Below are positions 1-47,704 of a stretch of DNA of 47,704 nucleotides, one piece after another. The stretch is taken from positions 1 to 47,704 of the forward strand of contig NZ_JAUSKL010000036.1 of the NCBI RefSeq assembly GCF_030646925.1, given 5' to 3'. The translations under genes and the position numbers were made by a program. The notes under the pieces are model-generated. The model was given only the letters and a program-made list of their open reading frames with translations, was not told where the DNA came from and searched no databases. The first letter of the stretch is position 1. Each line of letters starts with the position of its first letter. This stretch comes from Candidatus Binatus sp. GTDB taxonomy: Bacteria; Desulfobacterota; Binatia; Binatales; Binataceae.

Positions 1-1
1 G

Positions 2-724
2 CTCCGCGAGCGCGAAGCGAACTTGTCCGAGGTCGAGACCGACGCGCGTGCGGCGGCAAAGCTCGCGCGCGAACGCGCGGAGAACGACCGCAAGCGGCTC
101 CGCGCTGAGACCGCGGAGATGGTCGAGGATTTTCGGCGCGAAAGCGCGACCATCTTGGAGGAACTGAAGCAGCGCTCGAAATCGCGCGCCGACGTGAAGG
201 AGTTCATCACCGAGACCGCGGCGCGGCTCGAGCGGCTGGCGCCGTCGCCATCGCCCGCGCCCGAATCAACTGCGCCGCTCAAGGTTGGCGACAGCGTCGA
301 GGTCGGCGACATCCGCGGCGAACTGACACTGCTCGAAGCGAACCGCGCGGTGATCAGCCGCGGCGGTTTGCGGATCGAAGTTTCGCCTGAGCGGCTCAGG
401 CGCGCCGCCCCGGCTCGGAGCGAAGAGCGCGCGCCGCGCGAACGGACGCCCGCGATCAGTTTCAGCAGCGACGCCAGTGAGCGCAGCGAACTGAATCTGA
501 TCGGGATGCGCACCAGCGACGCGCTCCGCAAGCTCGAGGACTTCCTCGATCAGGCGTTCCTTACGAATCGCGCCGAAGTCCGAATCGTGCACGGAATCGG
601 CTCGGGCGCGCTTCGAAAGGCCGTCGCCGAATATCTCGATACGTCGCCATATTGCTCGTCGTTTCGGCAAGCCGAGCCTCATCAGGGCGGCGCCGGCGCC
701 ACGATCGTGCAGATGAACCTGTAG
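2..724 (+). CDS. mutS2: Endonuclease MutS2, C-terminal part (cut by window start)
   Basis: The reading frame is open from the first bases of the window, so only the C-terminal ~240 residues are present. The visible part starts in the charged, Arg/Glu-rich coiled coil typical of the MutS2 clamp region. A KOW-like beta segment follows (around KVGDSVEVGDIRGELTLLEA), then a C-terminal Smr nuclease domain containing LNLIGMRTSDAL and VRIVHGIGSGALRKAV. In the family, MutS2 acts on branched DNA or on collided ribosomes, and Smr is the nuclease module. The family is about 780-800 residues, so roughly 550 residues lie outside the window. The ATPase domain is not visible. Confidence 0.9.
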   Translation, partial: LREREANLSEVETDARAAAKLARERAENDRKRLRAETAEMVEDFRRESATILEELKQRSKSRADVKEFITETAARLERLAPSPSPAPESTAPLKVGDSVEVGDIRGELTLLEANRAVISRGGLRIEVSPERLRRAAPARSEERAPRERTPAISFSSDASERSELNLIGMRTSDALRKLEDFLDQAFLTNRAEVRIVHGIGSGALRKAVAEYLDTSPYCSSFRQAEPHQGGAGATIVQMNL

Positions 725-766
725 CCTGCAGCAACTCGCTGATGCAGACTTGCAGTCGCGGATATC

Positions 767-1066
767 ATGAAGAAAGAATTTGCGCCGGTTACACCCGGCG
801 AGATGCTGAAGGAGGAATTTCTGGCCGAATACGGCCTGTCGCAGAACCAGCTCGCGAAGGCAATCGGCATTTCTCCAAACCGGATTGCTGAGATCGTGCA
901 CAACCGTCGCCGGATTACCGCTGATACGGCGCTGCGTCTCAGCTTGTATTTCGGCAACAGCCCGGAATTCTGGCTGAATCTCCAGACCCACTACGATCTC
1001 AAGATGGCGCGCAAGAATCTCGCGCCCGCGGCGGCAGCGCGGATCAAAGCACAGCGGGCAGCCTGA
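767..1066 (+). CDS. higA: HigA/VapI-type HTH antitoxin-like regulator, apparently orphan
   Basis: A 99-residue XRE-type helix-turn-helix protein with the layout of HigA antitoxins: N-terminal TPGEMLKEEFL, an HTH around LSQNQLAKAIGISPNRIAEI, then TADTALRLSLYFGNSPEFWLNLQ. HigA proteins bind HigB mRNase toxins and repress their own promoter. A higB toxin normally lies directly upstream, but only 42 bp separate this gene from mutS2 and no toxin frame is present downstream, so it looks solitary. It could be a remnant antitoxin, an anti-addiction gene, or a plain regulator. The family call is firm; the role is not. Confidence 0.85.
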   Translation: MKKEFAPVTPGEMLKEEFLAEYGLSQNQLAKAIGISPNRIAEIVHNRRRITADTALRLSLYFGNSPEFWLNLQTHYDLKMARKNLAPAAAARIKAQRAA

Positions 1067-1109
1067 GGACTGATCTGGCCGAATCAGTTCGCGACGTCCG
1101 CAGCGCTGA

Positions 1110-4100
1110 TCAGAACAGCTTCTGCAACTGATCGAGCGGGTTCGGCGGATTCTGCGGCTTTTGCTGCTGCCGATTGCGACCGCCACCGCCCTTGCGACCA
1201 GCGCCCGACGGAGGCGGCTGCCCCGCGTATCCGCCATACGGATCGCTCGGGGGCGTGCTGGCGTTCGATCCTGCCGGTGGCGCGCCCGCATAGCCCGGAT
1301 TGCTGTTCGGGCTCGCACCCGGAGCATAGCCCGGCGCGCCGCCGGGATTGCTCGTCCCCGATGTGTCGCTGGGCATTCCAAGCAAGCCGCCGATTGCTCC
1401 CGGCAATCCCTTCTTGCCGAATAAGCCGCCCGACGGCGCGGCCGGCGCAGGAGCACTGCCGTACGGTCCCGTCATCGGTGCACTTCCCATCGGCGCGCCG
1501 CCGGTACTGCCGCCCGACGTATCGCCCGATCCGCCGCCGAGCAATCCGCCTATCAGTCCGCCGGCCGCTCCTCCCGGCATGCCCTTCTTGCCGAGCACTT
1601 TGCCGAGATACTTCTCGCCCTGGTTCTGCGCTTCATGCATCGCGGCGCGCTGCGCGAGTTCGGACACGTTGGGCAGCACCGACGGCTTGGGCAACTGGCC
1701 GCTAATCTGCACCGGGAAATCGACCTGTCCCTGGGTGTTCACGATATACGCGACGTTTTTATTCTGTTGCACCAGTTCGCGGCTGAACGGCTGCGAGAGC
1801 ACCATCCGCACCGCGAGATCGATATTGCGATCGAGGTCGAACCAGCCGTCGCCGAGCAGATTGTAATCGACCGTCTGCACCTTGATATCGTGCGAGGTAA
1901 TTCGCGGACCGGCGAGCACGTAGCTGAGGCTCGCATTCTGGATGTCCGTGTTCGGGTTGTTGAACAATTCCGGATGACGTTGGATCACGCCGAGCGGCAC
2001 CAGGTTGCCGACCACCGGCAGGTTCGTCAGCTTCTGCAGCGATTCGCCGCCGATATTGACGCCGATCAGTTTGCCGTTGACGACGTTGAGGCGCCCGTCG
2101 CCTTTGAACGTCGGCTTCATCTGATCGAATGGACCCGCCACCGCGGCGACATTCATGTTGCCGGTGAGCGTCCCGCGCACAATTCCCGCCGACTTCGATT
2201 TTTGCGCCGCGAGCATCTGCTGCAAATCGAGGTTCGTAAAATTCATCGCCGCTGAAAACGGCGCCGACGGCCCGAGCCGCGTCTCGCCGGTCGCCGATAT
2301 GTCGCCCGCGAATGCCTTCAGCCTGAGCGATTGCAGGCGCGCGCTCCCGTTGTTGGCAACCGCGACCATGTCGAGATTCTGGAACGGCACGTCGGCCAAA
2401 TTGCCGTCGAGGATCGACACTTTCGCGTCGCCGCGCAGCGTCTGCATCATGCGATCGCCGCTGGTGGCCGCGATTTTCGCCGAGCCGGTCATCATCCCGC
2501 GCGCAGTCTCGGCCATCTTGGATTTTTGCGCCGCGAGAATTTGCTGCAGATTGACATTCGAAAAGTTGACCGTCGCGGAAAACGGCGACGCCGTATCGAG
2601 AATCGCCTCGGCCGTCGCAGCAACGTTGCCGGAGAACGCCTTGACGTTGAGCGATTGCACGCGCGCGCGCTTGCCGTCGAGCGACGCGTTGAGGTTCAAA
2701 TTCTCGTACGCCACGCCCGAAAGATCGCCCGACGCCGACGTGACCTTGGAGTTCACCGAAAGTCCGCCGGGTTGCATCGCGACTCCGCCCGTCGCAGCGA
2801 GTTGATTCACCTGGTCCTCGGGCGGACGCGTCGGCACGAAATCCGCCAGATGAATCGATCCCGCGGTGAGATCGAAATTCGCGAGCAGCGGTTGAAGCTG
2901 CACGACGTGCGATTTGAGCGTCCCGTGCGCCGGCCCGAGGTTGAACGTCATCGGGCCAACGTCGGCGCTATTGCCCGCCAGCCGGATATTGCCGTTGAGT
3001 TTGCTGAGCGCCGGAAGTTTCGCGTCGGGCTGCGCGGCCGAAACGTCGGTCAGCGACACCGTGCCTTTGGCCGACGGCTTGCTGCCGATCATCGTGACGT
3101 CGGAATGAATCTCGGCCTTGCCGCCGAGATTGTATTTCGCGAGCACCGCCACCTGCTTGGCGATCGCGGGCTCCTCTTTGGGAAGCGCGGCGAGATCGAA
3201 GCTGTTGGTATCGATACGCGCCGACATCTGCCCGCCGCCGACGCGAATCCGGGTCGCCTTGAGATTGAGATCGCCGACCGCGAGCGTCACGTTGCCGTTT
3301 ACCGCGGGTTTGCCGTCCGCCAGCGCGACATCGGCGTGAATTTCGGTTTTGCCGCGCGGATCGTACTTCGCGAGATCGGGAATCATCTTCGCGAGCGCCG
3401 TCAGATCGAAATTATTGGTATCGATGCGCGCGGAAGTACTGCCGCCGCCAACCTTGATATTCGTCGCCTTCAAATCGAGGTCGCCGAGCGAAACGTTGGC
3501 GACTTTCACATCGATCGCCGAGCCAATCCGCGAACCTTCCGCATCGACCTTGAGCTTGATATCGGCGGGCTTGTTGAACGTGTTGCCGAACGTGATCTTC
3601 TCGTCGCTCAAATCGCTCGAGACCACGAATTTGAGCGATTCGATCGTGCCGTCGGCCTGCGCCTCCGCGCTGATCGGCTGAGGGATGACGAGTTTCGGCG
3701 GAATCGATTTCGCGATCAGCTGGATGGCGCGCAACTGGCTCAGCAGGATCGGTCCGACTTTGGCTTTCACCGAAAATGGAATCGCCGACACGTCCATCAC
3801 GCCGTTCTTCATCAGCGGGCCGAGCGTGCTGTCGATATCGAGATTCTGCTTGTCGGCAAACGCGGCCATCGTGAGCGCGACCGTGAACGGCGCGTTGAAG
3901 CCAAAATCCTTCACGCTCAGATCGATCGCGTTCAGCATCGCGGATTGCTTCGCGCCTTCCTGCTGATAAATCAGCGTGCCGTCGCGAATCGAGAAATTCT
4001 TCACGAACAGCGAGCCGAGCGGCGACGGCTTGGCGCGGAGCCGCTTTTCCTTCTCCGCGGCCTCGCGCGCGGCGTCGCCACCCTCGGGCTTCTTGCCGAC

Positions 4101-4496
4101 CGTCGATACGTTCAGCCGCCCGTCCTGCATCTGGATGATTCGAATCACCGGCTTTTCGAGCGAAACTTCGTCCACCTCGATCCGGCGCGCGAGCAGGGGG
4201 GCAAGTTGCAGCTTGGCGTAAACGTCGCTCGCCTCGACGAACGGCATCTGCGCGAGCGTCGGGTCGTCGCCAATTTTGACGTTCTTCAAATCGGCGGTGA
4301 TGCCCCATCCGAGCGACACCGTGATGTCGCTGGCCTGCACCTCGCGGCCGAGCGCGAGACTCACGCGATCGAGCAGGCCCTGCTTGTGGCCCGCGATGAT
4401 CGAATTCAGGTTGGTCGCCGCGTAGAACAGCACGCCCGCGGCCACGATCACGATCGTTCCGAGAACAGCGGCTGAGATTATCACGATACGGCGCAT
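1110..4496 (-). CDS. AsmA-family envelope protein, 1128 aa
   Basis: Start chosen at the ATG at 4494-4496, which has a GAGAGGGGG ribosome site just upstream; a longer frame to 4652 adds 52 Arg-rich residues without membrane logic. The N-terminus (MRRIVIISAAVLGTIVIVAAG) is one transmembrane anchor, followed by the AsmA signature region and a long beta-rich body. AsmA/TamB-like proteins bridge the periplasm and help deliver phospholipid to the outer membrane. Two sets of internal repeats are visible: VGGGSTSARIDTNNFDL versus VGGGQMSARIDTNSFDL (period ~75 aa) and NLQQILAAQKSK versus NLQQMLAAQKSK (period ~108 aa). The last ~150 residues are Gly/Pro/Ser/Ala-rich and low in complexity, ending in a basic Gln/Asn-rich tail, an unusual extension for the family. 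Confidence 0.85.
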   Translation of the reverse strand: MRRIVIISAAVLGTIVIVAAGVLFYAATNLNSIIAGHKQGLLDRVSLALGREVQASDITVSLGWGITADLKNVKIGDDPTLAQMPFVEASDVYAKLQLAPLLARRIEVDEVSLEKPVIRIIQMQDGRLNVSTVGKKPEGGDAAREAAEKEKRLRAKPSPLGSLFVKNFSIRDGTLIYQQEGAKQSAMLNAIDLSVKDFGFNAPFTVALTMAAFADKQNLDIDSTLGPLMKNGVMDVSAIPFSVKAKVGPILLSQLRAIQLIAKSIPPKLVIPQPISAEAQADGTIESLKFVVSSDLSDEKITFGNTFNKPADIKLKVDAEGSRIGSAIDVKVANVSLGDLDLKATNIKVGGGSTSARIDTNNFDLTALAKMIPDLAKYDPRGKTEIHADVALADGKPAVNGNVTLAVGDLNLKATRIRVGGGQMSARIDTNSFDLAALPKEEPAIAKQVAVLAKYNLGGKAEIHSDVTMIGSKPSAKGTVSLTDVSAAQPDAKLPALSKLNGNIRLAGNSADVGPMTFNLGPAHGTLKSHVVQLQPLLANFDLTAGSIHLADFVPTRPPEDQVNQLAATGGVAMQPGGLSVNSKVTSASGDLSGVAYENLNLNASLDGKRARVQSLNVKAFSGNVAATAEAILDTASPFSATVNFSNVNLQQILAAQKSKMAETARGMMTGSAKIAATSGDRMMQTLRGDAKVSILDGNLADVPFQNLDMVAVANNGSARLQSLRLKAFAGDISATGETRLGPSAPFSAAMNFTNLDLQQMLAAQKSKSAGIVRGTLTGNMNVAAVAGPFDQMKPTFKGDGRLNVVNGKLIGVNIGGESLQKLTNLPVVGNLVPLGVIQRHPELFNNPNTDIQNASLSYVLAGPRITSHDIKVQTVDYNLLGDGWFDLDRNIDLAVRMVLSQPFSRELVQQNKNVAYIVNTQGQVDFPVQISGQLPKPSVLPNVSELAQRAAMHEAQNQGEKYLGKVLGKKGMPGGAAGGLIGGLLGGGSGDTSGGSTGGAPMGSAPMTGPYGSAPAPAAPSGGLFGKKGLPGAIGGLLGMPSDTSGTSNPGGAPGYAPGASPNSNPGYAGAPPAGSNASTPPSDPYGGYAGQPPPSGAGRKGGGGRNRQQQKPQNPPNPLDQLQKLF

Positions 4497-4668
4497 GGTC
4501 GGCCCCCTCTCGGATCTCGAGATACGGCAGCCAAGTCTAATCGATGCGCGCTCGCCGCACCAAGTAAAACGCCGATGCGGTCGCTCGCGATAGCGTGATT
4601 TGAACCATCCTCGTGCTTCAGCGTAAGCTGGTGGCCTCTCGCTCAGGTTCACGGATCCGGACTTTCAG

Positions 4669-5484
4669 ATGGCCAAGAAGCGAAAGCATGCGCCGGCGAA
4701 ACCCGCAGCCGCCAAAGCCGCGGCGCCCAAACCGATCTTCGCGTCGCCGTTCAAGGATCTCAAAAAGATGCTCGCGGAGCGCAAGCTGAGCCAGCCTGCG
4801 CCCGGGATCGCCGCGAACAAAACGCCGCTTCAGGCGCCTGCTCAAGCGACGGCCGCGAAAATCGCGACGACCTCGATCGCCGCGGCGAGTGCGATCACCG
4901 CGGAACTCGACGACGACGCGATCCTGAAGCAGGCGCTCGAAGGAGTGCGGCCGCTCAACGGTTCGCGCCGCGCAAGGATGCCGGTCGAGCCGCCGGTCGG
5001 TCACACGATCGTCGATGAAGACGCGGAAGTAATCGCGCAACTGTCGGATTTGGTCTCAGGCCAGGCGCCGTTCGATATCAGCGAGACCGAGGAATACGTC
5101 GAGGGGCGGCGCGTCGGCCTCGATCCGCGCCTGGTGTCGCAACTGCGGCGCGGCGAGTTCGCGGTCCAGGATCATTTCGATTTGCACGGGATGATCCAGC
5201 CCGATGCGAAAGAATCGCTGAAGGATTTCATCCTGAGGTCGGTTCGCAAAGGCCTGCGCACCGTGCTGGTCGTGCATGGGCGCGGGCTCGGATCTCCGGG
5301 CGGACGAGCGGTGCTGAAACACGCGTGCGCCGGATGGCTGTCTCACGGCTCGATCGGAGGACACGTGCTGGCGTTCACCAGCGCGCGTCCCGCCGACGGC
5401 GGGGCGGGCGCAATGTACGTATTGCTGCGGCGCGAGCGCCGCCGCGAACCCTTCGACATCCTGCAGGGCGCGAAACGCAGCTAA
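4669..5484 (+). CDS. Stand-alone Smr-domain protein
   Basis: A 271-residue protein. The first ~100 residues are Lys/Ala/Pro-rich and probably disordered (MAKKRKHAPAKPAAAKAAAP). The C-terminal half is a complete Smr domain with FDLHGM, VLVVHGRGLGSPGG and the closing DGGAGAMYVLLRR. It matches the YdaL/SmrA-type group of proteobacterial Smr proteins, putative endonucleases. It is divergent from the AsmA gene and shares a 172-bp promoter gap with it. A second Smr domain, that of MutS2, lies 4 kb upstream. Nuclease activity is inferred from the family only. Confidence 0.88.
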   Translation: MAKKRKHAPAKPAAAKAAAPKPIFASPFKDLKKMLAERKLSQPAPGIAANKTPLQAPAQATAAKIATTSIAAASAITAELDDDAILKQALEGVRPLNGSRRARMPVEPPVGHTIVDEDAEVIAQLSDLVSGQAPFDISETEEYVEGRRVGLDPRLVSQLRRGEFAVQDHFDLHGMIQPDAKESLKDFILRSVRKGLRTVLVVHGRGLGSPGGRAVLKHACAGWLSHGSIGGHVLAFTSARPADGGAGAMYVLLRRERRREPFDILQGAKRS

Positions 5485-5663
5485 CGTTTCGCGCTGTCAC
5501 TGATTAGCGGCGTACGGTCTACGGATAGTGACCGAAGTCGGCGTCATTGAAATTTCGAGATACCGACGCACGCCGACTGCCAACCTATCACGTCATCAGA
5601 CTTGTCAGCCGCAATTCGAATAAACTGAGAGATGATATAATTAGTTGCTAGGAGGGGAGCAGG

Positions 5664-6620
5664 ATGTCCGTTCAGGATCTGTTTTCGAGGCGGAAGCGAC
5701 GTGCTGAACAAGCCGGGCAACCCGAAGTTTATCAGTATGACGCCCTACCGAACCCTCTCCGCATCCAGATAATCCACATTTGGCGCGCAGCAATTGGCCG
5801 CTATGCGAATCCTGATCCGTACGGTTGGCAGCCCGATCCGCCCAATAGCAATGATCTGTGGCACGAGATCGAATCCGTGTTGTCAAAAGAAAAAGGCGTA
5901 TTTCGGTTGGCGACCGGCGATAACTCTCTGGCGCGTTGTTCTAACTACTTGCTGGATGCACCGATCGAGGACGCATTAGATGTCATCGAATTGACGTTCC
6001 GAATCATTTGGAATTTCGCGAACTTAGATGACTATAAATGGCAATCCGAGGTGAGAAGTAGAGGTCTGAAGCAAGCTCCAGATGACGCCATTTCTGAACT
6101 GAATTATCGGTTTCGGGAGGCTCAACTCGGCTACCAGTTTGATAGCGGAAATATAATTCGAGTTGATAGTCAGTACTTACATAGCGAAGCTGTCAAGCCC
6201 GCACTTTCCCTGTTAGCTGATCCTCGATTCAAGGGACCACGTGAAGAGTTTCTGCACGCTCACGAATTGTACAGGACTGCCGGCAAGGACGAGCATCAAA
6301 AGCGCGAGGATGCCATTACGGGGTCGCTCAAAGCGTTCGAGAGCACCCTCAAAGTGATATGCGGCCTGAAGAAATGGCATTGCCCCGCGAATGCTACGGC
6401 CGCCCCTTTGATCAAGACCGTAATCGACAATGGTCTAATACCCCCGTTCTTGCAGACCTCAATGGAAGGGCTGGCAACCTTAAGGAATAAAATTGCCGCG
6501 CATGGTCGAGGCGAGCAGATGCGACAGGTCCCCTCGCACCTAGTCGCGTATGCCCTACATCTCGCGGCATCGAACATCGTCATGCTGGTCGAGGCTTTCA
6601 ATGGCGTGGGGCGTGTTTAA
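5664..6620 (+). CDS. AbiJ-NTD4/HEPN-type putative abortive-infection protein
   Basis: A 318-residue protein with a strong ribosome site (AGGAGGGG) before the ATG. The N-terminus (VQDLFSRRKRRAE) and the Trp-rich segment around residues 35-70 resemble the AbiJ N-terminal domain 4/STM4504-CBY_0614 family, recalled from memory. The C-terminal ~110 residues are helical and contain R274-N275-x4-H280 (LRNKIAAHG), the RNx4H signature of HEPN ribonucleases in toxins and anti-phage proteins. The gene is clearly less GC-rich than mutS2 and smr on its left and the atp genes on its right, which suggests transfer. It stands alone between a 179-bp gap and a terminator. The defence role is inferred. Confidence 0.6.
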   Translation: MSVQDLFSRRKRRAEQAGQPEVYQYDALPNPLRIQIIHIWRAAIGRYANPDPYGWQPDPPNSNDLWHEIESVLSKEKGVFRLATGDNSLARCSNYLLDAPIEDALDVIELTFRIIWNFANLDDYKWQSEVRSRGLKQAPDDAISELNYRFREAQLGYQFDSGNIIRVDSQYLHSEAVKPALSLLADPRFKGPREEFLHAHELYRTAGKDEHQKREDAITGSLKAFESTLKVICGLKKWHCPANATAAPLIKTVIDNGLIPPFLQTSMEGLATLRNKIAAHGRGEQMRQVPSHLVAYALHLAASNIVMLVEAFNGVGRV

Positions 6621-6666
6621 AGTCGTTCCACCGAGTACTTTTCACCGAATTCGCACAAAATGAGAA

Positions 6667-6690
6667 ACGGGGCTCCGCGAGGAGCCCCGT
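6667..6690. terminator. Rho-independent terminator of the atp operon
   Basis: A perfect 10-bp stem, ACGGGGCTCC / GGAGCCCCGT, with a 4-base loop. Read on the minus strand it is followed by TTTCTCATTTTG, a U-rich run, so it fits the end of the hemL-atp transcript 35 bp downstream of atpE. It can also stop transcription arriving from the HEPN-like gene. Confidence 0.8.
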
Positions 6691-6724
6691 CGTTGCGAAA
6701 TGATCGCTAAACCTTCTTCCTCGA

Positions 6725-7060
6725 CTAGATCTTCGCCTGCAGCAAAAATCCGATCACCAATGCGTACAGCGTCAGCGCTTCGATGAAGGCGAGACCGAGC
6801 AGCATCGGCGTGAAGATTTGACCCGCCGCGTTGGGATTGCGCCCGATCGATTCCATCGCCGATGCCGCCATCCGTCCCTGGCCGAGCGCGCTGCCGAATG
6901 CCGCGATACCCACGCCGAGGTTCGCCGCGAGCGCGATCAAGCCCGCGCGCAGCGGTGCGCCATTGCCGGCCGCGACGTCATCCGCCGCCATCGCGAGCAG
7001 CGGCGACGCGAGAATCGCCATCGACGCCATCGTCAGAACCGTACCTAACCGTCGAACCAT
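6725..7060 (-). CDS. atpE: ATP synthase F0 subunit c
   Basis: The start at 7058-7060 follows AGGAGGAAC; a longer frame to 7129 lacks a ribosome site. The 111-residue product has an N-terminal extension resembling a signal peptide or extra membrane segment (to about LLAMAADD). Helix 1 is rich in Gly/Ala, the polar loop is R74-N75-P76, and helix 2 carries the ion-binding Glu94 in LAFIEALTLYALV. No Ser/Thr follows Glu94 directly, which favours protons over sodium; this is inference. It forms the rotor ring of F0 in the inner membrane. It is the last gene of the minus-strand operon. Confidence 0.95.
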   Translation of the reverse strand: MVRRLGTVLTMASMAILASPLLAMAADDVAAGNGAPLRAGLIALAANLGVGIAAFGSALGQGRMAASAMESIGRNPNAAGQIFTPMLLGLAFIEALTLYALVIGFLLQAKI

Positions 7061-7195
7061 TTCCGTTCCTCCTGGTTTGCGCGCGCCTTCGAGTGCGTTA
7101 CCCGCCGCATCTCTTTCCTCTACCACCACCGTTCGGGACTACATCCCTGGCGCGATTTTCACATGCTGAAATTTAATTCAGAAAATTTGTTTCGT

Positions 7196-7891
7196 TTAAT
7201 GTTCGTGGCTGACGGCGAGCCGCACGTATGACATCGCAAGGATCATGAACACCATCGCCTGGATGATGCACACGATCGAGCCGAGCGTCAGAAATGCCAG
7301 CGGCACGATCACTTTGGTCAGGCCGGTGAAGATGCCGAGCACCATGTGGTCGGCGAACATGTTGGCGTAGAGACGAACGCCGAGCGAAAACGGCCGAAAC
7401 ACATTGTCGGCGATTTCGATCATGAGCATCAGCGGCGCGATCGCGATCATCGGTCCGAGGAACGTTCGCAGATAGCCGCCGACGCCCTGCGCTTTCATCC
7501 CGTGGTAGATGTAAAAAATGAAGCAGATCGTGCCGAGCGCAAAAGTCAGATCGGAATCGCCGGTCGGCGGTTCCATCCCCGGAACCAATCCAAGAAAATT
7601 CGCCAACAGGATGAACAGGAACAGGCTTCCGAAAAACGGCACGAAGCTCCGATAATGATGAAGCTGGGTGACTTCGTGGACGAAGCCGTCGGCCCACTCG
7701 ACGATGGTCTCGGAAATCGAGCGCAGACTTATCTTGTCGTCGGATAGCAGCGGATCATTCGCGGTCTCGAGCGATCGGCGCGCAAGAAAAGCGAAGATCA
7801 GCAGCACGCCCATCACCAGCCAGGCACCGACGACCACCTCGGGGATCTTGCCGCCGCCAAGTATTTCTAGAAAATTTATCGATTTCTGCAA
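7196..7891 (-). CDS. atpB: ATP synthase F0 subunit a
   Basis: A 231-residue, five- to six-helix membrane protein, the normal length for bacterial subunit a. The essential stator arginine is visible as Arg173 in PFSLGVRLYANMFADH, with Asn177 and the C-terminal QAMVFMILAMSYV also typical. Together with the c-ring it forms the proton path of F0. It lies 24 bp after atpI and 135 bp before atpE in the same orientation, so it is part of one operon. Confidence 0.97.
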   Translation of the reverse strand: MQKSINFLEILGGGKIPEVVVGAWLVMGVLLIFAFLARRSLETANDPLLSDDKISLRSISETIVEWADGFVHEVTQLHHYRSFVPFFGSLFLFILLANFLGLVPGMEPPTGDSDLTFALGTICFIFYIYHGMKAQGVGGYLRTFLGPMIAIAPLMLMIEIADNVFRPFSLGVRLYANMFADHMVLGIFTGLTKVIVPLAFLTLGSIVCIIQAMVFMILAMSYVRLAVSHEH

Positions 7892-7915
7892 ACCAGTTTC
7901 TCCGCCGCAGCGATT

Positions 7916-8314
7916 CTAGCTTGAACCGCGCAGCGAGGCACGCCCGGTTTCAATAATGGCCGCCGTCATCTGAGTCAAGACGCCGAGGGCAAAACCGAAG
8001 CCGTCGATGTGCGATCGGGTGAACAGCAGGTACACCAGTCCGACCACGATCAGCATCTTGAGCGGAATCGCGAGCACGCCGAACTTCGCCATCGTGCCGG
8101 ACACGCCGGCGCCAGCGGCCGCGAGAATGAGCCCGCCCATCAAGCTTAGAATCCACAGATTGGCGATCACGACCACGCCGCCGAGGATGCATCCGTAAGC
8201 AGCCGGCATCGAATCGAACCAGCCGAGGATCGCGGCGGTGATCGCGACCAGCAAAATGTTGGTGCGCTGAATCGCGGGAATCGTGGGGATTCGATCGCTG
8301 AGCATTATCGACAC
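7916..8314 (-). CDS. atpI: ATP synthase subunit I (AtpI-like)
   Basis: A 132-residue protein with four predicted membrane segments and the ATP-synthase-I-chain pattern: an N-terminal helix pair, a Gly-rich turn (YGCILGGVVVIANLW), then KMLIVVGLVYLLF near the end. Members help assemble the c-ring or assist Mg2+ handling. Position between the AtpZ-like gene (3 bp upstream) and atpB is the classical place for atpI. Sequence conservation in this family is low, so the call leans on topology and neighbours. Confidence 0.8.
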   Translation of the reverse strand: MSIMLSDRIPTIPAIQRTNILLVAITAAILGWFDSMPAAYGCILGGVVVIANLWILSLMGGLILAAAGAGVSGTMAKFGVLAIPLKMLIVVGLVYLLFTRSHIDGFGFALGVLTQMTAAIIETGRASLRGSS

Positions 8315-8317
8315 CGA

Positions 8318-8542
8318 TCAGTTCGGCGGGCCCGGCGGAATTTGCGTCTCCATCCTCACGATCCTCACGATGGTCACAATCGAATGGATGAATCCGAATA
8401 ACGCCAGGATGCCGGTGAACCACGGCTCGGTGTGAAAGTACACGTCGATGTAATGCCCGAAGACGCCGCCTGCGATCGGCGACATCGGAATTTCGAGCGC
8501 CATCGCAAGCGAGCGCGCGTATTTGCCGGAGATCAGCGGCAT
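8318..8542 (-). CDS. AtpZ-like F0F1-ATPase accessory protein
   Basis: A 74-residue protein with two hydrophobic segments and the AtpZ-type pattern PMSPIAGGVFGHYIDVYF...PWFTGILALFGF. AtpZ/AtpI partners are small membrane proteins found just ahead of atpB in many bacteria and are proposed to form a Ca2+/Mg2+ channel complex. The gene starts 6 bp after the hemL stop codon and ends 3 bp before atpI, so it is translated from the same message as both. Confidence 0.8.
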   Translation of the reverse strand: MPLISGKYARSLAMALEIPMSPIAGGVFGHYIDVYFHTEPWFTGILALFGFIHSIVTIVRIVRMETQIPPGPPN

Positions 8543-8548
8543 CGGCGA

Positions 8549-9850
8549 TTACGCTCGCCCCTGGTTTGTATCGCGGAGCGCTTCGGTGGCGGCGGCGATA
8601 GTGCGATCGATATCAGCGTCGGTGTGCGCGGTCGAGATGAACATCGCTTCGAATTGTGACGGCGGTATATTTATTCCGCGCGCGATCATCGCGTGGAAAA
8701 ACTTCGCAAATTTTTTGGAATCCGAGGTGCGTGCTTCGTCAGCATCGGTCACGCGCTCCGGCCCGAAAAACATCGTTAGCAAAGAACCCGCGCGATTGAC
8801 GCATCCCGGCTCGCGATTCGCGTCAAGCGCCGCGCTGAGTCCGCGCTCGAGCTGCGCGCCCAACTCCTCGAGCCGCGGGTAGGGATTCGTCTCGCGCAGT
8901 TCGCTCAGCGTCTCGAGTCCCGCTCGCACCGAGAGCGGATTTCCCGACAAAGTGCCCGCCTGGTAAACCGGTCCTATCGGCGCGAGCAGATCCATCAGGC
9001 GCGACGGTCCGGCGACCGCGCCGATCGGCATCCCGCCGCCGATTATTTTCCCGAGCATGATCAAATCGGGCGTCACGCCCATCGCTTCGCTGGCCGAACC
9101 GAAATTCAGCCGGAATCCGGAGATAACTTCGTCACAAATCAGGAGCGCGCCATTGCGATGCGCGATCTCCGCGAGAGCGTGCAGAAAGCCGGGCAGCGGA
9201 TTCACCACGCCCATGTTCGCGGCGACCGGCTCGACGATCACGGCTGCGATTTTATCCGGCGCCGCGCGGAAAACATTCTCGACGTTCTCGATCGCGTTGT
9301 AGCGCGCCACCATCGTGAGCGCCGCCAGGGCAGCCGGAACGCCGCCGCTATCGGGCTGTCCGAGCGTCATGCCGCCGGAACCGGCGCGGACGAGCAGCGA
9401 GTCGCTGTGGCCATGATAGCATCCGTCGAACTTGACGATATTCGGGCGGCCGGTCGCGGCGCGCGCAATCCTGAGCGCGGTCATGCCGGCTTCGGTGCCG
9501 GAGCTGACGAGGCGAACTTTTTCGGCGCATCCAATCGCCGACGAGATCAGTTCCGCGAGCTCGACTTCGAGCCGCGTCGGCGCGCCGAATCCCAATCCGG
9601 AGCGTGCCTGATGCGCGAGCGCCGCGGTGACTCGCGGATGCGCATGGCCGAGGATCGCGGGCCCGTAAGAGCACACGTAATCGAGAAATTGGCGTCCATC
9701 GGCGTCGGTTAGCGACGCACCGGCGCCGCTTTCGATGAAGAGCGGAGATTCGCCGACGGCGTTCCACGCGCGCACCGGAGAATTCACCGCGCCAGGAATC
9801 TTAACTTTGGCGCGGTTGAAAAGTTCACGGGAGGTTTCTGAATTTTGCAT
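8549..9850 (-). CDS. hemL: Glutamate-1-semialdehyde 2,1-aminomutase
   Basis: A 433-residue class III aminotransferase-fold enzyme of full family length. It converts glutamate-1-semialdehyde to 5-aminolevulinate in the C5 route to tetrapyrroles, using PLP. Landmarks are the N-terminal PGAVNSPVRAWNAVG, the phosphate-binding SSGTEAGMTALRIAR, FDGCYHGHSD, the CDEVISGFR Asp pair, and the Schiff-base Lys268 in MLGKIIGGGMPIGA. AGGA precedes the ATG by about 8 bases. It is the first gene of the minus operon with the F0 genes, and it diverges from dnaA across a 587-bp gap. Confidence 0.96.
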   Translation of the reverse strand: MQNSETSRELFNRAKVKIPGAVNSPVRAWNAVGESPLFIESGAGASLTDADGRQFLDYVCSYGPAILGHAHPRVTAALAHQARSGLGFGAPTRLEVELAELISSAIGCAEKVRLVSSGTEAGMTALRIARAATGRPNIVKFDGCYHGHSDSLLVRAGSGGMTLGQPDSGGVPAALAALTMVARYNAIENVENVFRAAPDKIAAVIVEPVAANMGVVNPLPGFLHALAEIAHRNGALLICDEVISGFRLNFGSASEAMGVTPDLIMLGKIIGGGMPIGAVAGPSRLMDLLAPIGPVYQAGTLSGNPLSVRAGLETLSELRETNPYPRLEELGAQLERGLSAALDANREPGCVNRAGSLLTMFFGPERVTDADEARTSDSKKFAKFFHAMIARGINIPPSQFEAMFISTAHTDADIDRTIAAATEALRDTNQGRA

Positions 9851-10437
9851 CGCTTATTCCTGACGGCTGTTGAAAATTCTATCAATCGGGCGTCGCGGAA
9901 TCGAGACAGACTATCTGCGGCGGCGTCAAGTCGCGCATCGGCTCGATCGCGCGTGATGGCTTCTAGAGCCATCGTGAGCGATCGCGTGTTCGCGGCGAAT
10001 TTTCCGCTGCGCGCGGCGCGATCGCTCCCGCGCGAAATTTCTCTTTCGATCCAAGTGCATAGCTGAAAGTGTTTTTCCGCGCTTGTCACCATCGCCAAAA
10101 ATGTTTAACAACATTCCTTGTCGCAGTATTCCGACTCGAACGAAAAACAACAGTCCTGATCGCATCGATGGTGAGCGCGTTTCACTAATGGCCTCGCAGC
10201 GCGTGCAATCCGCCTTTTGTTTCGATTCAAATCTCAGGGCCAACAGAACCGATCGCAAGCTGGAAAGGTTGATAATCGGAGGCGCCGCGCCGCCAAATCT
10301 CCGTCTCCAGCAAGGGAAAAGATACTTATCCACAAGTGTGGATAAGCTTGTGCGTAATTCTCCCGGCAAATCGGCTTGCCGGCTTGACTCCGGGCGCGCC
10401 TGCGCGCGCGCCGGATATCGATGGGGGATTCCAAAAT
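9851..10437. other. 587-bp hemL/dnaA divergent gap: candidate oriC or dnaA control region
   Basis: No credible gene lies here; the frames present are short, unsupported by ribosome sites or recognisable motifs. The stretch is locally AT-richer around 10090-10160. It contains two perfect DnaA boxes in inverted orientation at 10326-10345 and one weak box-like match, GGTTGATAA, at 10267-10275. A short GC-rich palindromic stretch (GGCGCGCCTGCGCGCGCG) sits just before dnaA. The low number of boxes argues for dnaA autoregulation at least; an origin function is possible but not shown. Confidence 0.5.
10326..10345. promoter_or_regulatory. Inverted pair of perfect DnaA boxes
   Basis: TTATCCACA at 10326-10334 and its reverse complement TGTGGATAA at 10337-10345 are separated by two bases. 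Both match the strict bacterial DnaA box. They lie 93 bp before the dnaA start, the usual place for autoregulation and for the dnaA-side part of an origin. Confidence 0.85.
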
Positions 10438-11847
10438 ATGACTGGCTTGTGGCAGCGCACTGCTGACCGGATGCGCGAGGAACTCGGACAGGTCGGCTAC
10501 GAAACCTGGATCGGACCGCTCAAGTTTATCGCGCAGCAGGAAACGACCGTTACACTCGAGGCGCCCAATCGATTTTTTCGCGATTGGATCAATGAACGCT
10601 ATCTCGATTTGCTGCGCCGCGCGCTCGCGGCGGAAGCCGGCGAAGAAATGGAGATCAACCTGACGCTGGGCAATGGCGGAGTTGCAGCACTGCAACAAGC
10701 GCACAAGAACGGGAACGGCACCGCCAGCGGCAATGGCCATAGCAATGGTCATGGCAACGGAAAAGTCGCGGCGCCGCGCGGATCGACGTCCGACGGCGGC
10801 CGCGGCGATCGGCATCCGCAGTTCAATCCGCGCTACACGTTCGCGGAGTTCGTAGTCGGCTCGGCGAATCAGTTTGCGCACGCGGCGGCGCAGGCGGTCG
10901 CCAATCAGCCGGGCGAAAAATACAATCCGCTCTTCATTTACGGCGGAGTCGGCCTCGGCAAGACGCACCTGGTGACAGCGATCGGCCATCGTATCTGGAC
11001 GACGGGCGATCGGCCGCGCAAAGTTCTCTTCATGCCCGCCGAGATTTTCATGAACGAACTGATCAATTCGCTGAGACGCGACAAGATGGGCGAGTTTCGG
11101 GAAAAATTTCGCCGCGTCGATACGCTGATCCTCGACGACGTCCAGTTTCTAGCCGGCCGCGAGCGCACCCAGGAGGAATTTTTTCACACCTTCAACGCGT
11201 TGCACGCGGAACGCCATCAGATCGTGCTCACGTCGGACAAGGTGCCGCGGGAAATTCCGGGCCTCGAGGAGCGGCTGCGCAACCGTTTCGAATCGGGCCT
11301 GATTGCCGATATCGCGCCGCCCGATCTCGAGACTCGCGTCGCGATCATCCAGAAAAAGGCCGTGCTCGAAAATCTCAAGCTGGCGCCCGAGGTCACGATG
11401 TATATCGCGCAGAGCGTTTCCTCGAACGTGCGCGAGCTCGAAGGATGCCTCACGCGGCTCGGCGCGCTGGCCTCGCTCAACAAGGCGGCGATCACCGTCG
11501 AATTTGCGCGCCAGGCCCTGCACGATCTGATTCGGAATCACGACGCGAAGCCTGACGTGGATTCAATCCAGAAAACTGTTTCGGATTTTTTCCACATCCG
11601 GCTTACCGACCTCAAATCGAAAAAACGCACGCAGCACATCGCGTTTTGCCGGCAGGTCGCGATGTATCTCAGCCGCAAGCTGACCGACGCTTCGTTTCCG
11701 ACTATCGGCGATCACTTCGGCCGCGACCATTCGACGGTGATCCATGCGTATAATCTGATCCTGCGGCGCGTCTCGAGCGACTCCGCTTTCCGTTTGTCGA
11801 TCGAAAAAATCGAGCGCGAGCTGAAGTCGGTTCGCAACGCGGCGTGA
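10438..11847 (+). CDS. dnaA: Chromosomal replication initiator protein DnaA
   Basis: Start placed at the ATG at 10438, with GGGGGA about 9 bases upstream; the longer frame to 10336 would run through the DnaA boxes. The 469-residue product has domain I (MTGLWQRTADRMREEL...YETWIGPL), a low-complexity Asn/Gly/His linker (about residues 95-125), and the AAA+ domain. The AAA+ domain has Walker A GGVGLGKT at 169-176 and Walker B LILDDVQF with Asp233-Asp234. The C-terminal DNA-binding signature GRDHSTVIHAYNLI lies around residues 428-441. DnaA binds DnaA boxes as ATP-DnaA and opens the origin. dnaN follows 244 bp downstream. Confidence 0.98.
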   Translation: MTGLWQRTADRMREELGQVGYETWIGPLKFIAQQETTVTLEAPNRFFRDWINERYLDLLRRALAAEAGEEMEINLTLGNGGVAALQQAHKNGNGTASGNGHSNGHGNGKVAAPRGSTSDGGRGDRHPQFNPRYTFAEFVVGSANQFAHAAAQAVANQPGEKYNPLFIYGGVGLGKTHLVTAIGHRIWTTGDRPRKVLFMPAEIFMNELINSLRRDKMGEFREKFRRVDTLILDDVQFLAGRERTQEEFFHTFNALHAERHQIVLTSDKVPREIPGLEERLRNRFESGLIADIAPPDLETRVAIIQKKAVLENLKLAPEVTMYIAQSVSSNVRELEGCLTRLGALASLNKAAITVEFARQALHDLIRNHDAKPDVDSIQKTVSDFFHIRLTDLKSKKRTQHIAFCRQVAMYLSRKLTDASFPTIGDHFGRDHSTVIHAYNLILRRVSSDSAFRLSIEKIERELKSVRNAA

Positions 11848-12091
11848 CTCGATGAAGCTTGTGCAGGAGCTTGTGGACGGTATGCGGATGAAGAGCGGGT
11901 TTTCGACAGGCTCGGCCGATTGCGCCCGCGCAAGGCGATCGAGCCGCCGCTTCACCGACAACTTTTCAGCCGCGGAAGTGCGTGCAAAATCAATCGCTTG
12001 GCCGAGTCATAAACAAATCCACAACTCCTACGGTTACTGCTAAAGTCTTTAGAGATCTTAAGATCAGGAATAGGAAGACGGGAATTAATTC
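11848..12091. promoter_or_regulatory. dnaA-dnaN gap with 12-bp palindrome and degenerate DnaA-box-like site
   Basis: The gap contains AAATCCACA (12015-12023; 7 of 9 match to a DnaA box) and a perfect 12-bp palindrome, GATCTTAAGATC, at 12054-12065, 26 bp before the dnaN start. AGGAAGACGGGA precedes the dnaN ATG. The palindrome could be an operator of a dimeric regulator; its position suggests an effect on dnaN expression. No gene is seen. Confidence 0.5.
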
Positions 12092-13231
12092 ATGGGACTC
12101 TCGATAGCACGCACGTCTCTGCTTGGTGGTTTGGGTTTGGTGCAGGGAATCGTCGAACGGCGAACGACGGTGCCGATCCTGGGCCACGTTCTCATCGAGC
12201 CCAATGGCAATGGGCTAAATCTCAGCGCGACCGACCTGGAGGTCGGCATCCGCACCAATGTCGCCTGCTCGGGCAAGGAAAAAAGCCTGACGCTGAACGC
12301 GCGCAAACTTTTCGAGATCGTGCGCGAGGCGGAAGGCGAAGAGGTCGCGCTGACGACGCTCGACAACGATTGGGTCGAACTCAAGTGCGGGCGCGCGAAA
12401 TTCAAAATGATGGGCCTCGATCCGCGCAGCTTTCCGGCGATGCCCAGTCAGAGCGTTGGCAAGGAAGCGGACGGCGCGAAAAAAAAGTTGAAGGCCGAGC
12501 TCGTGATTCCGGCGACGGTACTGAAGGACATGATCGACAAGACTCTGTTCGCGGTCAGTCCCGATGAAGCGCGCTACAATCTGAGCGGCGTGTTCGTCGA
12601 ATCGAGTGCGCCTGGTTCCGCGCGGATGGTCGCCACCGACGGCCATCGCCTTGCGATGATCGAGCGCGAAGTCGCGGGCTTCTCGATGGATGGCGGCGCG
12701 ATCATTCCGCGAAAAGGACTCGCCGAGCTGCGCAAAATCCTTGACCAGGACGGCGACACCGAAGTGCGGCTCTCGCTCGAAGGGCAGCTCGCATATCTGA
12801 AGCGCGGCAACACCGAAGTGTCGATGCGGCTGGTCGAAGGAGAATTTCCCGACTATCGCGGCGTCATACCGAAGCAGTCGAAATACAAAATCGCGGTCCC
12901 GAGGGACGCGTTGTTCGCGGCGATCAAGCGCGCCGCGATTTTCTCAAGCGAGCGCTATCACGGCGTGAAGTTCTCGCTCTCGCCGGGATTGCTCACGGTG
13001 TCATCGACGAGTCCCGAGACCGGCGAGGCCAGCGAATCGCTCGACGTCGATTTCAACAACGAAGATTTCGCGATTGGCTTCAACGCCTCGTACGTCTCGC
13101 AGGTGCTCGGCGTGATTCCGGCTGGCGCCAACGTCGAGTTGGGGCTCAGCGACGACGTGAGTCCCGGCGTGATCCGCGCGCCCGAGGCGGACTCGCAGTA
13201 CACCTACGTCGTGATGCCGATGCGGCTCTAG
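12092..13231 (+). CDS. dnaN: DNA polymerase III beta sliding clamp
   Basis: A 379-residue protein with the three-fold repeated clamp architecture at full family length. Recognisable segments include TTVPILGHVLIE and LSATDLEVGI in domain 1, SGVFVES and MVATDGHRLAM in domain 2, and the C-terminal YTYVVMPMRL. It closes around DNA as a dimer and tethers the replicative polymerase. It follows dnaA as in the conserved dnaA-dnaN-recF-gyrB order, but here the next gene is an unrelated convergent gene, so the replication cluster is broken after dnaN. Confidence 0.97.
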   Translation: MGLSIARTSLLGGLGLVQGIVERRTTVPILGHVLIEPNGNGLNLSATDLEVGIRTNVACSGKEKSLTLNARKLFEIVREAEGEEVALTTLDNDWVELKCGRAKFKMMGLDPRSFPAMPSQSVGKEADGAKKKLKAELVIPATVLKDMIDKTLFAVSPDEARYNLSGVFVESSAPGSARMVATDGHRLAMIEREVAGFSMDGGAIIPRKGLAELRKILDQDGDTEVRLSLEGQLAYLKRGNTEVSMRLVEGEFPDYRGVIPKQSKYKIAVPRDALFAAIKRAAIFSSERYHGVKFSLSPGLLTVSSTSPETGEASESLDVDFNNEDFAIGFNASYVSQVLGVIPAGANVELGLSDDVSPGVIRAPEADSQYTYVVMPMRL

Positions 13232-13277
13232 ATCATCGGTGCGATCGCGATCGCGTTGAAGGCTGCCGCTCCGAAAA

Positions 13278-13338
13278 CCTCGCCCGTTATTTTACGGGAG
13301 AGGGAGCCCGCCGCTCTTGCGGCGGGTGGGTGAGGGTT
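13278..13338 (+). repeat. REP-like palindromic repeat, copy 1
   Basis: CCTCGCCCG (13278-13286) and CGGGAGAGG (13295-13303) form a stem around the 8-nt loop TTATTTTA. A second hairpin CCCGCCGC-TCTT-GCGGCGGG (13307-13326) and the tail GGGTGAGGGT follow. Copy 2 is the same unit in opposite orientation about 140 bp away, and a third copy at 21.3 kb is split by the transposon. It lies between the convergent dnaN and DUF4331 genes. Confidence 0.8.
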
Positions 13339-13473
13339 CTGGATCGCACGCTGGTTCGATGTTTAGAGATTCACGATCTTCATCGATTCTAGATAGCTCC
13401 GTGACATAAATGTCGTCCGCGCGGCGTGCTCCGGACGAAAATGCGAGCATCAGTGCGCTGCTCACGATCCTGC

Positions 13474-13537
13474 ACCCTCACCTACCTCGTCGCTTGACAG
13501 CGACTCGGCTTCCTCTCCCGTAAAATAACGGGCGAGG
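13474..13537 (-). repeat. REP-like palindromic repeat, copy 2 (inverted)
   Basis: ACCCTCACC at 13474-13482, a GTCGC/GCGAC hairpin in the middle, then CCTCTCCCG (13512-13520), loop TAAAATAA (13521-13528) and CGGGCGAGG (13529-13537). The outer hairpin and loop are the reverse complement of copy 1, while the middle hairpin differs in sequence but keeps its stem. Conservation of pairing with change of sequence is what a structured dispersed repeat shows. Confidence 0.8.
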
Positions 13538-13627
13538 GACAGAGATGCGCTCGACCTGTACGCAGAGCATCGCAGCAGGGGATGACGCCCTTGCTGCCGA
13601 GGTGCGCGGCGCGAATCAAACCTCGCA

Positions 13628-14641
13628 CTAGCCCGCCTTGGGATGCGGCGTGCCGATGTACGGGAACTCCTTGAGAAGATCGGTGTGCGGCTTAAGGCCG
13701 TCTGATGGGATGTCTCCCTTGGAGAGGAAGGCGAGGCGGTGATCGATGACATCGTCGGTAAAAGCGCGCCCGTTGGGATACTTCGCGGGCTTCGACGGAT
13801 CGAAGCTCAGCATGTCGGGCAGCAGGCCGTCGGCATCGATCGCGGCGATTGCTTCTTCCCGGGTGTAGTTGCCGGTATGCCCCATCAAATGGACGAACTG
13901 ATCGAGCCAGCGTTTGCGATCGTTAACCGGCTCGCTGGCGTTGTACTCCTCTTTGGTGTCGTCGGTGTTGAAGAAGCTGCTGACCGACGGGTGGCCGGCG
14001 CGATCGACATGGAGGAGCTTGCCATCGCGGCGCACGCTGCATCGCCCCCAGATGCGGACCGCAGGGTTGGCGCCGAGTTCGAATGTCGGCAGCTCGAGCA
14101 CCGTCGAGAACACATTCGCCTCAGTATTTGAGTCCACGCCCGTCCATGGTGACTTGCCGCCAAGATGCGGTGCCGTGAAATTTCTGCCGCCCTTGGTGTC
14201 GAACAGATTCTTGATTCCGTCGAAGTCGAAAAAGAAAGCGTCGCTGCGATTGCCGGCGAAGAACGTGTAGCCGCCGGACTTGACGATGTTGGGTTTGGCG
14301 CCGAAGGAGACCTCGGCGTCGGCGATGATCTTCGTCCCAACCGCTTCGACTGAGCGCGACTCCGCGCCCTTCGCCACGAAAACGTTCACCGTCTGCTTGC
14401 CGTTCTGCGGCTTCGAGAACACGTAACTGATCGCGATGTCGGTCAGGCAATCTCCGTCGTTGTCGATGTTGAGGCGGTAGATCGCGTCGGGATGGAGCGC
14501 GTCTGCAGTCGGATTGGCATTAAGGATCAGCACGGTCCTTGTCGGATCGACGGGTGCCTGGAACGCGTAGAGATCGCAGAGGTCGAGTCGTTGGTCCCCG
14601 AGCGGAGGGCCGAGGTTAAGGCCGGTGAAATGATTCGACAT
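13628..14641 (-). CDS. DUF4331 family protein
   Basis: A 337-residue protein of the DUF4331 family, whose members begin with a short motif around LGPPLGDQRLDLCDLYAFQAP and have a beta-propeller-like, Asp-rich body (RLNIDNDGDCLTDIAISY). AAGGGG precedes the ATG. There is no obvious signal peptide. The family has no established enzymatic role that I can name. It is convergent with dnaN across the REP-like pair and preceded by a 266-bp gap. Confidence 0.75.
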   Translation of the reverse strand: MSNHFTGLNLGPPLGDQRLDLCDLYAFQAPVDPTRTVLILNANPTADALHPDAIYRLNIDNDGDCLTDIAISYVFSKPQNGKQTVNVFVAKGAESRSVEAVGTKIIADAEVSFGAKPNIVKSGGYTFFAGNRSDAFFFDFDGIKNLFDTKGGRNFTAPHLGGKSPWTGVDSNTEANVFSTVLELPTFELGANPAVRIWGRCSVRRDGKLLHVDRAGHPSVSSFFNTDDTKEEYNASEPVNDRKRWLDQFVHLMGHTGNYTREEAIAAIDADGLLPDMLSFDPSKPAKYPNGRAFTDDVIDHRLAFLSKGDIPSDGLKPHTDLLKEFPYIGTPHPKAG

Positions 14642-14907
14642 AATTTTTCCCCTTCGTTTTGAACCCCAAAGTCCGCGCAGTATCTATAACGCCGAGACGT
14701 TGAGTGGCGGGAATTTAACGATGAGCGGGTGTTGATCGAGAACCAGAATGGCGGATTGGCATCGCAGGCTCAAGTTAGTTTTTGATTCTAAAGTCGGTAG
14801 TCACCCTCGCCTCCGCTACGCTCCGGACTCGGGACTCGATTAAATTGCGATTCGGCCCTCCGGCCCGAATCGGCTCCGCGGCGCTCGAGCCTCCCGAAAG
14901 GTCGGCC

Positions 14908-16686
14908 TTATTGAGCCGGTGGCGGCGTGCCGCCGCCCTCTACTCGCATGAGCTGAATCTTGTTGCGCAGGTTGTACTCGGTCTCCCACGGATACGTCGC
15001 CTCGCTGACTTCGAGCGTGGTCGGCAAGCCGAGTTGCGGAATATCCCGCTGGCGCGCGATAAACCATCGCACCTCGCCGCGATTGATCGCGTCGAGCAGG
15101 TCCTGCTTCTTCTGAAACCAGGGCGTCGGCTTGGGCGGATCGAGATAGAAGAGCGGGCCTTGGGTGCGGAACATCGCGATCTGATCAACGCGATTGCCGG
15201 TCTTCTCGATCGTCGCCCGCGCGAATCGCTTCTCGCCACGATAACTCTCCGCCGCCGGCATCGCGAAGATATAGATGTAGGCGAGCAGGCCGTAGGCGAT
15301 GATTCCCATCGAGAGCGCGGCTCGCGCCGGGCTGAATTTTCGAACCGCGTAGAACACGCCCGTGACCGAGAGAATCCAGAAAACGAGGAAGACGAATTTG
15401 TCGGGCATCGACGGAAATTGCGCAAGCTTGCCCGGCAGAATCAGCGACGCAGGAATCAGCATCGCGATTCCGAACACCGCGGCGATCGCGATTACGGCGT
15501 AGCCGAGCTTCAACAATCGCCCGGCGAACGTCGAGCATAAATCCGCAGAAAACACCAGCGTGCGTGCCACCAGAATCGCGGCGGCGGGAAGAATCGGCAA
15601 GATATAATAGCTGCGGCGCGATCCGGACAGAGTGAAAAACAGGAAGGTCGCCCAAAAATAAACCAGCGCGAAACGATCGCTGCGCGCGGGCTCGTCGTGC
15701 AGGCGTCGGCGCTGATGCGTCTCGACCAGCGCCGCCGGCAGCATCGCGGACCACGGCGCCATCAGCGCGAAAATGACGTACACGTATAAATAGATGGGTC
15801 CGCGATGATCGAACGGGTGAAAAAATCGCACCACGTTCTCGCGATAAACCATCGCGAGGCCTTTCTCGGAGCCCATCAGGCGATTCGATATCTCGAACGG
15901 CGCTGCGTAAACGGCGATCCCCAGCACGATCGCCGGTACCGAGTACCAGTTAAAGAACCAGAGGTTGTGCGACACCAGCCAGCGCCATCGCTCGCGCAGA
16001 GCGCCGCGTCCGATCCCGTCGGCGAGGCCGCGCCATCCGTCTTTCAGGCACGAGAACGCGCCGATCACGAGTATTGGCAGCGCGAATCCGAGCAGGCCTT
16101 TGGTCAATGACGTCGCCGCCATGATCAGCCAGAGGCCGATGACCCATGGACCGCCGGCGCGATTCTCGTAACGCTCGAAGAGCACCAACGCTGCGAGTTC
16201 GCCGGTCAGGGTTTCGACATCGGCGGAGGCGTGGCGCGAAAAAAAAACGAAGCTGAAGCTGGTCGCGAGGATGAATCCGGACAGAATCGCGGTGCGAGAA
16301 TCGTAGAGTCGCCGCACCAGTAGCATCAGGAATGCGACCGCGAGCAAGCCCGCGATCGCGCACGGCAATCGCGCCGCGGTTTCGTTCATCCCGCCGGTGA
16401 ACGGCGTCGAAAGCGTGACGAGCCAGTACGAGCCGAGCGGCTTGTCGTAATAGACGTGGCCGTTGATCGTCGGCCAGAAATAGTTGCGCGTGAGGAGCAT
16501 CTCGCGCGCAATTTCGGCCCATCGAAATTCCGACGACCAGAGAGCGCGCGCGCCCAGCCGCGCGAAGTACAGAATCGCAGCGGCGACGAGCACCAGTGCG
16601 GCGCCGATCCGGAACGTCGATTCGTCGGAGGTTCGAGGCGTCGCTAACGGCGGCGTCGCGGGATTCGATGGATATGCCGATGCCAT
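14908..16686 (-). CDS. ArnT/PMT-type membrane glycosyltransferase
   Basis: Start taken at the ATG at 16684-16686; the frame extends to 17073 but would overlap the start of the divergent DUF255 gene. The 592-residue product has about a dozen hydrophobic helices and the GT-C pattern: an acidic first periplasmic loop ([17 protein letters not shown]), then [11 protein letters not shown] and [17 protein letters not shown]. These match the ArnT/Dpm-protein mannosyltransferase superfamily, which moves sugars from polyprenyl-phosphate donors to lipid A or proteins at the periplasmic face. A C-terminal soluble part contains [12 protein letters not shown]. The acceptor cannot be told from sequence. Confidence 0.8.
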
Positions 16687-16918
16687 CGCGGAGAATTGTA
16701 ACCGTCGCGCTCGCCGCTGCGCCATACGCATCGCCGATGCGCGGAAAGCGGGAAGAAAAATATTCGAAACCTCACGCAGGTTTCGAGCTTCCCGTTGTAA
16801 AAAAGATGCGGGCTTCGCCCTGTTCGTAAAAGAAGGTGAACCGAGTGTCGGTCGCGACGATTCACCTTGCGTGATAGTTTCGTTAGAGAGACAGCAAAGA
16901 AAAAATCCGAGAGACTCG

Positions 16919-19006
16919 ATGAGCGACGAGAACAAATCTGCGAGCCACGTTGATCGCAAACCCAATCGGCTGATCAAAGAGCAGAGCCCGTATCTGCGCC
17001 AGCACGCATACAACCCGGTCGATTGGTACGCGTGGGGTCCGGAAGCGCTCGCGCGGGCGAAGGCCGAGAACAAACCGATCCTGCTTTCGATCGGTTACTC
17101 GGCGTGTCACTGGTGCCACGTGATGGAGCGCGAGTCGTTCGAGAACGAAGCGATCGCGAAACTGATGAACGATAATTTCGTATCGATCAAGGTGGATCGC
17201 GAAGAGCGCCCCGACCTCGATCAGATTTACATGGACGCGGTGCAGATGATCACCGGGCGCGGCGGATGGCCGCTCACGATGTTCCTCGCGCCGGATGGGC
17301 GTCCGTTTTTTGGCGGCACCTACTACCCGCCCGAGGATCGCCAGGGGATGCCGGGATTTCCGCGGCTGTTGCTCGCGGTGGCGCAGGCGTATCGCGACGG
17401 CGCGAAAGAGGTCGTACACAATCTCGAGAAGCTCACGCAGGCGCTCGGCGCGCTGACCGATTATCAACCGACCGGCGGTGACCTGAAGCCTGGTCTGCCC
17501 GCCGAGGCGGCGCGCGCGCTCGCGACGCATTACGACAGTATCCACGGTGGAATCGGCCACGCGCCCAAATTTCCCAACACGTTCGTGTTCTCGCTCTTTC
17601 TTCGCGTCTATGCCGGCGAGGGCGACGAGTCGATGGCGGAAATGGTGCGGCACACGCTCCGCAAGATGGCGCGCGGCGGGATGTACGATCAGATCGGCGG
17701 CGGCTTTCATCGTTACAGCGTGGACGATCGATGGCTGGTGCCGCATTTCGAAAAGATGCTCTACGACAACGCGCTGCTGTCGCGGCTGTATCTCGACGCG
17801 GGCGGCGCGCTGAACGAGCCGGAGTTCATCGGCGTCGCGAGCGAAATTCTCGACTATGTCCTGCGCGAAATGACGAGTCCGGGTGGCGGTTTCTATTCGT
17901 CCCAGGATGCCGACAGCGAAGGTGAGGAAGGAAAATTCTTCGTCTGGAGCGTCGAGGAGGCCGAGGCTATTCTCGGGCCTGGCTTGAGCGATATCGCGGA
18001 GCGATATTTCGACCTCTCGGTCGAGGGGAATTTCGAAGGCGCGAATATTCTGCATCGCACGATCGAGCCGGCTGACGCGGCGCGGATGTTCAAGATCTCC
18101 GAAGATGATCTCGCGGCGAAGCTGAACCAGATTCGCGAGAAGCTGTTCGCCGCACGCGAAGAAAGAGTGAAGCCGGGCCGCGACGACAAAATCCTGGTCG
18201 CGTGGAACGCTATGATGATCGGCGGATTTGCCGAGGGCTACCGCGCCGTGCACGACCGGCGCTATCTCGAGGCGGGCGAGCGCGCCGCCGATTTCATCAT
18301 GACGAAAATGTGGGACGGGCGATCGCTCAAGCGCTCATACAAGGATGACGTTGCGCGCCACAATGCCTACCTCGAAGACTATGCTGAGCTAGCCAGCGCG
18401 ATGCTCGATCTTTACGAGGCGTCGCTGAATCGAAAATATCTCGCGCAGGCTCGAACGCTGGCGGGCGTGATCCTCGAGCGTTTTATCGATCGCGAAAAGG
18501 GTGGGTTCTTCTTCACCTCCGACGATCACGAAGCGCTGATCACGCGCTCGAAGGCCGCCTTCGATGGCTCGACGCCGTCGGGCAACAGCGCCGCGGTGAT
18601 GGCGCTGCTCAGGCTGCACGGTTACACCGGCGAAAAATCGTATCGCGTCGAGGCCGAGCGCACGCTCAAATTGTTCCGCGAGTTTATCGAGAAGCAGCCG
18701 TTCGGGTTTTCGCACATGCTCGAGGCGGTCGATCTCTATCAGCGCGGACCGACGGAAATCGTGCTGGTCGGCGGTCGCGATTCCGCCGAGTTGCAGGAAT
18801 GGATCGAGCGGCTCGGGCTGATCTATGTGCCCAACATGGCGCTCTTCATCGCCGATCCGGCCGGCGCCGATGGCGGTTTCGTTCCCGAGCAGGTGCGCGG
18901 GAAACGCCAGCTCGACGGCCGCACGACGGCGTACGTCTGCCGCGAGCATACCTGCACCGCGCCGATCGCTTCATTCAAGGAACTCGCGCGGGAGCTGGCC
19001 GATTAG
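16919..19006 (+). CDS. DUF255/YyaL-type thioredoxin-domain protein (SSP411 family)
   Basis: The start at 16919 begins the family's N-terminus ([22 protein letters not shown] shortly after). The 695-residue protein has an N-terminal thioredoxin-like domain with the C63-H-W-C66 motif in [10 protein letters not shown], and [20 protein letters not shown]. An alpha/alpha-barrel resembling N-acylglucosamine epimerase/cellobiose epimerase domains makes up the rest ([17 protein letters not shown]). Length matches the family (about 680-700). The biochemical role is unsettled. The EEP-family gene follows 9 bp later, so the two are probably co-transcribed. Confidence 0.9.
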
Positions 19007-19015
19007 TTTGCAGCG

Positions 19016-19969
19016 ATGGAAGGCCGAGCGCGCGATCTGACTGCTGCCCGCAATACGCCCGCGCCGTTCATTTCGCCGATCGTCACGAATCGGCCGGCGC
19101 TCGCGCGGCGTTCGTCGCGGTTGCGAATCGTGCTGCTGAATGCCGCCGGCGGCGCGCAATTGGCGGTGATCGAGGCGTGTCTCCGGCGTCCGCCGCTCGA
19201 CGACGCCGACGTGATCCTGCTGTGCGAGGCCGATCGCGGAATCCGTCGATCCGGCGTGCGCGACGTTTCCGGCGATCTGGCTGCGAGCCTCGGGATGAGT
19301 TGCGCGTACGTGCCCGAATACAAGGTTGGCCGCGACGGCCTCGCGTTCATGGGCAATGCGATTCTAAGCTCCGCGCCATTCGAAGATGTTGAAGCGGTCG
19401 CGATGCCGAGTGCGTTCACGCATGTGATGAGCCGCCAGATGAAGCGCTACTCGTACACGGGGATGCCGACGGGAATTTTGGCGACCGCAAAGTTCGGCGG
19501 CGAAAAGCTGACGATCGGACTGGCGCATCTGCATAGCCGATGCACCCCGGCTGAGCGCGAACGGCAGCTAGCCGCATACATGGCCGCGTTCCCCGCCACG
19601 GGCCGCGCGATTTTCGGCGGCGATTTGAACACCACGACGACCGACCTTCTGAGCGCGTCCTCCGTAGCGCGACTCGGAGCCGCGATGCTGCTGAACTCAC
19701 GGCGTTTTCGCTCGCCCGTCCGGCACGAGCCGTTGTTCGATCGAATGCGCGAGCGCGAACTTCGAATCGAGGGCGCGAACGCCGACAATCGCGGCACCTT
19801 CACGTTCTCCGGCATCATCCCGCGCGTATTCAGGCCGAAGCTCGATTGGCTGGCGCTCCGCGACTTGCGTCCGTTGCCGCGCACCGCGCGGGTCGTCCCG
19901 CCGCGGTTATCGATCTTCTCGCGGCGCGCGTCCGATCACGATTTCATCGCCGTCGATGTCGCGCTTTAG
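19016..19969 (+). CDS. Endonuclease/exonuclease/phosphatase (EEP) family protein
   Basis: A 317-residue protein of the EEP superfamily, which includes metal-dependent nucleases and phosphodiesterases. Visible active-site elements are the metal-binding Glu in ILLCEADRG, the His in LAHLHSRC, the Asp/Asn pair in FGGDLNTTT, KLDWL, and the terminal SDHDFIAVDV. The usual early Asn segment reads LLNAAGG. There is no signal peptide. Substrate is unknown. It lies 9 bp after the DUF255 gene. Confidence 0.8.
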   Translation: MEGRARDLTAARNTPAPFISPIVTNRPALARRSSRLRIVLLNAAGGAQLAVIEACLRRPPLDDADVILLCEADRGIRRSGVRDVSGDLAASLGMSCAYVPEYKVGRDGLAFMGNAILSSAPFEDVEAVAMPSAFTHVMSRQMKRYSYTGMPTGILATAKFGGEKLTIGLAHLHSRCTPAERERQLAAYMAAFPATGRAIFGGDLNTTTTDLLSASSVARLGAAMLLNSRRFRSPVRHEPLFDRMRERELRIEGANADNRGTFTFSGIIPRVFRPKLDWLALRDLRPLPRTARVVPPRLSIFSRRASDHDFIAVDVAL

Positions 19970-20046
19970 ATCGCTCGCGGCATTATCCTTCCGCATCGCA
20001 TCGCCACCAGACTAGAATGCGCGGCGTTCGGAGGAGGGACCGCACG

Positions 20047-21141
20047 ATGGCGTCATTCAACGGCCTCGGGATGCATCTCGGCAACCTGCCGATGCTTTCG
20101 TCGGCAATCACCCGTTCCATCTCACCCGAAAATCCGACCGGCGAACCCGGCAAGGGCGGGATGGCGATGCCCGATGAAAAAAGCCCGGCGCGCAAGCTCG
20201 GCCAGGGCTGGAAGGTTTCGCCATACATTGTAATACAGCCGGGCGAAGTGCGATCGATCGCCGATATCGCGGGCGCCGGCGCGATTCAGCAAATCTGGAT
20301 GACGCCGACCGGAGCCTGGCGCTCGAGCATCCTCAGGATTTACTGGGATGACGAGCCGGCGCCGTCGGTCGAGTGCCCGGTCGGCGATTTTTTCGCGTGC
20401 GGATGGAACAAGTACGCGCAGATTTCGTCGCTCGCCGTATGCGTCAATCCGGGCAGCGCGTTCAATTGCTATTGGGAGATGCCGTTTCGCCGCCGATGCC
20501 GCATCACGATGACTAACACCGCCGAAACCGCGATGGTGCTCTACTATCAGATCAATTACACGCTGACCGAAGTTCCCGCCGACGCCGCGTATTTTCATGC
20601 GCAGTTCAGGCGCGTGAATCCGCTCCCCTACAAGAATGTGTACACGATTCTCGACGGCGTGCGCGGCCGCGGACAGTACGTCGGCACCTACCTCGCGTGG
20701 GGCGTGAACAACAGCGGATGGTGGGGCGAAGGCGAGATCAAATTTTTCATCGACGGCGACGCCGAGTTCCCGACAATTTGCGGAACCGGCACCGAAGATT
20801 ATTTTTGCGGCTCGTACAATTTCGACGTCGGCAAGGAGCATGGCGGATACCGCGAGTTCACGACGCCATACGTGGGACTCGCGCAGGTGATTCGGCCCGA
20901 CGGGCTTTATAATTCACAGCAGCGCTTCGGGATGTATCGCTGGCATATCGCGGATCCGATTCGGTTCGGGCGCGATTTGCGCGTGACGATCCAGGCGCTA
21001 GGATGGCGCGGCGATCCTCGAAGGGGCGCCGAGTTCCTGCCGCTGCAGGATGACATCGCGTCGGTTGCGTACTGGTATCAGACCCTGCCGGCCGTTCCGT
21101 TCCCTGCCCTGCCGCCGCCGGATTATTTGCAAGTGATTTGA
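20047..21141 (+). CDS. DUF2961 / GH172 family putative glycoside hydrolase
   Basis: A 364-residue protein; the ATG follows GGAGGAGGG. The fold signature of DUF2961 is clear: GAGAIQQIWMTPTGAWRSS, LRIYWDDEPAPSVECPVGDFFA, and the acidic GTGTEDYFCGSYNF that carries a conserved Glu of the family. GH172 enzymes characterised so far act on fructofuranose or arabinofuranose linkages; which sugar is used here cannot be read from sequence. There is no evident secretion signal. It stands 77 bp after the EEP gene in the same direction. Confidence 0.85.
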   Translation: MASFNGLGMHLGNLPMLSSAITRSISPENPTGEPGKGGMAMPDEKSPARKLGQGWKVSPYIVIQPGEVRSIADIAGAGAIQQIWMTPTGAWRSSILRIYWDDEPAPSVECPVGDFFACGWNKYAQISSLAVCVNPGSAFNCYWEMPFRRRCRITMTNTAETAMVLYYQINYTLTEVPADAAYFHAQFRRVNPLPYKNVYTILDGVRGRGQYVGTYLAWGVNNSGWWGEGEIKFFIDGDAEFPTICGTGTEDYFCGSYNFDVGKEHGGYREFTTPYVGLAQVIRPDGLYNSQQRFGMYRWHIADPIRFGRDLRVTIQALGWRGDPRRGAEFLPLQDDIASVAYWYQTLPAVPFPALPPPDYLQVI

Positions 21142-21177
21142 CTTGATGGTGATGGTAGGTCGAGGATCCTTTTGTGG

Positions 21178-21195
21178 CACGGGCTTCAGCCCGTG
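21178..21195. repeat. Perfect hairpin downstream of the GH172 gene
   Basis: CACGGGCT-TC-AGCCCGTG, an 8-bp perfect stem 37 bp after the stop codon. There is no U-run, so it may be a dispersed palindrome or a weak terminator rather than a classical one. Confidence 0.6.
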
Positions 21196-21264
21196 AAGTT
21201 TGGCTTCTTTCTTCCGTCATCAGCGCCTGTGAGTTTTTTCGAAGTGCGTGCGACTCACCATTGT

Positions 21265-21378
21265 TGTCATTCTGAGGCGGAGTCTGCGGAGCCGAAGAAT
21301 CCCGGATCTTTTCTTCGCGCCGACTGCACCCTCACCGCCTCGGCGCTGCGCGCCTCATCTGCCTCTCCCGCAACAAAG
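21265..21378 (-). repeat. REP-like repeat copy 3, left part, with flanking inverted motif
   Basis: TGTCATTC (21265-21272) matches inverted GAATGACA at 24437-24444. Between them lies ACCCTCACC (21328-21336), a GGCGC/GCGCC hairpin (21342-21354) and CCTCTCCCG (21362-21370), followed by CAACAAAG (21371-21378). The other half of the hairpin, CGGGCGAGG, is at 24406-24414 beyond the transposon. Joined, they re-create the unit seen at 13.3-13.5 kb. Confidence 0.75.
21371..21378 (+). repeat. 8-bp target site duplication, left copy
   Basis: CAACAAAG, identical to 24398-24405. It directly abuts the GGGGAGTG inverted-repeat end of the transposon and coincides with the 8-nt loop of the interrupted REP-like hairpin. 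Confidence 0.9.
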
Positions 21379-21401
21379 GGGGAGTGTGTACTTAACGCAA
21401 T
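21379..21401 (+). repeat. Left terminal inverted repeat of the transposon
   Basis: Begins GGGGAGTGTGTACTT, then A (G at the matching place in the right end), then ACGCAAT. Similarity to the right end stops after 23 bases. Confidence 0.9.
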
Positions 21402-21432
21402 CTCTTTAATTCCCACATGCATACCGCATGCA

Positions 21433-21486
21433 TGCCAGCAGCTGGCACATAAGCTAGTTGCGGTTCGATTCCAGCGTGCCTATAAT
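21433..21486 (+). promoter_or_regulatory. Promoter and putative operator of the winged-helix gene
   Basis: TTGCGG (21458-21463), a 17-base spacer, then a perfect TATAAT (21481-21486). Ten bases upstream of the -35 is a perfect interrupted palindrome, TGCCAGC-A-GCTGGCA (21433-21447), overlapping a second palindrome GCATGCATGC (21426-21435). The palindromes are candidate binding sites for the encoded winged-helix protein. Confidence 0.65.
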
Positions 21487-21573
21487 CCAAACACGCTTAT
21501 TGCGCCGCATTCAATCGCGACTTGCGGCGGGACTATGTCCTTGGTAGAGTGGAGAGAGTCGGGGGTCAACTTT

Positions 21574-21969
21574 ATGGAAACTGCCGAAAGAGAACGCCTT
21601 ATTGCGCTTGTAGAGAAAGTTCTTCGACTGCGGGGGGAGCTGCGCGAAGCGGAGCGCGAGCTAGATCGATCGATGCCTCTAATCAGGGAAACGACAGTCC
21701 AGGAACGAAATGGGCAAGCGCAGCAGGCGCAAGTAGCTCAGACTGGATCGGGGAATTTGGTTGAACAAGTGATCGGCCTTTTGAATCGTAACCCGCATCG
21801 CGCGTTTTCTGCTGGCGATGTAGTGAAAGAACTTCACCTTCCATACGAACGCATGCATACGGTTCGTAGTACCCTCTGGGGAATAGCGAAGAAAGGGCGA
21901 ATTGTGAATTCAGCGCGAGGTAAATTTTGTGCGGCCAATTCTCAGCATGTAGAGAGCGAGGAGGCATAA
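21574..21969 (+). CDS. Transposon-borne coiled-coil/winged-helix protein
   Basis: Start chosen at the ATG at 21574, with GGGGG about 8 bases upstream; an in-frame ATG at 21535 is an alternative. The 131-residue product begins with an acidic/basic heptad-rich helix (residues ~1-35), has a Gln-rich linker, and ends in a winged-helix-like domain (AFSAGDVVKELHLPYERMHT...GRIVNSARGKFCA). Such small proteins act as DNA-binding regulators. It lies inside the transposon ends and upstream of the tRNA-like RNAs, so it may control them or the transposase. No named family was recognised. Confidence 0.65.
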   Translation: METAERERLIALVEKVLRLRGELREAERELDRSMPLIRETTVQERNGQAQQAQVAQTGSGNLVEQVIGLLNRNPHRAFSAGDVVKELHLPYERMHTVRSTLWGIAKKGRIVNSARGKFCAANSQHVESEEA

Positions 21970-21987
21970 GAGGAATAAGGAAAAAAC

Positions 21988-22028
21988 GACGGCTCAGACC
22001 GCATCTCTCAAGGACCGTCTGAGCCGTC
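21988..22028. terminator. 12-bp perfect inverted repeat between the winged-helix gene and the tRNA-like RNAs
   Basis: GACGGCTCAGAC (21988-21999) and GTCTGAGCCGTC (22017-22028) pair perfectly over a 17-nt loop. There is no U-run after it on the plus strand; AAAAAACGAC precedes it, so it would work better as a terminator of minus-strand transcription. It ends 10 bases before the first tRNA-like RNA and may instead be a processing signal. Confidence 0.6.
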
Positions 22029-22038
22029 AGAAAAGCGT

Positions 22039-22111
22039 GGGGCGGTTATGGTTTCTGCGGGTAGCCCTAGCCAAGCATGCCGCAGGGAGTTCGAATCTCC
22101 GCCGCTCCACC
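22039..22111 (+). ncRNA. Minimal tmRNA-like tRNA domain (alanine-type acceptor stem)
   Basis: GGGGCGG (22039-22045) pairs over 7 bp with CCGCTCC (22102-22108), with a G-T wobble at the third pair, followed by A at the discriminator and CC. A canonical T-loop TTCGAAT sits at 22090-22096 on a GGAG/CTCC stem. There is no D-stem; after the acceptor comes ATGGTTTC, matching the start of tmRNA (consensus TGGTTTCGAC). A 6-bp stem CTGCGG/CCGCAG then encloses a 19-nt loop containing AAGCATG, also found in tmRNA near its 3' domain. The whole resembles a tmRNA tRNA-like domain with the pseudoknots and tag frame deleted. G3-U70 and A73 are the alanyl-tRNA synthetase determinants. Confidence 0.65.
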
Positions 22112-22119
22112 GGAACAAC

Positions 22120-22217
22120 CGGAGCGTGGCGAAATAGCAGACGCGCTGGCCTTGGGAGCCAGTGGGCAGTAACCGTTTAGCGCGGTGCCCGTGCGGGTGC
22201 AAATCCCGTCGCTCCGA
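22120..22217 (+). tRNA. Class II tRNA-like RNA with proline (UGG) anticodon loop
   Basis: A 98-nt cloverleaf folds by eye. The acceptor CGGAGCG/CGCTCCG is a perfect 7-bp pair, with a 3-bp D stem GCG/CGC and an anticodon stem CTGGC/GCCAG around loop CTTGGGA (anticodon TGG). A 30-nt variable arm has nested stems GGGCA/TGCCC and CCG/CGG, and the T stem is GCGGG/CCCGT. The discriminator is A; CCA is not encoded. The body resembles tRNA-Leu, but C1-G72, A73 and the UGG loop are tRNA-Pro identity features. Oddities: the D-loop has AG where G18-G19 is expected, and the T-loop reads TGCAAAT, with G at the universal U55. It may be an allo-tRNA, a non-decoding mimic or a decaying gene. Confidence 0.6.
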
Positions 22218-22220
22218 CAC

Positions 22221-22292
22221 TTGCTACATCTAGCAAATCTTTCTATATGTAGCAACATAATATTTGACTCAAGTATCGAATTATGAGATAGT
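22221..22292 (+). promoter_or_regulatory. Inverted repeat and promoter of the transposase
   Basis: TTGCTACAT (22221-22229) and ATGTAGCAA (22247-22255) form a 9-bp inverted repeat directly after the second RNA, possibly its 3' end or an operator. TTGACT (22264-22269), a 17-base spacer and GATAGT (22287-22292) make a plausible promoter. The transposase ATG at 22299 would coincide with the expected transcription start, giving a leaderless message; no ribosome site is visible. Confidence 0.5.
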
Positions 22293-22298
22293 CTTGTC

Positions 22299-23294
22299 AT
22301 GGCAAGGAATCAAGGCTCAGTCGCTCAGGCGAAGTCGGAGATCGTTCGGCAGTTACCACGCGCTTGCGCCGATGAAACTTTGGCTGTCGAGTTTCTTGAA
22401 GAACAGCGTTGGTCGGAAATGGGCGCATGCTGCCCGCATTGCGGTGATACCGACGTTTACAAGATGAAGGATCGCAAGACGGCGGAGCGGAACAAGCGGT
22501 TCCTGTGGCTCTGCAATGGCTGTAGAAAACAATATACCGTGCGCGTCGGCACGGTATTCGAGGACAGCCGAATCCCGCTTCGCCATTGGTGTTACGGATT
22601 TTGGGCCGCAGCCGCGAGCAAGAAGGGAATTAGCTCAAAACAGATCCAGCGCATGACGGGACTCTCGTACAAATCCGCGCTGTTTATGATGCACCGAATT
22701 CGATTCGCGATGACGCCAGACTTGAAGACCGCGCGGAAATTGACGGGAACAATCGAAGCTGACGAAACCTATATCGGTGGCCAAGCGAAGAATCGCCACG
22801 CCAGCGCATTGAAACAGCGCCGGGGCGGATGGGACAAGGCAACGGTGATTGCGATGGTCGAGCGTGGCGGGAACATCCGTTCTTGGCATGTTCCTGATGT
22901 GAATATGCACAATGTTGGCGCGATCATTCGGGCAAACGTAAATCCATCAGCATCGACTCTGATGACGGATGAAACTTCGCTCTATCGCACAGTGGGGCCA
23001 GAATTCGCAGGCGGCCATCACTCCGTCAGCCATCGGAAAAAGGAATATGTACGCGGGCACGTTACAACCAACAGCATCGAAAGCGCGTTCTCGCTTTTGA
23101 AGCGCGGTCTTTACGGCACCTTCCACAGCGTCAGCCGAAAGCACCTGCATCGCTATTTGGGAGAGTTCGATTTTCGCTACAACGCGCGTAAGATCGAGGA
23201 TGGCGAGCGGGCCGCGATGGCAATCCGAAGCGCCAACGGGAAGCGTCTGACCTATGCCGAACAAATCGGACAAACCGAAACCAAAACCGCGTAA
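22299..23294 (+). CDS. IS1595-family (ISXO2-like) transposase
   Basis: A 331-residue protein with an N-terminal zinc ribbon (C45-P-H-C48 and C72-N-G-C75), a helical DNA-binding region (SSKQIQRMTGLSYKSALFMMHRIR), and an ISXO2-type catalytic domain. Candidate acidic residues are Asp155 in IEADETYIGG, Asp224 in LMTDETSLY, and the Asn258/Glu261 pair in VTTNSIESAFSLLKR. Full length and an undamaged frame suggest activity. Start is the only ATG near the promoter and has no Shine-Dalgarno. It cuts and pastes the element through the GGGGAGTG ends. Confidence 0.93.
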   Translation: MARNQGSVAQAKSEIVRQLPRACADETLAVEFLEEQRWSEMGACCPHCGDTDVYKMKDRKTAERNKRFLWLCNGCRKQYTVRVGTVFEDSRIPLRHWCYGFWAAAASKKGISSKQIQRMTGLSYKSALFMMHRIRFAMTPDLKTARKLTGTIEADETYIGGQAKNRHASALKQRRGGWDKATVIAMVERGGNIRSWHVPDVNMHNVGAIIRANVNPSASTLMTDETSLYRTVGPEFAGGHHSVSHRKKEYVRGHVTTNSIESAFSLLKRGLYGTFHSVSRKHLHRYLGEFDFRYNARKIEDGERAAMAIRSANGKRLTYAEQIGQTETKTA

Positions 23295-23406
23295 GACTCC
23301 GGGGCCAAAGCCCGAAGTCTTGAAAATCGAGGGCGACTGGAAAAACGCAATGAAAAAGGCGCTCAAGAAAAAGCGCCCGGATGCAGGGTGGCCGAAGCCA
23401 GATTAA
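23254..23406 (+). CDS. Small basic protein overlapping the transposase 3' end
   Basis: A 50-residue frame starting at an ATG inside the last codons of the transposase in another frame. The product is Lys/Pro-rich (MPNKSDKPKPKPRKTPGPKP) and ends with EGDWKNAMKKALKKKRP and GWPKPD. From memory, similar small frames with a GDWK...KKAL...GWPK core follow IS1595-type transposases, which supports a real gene coupled to the transposase; the role is unknown. Its last bases overlap the end of the convergent toxin-like gene. Confidence 0.6.
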   Translation: MPNKSDKPKPKPRKTPGPKPEVLKIEGDWKNAMKKALKKKRPDAGWPKPD

Positions 23407-23819
23407 TCGTGGTCGTAAAGCGAGAAATCGTGATCGAGCCACAAAACATGAAACACCTGGCCATCACGGTAGCCCACCATCGGAGCTTTTCCGGAAAAGC
23501 GGAATGCAATTAGGTTGACGTCCTCGGTGACGCTGGATGGCAACGATTGCCTGACTTGAGAGGGTTCTATCTTCTCAAATCCCATACCGTGTCGAGGAGC
23601 ACATTTCAGTTGCGCCCAAGTTAGTCGAGAACGCTCCAAGAGAGCGCGCGCGAATTGGGCCTGATCACTTTGCTGGCAACTCGGCAAGCAATATCGCCCA
23701 TCGTTCATTTGATGTAGGGCAAAGATAGGTGGAAGCTGATCGGTGGAAACGCTCGGTTGCTGCTGCCCTTTGATGTGCTTGCTGGTATCTTCGCGGGGGC
23801 GTTTGAATTTGCTGCTCAC
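23403..23819 (-). CDS. Putative toxin partner of the Panacea antitoxin
   Basis: A 138-residue protein whose start overlaps the stop of the Panacea gene by 4 bases (23816-23819), a sign of translational coupling. The first ~30 residues are polar. A segment around RYCLPSCQQSDQAQFARALLERS follows, and the C-terminus is compact (FSGKAPMVGYRDGQVFHVLWLDHDFSLYDHD). I do not recognise a named fold. The VFHVLWLD ending looks like a short single-domain protein of the kind paired with antitoxins. The toxin role is inferred from gene order and coupling. Confidence 0.55.
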   Translation of the reverse strand: MSSKFKRPREDTSKHIKGQQQPSVSTDQLPPIFALHQMNDGRYCLPSCQQSDQAQFARALLERSRLTWAQLKCAPRHGMGFEKIEPSQVRQSLPSSVTEDVNLIAFRFSGKAPMVGYRDGQVFHVLWLDHDFSLYDHD

Positions 23820-24259
23820 TTTTCAACGAGCGTGAGAAAAAAATCCATCAAACTATCTTCGGTAATCAGCCTATCCGATCTCGTTCGTCCTTGCTTCCAA
23901 GGCGTTTCTTCGTGAGTCATGTTCCTGAGCTTCCAAGCGGAATACTGGCCGTAGACGCTCCACACTTCGTCAAGCAGGTCGCGATCCGCAGGACTTATCT
24001 GCGAAGAATCGTAATCTTCCGGTACGGGGATGCCTGCGGCACCATAGTGGGAGTATTCGCGATACACCTTGGGAACTACTGGGCCATGAACCCAAGCCTC
24101 AATTGGCTCGTTGAAGATCGAGCGTTCGTTTATCGCGAGGCTAAATCCCTGAGCGTAGTAAAGAAGCTTCTGGAGCTTCATATTAGTCACAAGTTCACCC
24201 GCGTTGTCTGGATCAGAGAACGTCAGAATGTACTTGGCTATTAAACTGGCGGGATACAT
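23816..24259 (-). CDS. Panacea-domain (DUF4065/SocA-like) antitoxin
   Basis: A 147-residue protein covering a full Panacea/DUF4065 domain: SLIAKYILTFSDPDNAGELV, the core MKLQKLLYYAQGFSLA, EAWVHGPVVPKVYREY and a C-terminal helix. Panacea proteins are widespread antitoxins that neutralise many unrelated toxins (PanAT systems); SocA in Caulobacter is a proteolytic adaptor. It is first in a two-gene operon with the toxin-like gene. Lying inside the transposon ends, the pair could stabilise the element. Only a weak ribosome site (GAGG about 10 bases upstream) is seen. Confidence 0.82.
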   Translation of the reverse strand: MYPASLIAKYILTFSDPDNAGELVTNMKLQKLLYYAQGFSLAINERSIFNEPIEAWVHGPVVPKVYREYSHYGAAGIPVPEDYDSSQISPADRDLLDEVWSVYGQYSAWKLRNMTHEETPWKQGRTRSDRLITEDSLMDFFLTLVEK

Positions 24260-24374
24260 TGCGGGGCAGACCTCGAAACTTTGCCGTCGTTAACCGCCGC
24301 CTGCCCCTCCACACATCTCAATACCGACTTACTTATGCTAAGCGAATTAAAAGCGCAAGGTTCATCCTACACTA

Positions 24375-24397
24375 ATTGCGTCAAGTACACACTCCCC
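24375..24397 (-). repeat. Right terminal inverted repeat of the transposon
   Basis: Reads, on the minus strand, GGGGAGTGTGTACTT then G then ACGCAAT, differing from the left end at one base. Confidence 0.9.
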
Positions 24398-24414
24398 CAA
24401 CAAAGCGGGCGAGG
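24398..24414 (-). repeat. Right target duplication and remainder of REP-like copy 3
   Basis: CAACAAAG (24398-24405), the second copy of the 8-bp duplication, is followed at once by CGGGCGAGG (24406-24414), the missing arm of the hairpin whose other arm CCTCTCCCG is at 21362-21370. Confidence 0.88.
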
Positions 24415-24476
24415 CAAACAAGGATCCGGACTCTTCGAATGACAAAGTGCGAGAGCACGCACCGGGAAAAGCGCCG

Positions 24477-25898
24477 CTATTGAATTTCAGGAGGCGGCGG
24501 AAGCGCGCCGCGGGCGCGCTCGTATGCCGCTCCTACTTGCAGCACTTCCACCTCGCCGAACGGACGGCCGATTATCTGCATCCCGACTGGCAAGCCCTCG
24601 GGTGATAGCCCGGTCGGAATCGCCAAGGCTGGTTGTCCCGTGGCGTCGAAGCCCGACGTGAAGCGCAGAATTGCCTCGATCACGTCAACTGCCTGCTCTT
24701 GCGAATCGAAGATGCGGCCGCCGCCGATTTTCGGCGCGACGATCGCGCTGCCCGGCGCCACCAGCACGTTGTGATCGGCCATCGCGGCCTGCGCTTGCGC
24801 CAATGCCCGCGCACGTGCGCGCTGCGCGCGAACATAGCTGCTCGCCGGCGTCATCATGCCGATTTCGAGCAAGCGCCGAACGTCGTCGCCGTAGTCCTGC
24901 GGCCGCGTGCGCATCCATTCTTCGTGAATTTCGAGCGCCTCGCCCCACGTGATGATGCCGGTGATGACGCCGGTATGCCGCAGCATCGGGATGCTGACTT
25001 CATCGATAGTCGCGCCGAGCGATCGCAAAGTGTCGAGCGCCGCGTTGAATGAAGTCGAGACCTCGGCGCTGAGTTTGTCGTTGAGTTCGCGAATCACGCC
25101 GACGCGCATCCCGGAGATCCCGCGTTCGAGATTGGCGGTATAGTCGGGCACGCGTTCTCGGCTCGAGGTCGAATCGTTGCGATCGACGCCCGCGATCACT
25201 TGCAGCATCAGCGCGGCGTCGCGCACGGTGCGCGTGATCGGACCCGCGTGATCGAGCGTGTATGCGAGCGGCAATACGCCGTAGCGGCTGACGCGGCTCC
25301 AGGTCGGCTTCAAGCCGACGCATCCGCAGAGCGTCGCCGGGATGCGAATCGAGCCGCCGGTATCGGTGCCGATTGTCGCCGCGGCGCTGCGTGCGACGAT
25401 CGCCGCCGCGGAGCCGCCGCTCGATCCGCCGGGAATGCGCTCGTGGTCGTACGGATTGCGCACGATTCCCCAGTGCGGATTCGACGACGTGATCCCGTAC
25501 GCGAACTCGTGCAGATTGGTCTTGCCGAGCAGCACCGCGCCGGCGCGCGCGAGCCGCGTCCATACCGTCGCGTCGTGGTCGGGTTTGAAATCGCCAAGAA
25601 TCTTCGAGCCGCCGGTGGTGAGGATGCCCTTTGTAAAGACAAGATCCTTGAGCGCGATCGGAACGCCGTGCAAAGGCCCGCGCCATTTGCCTTTGACGAT
25701 TTCGGCCTCGGCCTTTTTCGCCATCTTGCGCGCGAGATCGTCGGTGACCGTGATGTATGCGCGGAGCGTCGCGTCGGTCCGTTCGATCCGCGCGAGGTAG
25801 GCCTCAGTCAATTCGACCGGAGAGATATCGCGATCGCGAAGTTTGGCCGAGAGCGTAGCTACGTCGAAATCGAGCAATTCGGATAATAGCGTTGACAT
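24477..25898 (-). CDS. Amidase-signature hydrolase (GatA/AtzE-like)
   Basis: A 473-residue amidase-signature enzyme with the Ser-cisSer-Lys triad visible as Lys84 (PIALKDL), Ser159 (PGGSSGGSAAA) and Ser183 (GTDTGGSIRIPA). Length and order match GatA and related amidases. It lies 28 bp after a 72-residue GatC/AtzG-like gene, as in gatCA or atzGE pairs. No gatB is in the window, so a free amidase (for example amide or carboxybiuret-type hydrolysis) is more likely than the tRNA-dependent enzyme, but the substrate cannot be assigned. Confidence 0.88.
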   Translation of the reverse strand: MSTLLSELLDFDVATLSAKLRDRDISPVELTEAYLARIERTDATLRAYITVTDDLARKMAKKAEAEIVKGKWRGPLHGVPIALKDLVFTKGILTTGGSKILGDFKPDHDATVWTRLARAGAVLLGKTNLHEFAYGITSSNPHWGIVRNPYDHERIPGGSSGGSAAAIVARSAAATIGTDTGGSIRIPATLCGCVGLKPTWSRVSRYGVLPLAYTLDHAGPITRTVRDAALMLQVIAGVDRNDSTSSRERVPDYTANLERGISGMRVGVIRELNDKLSAEVSTSFNAALDTLRSLGATIDEVSIPMLRHTGVITGIITWGEALEIHEEWMRTRPQDYGDDVRRLLEIGMMTPASSYVRAQRARARALAQAQAAMADHNVLVAPGSAIVAPKIGGGRIFDSQEQAVDVIEAILRFTSGFDATGQPALAIPTGLSPEGLPVGMQIIGRPFGEVEVLQVGAAYERARGALPPPPEIQ

Positions 25899-25926
25899 CG
25901 AAAATGCCTCGGGATTGTTTTCGTCG

Positions 25927-26145
25927 TTACGATTTGATCTTGTTCAGCCGCGCCGCCTCCGTGAACAGGGTCGGATAGCCGAACGGCGGTTCGACTTCCT
26001 TAAGGCCGACCGCGCCGAGTTGGCTCGACAGCGTGAGCATCGCGCCCGCGCTATGAGCGATCGATTGCGCGTCGGCGTCGGAGACTTCGTAACCGAAGAG
26101 ATCGCGCAAAACCTGCTTCACGGTTTCGCCTGTGACATTCGGCAT
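25927..26145 (-). CDS. GatC/AtzG-like small amidase subunit
   Basis: Start at the ATG at 26143-26145, preceded by GGGAG; the longer frame to 26358 overlaps the PH-domain gene. The 72-residue product (MPNVTGETVKQVL...LFTEAARLNKIKS) has two helices and a Pro-rich tail. Its size and its place directly before the amidase fit the small partner that wraps around GatA-type enzymes (GatC or AtzG/DUF4089). Homology is weak by eye, and context carries the call. Confidence 0.6.
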   Translation of the reverse strand: MPNVTGETVKQVLRDLFGYEVSDADAQSIAHSAGAMLTLSSQLGAVGLKEVEPPFGYPTLFTEAARLNKIKS

Positions 26146-26231
26146 TTTTTCACTCCCGCGATTGCGATGCGCGAAATGTAGCGCAGGTCGCGCGATATCG
26201 GATAGTCCGCGATGAGGCGACGCGGAATCGG

Positions 26232-26792
26232 CTACGCGAGCTTTTCGGCCGCGTCGAGAATCACCTGATACACGTGGCCGGCGTCGGACAGACCCACGAG
26301 CCGATATTGCTCGCCGCCAAGGATTTCCGGCGGAATCGAGGGATTCGTGAAGGGACAATAAGACGCGCGCCGAACGTGGTCGGTTGGCCGGCGAAATTCG
26401 AGATTGCTGCCGTGGCGCGACAGGCGAATCTGCGCCGCGTTCAATCGATCGAGGAAGACGCTTGCCGGTTCGCGGCTCCGCAGGCCCGATACGATCAACA
26501 CGCGCAGGTTGGTGACGCCGTAAGATGTCGTCGCGAGATAGGCATGGAACACGAAGGCCTCGGCGATCAGCGCGAACACGATCGCCGCGAGCACGATCGA
26601 ATTGACCTGCGCCTGAGTGGCGAGGCTTTCATCCGGCGGCATCGCGCGGAACACCAACGCCGCGACGCCGACGAGCACGATCAGCACGGCGCGGCGAATC
26701 AAGCCAGAGGTATCGCGCGGACGGCCACTCCAGAGAATTCGCTCGCCCGCCAGCAGATGCGGGCCGATGGCCTCGGCGGCGTCGGGCTCCAC
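26232..26792 (-). CDS. Membrane protein with bacterial PH-like domain
   Basis: A 186-residue protein starting with LLAGERILWSGRPR, the usual opening of YdbT-type PH-domain proteins. Two membrane helices follow (residues ~33-48 and ~67-83), then the PH-like beta domain (SYGVTNLRVLIVSGLRSREPASVFLDRL). It lies 16 bp after the CoA-transferase gene. The function is unknown. Confidence 0.65.
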   Translation of the reverse strand: MEPDAAEAIGPHLLAGERILWSGRPRDTSGLIRRAVLIVLVGVAALVFRAMPPDESLATQAQVNSIVLAAIVFALIAEAFVFHAYLATTSYGVTNLRVLIVSGLRSREPASVFLDRLNAAQIRLSRHGSNLEFRRPTDHVRRASYCPFTNPSIPPEILGGEQYRLVGLSDAGHVYQVILDAAEKLA

Positions 26793-26808
26793 GTTTGCCT
26801 TGCCGCAG

Positions 26809-29124
26809 TTACTGCACGATTCGCGATGCGCGCAGCACCGCGATTTTCTCGGGCGAATAGCCGAGCATCTCGCGCAGCACCTCGTCAGTATGCTCGCCGA
26901 GCGCCGGACCGGCGCGATGGATCACAGTGGGCGTCGCCGAAAATTTGGTGAGCATCCCGGTTTGTCTGACGCGGCCCCACACCGAGTGCGGCAACTCCGC
27001 GATCAATTCGTTGGCGGCGACTTGCGGATCGTCGAACAGGTCCTTGAAGTGATTCACGACGCTCGCCGCCACGCCATTCTTCGCGAGCGCCGCGAGCGCG
27101 TCGGCACGATCGAGCCGCGCGAACCCTTCCGCGATCGAAGCTGCGAGCTTGCCCTCGTTCGGCTCGCGCGACGCATCGTTCCACGACAGACTCGGCAGCG
27201 CAGGCAGCGTCGAGCGCAGCGCTTTCCACCCCGGCTCATCGACGATCGAGATGAAGAGCCATTCCTGATCGCGGCATTTATACGCCCGCGCGAGCGCCGA
27301 ACGACCGCGATGCTCGGCGGCACCATTTTCCATGTCGGGGCGGCCGTCGTAGAAGATGAACTCGCCCGCCTGGAACGCGATCGACGCCTGCAGCAGCGAA
27401 GTTTCGCAAAACTGGCCGCGGCCCGTGATTTCGCGCGCGCGCAGCGCCAGCACGCATCCGAACGCGGAGAGCATCGCCGCGCCGTAATCGCAGATCGCGC
27501 AGGTCAAATACACCGGATGCCCGTGCGGACCGCCCTGCGCCGCCATCACGCCGGAGTTCGCCTGCAGCAGCGGATCGAAGCCGGGCTGATTGTGCTCGGG
27601 GCCGCGATTGCCGAACGCATTCACCGACATATAGATGATGCGCGGGTTGCGCGCGGCGAGGCGCTCGTAGTCGAGTTCATACTTGCGCATCCGTCCGGGC
27701 CGGAGATTCTCGACGATGATATCCGCCTTGCCGACGAGCTCGTGAATGATCGCAAGGCCCTCGGGCGTCGTGAGATTCAGCGAGAGTCCGCGCTTGCCCT
27801 GGTTCCAGCCGAGAAAGCCAAAGCCGAAATGCCGAAACGAATCGCCCTCGAGGCTCTCGACCTTGATCACGTTGGCGCCGAGTTGCGCGAGAATCATCGG
27901 GCCGTACGAACCCGCGATGTAGCTCGCGAAATCGAGCACGGTGACTCCGGCGAGCGGGCTTTTTTCAGTGTGATGAGCGCCTATCACTGTCTCCGATCCG
28001 GAGGCATCGCGGAGCCATTCGAGCGCCCCGCGATCGTCGCCGAGCGCCGGCGCAGGCCCGAGAATCTCGCCCGGCGTGTCGTTCAGCCGCACCGGCAGGC
28101 CCATCTGGATCGTGCGGCCGAGCGCCGGATCGTCGATCTCGACGCGCATCTCGAGCGCGCGGGTCTGCGGATGCTCGATAAATTCCTGGCGCGTCAGCAC
28201 CGGCGCGCAGGGAACGTCAGCCTCGCGCAGGATTCGAAGCCATTCGTGCCGCGGCTTCGTGCGGATGATCAGCTCGATGATGTCCTTCAGCGTCTGCCAG
28301 TGCTCGGTCGGGATTCCCCACGGCGCCTGCTCGAAACGCTCGTCGCTGACGAGGTCGGGACGCTCGATTGCGATCGCGAACTTGCCCCAGAAGGTCGGGT
28401 TGCCGCACGCGGCGAACAGATACTTGCCGTCCGACGCTTCGAACAATCGGTACACGGGAATCGGTCCCAGCGGATCCTGCGGACCGTGATACATGCTGGT
28501 CATCTTTTCGTGGCGCATGATGCCGCCGGTTTGCAGCGAGAATGCACCCGCGAGCAGCGAGACCTCGACTTGCTGGCCGGGTCTGTCGGCGCCGCGCGCG
28601 AGAATCGCCGCGACTGCCGCCGTCGCCGCCATCACTCCCGCGGAATAGCTCGCCGCCGGAAATACCAATGCGACCGGATTAGCGCTGCGCGCCCATTGAC
28701 TGCCCGTGATGCCCGAGCGCGCCGCGACCAGGTCGTCGTGCGCATCGAAGTTCGCATCCGGCCCGCGACTGCCGAGCGCCGGCACCTCGAGCGCAATCGC
28801 GCGCGGATTGATCGCTCGAATCGAATCGTAGTCGAGCGCCAATTCCTTGAGCCGCTTCGGGGTGAAGCCCGTGATGACGATATCGGCCCATCGGAGCAGT
28901 TGCTCGACGCGTGCTCGCGATGACGGCGAATCGAAATCCAGTTCGAGCGAGCGTTTCGAGCGATTGAGCACGTGGAAGTGCGGCGTGCCGCGCGACGGCG
29001 AACCGCCGCGCGCCTCGACCTTGATAACGCGCGCGCCATTTTCTGCGAGCAGCATCGCCGCGTACGCGGAACCGAGGTTCGCGTCGAATTCGACAACATT
29101 CATGCGATCGAGGGCGTGACTCAT
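26809..29124 (-). CDS. Tandem-fused CaiB/BaiF-type CoA-transferase
   Basis: A 771-residue protein made of two complete class III CoA-transferase domains. Domain 1 (about 1-370) opens with MNVVEFDANLGSAYAAMLLAENGARVIKVE. Domain 2 (about 392-771) opens with GVTVLDFASYIAGSYGPMILAQLGANVIKVE. The family moves CoA between carboxylic acids. In each half the usual GxGQxVDxSLLDA active-site stretch is altered: GQQVEVSLLAG in domain 1 and GQFCETSLLQA in domain 2, so the expected aspartate is missing from both. The fused form may use another residue or have a binding role. It precedes the PH-domain and amidase genes. Confidence 0.88.
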   Translation of the reverse strand: MSHALDRMNVVEFDANLGSAYAAMLLAENGARVIKVEARGGSPSRGTPHFHVLNRSKRSLELDFDSPSSRARVEQLLRWADIVITGFTPKRLKELALDYDSIRAINPRAIALEVPALGSRGPDANFDAHDDLVAARSGITGSQWARSANPVALVFPAASYSAGVMAATAAVAAILARGADRPGQQVEVSLLAGAFSLQTGGIMRHEKMTSMYHGPQDPLGPIPVYRLFEASDGKYLFAACGNPTFWGKFAIAIERPDLVSDERFEQAPWGIPTEHWQTLKDIIELIIRTKPRHEWLRILREADVPCAPVLTRQEFIEHPQTRALEMRVEIDDPALGRTIQMGLPVRLNDTPGEILGPAPALGDDRGALEWLRDASGSETVIGAHHTEKSPLAGVTVLDFASYIAGSYGPMILAQLGANVIKVESLEGDSFRHFGFGFLGWNQGKRGLSLNLTTPEGLAIIHELVGKADIIVENLRPGRMRKYELDYERLAARNPRIIYMSVNAFGNRGPEHNQPGFDPLLQANSGVMAAQGGPHGHPVYLTCAICDYGAAMLSAFGCVLALRAREITGRGQFCETSLLQASIAFQAGEFIFYDGRPDMENGAAEHRGRSALARAYKCRDQEWLFISIVDEPGWKALRSTLPALPSLSWNDASREPNEGKLAASIAEGFARLDRADALAALAKNGVAASVVNHFKDLFDDPQVAANELIAELPHSVWGRVRQTGMLTKFSATPTVIHRAGPALGEHTDEVLREMLGYSPEKIAVLRASRIVQ

Positions 29125-29364
29125 CGAGGGCTCACTCGGGGAAATTTCGGTCTGGATTGTCGTCGAGCAGGCGTCAAAATAGCAAATGGTCTCCGCGGGG
29201 ACTCGTGGAGTCGCTGCACACTGTTCAAATCTCGCGTTCGAGATGAGAATTATTCAAGTGAGGGACATCGCCGGTTCATCATCCCTTAACCTTGAATCCT
29301 TAACTTGGTCGGCGAGCACCACCTTGCGTGGAGGCAGATGACTAACCTGAGGGAAAAGCAAACG

Positions 29365-30402
29365 ATGCAGAAACGACGACTGTTACCGGTGCTACTTGGT
29401 GTGATCGCGATCGCGGTCGGCGGATTCGAGCGATCGGCTCGCGCCGATTTGCTGATTAACGGCGCTGGCGCGACCTTCCCGTATCCGATCTACTCGAAAT
29501 GGTTCGACGTTTACGCGAAAGAAAATCCCGGCATCAAGTTCAACTATCAATCGATCGGCTCCGGCGGTGGCATTCGGATGCTGTCGAATCGCACCGTCGA
29601 TGTGGGCGCGACCGACGCGCCCCTGACCGACGCACAGCTCGCCGCCGCTCCGGCAAACATCCTGCATTTTCCGTCCGTAATGGGCGCCGATGTGATCGCC
29701 TACAACCTGCCGGACTTCAGCGGCACGATGCGCCTGACAGGGCCGGTCATCGCCGACATCTTCATGGGCAAGATCACCAAATGGGACGACGACAAGATTA
29801 AGGCACTGAATCCCGGCGCGTCGATTCCTTCGACCGACGTCGTGGTATGCCATCGCTCGGACGGTAGCGGCACCTCGTACATCTTCACCGACTACCTATC
29901 CAAGGTTAGTCCTGGCTGGTCGTCTGATGTCGGCAAAGGCACCTCGGTCAAGTGGCCGGCCGGACTAGGCGGCAAGGGCAATGAAGGCGTTACCGCCCTG
30001 GTCCAGCAGACGCCCGGCGCGATCGGCTATGTCGAGTTGATTTACGCGCTCAACAACAAGATCCCGTTCGCCGAGATTCAGAACAAGGCGGGTAACTGGG
30101 TGCAGGCGAGCCTTGAAGGTGTGACCGCCGCGGCCGCATCGGGCTCAGGCAATATGCCGGCCGATTTTCGCGTGTCGATCACGGAGGCGCCGGGAGCCGA
30201 CGCTTATCCGATCTCATCCTTCACGTGGCTGCTGGTCTATCAGAAGCAGACCAAGAAGGACGTCGGCGAGCAGATCAAGAAATTTCTGCAGTGGGCGCTG
30301 CACGACGGACAAAAATACGCGCCCGAACTGAAGTACGCGCCGCTACCGGCGGCAGTGGTTCAAAAGGAAGAGGCACAGCTGCAGACAATTCAGGTTCCTT
30401 AG
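29365..30402 (+). CDS. pstS: Phosphate ABC transporter substrate-binding protein PstS
   Basis: Start placed at 29365, giving the signal peptide MQKRRLLPVLLGVIAIAVGG with cleavage after SARA; an in-frame ATG at 29338 (after GGAGG) is an alternative. The mature protein begins DLLINGAGATFPYPIYSKWF and has the phosphate-site segments QSIGSGGGIRML, GATDAPLT and RSDGSGTSYIFTDYL. It binds phosphate in the periplasm for PstCAB import. No pstCAB or phoU is in the window. The porin gene follows 98 bp later in the same direction, which suggests a phosphate-uptake unit. Confidence 0.95.
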   Translation: MQKRRLLPVLLGVIAIAVGGFERSARADLLINGAGATFPYPIYSKWFDVYAKENPGIKFNYQSIGSGGGIRMLSNRTVDVGATDAPLTDAQLAAAPANILHFPSVMGADVIAYNLPDFSGTMRLTGPVIADIFMGKITKWDDDKIKALNPGASIPSTDVVVCHRSDGSGTSYIFTDYLSKVSPGWSSDVGKGTSVKWPAGLGGKGNEGVTALVQQTPGAIGYVELIYALNNKIPFAEIQNKAGNWVQASLEGVTAAAASGSGNMPADFRVSITEAPGADAYPISSFTWLLVYQKQTKKDVGEQIKKFLQWALHDGQKYAPELKYAPLPAAVVQKEEAQLQTIQVP

Positions 30403-30500
30403 GCAGTAGGTAGCGACAATCGAAGTGAATCGATAACGGCCTTTGGCCGCATCGCGGAGGTGTGTCCGCGATTCAGGAAATCAGGACGTGGGAGGGAAAA

Positions 30501-32165
30501 ATGATCATAGGTGTGAGACTCGCTAGAAAAGGCAAAAGGAGCTCTGTCGGGATCCTTGGCGTCTTGCTGATGCTTGCCGGACTGCTAGCGCCAGCTATCG
30601 TGCAGGCTGCCAGCGACAAGACGGTCACGCTCTACGCCGATCCGGCTACCGGCCAGGTCTTCATGAAGCCGGCGCGCAATCGCGTCAGGATCGGCGACTA
30701 CATCCCGGCGCAATCGACGCAGGAGATCGAGCGCCGGATCGAGATGAAGACCCAGCAGCAGCTTGAGCAAGATCGCAATGCGATGAAGGCCGAGATGGAG
30801 CAGCGCCGCGTTCAGCAGCAGCAGTGGAACGCCGAGATGGCCAAGCAGGTCGGCGAGATACAGCCGTTCGCGCGCGAGTTCGGCGATCGTTGGTACAAGA
30901 AGATCTCGGTCGGCACGCTGGTCTTCGCCGACTATCGCTACATGACTCACACCGGCTTTGGGCCAGGGTTTCTCGATACCCCGCAGACCTGGCCGGGGGT
31001 TGGGAACAACAGCTTTAGTTCGTTCGACATTTCGCGAGCTTATCTGGATTTCAAGTTCACGCCCGACGACAATTTCATGATGCGCGTTACCACCGACGCT
31101 TACGCGACCATCGGGACTGCCAGCGGCGATGCAGTCGGCAAGAACACCAGTTGGGGGAGTCAGCTCGACGGTAACCTCGGTATCCGTCTGAAGTACGCCT
31201 ATCTCGACTACAACACCTTCTTCAAGAAAGTGCTCAAGGTCGCGCCGATGAGTGAAGACAAGTTCACTTTCGGCCAGGAGCAGAACCCGCTAGTCGATTG
31301 GGAAGAAGCCCTCTATGGCTTCCGCTACGTCAATCTGATTCCGTGGAACTATCTGAGCCTAAGCTCGACGCAGGACGGCTTCTCGATGAAGGGTCCGATC
31401 AAGTTCAACGAGTTGCAGTACGCCGACTATGACATCGGCGTGTTCAACGACGCGAACTTCCATCAGTTCGAGCAGAGCAACTACAAGCAGGTGATGGGTA
31501 GAATCTCAGCCTACCCCTTTGGCGCCAAGTCGCGCTTCCAAGGCCTGGGCATCACCGGCTTCTACAACTACGGCTATGCTAATAAGCCGGCCGATCTAAA
31601 TGGCGGCCCCAACAACGCCGGCCGCACCGGCAATCTGCAGCGCATCGCAGTGCTGATGCACTATACGGCGGAGACCTGGGGAATCGCGGGCGAGTGCGAC
31701 AGCGGCCACAACGCGTTCAGCAGCGGCAATATGTTCTCAGGCAGCGGTCCACTCGATCAGTTCACGACGCCGGCGAAGCCTACGGGCTTTGCGCAATTCG
31801 ACACGATGGCGAAAGGCATCCTCGACAACGGCCAGGCGAACCAGGAAGGATGGGATTTCTTCGGCCACTACGACATCCCGCACACTCCGTTTACGATATT
31901 CGGCATGTACCAGCAGTTCCTGCCGAATACCAACGCGAGCAAGAACCCGCTCGACTTCTACCGATGGGTAGCTGGTGTTCAGTACCTGGTTAACAAGAAC
32001 CTGCGTTTCGCCATTGACAGCCAGAACCTGACTTACTATCACGACCAGTTCACGTTCCCGGGCAGCGAGTTAACGGCTCTCTCCGGAAAGGGGCAAAAGG
32101 ACACTGAATTTGCGGTGCCGCGCGACACTCACGCGTTGATGCTGAACATGGAGTTCAAATACTAA
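30501..32165 (+). CDS. Outer-membrane beta-barrel porin
   Basis: The ATG at 30501 follows GGGAGGGAAAA. The 554-residue product has a signal peptide ending near PAIVQA, a Gln/Glu-rich coiled coil (residues ~75-120, TQQQLEQDRNAMKAEMEQRR), and then a barrel rich in alternating strands (ISRAYLDFKF, LGIRLKYAYLDYN). It ends in an aromatic residue (EFKY), the usual barrel-assembly signal. The coiled-coil-plus-barrel plan matches large trimeric porins. Its position behind pstS suggests phosphate or polyphosphate permeation, by inference. Confidence 0.8.
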   Translation: MIIGVRLARKGKRSSVGILGVLLMLAGLLAPAIVQAASDKTVTLYADPATGQVFMKPARNRVRIGDYIPAQSTQEIERRIEMKTQQQLEQDRNAMKAEMEQRRVQQQQWNAEMAKQVGEIQPFAREFGDRWYKKISVGTLVFADYRYMTHTGFGPGFLDTPQTWPGVGNNSFSSFDISRAYLDFKFTPDDNFMMRVTTDAYATIGTASGDAVGKNTSWGSQLDGNLGIRLKYAYLDYNTFFKKVLKVAPMSEDKFTFGQEQNPLVDWEEALYGFRYVNLIPWNYLSLSSTQDGFSMKGPIKFNELQYADYDIGVFNDANFHQFEQSNYKQVMGRISAYPFGAKSRFQGLGITGFYNYGYANKPADLNGGPNNAGRTGNLQRIAVLMHYTAETWGIAGECDSGHNAFSSGNMFSGSGPLDQFTTPAKPTGFAQFDTMAKGILDNGQANQEGWDFFGHYDIPHTPFTIFGMYQQFLPNTNASKNPLDFYRWVAGVQYLVNKNLRFAIDSQNLTYYHDQFTFPGSELTALSGKGQKDTEFAVPRDTHALMLNMEFKY

Positions 32166-32191
32166 CCCGAATCGAAGACGGGCACGGCCGC

Positions 32192-32223
32192 GCGGGCGTC
32201 AGCAATGACGCCCGCATTTTTTT
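32192..32223 (+). terminator. Rho-independent terminator after the porin gene
   Basis: GCGGGCGTCA (32192-32201), GCAA tetraloop, TGACGCCCGC (32206-32215), then A and seven T. A perfect 10-bp stem with a GNRA loop and T-run, 26 bp after the stop codon. Confidence 0.95.
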
Positions 32224-32277
32224 GCGCTGAACCACCCGCTCAGAATCATTCGCAATCGTGATAGAATCTCTCCCGCT

Positions 32278-34281
32278 GTGGCCGACAAGGTAATCTATCT
32301 GCGCGAGAAGCCCGCTTCTGCGGCTGACGAGCGCAACTACAAAATCAAATACGCGGAGCTGCTGAATCCCGCGCAACTCGAGGCCGTCACTCATCGCGAC
32401 GGTCCGCTGCTGGTCGTCGCGGGCGCGGGCTCCGGCAAGACTCGCACGCTGATCTATCGGGTCGCGCGATTGATCGAGAGCGGCGTCCCGCCGGCCGCGA
32501 TTCTATTGCTCACGTTCACCCGCCGCGCGTCGCAGGAGATGCTGCGCCGGGCGGAGCAACTGGTCGGCGATCGCGCGGGCGCGGTCGCGGGCGGTACTTT
32601 TCATTCCTTCGCGAATAACGTGCTGCGACGGCACGGGGCTCCCATCTCGCTCAAGCCGAACTTCACGATTCTCGACCGCTCCGACATGGAGGATGTGGTC
32701 AATCTCATCCGCACCCGGATGGGACTCGGGACGCGCGAGCGCCGCTTTCCGAAGAAGGCCGCCGTCGCGGAAGCGATCAGCATGGCGCGCAACAAGCGCC
32801 GCGCGCTGCCGGAGGAAATCGAGCTGGATTTCCCGCATCTGCTCGAACATCTCACCGAAATCCTGAAACTCGCGGCGGCCTACGAGAGCTACAAGCGCGA
32901 GCGCGGCCTGCTCGACTACGACGATTTGCTGTACCGGCTCGCCGAGCTGCTCGACAAATTCGAGCACGTGCGGCGCCGCCTTTCCGACACGTATCGCTAC
33001 ATCATGATCGACGAGTACCAGGACACGAACCTGATCCAGGCGGAGCTGGTGCGGCTGCTGGCGATGACGCATCGCAATGTGATGGCGGTGGGCGATGACG
33101 CGCAATCGATCTACTCTTTCCGCGGCGCCAATTTCCGCAACATCATGGATTTTCCCGCGATTTTTCCTGGCGCGAAAATCGTCAAGCTCGAAGAAAACTA
33201 TCGCTCGTTGCAGGGCATCCTCGATCTCGCCAATGACGTGATCGCGCGCGCCGGCGCGAAATACGCCAAGGCGCTGTTTACCGGCCGCCGCGGCGATTTC
33301 CGGCCGTTTCTCGTGCGCGCGCAGGACGAGCACATGCAATCGCGCTTCGTCGCGCAGCGGATTCTCGAACTGCGCGAAGAGGGCGTCGAGCTGGCCGAAA
33401 TCGCGGTGTTGTTCCGATCAGGTTTCCACTCGTTCGATCTCGAACTCGAACTCCAGCGCCGCGATATTCCGTTCATCAAGCGCGGCGGCTTCAAGTTTAT
33501 CGAGACCGCGCATATCAAGGATGTGCTGGCGCATCTGCGGATCATCGTGAATCCGCAGGATGCGGTCTCGTGGCTGCGCGCGCTGACGCTGGTGAAGGGC
33601 ATCGGCCATCGCTCGGCCGAGCGCGCGATCGACAGCCTGATCTCCGACGACAATCCCGAAGCCGCGATTGCGAAACTTGCCGCCCGTGCGCGCGGTGGCT
33701 CTGAGAGCGGCCTCAAGCGCCTTGCGACGTTGATCGAGGGACTGCGGCGCGAAGGCCAGCGCCCCGCCGATCAGATCGCGATGACGCTCGAATATTATCT
33801 ACCCGTGATGCGCGAGGCGTACGCCGACGATCATCCCCGACGCGAGCGCGACCTCGAACATTTTCAGAACATCACGGAGCGCTACAAGAGTCTCGAGCGG
33901 ATGCTGGCCGATATGGCGCTCGAACCGCCGAGCGATTCACTCGGCGGCGTGCTGGCGGTCGAATCCGAGGACGAATATCTGACGCTCAGCACGATTCATT
34001 CGGCCAAGGGCCTCGAGTGGAAGGTGGTGTTCCTGATTTGGGCGGCGGAGGGCCGCTTCCCCGCGCCGCAAAGCGTCGGCGACGATGACATCGAGGAGGA
34101 GCGCCGCCTGATGTACGTCGCGAGCACGCGCGCCCGCGACGAACTGTATCTCTCGTATCCGATCTATATGTTCGATCGCGCGATGGGGTACGTGATGGGC
34201 CGCGTGTCGCGCTTTCTGGAAGACGTGCCCGCCGAATTACTGCAGACCGCGACCCTTCAGGAATCCGAAGACCCCGATTAA
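32278..34281 (+). CDS. UvrD/Rep/PcrA-type SF1A DNA helicase
   Basis: A 667-residue helicase beginning at a GTG right after the terminator gap. Motifs in order: Q-motif LLNPAQLEAV, Walker A AGAGSGKT (48-55), TFTRRASQEM, Walker B DEYQD (245-249), GDDAQSIYSFRGA, LEENYRS, the TIHSAKGLEW motif V region, and VASTRARDELYLSYP (motif VI). It unwinds DNA 3' to 5' in repair or fork rescue. At 667 residues it is shorter than typical UvrD/PcrA (about 720) and lacks the Tudor-like tail, closer to Rep. Exact orthology is not decidable here. Confidence 0.93.
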   Translation: MADKVIYLREKPASAADERNYKIKYAELLNPAQLEAVTHRDGPLLVVAGAGSGKTRTLIYRVARLIESGVPPAAILLLTFTRRASQEMLRRAEQLVGDRAGAVAGGTFHSFANNVLRRHGAPISLKPNFTILDRSDMEDVVNLIRTRMGLGTRERRFPKKAAVAEAISMARNKRRALPEEIELDFPHLLEHLTEILKLAAAYESYKRERGLLDYDDLLYRLAELLDKFEHVRRRLSDTYRYIMIDEYQDTNLIQAELVRLLAMTHRNVMAVGDDAQSIYSFRGANFRNIMDFPAIFPGAKIVKLEENYRSLQGILDLANDVIARAGAKYAKALFTGRRGDFRPFLVRAQDEHMQSRFVAQRILELREEGVELAEIAVLFRSGFHSFDLELELQRRDIPFIKRGGFKFIETAHIKDVLAHLRIIVNPQDAVSWLRALTLVKGIGHRSAERAIDSLISDDNPEAAIAKLAARARGGSESGLKRLATLIEGLRREGQRPADQIAMTLEYYLPVMREAYADDHPRRERDLEHFQNITERYKSLERMLADMALEPPSDSLGGVLAVESEDEYLTLSTIHSAKGLEWKVVFLIWAAEGRFPAPQSVGDDDIEEERRLMYVASTRARDELYLSYPIYMFDRAMGYVMGRVSRFLEDVPAELLQTATLQESEDPD

Positions 34282-34360
34282 GTCCCCGATTGAGCCCGCG
34301 AACTTCGATCGCTCGCGCCGGGCGTCGGCGACACCGGGCTGGACGTTCGCGGCGCGTCGA

Positions 34361-34984
34361 TCACTTTGAATATTGCACTTCGAACTTCGCGTAGCCAATC
34401 TCCATCTCGGGCACCTGCATCGGCAACGATACCTCGCGCAGCACCGGCACCTTCTCGGTGATCGTGCCGGTCGCCGGCGCGTCCTTGGGCACCGTGATCA
34501 CGCGCGTGCCGACGAAGCGCACGATCGTCGGCAAAATCCCGCCGGTATCGACGTAGCGCGTATGCGTTGCCTCGAACACGGTGTCGCTCTTGAACAGTTT
34601 CGAGCCCGCGCGAATGAGGTACTCGTTGTTGCCGAGCGGGCGCGTCAGCGTCGCCTCGCTGATCACGTAGATGTGTCCGACCGTCGGGCGCAGAAATCCC
34701 GGATAGAGCGGATTCACGCCGAGCCAGAAGGGCAGCACGATATGCAAGCTGTTGGGTGCATCCGCGAGGCTCACGTGCGCCTCGTGATCGTTGTCGGTGA
34801 GCAGAAAATGCTTGCCGGCGTAATCGCGCAGGATGTCGCGGCTCAGTTGATCGGCGGGCGGCGCGGTAACTTCAGGAGCGGTGCCGAAATCGAGCGCAGA
34901 TTCCGGCGAGCATCCTGATGATGCGAACGCAGTTGCGATCGCGAGCATCGCGACGATTGCAACTTTGCGCGTCGATCGTTTCAT
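34361..34984 (-). CDS. Putative lipoprotein, paralogue of the adjacent upstream gene
   Basis: A 207-residue exported protein; the N-terminus (MKRSTRKVAIVAMLAIATAF) ends in SSGC, an imperfect lipobox. It shares much of its body with the next gene upstream: PFWLGVNPLYPGFLRP, VISEATL, ILPTIVRFVGTRV and VLREVSLPM all have counterparts. No known family was recognised. It is the last gene of a three-gene minus operon with its paralogue (7 bp apart) and an LLM oxidoreductase. Confidence 0.65.
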   Translation of the reverse strand: MKRSTRKVAIVAMLAIATAFASSGCSPESALDFGTAPEVTAPPADQLSRDILRDYAGKHFLLTDNDHEAHVSLADAPNSLHIVLPFWLGVNPLYPGFLRPTVGHIYVISEATLTRPLGNNEYLIRAGSKLFKSDTVFEATHTRYVDTGGILPTIVRFVGTRVITVPKDAPATGTITEKVPVLREVSLPMQVPEMEIGYAKFEVQYSK

Positions 34985-34991
34985 TTGCGAT

Positions 34992-35579
34992 TCATTTTCG
35001 AAATCTCGCGTAGCTCTCCGGCACTCGCCCGCCGAGCGTCCACTTCATCGGCAGCGATACTTCGCGCAACACCGGGAACTGCACGGTCTTGCCGTCGGCA
35101 CGCTTGAATTCGCGCTTGCCGATATACTGAACGATGGTCGGAAGAATTTTTCCCGGCGTAAGATACCGCGTCCGCGTCGTGACGAAAACGGTCTCCTGCT
35201 TGACTAGCGAGCTACCCGCCTCGATCATCCATTCGCCCGGCGTATCGAGCTGCTTGCCGAGCACCGCCTCGCTGATGACGAAAAAATCGCCCTCCTTCGG
35301 CGCCGTGACGCCCGGCACCAGGATGTTCACGCCGAACCAGAACGGCAGCTTGAGAACGCGATCCTTGGGCCAATCGACGGGCCGCACCTCGGCAACCAGG
35401 TTGTTGTCGCCGAGGATGAACTGGCGATTGCGGAAATTTATTTCGACTTCTTCCGCGCTCGCAAAAATTCGCCGTGGCGCCTTCGGCGGCGGCGCCGGCT
35501 TCGCGCAGTCAACGATCGCGAGCGCGATCAATGCGAGCGCGAGCCTTGGCGCGCCGCGCGCAAATCGCTCAAGCCGCAC
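34992..35579 (-). CDS. Putative exported protein, paralogue of the adjacent downstream gene
   Basis: A 195-residue protein with a hydrophobic N-terminus ending in IVDCAK, which could be a lipobox with a poor -1 residue. Shared segments with its neighbour include LPFWFGVNILVPGVTAP, VISEAVL, KILPTIVQYIGKRE and VLREVSLPM, so the two arose by tandem duplication. The start overlaps the end of the LLM oxidoreductase gene by 11 bases, indicating coupled translation. The function is unknown; envelope localisation is inferred. Confidence 0.65.
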   Translation of the reverse strand: MRLERFARGAPRLALALIALAIVDCAKPAPPPKAPRRIFASAEEVEINFRNRQFILGDNNLVAEVRPVDWPKDRVLKLPFWFGVNILVPGVTAPKEGDFFVISEAVLGKQLDTPGEWMIEAGSSLVKQETVFVTTRTRYLTPGKILPTIVQYIGKREFKRADGKTVQFPVLREVSLPMKWTLGGRVPESYARFRK

Positions 35580-36522
35580 GGGCGTTGTAATGCGATGCGA
35601 TCTCGCGTCCCACCAGCTCGATTTGCTGCGGCCACGCCGCCGGCTCCGCGATCGGCCACAGCACGAACTTGTCGAGCCCCTGGGCGACGTATTCGCTGAG
35701 CCGCGCGAAGATATCTTCCGCCGAGCCGTAAACCGATCGCTCGAGGAATTGCTCCGCCCCGCGGCCCATCGCGGAGAGCATCGGGCGCATCTCTTCGAGC
35801 GCTTTCTCGCGCGTCGCCGCGATTCGGCAGAGCAGGATCAGTCCCGACTCGATATGCGCATTCGCGCGGCCGTAGCCGGCTGCATAATCGCGAACCTTCG
35901 CCATGCTCGCGCCGAATTCCTCTGGCGTCTGGAACGACGCGAATAATCCATCGGCCAGCCGCGCCGCGCGCTTCAGCGCCGCATCCGATTTGCCGCCGAC
36001 CCAGATATCCATCGTGCCGAAATCATTGTTGGTGCGCGGCGTTGGCCGCGGATCGATCGTCACGTTGTCGAAGTTGAAAAACTTGCCGTGATAGCTCGCG
36101 TTCGGTTCGCGCCACACGGTGCGTAGCACCTCGATTCCTTCGTCGAGGCGCTTGCCGCGCGATTCGAGCGGAATTCCGCAGGCCGCGTAGTCGGCGAGGT
36201 TGGCGCCGGTGCCGACCGCCATCACCATCCGGCCGTGCGACAGATAATCGAGCGACGCGAACGATTTCGCGACCAGCAGCGGATGCCGCAAGTTGAGCAG
36301 CAGCACGCTCGGCCCGAGTTTCATCCGCGTCGTGCGCGAGGCGAGCAGCGAGAGCGTGGCGACCACGTCGAGTTCCGGCGAGGGCGCGAGCAGGTGATCC
36401 GAGAGCCAGAACGAATCGAGCCCCCACTCTTCAGCGTGCTCGGCGACGCGTACAATCATGTCCGTGGAGGGCATCCCGAGACGCCAGAGTCCGAATCCGA
36501 CACCGATTTTAACTTGTTTCAT
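35569..36522 (-). CDS. LLM-class (luciferase-like) flavin/F420-dependent oxidoreductase
   Basis: A 317-residue TIM-barrel protein of the bacterial luciferase-like superfamily: VGFGLWRLGMPSTDMI, GLDSFWLSDHLL, LGPSVLLLNLRHPLLVAKSFASLD, GRMVMAVGTG and a C-terminal KFVLWPIAEP. The layout fits the F420-dependent subgroup. Cofactor choice (FMN or F420) and substrate cannot be settled from sequence. It leads an operon with the two paired lipoprotein-like genes and diverges from the MBL gene. Confidence 0.85.
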   Translation of the reverse strand: MKQVKIGVGFGLWRLGMPSTDMIVRVAEHAEEWGLDSFWLSDHLLAPSPELDVVATLSLLASRTTRMKLGPSVLLLNLRHPLLVAKSFASLDYLSHGRMVMAVGTGANLADYAACGIPLESRGKRLDEGIEVLRTVWREPNASYHGKFFNFDNVTIDPRPTPRTNNDFGTMDIWVGGKSDAALKRAARLADGLFASFQTPEEFGASMAKVRDYAAGYGRANAHIESGLILLCRIAATREKALEEMRPMLSAMGRGAEQFLERSVYGSAEDIFARLSEYVAQGLDKFVLWPIAEPAAWPQQIELVGREIASHYNARAA

Positions 36523-36582
36523 TAGGCAATAGGTTCCTTTGTTTGCGCATACCGTCCAAGAATATTAGCATAGGCAGCCTTT

Positions 36583-37356
36583 ATGGGTCTGAACCACGGC
36601 TCTTCGAATGGCGCGCCCGTCACAGTGACACTGTTGGGCACGGGCGACGCTTTTGCGAGTTGCGGACGCTCGCAGGCCGGCTATCTGATCGATGCGCCGG
36701 CGGGGTGCGTCCTGCTCGAAGCCGGGCCCGGCCTCCTCGCCGCACTCAAGAAAAATAGCTTCCCGACCGACAGCTTCGATCTCCTTCTCATCAGCCACCT
36801 GCACGGCGATCATTACGGCGGCCTTCCCTTTCTTATCCTCGAATATATGTTTGAGGCCAAACGCAAGCGCGTGCTCACTATCGCGGGGCCACGGCAACTC
36901 GAGGAGCGCACCTGGCGCCTGATGCGCACGATGTTCCCGCATTTCGACCTCGACCAGATCAAGCATAAGCTCAAATTCGTCGTGCTTGAACCCGGCACGA
37001 CCACGCGCCTCGGCAAGTTCAGCGTCTCCGCGATTCGAAGTCCGCACACCAAGCCCGATATTTCATTGTCGTTGCGCGTCGATGGCGGCGGCAAGTCGAT
37101 CGTTTTCTCCGGCGACACCGGCTGGAACGATCACCTGGTCAAGCTCAGCGAGGGCGCCGATCTGTTCCTCTGCGAATGCACCTATTACGAAAGCGCACAG
37201 TTGACCTTTCATCTCAACTATCCGCTACTCGCCGCCAACCGTGATAAGTTCAAGGTTCGCCGGATGGTGCTGACGCATCTTGGGCGCGAAGTCCTGAATC
37301 GCGAAAATGAAGTCGCGATCGAGATGGGCTTCGACGGGATGAAGATCGAAATCTGA
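36583..37356 (+). CDS. Metallo-beta-lactamase-fold hydrolase (RNase Z-like subgroup)
   Basis: A 257-residue MBL-fold protein with the di-zinc motif H72-L-H74-G-D76-H77, a Gly-rich first turn (LLGTGDAFASCGRSQAGYLI), SGDTGW for the bridging aspartate, and a late LTHLG histidine. The arrangement resembles RNase Z/ElaC and the 3',5'-cyclic-nucleotide phosphodiesterase-like group. It lacks the exosite arm of a true tRNase Z, so it is probably a small-molecule or phosphodiester hydrolase. It heads a plus-strand row with fabI and gloB. Confidence 0.8.
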   Translation: MGLNHGSSNGAPVTVTLLGTGDAFASCGRSQAGYLIDAPAGCVLLEAGPGLLAALKKNSFPTDSFDLLLISHLHGDHYGGLPFLILEYMFEAKRKRVLTIAGPRQLEERTWRLMRTMFPHFDLDQIKHKLKFVVLEPGTTTRLGKFSVSAIRSPHTKPDISLSLRVDGGGKSIVFSGDTGWNDHLVKLSEGADLFLCECTYYESAQLTFHLNYPLLAANRDKFKVRRMVLTHLGREVLNRENEVAIEMGFDGMKIEI

Positions 37357-37416
37357 TTTTTTCAGCACGCACACCATCATTGAGCGTCGCAGCTTATCGA
37401 TGAAAAAGGATTCGCG

Positions 37417-38190
37417 ATGGGAATAGTTCAGGGCAAGCGGGCGCTGGTGGTCGGCGTCGCCAACGACAAAAGTCTCGCGTGGCAAATCGCGCAAACGCTC
37501 GCGAAGGAAGGCGCCGAAGTCGCGCTCACCTATCAGGGCGAAGTGCTCGAGAAGCGCGTGCGTCCGCTCGCGGCGCAAATCGACGCGACCGTGATCGGCG
37601 AGCTTGACGTCACCAATGACGCGCAGATCGAATCGGTGTTCGCCGCGCTGAAGGAAAAGTGGGGCGGCCTCGATCTGCTGGTGCATGCGGTGGCGTTCGC
37701 CGAGCGCGAGAACCTGCGCGATCGCTTCCTCACCGTCAGCCGCGAGAACTTCGCCCGCTCGATGGAAATCAGCGCCTACTCGCTGGTCGCGCTGGCGCGT
37801 GCGGCCGAGCCGCTGATGGAAGCGTGCGGCGGCGGTTCGATCATCACGCTGACCTATCTCGGCGCGGTCCGCGCGATTCCCAATTACAACATGATGGGTG
37901 TCGCGAAGGCGGCTCTGGAAGCCTGCGTGCGCTATCTTTCGATCGATCTGGGCGCGAAGAATATCCGCGTCAATGCGCTCAGCGCCGGCCCCGCGCGGAC
38001 GCTCTCATCGTCGGCCATCCGCGATTTTCACACCATGACGCATCAGGTCGAAGAGCGCTCGCCGCTGCGGCGCGGCATGAAGCCCGAGGAAGTCGGCACG
38101 ATGGCGGCGGCGGTGCTGAGCGATTTTTCCAGCGGCGTCACCGGCCAGACGATTTACGTGGACGTCGGCTTCAATATCATGGGATTCTAG
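37417..38190 (+). CDS. fabI: Enoyl-[acyl-carrier-protein] reductase [NADH]
   Basis: A 257-residue short-chain-dehydrogenase-fold enzyme that reduces trans-2-enoyl-ACP in the last step of fatty-acid elongation. FabI hallmarks are VVGVANDKSLAWQIAQTLA at the cofactor site and the Tyr147/Tyr157-x6-Lys164 set (TLTYLGA and NYNMMGVAK). The C-terminal VGFNIMGF is also typical. AAAAGGA precedes the ATG. Length is typical. Confidence 0.95.
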   Translation: MGIVQGKRALVVGVANDKSLAWQIAQTLAKEGAEVALTYQGEVLEKRVRPLAAQIDATVIGELDVTNDAQIESVFAALKEKWGGLDLLVHAVAFAERENLRDRFLTVSRENFARSMEISAYSLVALARAAEPLMEACGGGSIITLTYLGAVRAIPNYNMMGVAKAALEACVRYLSIDLGAKNIRVNALSAGPARTLSSSAIRDFHTMTHQVEERSPLRRGMKPEEVGTMAAAVLSDFSSGVTGQTIYVDVGFNIMGF

Positions 38191-38251
38191 AAAGCGTCGC
38201 GTCGTCGCCTCGAGCCGGATTCGCGACAGGCCTCAAAAAAGGAGCATCGTG

Positions 38252-39028
38252 ATGGCAATAGTCACAGTCCCGCAGCTCTCCGACAATTACGCGTACCTGG
38301 TGATTGACGATGCCAGTATGGAATGCGCGGTGGTCGATTGCGCCGAGGCCGACAAGGTGATCGCGGCCGCCAAAGCGCACGGCCTCAAGCTGAGCGCGGT
38401 GCTGACGACGCATTGGCACGGCGATCATTGCGGCGGCAATCAGGACATCGCGTCGAAAGTCGCGGGCATCAAGGTGTTCGGCGCAAGCGCCGAGGGCGGC
38501 AAAATCCCGGCGCTGACCAATCCCGTCAAAGATGGCGACACGGTGAAAATCGGCGCGCTCGAAGGACGCGTGATCGGCATCCCGGCGCACACCAACGGAC
38601 ACGTCGCGTACTACTTCCCCGCACTCGGCGCGGTCTTCACTGGCGATACGATGTTCATCGGCGGATGCGGCCGCGTGTTCGAAGGCAAGGCCGCGACGAT
38701 GGTCGAATCGCTCGGCAAGCTCACCAGCCTGCCCGACTCGACCGAAGTATATTGCGGCCACGAGTACACGGAAAAAAATCTGCGCTTCGCGCTGACGCTC
38801 GAACCCGGCAATCAGGCATTGCGGGCGCGTCACGAATGGAGCCTCAAGACTCGGGCGGCGAACAAATTCACCGTGCCGTCGACTATCGGCGATGAAAAAA
38901 AGACCAATCCGTTTCTCAGGACCTCGAGTCCCGAGTTGCGCACCAACTTGAAAAAACGCGACCCCTCGATTCCTGACGATCCGGTCGCGATCTTTGCCAA
39001 GGCCCGCGAACTAAAAGACAACTTCTAA
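38252..39028 (+). CDS. gloB: Hydroxyacylglutathione hydrolase (glyoxalase II)
   Basis: A 258-residue MBL-fold enzyme. GGAG precedes the ATG at 38252 by 7 bases; a GTG directly before it is a weaker choice. Features are LSDNYAYLV at the N-terminus, the metal motif TTH54-W-H56-G-D58-H59, FTGDTMFIGGCGR, and YCGHEYTEKNLRFA, which marks glyoxalase II. It hydrolyses S-lactoylglutathione to lactate and glutathione in methylglyoxal detoxification. It lies 61 bp after fabI. Confidence 0.93.
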   Translation: MAIVTVPQLSDNYAYLVIDDASMECAVVDCAEADKVIAAAKAHGLKLSAVLTTHWHGDHCGGNQDIASKVAGIKVFGASAEGGKIPALTNPVKDGDTVKIGALEGRVIGIPAHTNGHVAYYFPALGAVFTGDTMFIGGCGRVFEGKAATMVESLGKLTSLPDSTEVYCGHEYTEKNLRFALTLEPGNQALRARHEWSLKTRAANKFTVPSTIGDEKKTNPFLRTSSPELRTNLKKRDPSIPDDPVAIFAKARELKDNF

Positions 39029-39047
39029 CTCTTTGCGAGGTGACGTT

Positions 39048-39440
39048 ATGGCCGCGTCGTCCAATGCCAGTGTTGCGGAAACGCTGAACAGTTTTTTTCG
39101 ATCGGTCGAGTCGTTGCAGCTCGAGAGCGTCGCGCCGTTCTTCGAGGAGGACGCGCAGATGTTCTCGCCACTCGGAGCCTTTCCCGCAAGACTCGACGGC
39201 CGCGCCGCCATCATGGCCCAGTTCAAAGCGATCGCCGACTTCGTAAGGCAGGCGCCTGAGCCGCTCAAGATCGAGCCGCGCGATTTGAACATCCGCGAGC
39301 ACGGCGATGTCGCGCTGATCACGTTTCATTTGCAGCCCAATGCGGGACCGCTCCATCGCCGCACTTTCATGATGCGCCGCGGCGCGTCTGGTTGGCGCAT
39401 CGCGCACATCCACGCGTCGATCGCCAGCACCACGATGTAA
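39048..39440 (+). CDS. NTF2-like/SnoaL-type protein
   Basis: A 130-residue alpha+beta protein starting at the ATG after GAGGTGA. The pattern VAETLNSFFRSVESLQLESVAPFFEEDAQMFSP, ALITFHLQP and GWRIAHIHASIA is that of NTF2-like proteins (SnoaL/ketosteroid-isomerase superfamily). Members bind or isomerise small hydrophobic ligands; no specific role can be given. It follows gloB by 19 bp. Confidence 0.75.
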   Translation: MAASSNASVAETLNSFFRSVESLQLESVAPFFEEDAQMFSPLGAFPARLDGRAAIMAQFKAIADFVRQAPEPLKIEPRDLNIREHGDVALITFHLQPNAGPLHRRTFMMRRGASGWRIAHIHASIASTTM

Positions 39441-39450
39441 TCGCGGCGAG

Positions 39451-39876
39451 CTAGAACGGCTTCAGCACCGTCAGCAGCAGAATCGCGATCAGCAACAGGC
39501 TGACTGCGCCGTGGATGATGCTGAACTCGCGATGCGTCGCCTGACTTGGATTGTCTTCGAGAAACATGATCCGGCGATAAAAGCGCACGTGATAAAAGAG
39601 CAACACCGCGACCATCAACAGCTTCAGATGCAGCCATCCCTGCCGCAGCACCGACGGCTCCATCAGCACCAACAGGATGCCCAGCGCGATCGTGATCGCG
39701 GCGCCAACATTGGTGCCGATCTCGAACAGGCTGCGCGCGGCGCCCAGCAACCGTTCCTTCGTCAGGCCGACTTCCTCGGGCACCCGCGCGAGCAGGCTCG
39801 CGATCATCAACAGGCCGCCGAGCCAGTAAATAACGCCGAAAATGTGCAATGCGGTTATGAAGCCGCGTGCCCCCAT
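39451..39876 (-). CDS. CopD/HemJ-like four-helix membrane protein
   Basis: A 141-residue protein with four hydrophobic helices. Histidine in the first helix (TALHIFGVIYWLGGLL), WLHLKLLMVAVLLFYH in the third, and IIHGAVSLLL in the last give the pattern of the CopD/HemJ superfamily, whose members bind haem or copper through such histidines. A HemJ-type protoporphyrinogen oxidase role is possible given hemL in the window, but the match is partial. AGGGGG precedes the ATG. It lies 9 bp after the MFS gene. Confidence 0.6.
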   Translation of the reverse strand: MGARGFITALHIFGVIYWLGGLLMIASLLARVPEEVGLTKERLLGAARSLFEIGTNVGAAITIALGILLVLMEPSVLRQGWLHLKLLMVAVLLFYHVRFYRRIMFLEDNPSQATHREFSIIHGAVSLLLIAILLLTVLKPF

Positions 39877-39885
39877 CGTGTCCCC

Positions 39886-41100
39886 CTAGACGCCGCCGGT
39901 TTCGATTCCATTGCAGAGCGCGAACGCCAGCAGCGCGATCGCGGCGCCGCCGAAGTATGGCGCCGACGGCCCCATCAATTGATATAGAATGCCGCCCGCG
40001 ATCGGACCGCAAATTCGCGCGAGCGACAACGCCGATTGATTCACGCCGAGCACTTCGCCTTGCAGGTGCCGCTCCGTATTGCGCGAGATGAGGCTAGCAA
40101 TCGACGGACTCGCGAGTCCGTAACCCACGGCGATTATCGCGAGCATCGCGAGCAGCGCATCGCGCGATGCGATCGTTCCCATCGGTGCGAGCCCTATCGC
40201 CATCGCGACGAGACCGAGCCGCACCAGGCGTGCCTCGCCAACTTTGTGCACGATCACGCCGAGCAGATAACCCTGCGCGACTGCCTGCATCAATCCGGTG
40301 AACGCGAGCAGGACGCCGATGCCGAACGCGCCGTAGCCGTAAATCGCGGGCACCATCAGCGCGAACGTCGCCTCGAGCGTGGCGAACGAGAAGGTCAGCA
40401 GAAATGCGATCGCGAACATCCGCGCCAATCGATGTTGTACCAGCTCGCGCGGAATCGCCAGCACCGGTGCGATGAAATGGCGCAAATCGAGCCGCCTCGA
40501 ACGATCTGGATAATGCGATTCAGGCAGCCGGAACGCGGCGAACAGAAAATTGCCGAAGGTCAGCGCGCTCGCGAAAAAAACCGGCGCGCGCAAACTCGTA
40601 TGTCCGAGTATCCCGCCGACCGCCGGCCCCAGCACGAATCCCAGCCCGAACGCCGCGCCAATCAGCCCCATCCCCTTCGCGCGATCGCGCTCGTCGGTCG
40701 TATCGGCGACGTATGCCTGCGCGGTCGAAATCGTCGCGGCGCATGCGCCGTGAATCGCGCGCGCCGCCAGCAGCCAGAAAAATGAATCGGCGAATCCATA
40801 AACCAGGTAGCCGAGCGACGATCCAATCAAGCCGAGCATGATGATCGGTTTGCGCCCGAAGCGATCCGACATTCGTCCGAGGATCGGCGCGAAAATAAAT
40901 TGCATCAGCGAGTAGCTCGAAAAAATCAGCCCGATGCCCGCGGCGCCGATTCCCATCCGCTCGGCGAACATCGGCAAAAACGGAATCACGATTCCGAAAC
41001 CGAGCAGATCGATGAACACCGTCAGAAATAAAATCAGCCGCGGCGCGCGGCCCGCCTCGACATGGTCGGGGCCTTGCTTGAGTGATTCGATACTTGCCAT
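39886..41100 (-). CDS. Major facilitator superfamily transporter (TetA-like)
   Basis: A 404-residue, 12-helix transporter. The drug:H+ antiporter 12-helix signature appears as FLTVFIDLLGFGIVIPFLP in helix 1 and motif A GRMSDRFGRKP between helices 2 and 3. Motif C-like glycine-rich GAAFGLGFVLGPAVGG lies in helix 5. The closest well-known pattern is TetA-like efflux. It is the first gene of a two-gene minus operon with the CopD/HemJ-like gene. The substrate is unknown. Confidence 0.88.
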   Translation of the reverse strand: MASIESLKQGPDHVEAGRAPRLILFLTVFIDLLGFGIVIPFLPMFAERMGIGAAGIGLIFSSYSLMQFIFAPILGRMSDRFGRKPIIMLGLIGSSLGYLVYGFADSFFWLLAARAIHGACAATISTAQAYVADTTDERDRAKGMGLIGAAFGLGFVLGPAVGGILGHTSLRAPVFFASALTFGNFLFAAFRLPESHYPDRSRRLDLRHFIAPVLAIPRELVQHRLARMFAIAFLLTFSFATLEATFALMVPAIYGYGAFGIGVLLAFTGLMQAVAQGYLLGVIVHKVGEARLVRLGLVAMAIGLAPMGTIASRDALLAMLAIIAVGYGLASPSIASLISRNTERHLQGEVLGVNQSALSLARICGPIAGGILYQLMGPSAPYFGGAAIALLAFALCNGIETGGV

Positions 41101-41212
41101 TGATCGAGTTGCGATGAAAAATGCGCGGTCGGTTTTGCGCGCGCGAAACCAGCAAATCCTACGCGATTCGCGCCTTTAAGCGAATGATCCGCACCGGGAG
41201 AAATTGACCTCG

Positions 41213-41495
41213 ATGGCGATTTACGACGGCGAGCTTAAACGCAAAAAGATCGGCGCAGAAGAAGCCGCGGCCAAAGTAAGGTCGGGTGACTGGGTCGAAT
41301 ACGGCTTCGGCCTCGGACAACCCAACGCGTTCGATCGCGCACTGGCAGAGCGGGTTGCGCATCTCGAGCGCATCAAAATTCGCGGCTGCCTCGCGATGCG
41401 CTCGTGCGCTGATATCGATCGCGCATCCGGATTTTCGCGACGCGCTCGAGCGCCAGGCGCGCGAGTACAATCTTCTATCGCGCGCGATTTTCTGA
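41213..41495 (+). pseudogene. Acetyl-CoA hydrolase/4-hydroxybutyrate CoA-transferase remnant
   Basis: The ATG at 41213 (GGGAG upstream) opens with AIYDGELKRKKIGAEEAA, GDWVEYGFGLGQPNAFDRAL and LERIKIRGCLAMRS, the N-terminus of class I CoA-transferases of the 4-hydroxybutyrate type. Around 41405 the match jumps to another frame reading ALISIAHPDFRDALERQARE, which is the extreme C-terminus of the same family. About 340-350 codons, including the catalytic glutamate region, are missing. An internal deletion plus frame change therefore left a ~95-codon scar. Confidence 0.8.
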
Positions 41496-41560
41496 GCGTT
41501 GAAAAAATTCTTGATCGAAAAAACTGCGGTGATTTTTCCCGGCGGATTCGAGCGCCGAAA

Positions 41561-41878
41561 TCAGCGCGATGAACTATCGCGATTGCCGGTGAACTTGTAC
41601 ACCAACTCGTCGGGGCGCGCATATCCAAGCTCCCGCCGAATCAATGTTTGCAGGTACCGATCGTCTGAACGAAGCTTCTGAACGTTCGTTCTGAATGTAG
41701 CGTTCTCGGCGGCCAGATTCGCCTGCCGGGCTTCCAGTTCAGCGCGATGCCGCTGGAGCGCCAGCAGGTCCGACGGACCCGACGGCTCCACCAAAACGTT
41801 GACCGTGAGCAGGACGAGGACCGCGCCGAAGATTAGGCTGAGCCATTCGCGGCGCATTAAGAAACTTAACCTCGTCAT
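41561..41878 (-). CDS. ftsB: FtsB/DivIC-type cell-division protein
   Basis: A 105-residue protein: short cytoplasmic N-terminus, one membrane helix (LIFGAVLVLLTVNVLV), then a periplasmic coiled coil (ALQRHRAELEARQANLAAEN) and the conserved end SDDRYLQTLIRRELGYARPDELVYKF. This is the septum formation initiator family that bridges FtsQ and FtsL at the divisome. An upstream TTG start at 41914 is possible but less likely. It is divergent from the mini-gene promoter. Confidence 0.88.
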   Translation of the reverse strand: MTRLSFLMRREWLSLIFGAVLVLLTVNVLVEPSGPSDLLALQRHRAELEARQANLAAENATFRTNVQKLRSDDRYLQTLIRRELGYARPDELVYKFTGNRDSSSR

Positions 41879-42013
41879 CCCGCCGAGATTAGTCGAGCGT
41901 ATGAGGTGTTGCAAGCTTCGCGGCTCGGCAACACCATTTTAAAGGCCGGATAACCGATTGTTCGTCGGCCATCTTCTCGCTTTAAAATTTGTTTATAAAT
42001 CTCTTCGCATCTC

Positions 42014-42042
42014 TTGATTTGAGAATAACACATTTCTATAAT
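42014..42042 (+). promoter_or_regulatory. Strong sigma70-like promoter of the lysine-rich mini-gene
   Basis: TTGATT (42014-42019), exactly 17 bases, then a perfect TATAAT (42037-42042). Transcription would start near 42049, about 78 bases before the start codon. Confidence 0.8.
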
Positions 42043-42126
42043 CGCGGCAGTCAATGTGAGGGATGGACCCTCACTCATTAGAAAAGGGTGCTTGTCCAGC
42101 AGCAGCCTAGGAGACAGGAGGTACCT

Positions 42127-42228
42127 ATGCCAGTTATGAAGAAGGCCAAAAAGGCCACCAAGTCCAAACCCATGATGAAGAGCAAAATGGCGAAAAAGAA
42201 GCCGGTCAAAAAGACCAAAAAGAAGTAA
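42127..42228 (+). CDS. 33-residue lysine-rich mini-protein
   Basis: An ATG with an optimal Shine-Dalgarno, AGGAGGT at 42116-42122, four bases upstream. The product (MPVMKKAKKATKSKPMMKSK, then a KKK-rich end) has 16 Lys and 5 Met in 33 residues and no acidic residue, like a histone-H1 tail or a nucleic-acid-binding peptide. A consensus promoter lies ahead and two hairpins, the second a strong terminator, behind. So it is a dedicated, probably highly expressed transcript of about 310 nt. It is absent from ordinary gene calls because of its length. No family was recognised. Confidence 0.75.
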   Translation: MPVMKKAKKATKSKPMMKSKMAKKKPVKKTKKK

Positions 42229-42247
42229 CCACTTAACGAGTTTACCT

Positions 42248-42266
42248 CCGGGGGCAGTACCCCCGG
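42248..42266 (+). terminator. GC hairpin in the 3' untranslated region of the mini-gene
   Basis: CCGGGGG-CAGTA-CCCCCGG, a 7-bp GC stem 19 bases after the stop codon, without a U-run. It is more likely a stabilising 3' hairpin than a terminator. Confidence 0.6.
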
Positions 42267-42332
42267 GGGCTGGCTAAGGCTGCCAGGATTGCTGCTGGAA
42301 TAAGCCGAGGCGGTGAGGCCTCGCAACACGGG

Positions 42333-42363
42333 AGAGCCCCCTTGCAAGAGGGGGCTCTTTCTT
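42333..42363 (+). terminator. Rho-independent terminator of the mini-gene transcript
   Basis: AGAGCCCCCTT, tetraloop GCAA, GAGGGGGCTCT, then TTCTTT. An 11-bp stem (one G-T pair) on a GNRA loop. Confidence 0.92.
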
Positions 42364-42422
42364 TGTCGGCGCTCGCGCATGCGCGTGTGATTGCGTGATA
42401 AGTTCGAGGTCGTGGATTTTCG

Positions 42423-43700
42423 ATGCCTGAGTCTCGCCAACATTTCGACGCGCAGAATTTTGATGCGATTATCGTCGGCGCTCGCGTGGCCGGCACCGCC
42501 GCCGCGATTTTCCTCGCGCGCCAGCATCGGCGCGTATTACTGATCGACAAAGCGTCGTTCCCCTCCGACACGATCTCCACGCACATCGTGTTAAGCGGCG
42601 GCGCTCGCGTGCTCGGACAATTGGGCGTGCTTGAGATGCTCGAACAATCCGGCGCCGTGCGATTCTCTCGCATGCGCTCGATCGGTCCGGATTTCGACTA
42701 CCGCGGCGATCTCGTGCACGACGGCCTCGACGAGCGCGGCCTTTGCCTGTCGCGAATCATCATGGATGCAAAGATGATCGAGGCGGCGCGGAGTTTCGAA
42801 TCGATTCAGTTTCGCGACCGCCTGCGCGTGACCGATCTGATCATCGAGAATCGCGCGATCGCCGGCATCCGCGCCGAAGACTCGACCGACCGCCACGAAT
42901 TCCGCGCGCCGCTCACGATCGGCGCCGACGGGATGCGCAGCACGATCGCGCGGCGCGGCGAAGAAAAGCTCGGCGCATTCCCGCGCATCGACGTGCCCTG
43001 CGCGCGCGCCTACTACTACGCATACTTCGATGGCGTCGATGAATCGCGGCTTGGCGACGAGCTGGTCACGGAGTTCGAATCGAGTCCTGGCGCCGGCAAC
43101 CTGGTTTGTCGATGCGAACAGGGGCGCATCGTTGCGGCAACCGCATTCGACGCGGTCGAATTGCACTCGTTTCGCATCGATCTCGAGGGCAATCTGCGCC
43201 GTTATCTCGATCGCTCGTTCGCCGTCGGCCGCATACTCGAAGGCGCGACTCTCGCCGGCAAAGTTTTTTCGTCCGGCCTGCTAAGCAACACCTGTCGCGA
43301 TCCCGCTGCCGCCGGCGCGCTGCTGCTCGGCGACGCCGGCCTGCACGTCGATCCGCTGTTCGGGCAGGGACATTCGCTCGCGCTGATGAGCGCAGCGATC
43401 GTTGGCGACCTTGCGCCGCAATGGTTTGATGCATCGCGGGGCGAAACAATTCCCGCGATCGCACTCGCCGAATTCACGCGCCGGCGCGACGCCGAGTTGA
43501 TGCCATTTTACAAAGCCAGCGTGCGCGTCTCGCGCGAACTCGCGCTCGATAAGGGCACCCGCATGGCTCATCGCGCCGCCGCGAGCGAGCAATGGGCGGC
43601 CGACGAGATGATTCGATTTGCCCAGATGCTGACGCCGCGCGGCTCGTTTCCGTCGTTCCGCTTTGCGCGCCTGATGGCGAAAGCGTCGCGCGCCGCTTGA
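42423..43700 (+). CDS. FAD-dependent oxidoreductase (geranylgeranyl-reductase-like)
   Basis: A 425-residue flavoprotein of the PHBH/geranylgeranyl reductase fold. The N-terminal dinucleotide motif reads FDAIIVGARVAGTAAAIFLAR (Ala in the usual third-Gly region). The ribose segment RVLLIDKASFPSDTIST and the second FAD motif GALLLGDAGLHVDPLFGQGHSLAL are clear. Such enzymes hydroxylate, halogenate or reduce lipids and polyketides. The alpha/beta-hydrolase-like gene begins 3 bp after the stop, so the two act together. The substrate is unknown. Confidence 0.88.
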   Translation: MPESRQHFDAQNFDAIIVGARVAGTAAAIFLARQHRRVLLIDKASFPSDTISTHIVLSGGARVLGQLGVLEMLEQSGAVRFSRMRSIGPDFDYRGDLVHDGLDERGLCLSRIIMDAKMIEAARSFESIQFRDRLRVTDLIIENRAIAGIRAEDSTDRHEFRAPLTIGADGMRSTIARRGEEKLGAFPRIDVPCARAYYYAYFDGVDESRLGDELVTEFESSPGAGNLVCRCEQGRIVAATAFDAVELHSFRIDLEGNLRRYLDRSFAVGRILEGATLAGKVFSSGLLSNTCRDPAAAGALLLGDAGLHVDPLFGQGHSLALMSAAIVGDLAPQWFDASRGETIPAIALAEFTRRRDAELMPFYKASVRVSRELALDKGTRMAHRAAASEQWAADEMIRFAQMLTPRGSFPSFRFARLMAKASRAA

Positions 43701-43703
43701 GTC

Positions 43704-44528
43704 ATGGACCTCGCCGATCTCGGACGAATCAAGGCGCAGCACGAAGTTCCCGAGCCGATCAAATTCGCGTGGCCGGTCGTGCTGCTGCCGGAACTGTTCG
43801 CGACGCCGCCGCAACTCGCGATTCTGCTCGGCTATCTCACGACCATCGGATGGGAAGTCTATGTGCCCGATTTGCGCGCCGCGATCGGCGACTCGTCGCG
43901 CCTCGCGAAATTTGATTTCAAAGATCTGATCGCGATGAGCACCGAAGCGATCGATGCGATCGGCCGCGAAGTCGTCGTCATCGGCCACGGCGTCGGCGGT
44001 TTGGCCGCGCTCAAACTCAGCGCGCATCGACAAGTCAAAGCGTCGGTCGCATTCGCCCCGCTGATACCGGGATTCCGCACGCCGCTGATCGGCGGAATCG
44101 CGAATCGAATCGCCGCGATGCTTGGCCGTCCTATCAATCCGCCGCGCGGCCGGATGCTGTTCGAACTGGTCGCCGATCTCGAGCCGTTCGCGCGCGAGGC
44201 GCTGATCAAATCGATGCGTCCCGATTCGGGCGCGCTTGCGAGCGACGTCGTCCGCAGCGCGATCGATTTCACGCCGACGAATCCTCCGCGGCCGCGGCTG
44301 ATCGTCGCCGGCGAGTCCGATATTTTCGCGCCGTTCGATCGCGCGTCGAAATTTGCGGAATCAATCGGCGCGAGCATCGTCAAGATCGCCGGCCGCGGCC
44401 ATTGGCTGATCGGTGGCCGCGCGATCGAACGCGCTATCCATCAGACCCAGCGCTTTCTGGTCCGCGCGCTCGGCCAGGATTTGCTCCTGCTCTATCCCGA
44501 GGAATGGAAAAACGAACCCCAGGAATAA
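43704..44528 (+). CDS. Alpha/beta-hydrolase-like protein lacking the nucleophile serine
   Basis: A 274-residue alpha/beta-hydrolase fold protein. The oxyanion segment (VVLLPELF), the Asp segment (VAGESDIFAP) and the late His (AGRGHWLIGG) are present. The nucleophile elbow, however, reads GHGVGG with Gly96 where GHSxGG has the serine. The replacement suggests a non-hydrolytic role (binding, lyase or chaperone-like) or a changed catalytic residue. It is translationally adjacent to the FAD oxidoreductase (3 bp). Confidence 0.8.
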   Translation: MDLADLGRIKAQHEVPEPIKFAWPVVLLPELFATPPQLAILLGYLTTIGWEVYVPDLRAAIGDSSRLAKFDFKDLIAMSTEAIDAIGREVVVIGHGVGGLAALKLSAHRQVKASVAFAPLIPGFRTPLIGGIANRIAAMLGRPINPPRGRMLFELVADLEPFAREALIKSMRPDSGALASDVVRSAIDFTPTNPPRPRLIVAGESDIFAPFDRASKFAESIGASIVKIAGRGHWLIGGRAIERAIHQTQRFLVRALGQDLLLLYPEEWKNEPQE

Positions 44529-44550
44529 ATTTAGCCGATAAGGAATAGCG

Positions 44551-45288
44551 CTAGCCCGCCAGCATCCGTCCTAGCCAACTCACGATCAGCCCAACGAATA
44601 GCGCGACCAGCGGCCACATCCGCTGTTTATTCTCGTGACGAATCTGCGGCAGGATGTCCGACGTCGCGACGGCGAGGAACGTCCCCGCCGAGATCGCGAT
44701 CGCCGCGCCGGCGACTTTGCTGCTCGCATTCGCCAGCGCGAAGTAGGTGAGCATCGCGCCGAGCGGCGTCGAAAGCGCGAAGACTGTCATCCAGCCGATG
44801 ATCGGCTGCGGCGACCATCGATCGAGCAACAGTAAACTGGTCAGCGCAAACGCGTCCGGAATCTTGTGAAAGATCACCGCGAGCAGCACCACGCCGCCGA
44901 GTTCGGGGCGATTGTAGGTCGAGCTGATCGCGAGCCCATCGAGCAGGCTGTGAAACGAAAGCCCGACATACGCGGTCAAGCCGAGATGAATATGATGCGC
45001 GCGTCCATGCTCTGCCGCATGCTCGGGATACGGATGCACGAGCACGAACCGCTCCATGATGAAGATGGTGAGAAAGCCCGCCAGCAGCGGCCATCCGAGC
45101 GCGCCGTGCAAGAGTTCGACGCTCTCGGGGATCATGTCGAAGAACGCGGCGCCGAGCAGGATTCCGCCCGAGAACGCGACCGGCACCAGCAGCGATCGCC
45201 GCGACCAGTTGCCGAATAGCGGCAGCAATCCGCCGGCCAGCGATCCAATCGCGATCGCCGCGAGGTATAGAAGAAAGCCGGGTGACAT
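44551..45288 (-). CDS. ZIP-family divalent metal transporter
   Basis: A 245-residue protein with about eight membrane helices. Helix IV carries SFH113-SLLD117-GLAI and helix V IFH141-KIPD145-AFAL, the metal-binding pair of ZIP transporters. A His-rich loop (HPYPEHAAEHGRAHHIHLG) lies before helix IV. The usual HEIPEG reads HKIPDA, a change seen in some ZupT/GufA relatives. It imports Zn2+, Fe2+ or similar ions across the inner membrane. Confidence 0.9.
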   Translation of the reverse strand: MSPGFLLYLAAIAIGSLAGGLLPLFGNWSRRSLLVPVAFSGGILLGAAFFDMIPESVELLHGALGWPLLAGFLTIFIMERFVLVHPYPEHAAEHGRAHHIHLGLTAYVGLSFHSLLDGLAISSTYNRPELGGVVLLAVIFHKIPDAFALTSLLLLDRWSPQPIIGWMTVFALSTPLGAMLTYFALANASSKVAGAAIAISAGTFLAVATSDILPQIRHENKQRMWPLVALFVGLIVSWLGRMLAG

Positions 45289-45412
45289 CGATAGCAGTCT
45301 CGGGTGTGAGTCTCGCTAACATAGCCGTTCAGGCGTCACAAGCGGGCCCATGACAAGGGCCTATGGTTGATCCGCGAAATCGCACTAGAGTCCAGATCGG
45401 GAGAACAATTCG

Positions 45413-46225
45413 ATGGCGGAAAAAGCAATGCAAAACAATTCGCAGCACAATGTGCAGCAAAATCTGATCGTCGAGCGCGACGGCGGCCTCGTCACCATCA
45501 CGATGAGCCGCCCCGAGAAGCGCAACGCGCTCTCCACTGCGATGATGGCCGACCTGATGGCGGAGCTGCGTGCCGCCGGCGACAGTCGCGAGACGCGCGC
45601 CGTGATAATCGCAGGCAACGGCCCGGCCTTCTCGGCCGGCCACGATCTGAGCGAGCTTGCCAAACGGGATCTGGAATTCTACCGCTACGAATTCGATCTC
45701 TGCGCGCAACTGATGCAAACCGTCCAGGCGATTCCGCAACCGGTGATCGCGCGCGTCCATGCGATCGCGACCGCCGCCGGATGCCAACTCGCGGCGACCT
45801 GCGATCTCGTCGTCGCGGGTGAGAGCGCGAGCTTCGCCACCCCCGGCGTGAAGATCGGGCTCTTCTGCTCGACCCCGATGGTCGCGCTGACGCGCGCGGT
45901 CGGACGCAAGCATGCGATGGAGATGCTGCTGACCGGACAACCGATCAATGCGCGCACCGCAGCCGAGTGGGGTCTCGTCAATCGCGTCGTGCCAGATTCC
46001 GAGCTGATTGCAGAGACGCGCAAGCTTGCGATGCAAATCGTCGAGGCGAGTTCCGCGACCGTCGCGACTGGCAAGCAGGCATTTTACGCGCAAATCGATC
46101 TCGATACGGCCGGCGCCTACGACTACACGAAGGAAGTGATGAGCCGCAACGCGATCGCGCCCGACGCGCAGGAAGGCATCGGCGCATTTCTGCAGAAACG
46201 CAAACCCGTCTGGAGTGGGAAGTGA
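45413..46225 (+). CDS. Enoyl-CoA hydratase/isomerase family protein, ECHDC3-like
   Basis: A 270-residue crotonase-fold protein; GGAG precedes the ATG at 45413. TMSRPEKRNALS, FSAGHDLSEL and IARVHAIATAAGCQLAATCD mark the family. The two catalytic glutamates of true hydratases are absent: GCQLA replaces GCELA and TPGVKIG replaces QPEILLG. The run FATPGVKIGLFCSTPMVAL is the pattern of the ECHDC3 subgroup. Acyl-CoA binding is likely; classic hydration is unlikely. Confidence 0.88.
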   Translation: MAEKAMQNNSQHNVQQNLIVERDGGLVTITMSRPEKRNALSTAMMADLMAELRAAGDSRETRAVIIAGNGPAFSAGHDLSELAKRDLEFYRYEFDLCAQLMQTVQAIPQPVIARVHAIATAAGCQLAATCDLVVAGESASFATPGVKIGLFCSTPMVALTRAVGRKHAMEMLLTGQPINARTAAEWGLVNRVVPDSELIAETRKLAMQIVEASSATVATGKQAFYAQIDLDTAGAYDYTKEVMSRNAIAPDAQEGIGAFLQKRKPVWSGK

Positions 46226-46338
46226 GGGAATCTTGATAAGCTAGAAGGTCGCGTCGACGGCACGAGGACGCATCTCGGCTGAGTTTTCGGGGTGCAGGCC
46301 AAACACGCAAAGCAAATCACGCTCCGCCATGGGGCTAT

Positions 46339-47127
46339 ATGAATATTGCCACCCTCGGACAGCTCAGACGGCATTACTTGGAAGCCGCCGACCGTTACAA
46401 AAGCGAGTTCAAATCGATCACTGTTGTTGAAAACAGCCGAGGCACCGAAATGAAGACGGCCACCGAAGTCGCAAAGACTGTTCTGAAATGGCTAGGGTTA
46501 TTTGCGGACGAAGAGGTGCTCTGCGTTCCGCGGAAGTCTCTTGAAGGACAGATTAAGCTCTCCGAAAGGAAGATGGTGACGCCGAGTTGGAAAGCGGTTT
46601 CCAAACTTGTCAATCGACGTGGAACATATGTTGCTCGATCGGTCGCGGAGTCCTCTGATGACCTTCTGCAGGTCGTTCCAGTCTGCATCATACGAAACGG
46701 TGACCGTTTTCTCACTAACGTGCGGCACGAACCAGGAGAGTCGCTGCATGACGCGCTTGGGAATTGGGCTGGGGGCCATGTAAGAAAGCAGGATCTGGAT
46801 CACGCGAAGTCAAAATGGGACAGCGTCTTGGCGGGACTAAGACGAGAACTACACGAAGAGCTTTCGTTGGAAGATTTGCCTCGGCTGGACCCGGTCGGAA
46901 TTGTCCACAGCTCAGAAGATCAACGTGCGGCGCGCCACATAGGCATCGTTTTCCAAGTGGTCTTCTCTGATCCCGCTAACATCGCTGCTTTCGACAACAA
47001 GACGATTCGTGAGCGGCCAAATCGGTACGTCAGAACCAGTTGGATGGAAAGGAAAGACCTTTCTCGCACTCTTGATTCTCAAAGAGACTGGTCAAGAGCG
47101 ATAAGCAATTTCCTGGTCGAAGCTTAG
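46339..47127 (+). CDS. Nudix-like protein with N-terminal extension, accessory
   Basis: A 262-residue protein. The middle contains VVPVCIIRNGDRFLTNVR and a Nudix-box-like stretch, GGHVRKQD...LAGLRRELHEELSL (residues ~147-178), matching REx2EE but with a longer insert after the first Gly. The N-terminal ~110 residues are unrecognised. An in-frame ATG at 46450 with GAGG seven bases upstream is a good alternative start. Codon use is less GC-rich than its left neighbour, so it is probably acquired. It is convergent with the zinc-ribbon gene, overlapping by 4 bp. Confidence 0.6.
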   Translation: MNIATLGQLRRHYLEAADRYKSEFKSITVVENSRGTEMKTATEVAKTVLKWLGLFADEEVLCVPRKSLEGQIKLSERKMVTPSWKAVSKLVNRRGTYVARSVAESSDDLLQVVPVCIIRNGDRFLTNVRHEPGESLHDALGNWAGGHVRKQDLDHAKSKWDSVLAGLRRELHEELSLEDLPRLDPVGIVHSSEDQRAARHIGIVFQVVFSDPANIAAFDNKTIRERPNRYVRTSWMERKDLSRTLDSQRDWSRAISNFLVEA

Positions 47128-47504
47128 CGACGGCCATCCTCGATGCGCCGATAACATTCGCAACAGATTACTCCTCCGTCGCCAGTTTCGAGATATGCGT
47201 CGTCGAGGAGCAAAGCCACTAGCTCCTGACATTCGTCGCAACGTTTTTTCTCCGCCCATCCCGATGTCACTTCCGCAGCTTCGTCGATACTAGTCGGGAT
47301 GTATCTTAGGTTGTCCTCGCCGGGGATCGCTTCGATCTCGATTGTCAGATCATCCGTTGCGACACTGCCCAAGCCCATTCTATACGGAGTTGCACGAGCC
47401 TCTTTGAGCGCCGAATTGATCGCGCGAGCCAGCGCCTCAAGCATCCGTCCCGTTCCTTCGATTCTGAATTTTCTTGCCCTGACAGGGGTCGAGTCGTCCG
47501 CCAT
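47124..47504 (-). CDS. Small protein with C-terminal zinc ribbon
   Basis: A 126-residue protein; GAGGAAG precedes the ATG. The N-terminal ~85 residues are an unrecognised alpha/beta domain (FRIEGTGRMLEALARAINSAL). The C-terminus has two CxxC knuckles, CDEC and CCEC, about 21 residues apart, a likely zinc ribbon. Its stop overlaps the end of the Nudix-like gene. The function is unknown. Confidence 0.6.
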   Translation of the reverse strand: MADDSTPVRARKFRIEGTGRMLEALARAINSALKEARATPYRMGLGSVATDDLTIEIEAIPGEDNLRYIPTSIDEAAEVTSGWAEKKRCDECQELVALLLDDAYLETGDGGVICCECYRRIEDGRR

Positions 47505-47564
47505 TTTACTTCCTCAAAATAGATGCGAAGTCGTTGCATCGACTCTTGCCTGGTATCGCCGCTC

Positions 47565-47698
47565 TAGCAGGCTGTTGAAAAATACAAATTGTTGGATTTA
47601 GCTACACACTTACTGATCTCGAATGATCTCAAGAGGCTTGTACGCTTCGCGATTGGAGGCGAATTTTCCAAATTCACCCTTTAATCAACATCCTGCTA
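47565..47698. mobile_element. MITE-like element or insertion-sequence remnant, 134 bp
   Basis: TAGCAGGCTGTTGAAAAA at 47565-47582 and, inverted, TTAATCAACATCCTGCTA at 47681-47698 match at 15 of 18 positions. TAGCAGGnTGTTGA-type ends are common among transposons of the IS5/IS1182 kind. The 98-bp interior has no open frame of note. No target duplication beyond the terminal TA is obvious. Confidence 0.6.
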
Positions 47699-47704
47699 AG
47701 GGAT

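Follow-up and report, generated by a model that had tools for sequence, protein, structure and literature searches.

A tRNA-like RNA with alanine identity elements in an IS1595-family transposon of Candidatus Binatus, beside a leucine-type tRNA with anticodon UGG

Background

Among bacteria, mistranslation that is genetically encoded has been described for a small tRNA family of actinomycetes (PMC11415595). The nearest known system to the RNAs reported here is tRNA-ProX of Streptomyces and Kitasatospora, in which tRNAs with a Pro body carry anticodons for Ala, Asn or Thr and are encoded beside a special ProRS (PMC11415595, PMC10365949). Both systems join the body of one amino acid to the anticodon of another, and an unusual residue 33, a feature of tRNA-ProX, occurs here in 7/30 long tRNAs. 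In contrast, the bodies are here of Leu, Ala and Ser type, the anticodons are those for Pro, Ala or stop, the genes lie inside a transposon, and no synthetase was noticed in the element of the window, i.e. of the whole 47,704-nucleotide stretch of DNA analysed. Departures from the cloverleaf are shared with allo-tRNAs and D-arm-less mitochondrial tRNAs (PMC7609411), but no mobile alanine-identity mini tRNA is described in the passages of that source consulted here.

A further comparison concerns tmRNA (ssrA). It has in common with the 73-nucleotide segment under study an acceptor with G3-U70, A73, a T-arm and the GG-UUUC that follows the acceptor. The segment differs in the missing message part, pseudoknots and tag and in a changed GA after GGUUUC, and three of its four sibling RNAs fold with a D-like hairpin.

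A target duplication of 8 bp is usual for the IS1595 family of insertion sequences. Like members of the family, the element described here has this duplication, inverted repeats and a transposase that contains a zinc ribbon and a DDE domain; it differs from them in its RNA cargo. Among the matches listed from open-licence literature (titles and abstract starts), no description of tRNA cargo in IS1595 or in other insertion sequences or transposons was found.

Results

The transposon and its genes

The segment lies in an intact transposon (Table 1), as the earlier note had proposed: inverted repeats at 21379-21402 and 24374-24397 (22/24 identical) and an exact 8-bp target duplication, CAACAAAG, at 21371-21378 and 24398-24405 enclose it. 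Membership of the transposase in IS1595 is indicated by PF12762 (2.2e-36) and NF033547 (180.9 bits, cut-off 75). The order within the element is 131-aa ORF, hairpin, segment, class II tRNA, transposase and 50-aa protein, followed on the opposite strand by the Panacea/SocA gene with its partner.

Table 1. Features of the transposon in the window
Feature	Position	Strand	Basis
IS1595-family transposon, 3,019 bp, intact	21379-24397		End repeats and target duplication
131-aa ORF without a match in Pfam or NCBIfam	21574-21969	+	Profile searches
12-bp hairpin preceding the RNA genes, formed by 21988-21999 with 22017-22028	21988-22028	+	Sequence and fold
Alanine-identity tRNA-like RNA (G3-U70, A73), the segment under study	22039-22109	+	Sequence, Rfam, covariation
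Class II tRNA, leucine-type body, anticodon UGG	22120-22217	+	Rfam tRNA, 49 bits
IS1595-family transposase, 331 aa, open frame	22299-23294	+	Pfam, NCBIfam
50-aa basic protein beside the transposase	23254-23406	+	Recurring small ORF
138-aa protein, overlapping the next gene by 4 bases	23403-23819	-	Sub-threshold matches
SocA/Panacea-domain protein	23816-24259	-	Pfam, 87.2 bits

In relative L012, the ORF that takes the place of the 131-aa frame (991-1422) shows winged-helix matches slightly below the Pfam cut-offs. Small ORFs resembling the 50-aa protein are present in up to 26/33 elements compared, an upper bound because a longer ORF of L031 was joined to the same single-linkage cluster. The 138-aa protein reaches only sub-threshold scores with the MAG6450 family (23 bits, cut-off 40) and with PADLOC NsnC (28.9 bits), and the SocA/Panacea-domain protein scores above the Pfam cut-off and below that of NCBIfam SocA.

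Anatomy and fold of the segment

The anatomy given in the earlier note is found in the sequence throughout. The segment (22039-22111) has the acceptor GGGGCGG/CCGCTCC with 7/7 positions paired and a single G-U at 3:70, followed by ATGGTTTC at 22048-22055. A perfect 6-bp hairpin is formed by arms at 22055-22060 and 22080-22085, AAGCATG is located at 22073-22079, and the T-loop reads TTCGAAT. A73 falls on 22109, where we set the end of the RNA; the earlier end at 22111 adds two C. G3-U70 together with A73, proposed in the note as an alanine identity set, is present here and in the recurring RNAs described below, and the acceptor is identical to that of the host's own tRNA-Ala(UGC).

The T-stem comprises four pairs, with G-G at the outermost position, and no D-stem appears among the best folds. 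Folding is mildly better than that of shuffled sequences (z -1.5; 14/200 shuffles equally good). Read in the manner of the sibling RNAs, the central arm would give GCC, a reading that is unreliable with an arm that differs from theirs.

The segment is a single-copy feature of its genome. A DNA search of plasmids and phages gave no match at E 0.01, and in the DNA of 145 relatives only the last 27 nt of the segment were matched, a stretch common in tRNAs, with no second copy. It is absent from the tRNA-model matches of the whole genome at E 10 and by this measure is no canonical cloverleaf. ARAGORN with default settings finds neither the segment nor the neighbouring tRNA, and no tmRNA there; with -ps30 it makes two low-threshold tmRNA calls at the segment, with other ends.

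Comparison with tmRNA

The earlier note had described the segment as the tRNA-like domain of a tmRNA without mRNA part and had proposed a search with tmRNA models. Searched alone against Rfam, the segment indeed has tmRNA as its best model, at 31.3 bits, but this is below the gathering cut-off of 47, and the same model gives scores of 32.6 and 30.3 bits to two tRNA-Ala genes of the host that are ordinary tRNAs. A score of 31 bits is therefore not specific, and we rejected it as proof of a tmRNA; it mostly reflects the G3-U70 acceptor and the T-arm. Within 421 nt of context the model gives 8.5 bits with a different alignment, and the segment is absent from the matches of a genome-wide search with the tmRNA model. 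In the model alignment 19 nt of the segment replace 318 model positions, without tag reading frame or pseudoknots.

A tmRNA matrix was built from 31 tmRNAs of the window's phylum (30 for the random-sequence test). Positions 8-20 of the segment score 1.0 on it, compared with -9.3 for the best host tRNA, and 29/31 tmRNAs score higher; a random sequence matches the score with p 0.0025. The 3' part is not tmRNA-like (-4.6), and UG stands where the phylum tmRNAs have GA after GGUUUC. The description as a tmRNA domain thus holds for the 5' part and for the lack of a message part, and fails for the 3' part.

In the last 25 nt, the segment agrees with the phylum tmRNA consensus at 17/25 positions, two long cargo tRNAs at 22/25 and one host tRNA-Leu at 21/25. 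The sibling RNA of locus L123 equals the consensus at 25/25 positions and in the acceptor. On these comparisons, descent of alanine-type RNA from tmRNA is plausible for L123 (25/25 plus acceptor) and may or may not extend to the segment (17/25 and an acceptor identical to tRNA-Ala(UGC)). A random degraded piece of host ssrA, named in the note as an alternative origin, could be dismissed because the host possesses a full-length tmRNA of different sequence.

The neighbouring tRNA and the host tRNA set

Directly downstream of the segment lies a tRNA that the earlier note does not mention. It has the loop CTTGGGA with anticodon UGG, for proline codons, and A73, and at its Rfam score (Table 1) it is a canonical tRNA. 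The segment adjoins this leucine-type tRNA in a slot where relatives carry tRNAs, so that the description as a stand-alone RNA does not hold. The tRNA set of the host covers all 20 amino acids and contains tRNA-Pro with UGG, GGG and CGG as well as five tRNA-Leu; cargo tRNAs therefore fill no decoding gap.

Survey of related elements

A search of genome contigs with three transposases yielded 21 loci, and one of viral contigs two loci. Transposase relatives are present in 12/395 genomes of the window's phylum (E 1e-60), 5/41 of its family (1e-100), 9/392 of the phylum of a Phycisphaera MAG (1e-110), 11/397 of the class of a Phycisphaerales MAG (1e-110; partly the same genomes as in the Phycisphaera phylum set) and 7/396 of the phylum of an Edaphobacter MAG (1e-90). 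With wider flanks, 50 distinct loci with a related transposase were scanned. This set excludes L051, at 24% identity, as well as L188, L189 and L190, which are repeats.

Cargo of tRNA-like type occurs in 33/50 loci and comprises 30 long tRNAs and five alanine-type RNAs, both kinds being found together in the window and in L123. In 24/33 cargo loci the RNA is enclosed by end repeats that match at 18/24 positions or better, with an exact 8-bp duplication. Cargo-bearing loci are assigned to Deltaproteobacteria, Planctomycetota/Phycisphaerales, Candidatus Binatia and Terriglobia MAGs and to two viral contigs. The other 17/50 loci (L041, L042, L046, L047, L048, L050, L124, L125, L128, L130-L133, L179, L185, L186 and L187), some of which end at contig ends, are without cargo. 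The 41 genomes of the window's family contain six transposase copies that reach E 1e-100, spread over five genomes, and a UGG tRNA stands beside 6/6 of them.

Further IS1595 relatives in the phylum comprise 27 loci (L054-L080), scanned by ARAGORN with flanks of up to 1.5 kb. Four close loci (L054, L055, L056 and L066) yield a tRNA-Pro, and the single tRNA called at L059 is implausible, having an insert of 534 nt; in these flanks ARAGORN finds no tRNA at the other 22.

Long cargo tRNAs

Read in a common alignment register, the anticodons of the 30 long tRNAs are 22 UGG, six UGC, one GGG and one UUA, that is 23 for Pro, six for Ala and one for stop. None of the 30, the tRNA of the window included, has a Leu anticodon, and yet the nearest tRNA in a crude scoring is tRNA-Leu for 25, followed by Arg (3) and Ser (2), with Pro for none. 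ARAGORN with introns allowed misreads the anticodons of the tRNAs in the window, L032, L045 and L122. The anticodon of L044 is GGG in the alignment register versus CGG in ARAGORN, and an anticodon CAG (Leu) considered for L126 was rejected, ARAGORN and the common register agreeing on TGC.

N73 is A in 29/30; the exception is L184, a serine-type tRNA with G73 and anticodon UGG at 3002-3086 (+) of a more distant IS1595 element. Position 3:70 is Watson-Crick in 30/30, and the tRNA of L178 is without long variable arm. The stems are paired in 99.2% of 595 cells, 19/20 pairs show changes on both sides, and covariation is 0.870, compared with 0.205 in shuffles and at most 0.186 in a slid register. 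Because pairing and covariation are kept, these are not decayed captured tRNAs. L123 contains, at 6097-6181 (-) and 3 nt before its alanine-type RNA, a leucine-type tRNA with anticodon UUA, which reads the stop codon UAA.

Alanine-type RNAs in other elements

A scan of 34 loci that required only a T-arm and a paired acceptor detected, besides the segment, similar RNAs in L037, L043 and L123, all four with G3-U70 and A73; it also gave the long tRNAs and five other matches, with 2-6 in shuffles. L036 had matched in another register and was placed by a second scan that demanded G3-U70 and A73, and so is no independent support for these two features. The five alanine-type RNAs (window, L036, L037, L043 and L123) are 69-71 nt long with G3-U70 and A73 in 5/5. 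Element ends were not found for L037.

Recurrence and compensating changes in homologous elements, which the earlier note had named as a test, are both observed. Pairs 4:69 to 7:66 change together around the invariant G3-U70, and covariation in acceptor and T-stem is 0.517 (five sequences only), compared with 0.161 for shuffles and no more than 0.160 for slid registers. A MAFFT alignment of the five misplaced the 5' ends and was kept out of the counts. Rfam best models, all below cut-off, are tmRNA for L037 (32.5 bits) and L123 (31.9 bits; also numbered L099) and tRNA-Sec for L036 and L043. At positions 8-20 the four siblings score -20 to -32 on the tmRNA matrix, no better than tRNAs.

A 4-bp D-like hairpin with UGGU or CGGU loop is present in L036, L043 and L123. 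We read the central arm as UGG in L036, L037 and L043 and as UGC in L123; these anticodons are our inference rather than lowest-energy folds. For L036, L043 and L123 it takes a suboptimal fold to place them in a loop, and no listed fold of L037 does so. The sibling central arms, longer than a normal anticodon arm, may be unable to reach the codon.

Upstream hairpins and leader ORFs

Hairpins and leaders were counted in 32/33 cargo loci, L045 being left out at a contig edge. Median folding energy is -23.9 kcal/mol for the 60 nt that precede the RNA genes, versus -10.6 downstream; the upstream z is below -2 in 19/32 and not better than -2 in 13/32. In 9/32 there is a short upstream ORF that combines a proline run (PPP, PPxP or PxPP) with a ribosome-binding-like sequence, where 0.94 are expected from shuffles; the pattern was picked after examples had been seen, and some of the nine cases are close relatives. 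The window element has no proline-run ORF upstream of its RNA genes. Hairpin and, in some relatives, proline-run ORF together suggest conditional expression. PPP short ORFs (such as MPPPER and LARPPP) are located upstream of a tRNA reading proline codons in L031, L032, L035, L040, L134, L135 and L180; they are possibly an attenuator or stall sensor.

Discussion

On balance, the segment seems to belong to a wider group of mobile, identity-swapped tRNAs, of which the window copy is possibly imperfect. To the reading that it is the alanine-type member of the tRNA cargo of IS1595 transposons, and that this cargo consists of mobile mistranslating tRNAs, we give a probability slightly above one half (about 0.53). 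Cargo identity (Leu, Ala, once Ser) would be mismatched to the anticodon, mostly UGG for Pro, with UGC for Ala on Leu-type bodies and once UUA for stop. The recognisable cargo identities are those three, and synthetases for Leu, Ala and Ser largely ignore the anticodon. If transcribed, the segment would be charged by host AlaRS through G3-U70 and A73, and the adjacent tRNA by host LeuRS, which would recognise its A73, its D-arm and its long variable arm; with the latter tRNA, proline codons would then be read as leucine. In alanine-type RNAs the loop of the central arm would set the codon at which alanine is inserted, and the identity-swapped tRNAs as a whole would lead to the incorporation of Leu, Ala or Ser where the message has a codon for proline, alanine or stop.

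The earlier note had suggested competition with tmRNA/SmpB. In this form an Ala-charged tRNA-like domain would compete for SmpB, AlaRS or EF-Tu, or rescue stalled ribosomes, and tmRNA is the best Rfam model for 3/5 alanine-type copies (31.3, 32.5 and 31.9 bits), positions 8-20 of the segment are closer to tmRNA than those of host tRNAs, and L123 carries the tmRNA consensus in 3' end and acceptor. However, host tRNA-Ala genes equal the model score, common tRNA 3' ends also reach 21-22/25, UG replaces GA after GGUUUC in the segment, and the siblings score -20 to -32 in the very region in which the segment is tmRNA-like. We regard such a mimic as unlikely and favour tRNA-like decoding over competition with tmRNA/SmpB, because the segment stands beside a tRNA, in a slot shared with true tRNAs, and 3/4 siblings have D-like hairpins.

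The window copy in particular could be decaying, lacking a D-stem in its best folds and a certain anticodon and showing G-G in the T-stem. That the segment is a degenerate alanine-type copy, now functionless, would also fit its absence from the genome-wide tRNA-model matches at E 10 and its single copy, but it seems doubtful with an acceptor fully paired, identity elements kept, element ends intact and the transposase frame open. Another use of the cargo would be as decoys, baiting host or toxin enzymes that cleave or modify tRNAs. The UGG loop common to 22/30 long tRNAs and the antitoxin-like Panacea-type gene with its partner in the window element agree with such bait, which nevertheless does not account for why no body is nearest tRNA-Pro, and UGC and UUA versions exist; we hold it to be very improbable.

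The mobile mistranslating tRNAs preferred here may be extended, in a version that is speculative and as a whole rather doubtful, to a widespread family that spreads a conditionally expressed decoding set: Pro, Ala and stop anticodons would be grafted onto the three anticodon-ignoring identities, a tmRNA domain would in some copies have turned back into a decoding alanine tRNA, and proline-run leaders would switch the set on when proline decoding fails. If mobile mistranslation is true, codon ambiguity would be a horizontally transferred trait across distant bacterial groups, with tRNA cargo kept mismatched by selection. Aminoacylation rules could then be tested on dozens of constructs supplied by nature, and the alanine members that resemble tmRNA would connect the evolution of tmRNA with that of tRNA.

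Other tRNA-like sequences

A tRNA-like sequence in L033 (3175-3249) was considered as alanine type and rejected, having T73 and no G3-U70; it is a different tRNA-like (ARAGORN anticodon CGC), located between hairpin and UGG tRNA, the place of the segment in the window. An ARAGORN tRNA-Arg at 13285-13376 of the window has no Rfam match and is probably false. Ordinary tRNAs in L035 (98-184) and L042 (3255-3327) lie outside the element repeats. The viral contigs L052 (2009-2093, -) and L053 (423-506, -) each contain a class II tRNA with anticodon UGC, accompanied by the same kind of transposase.
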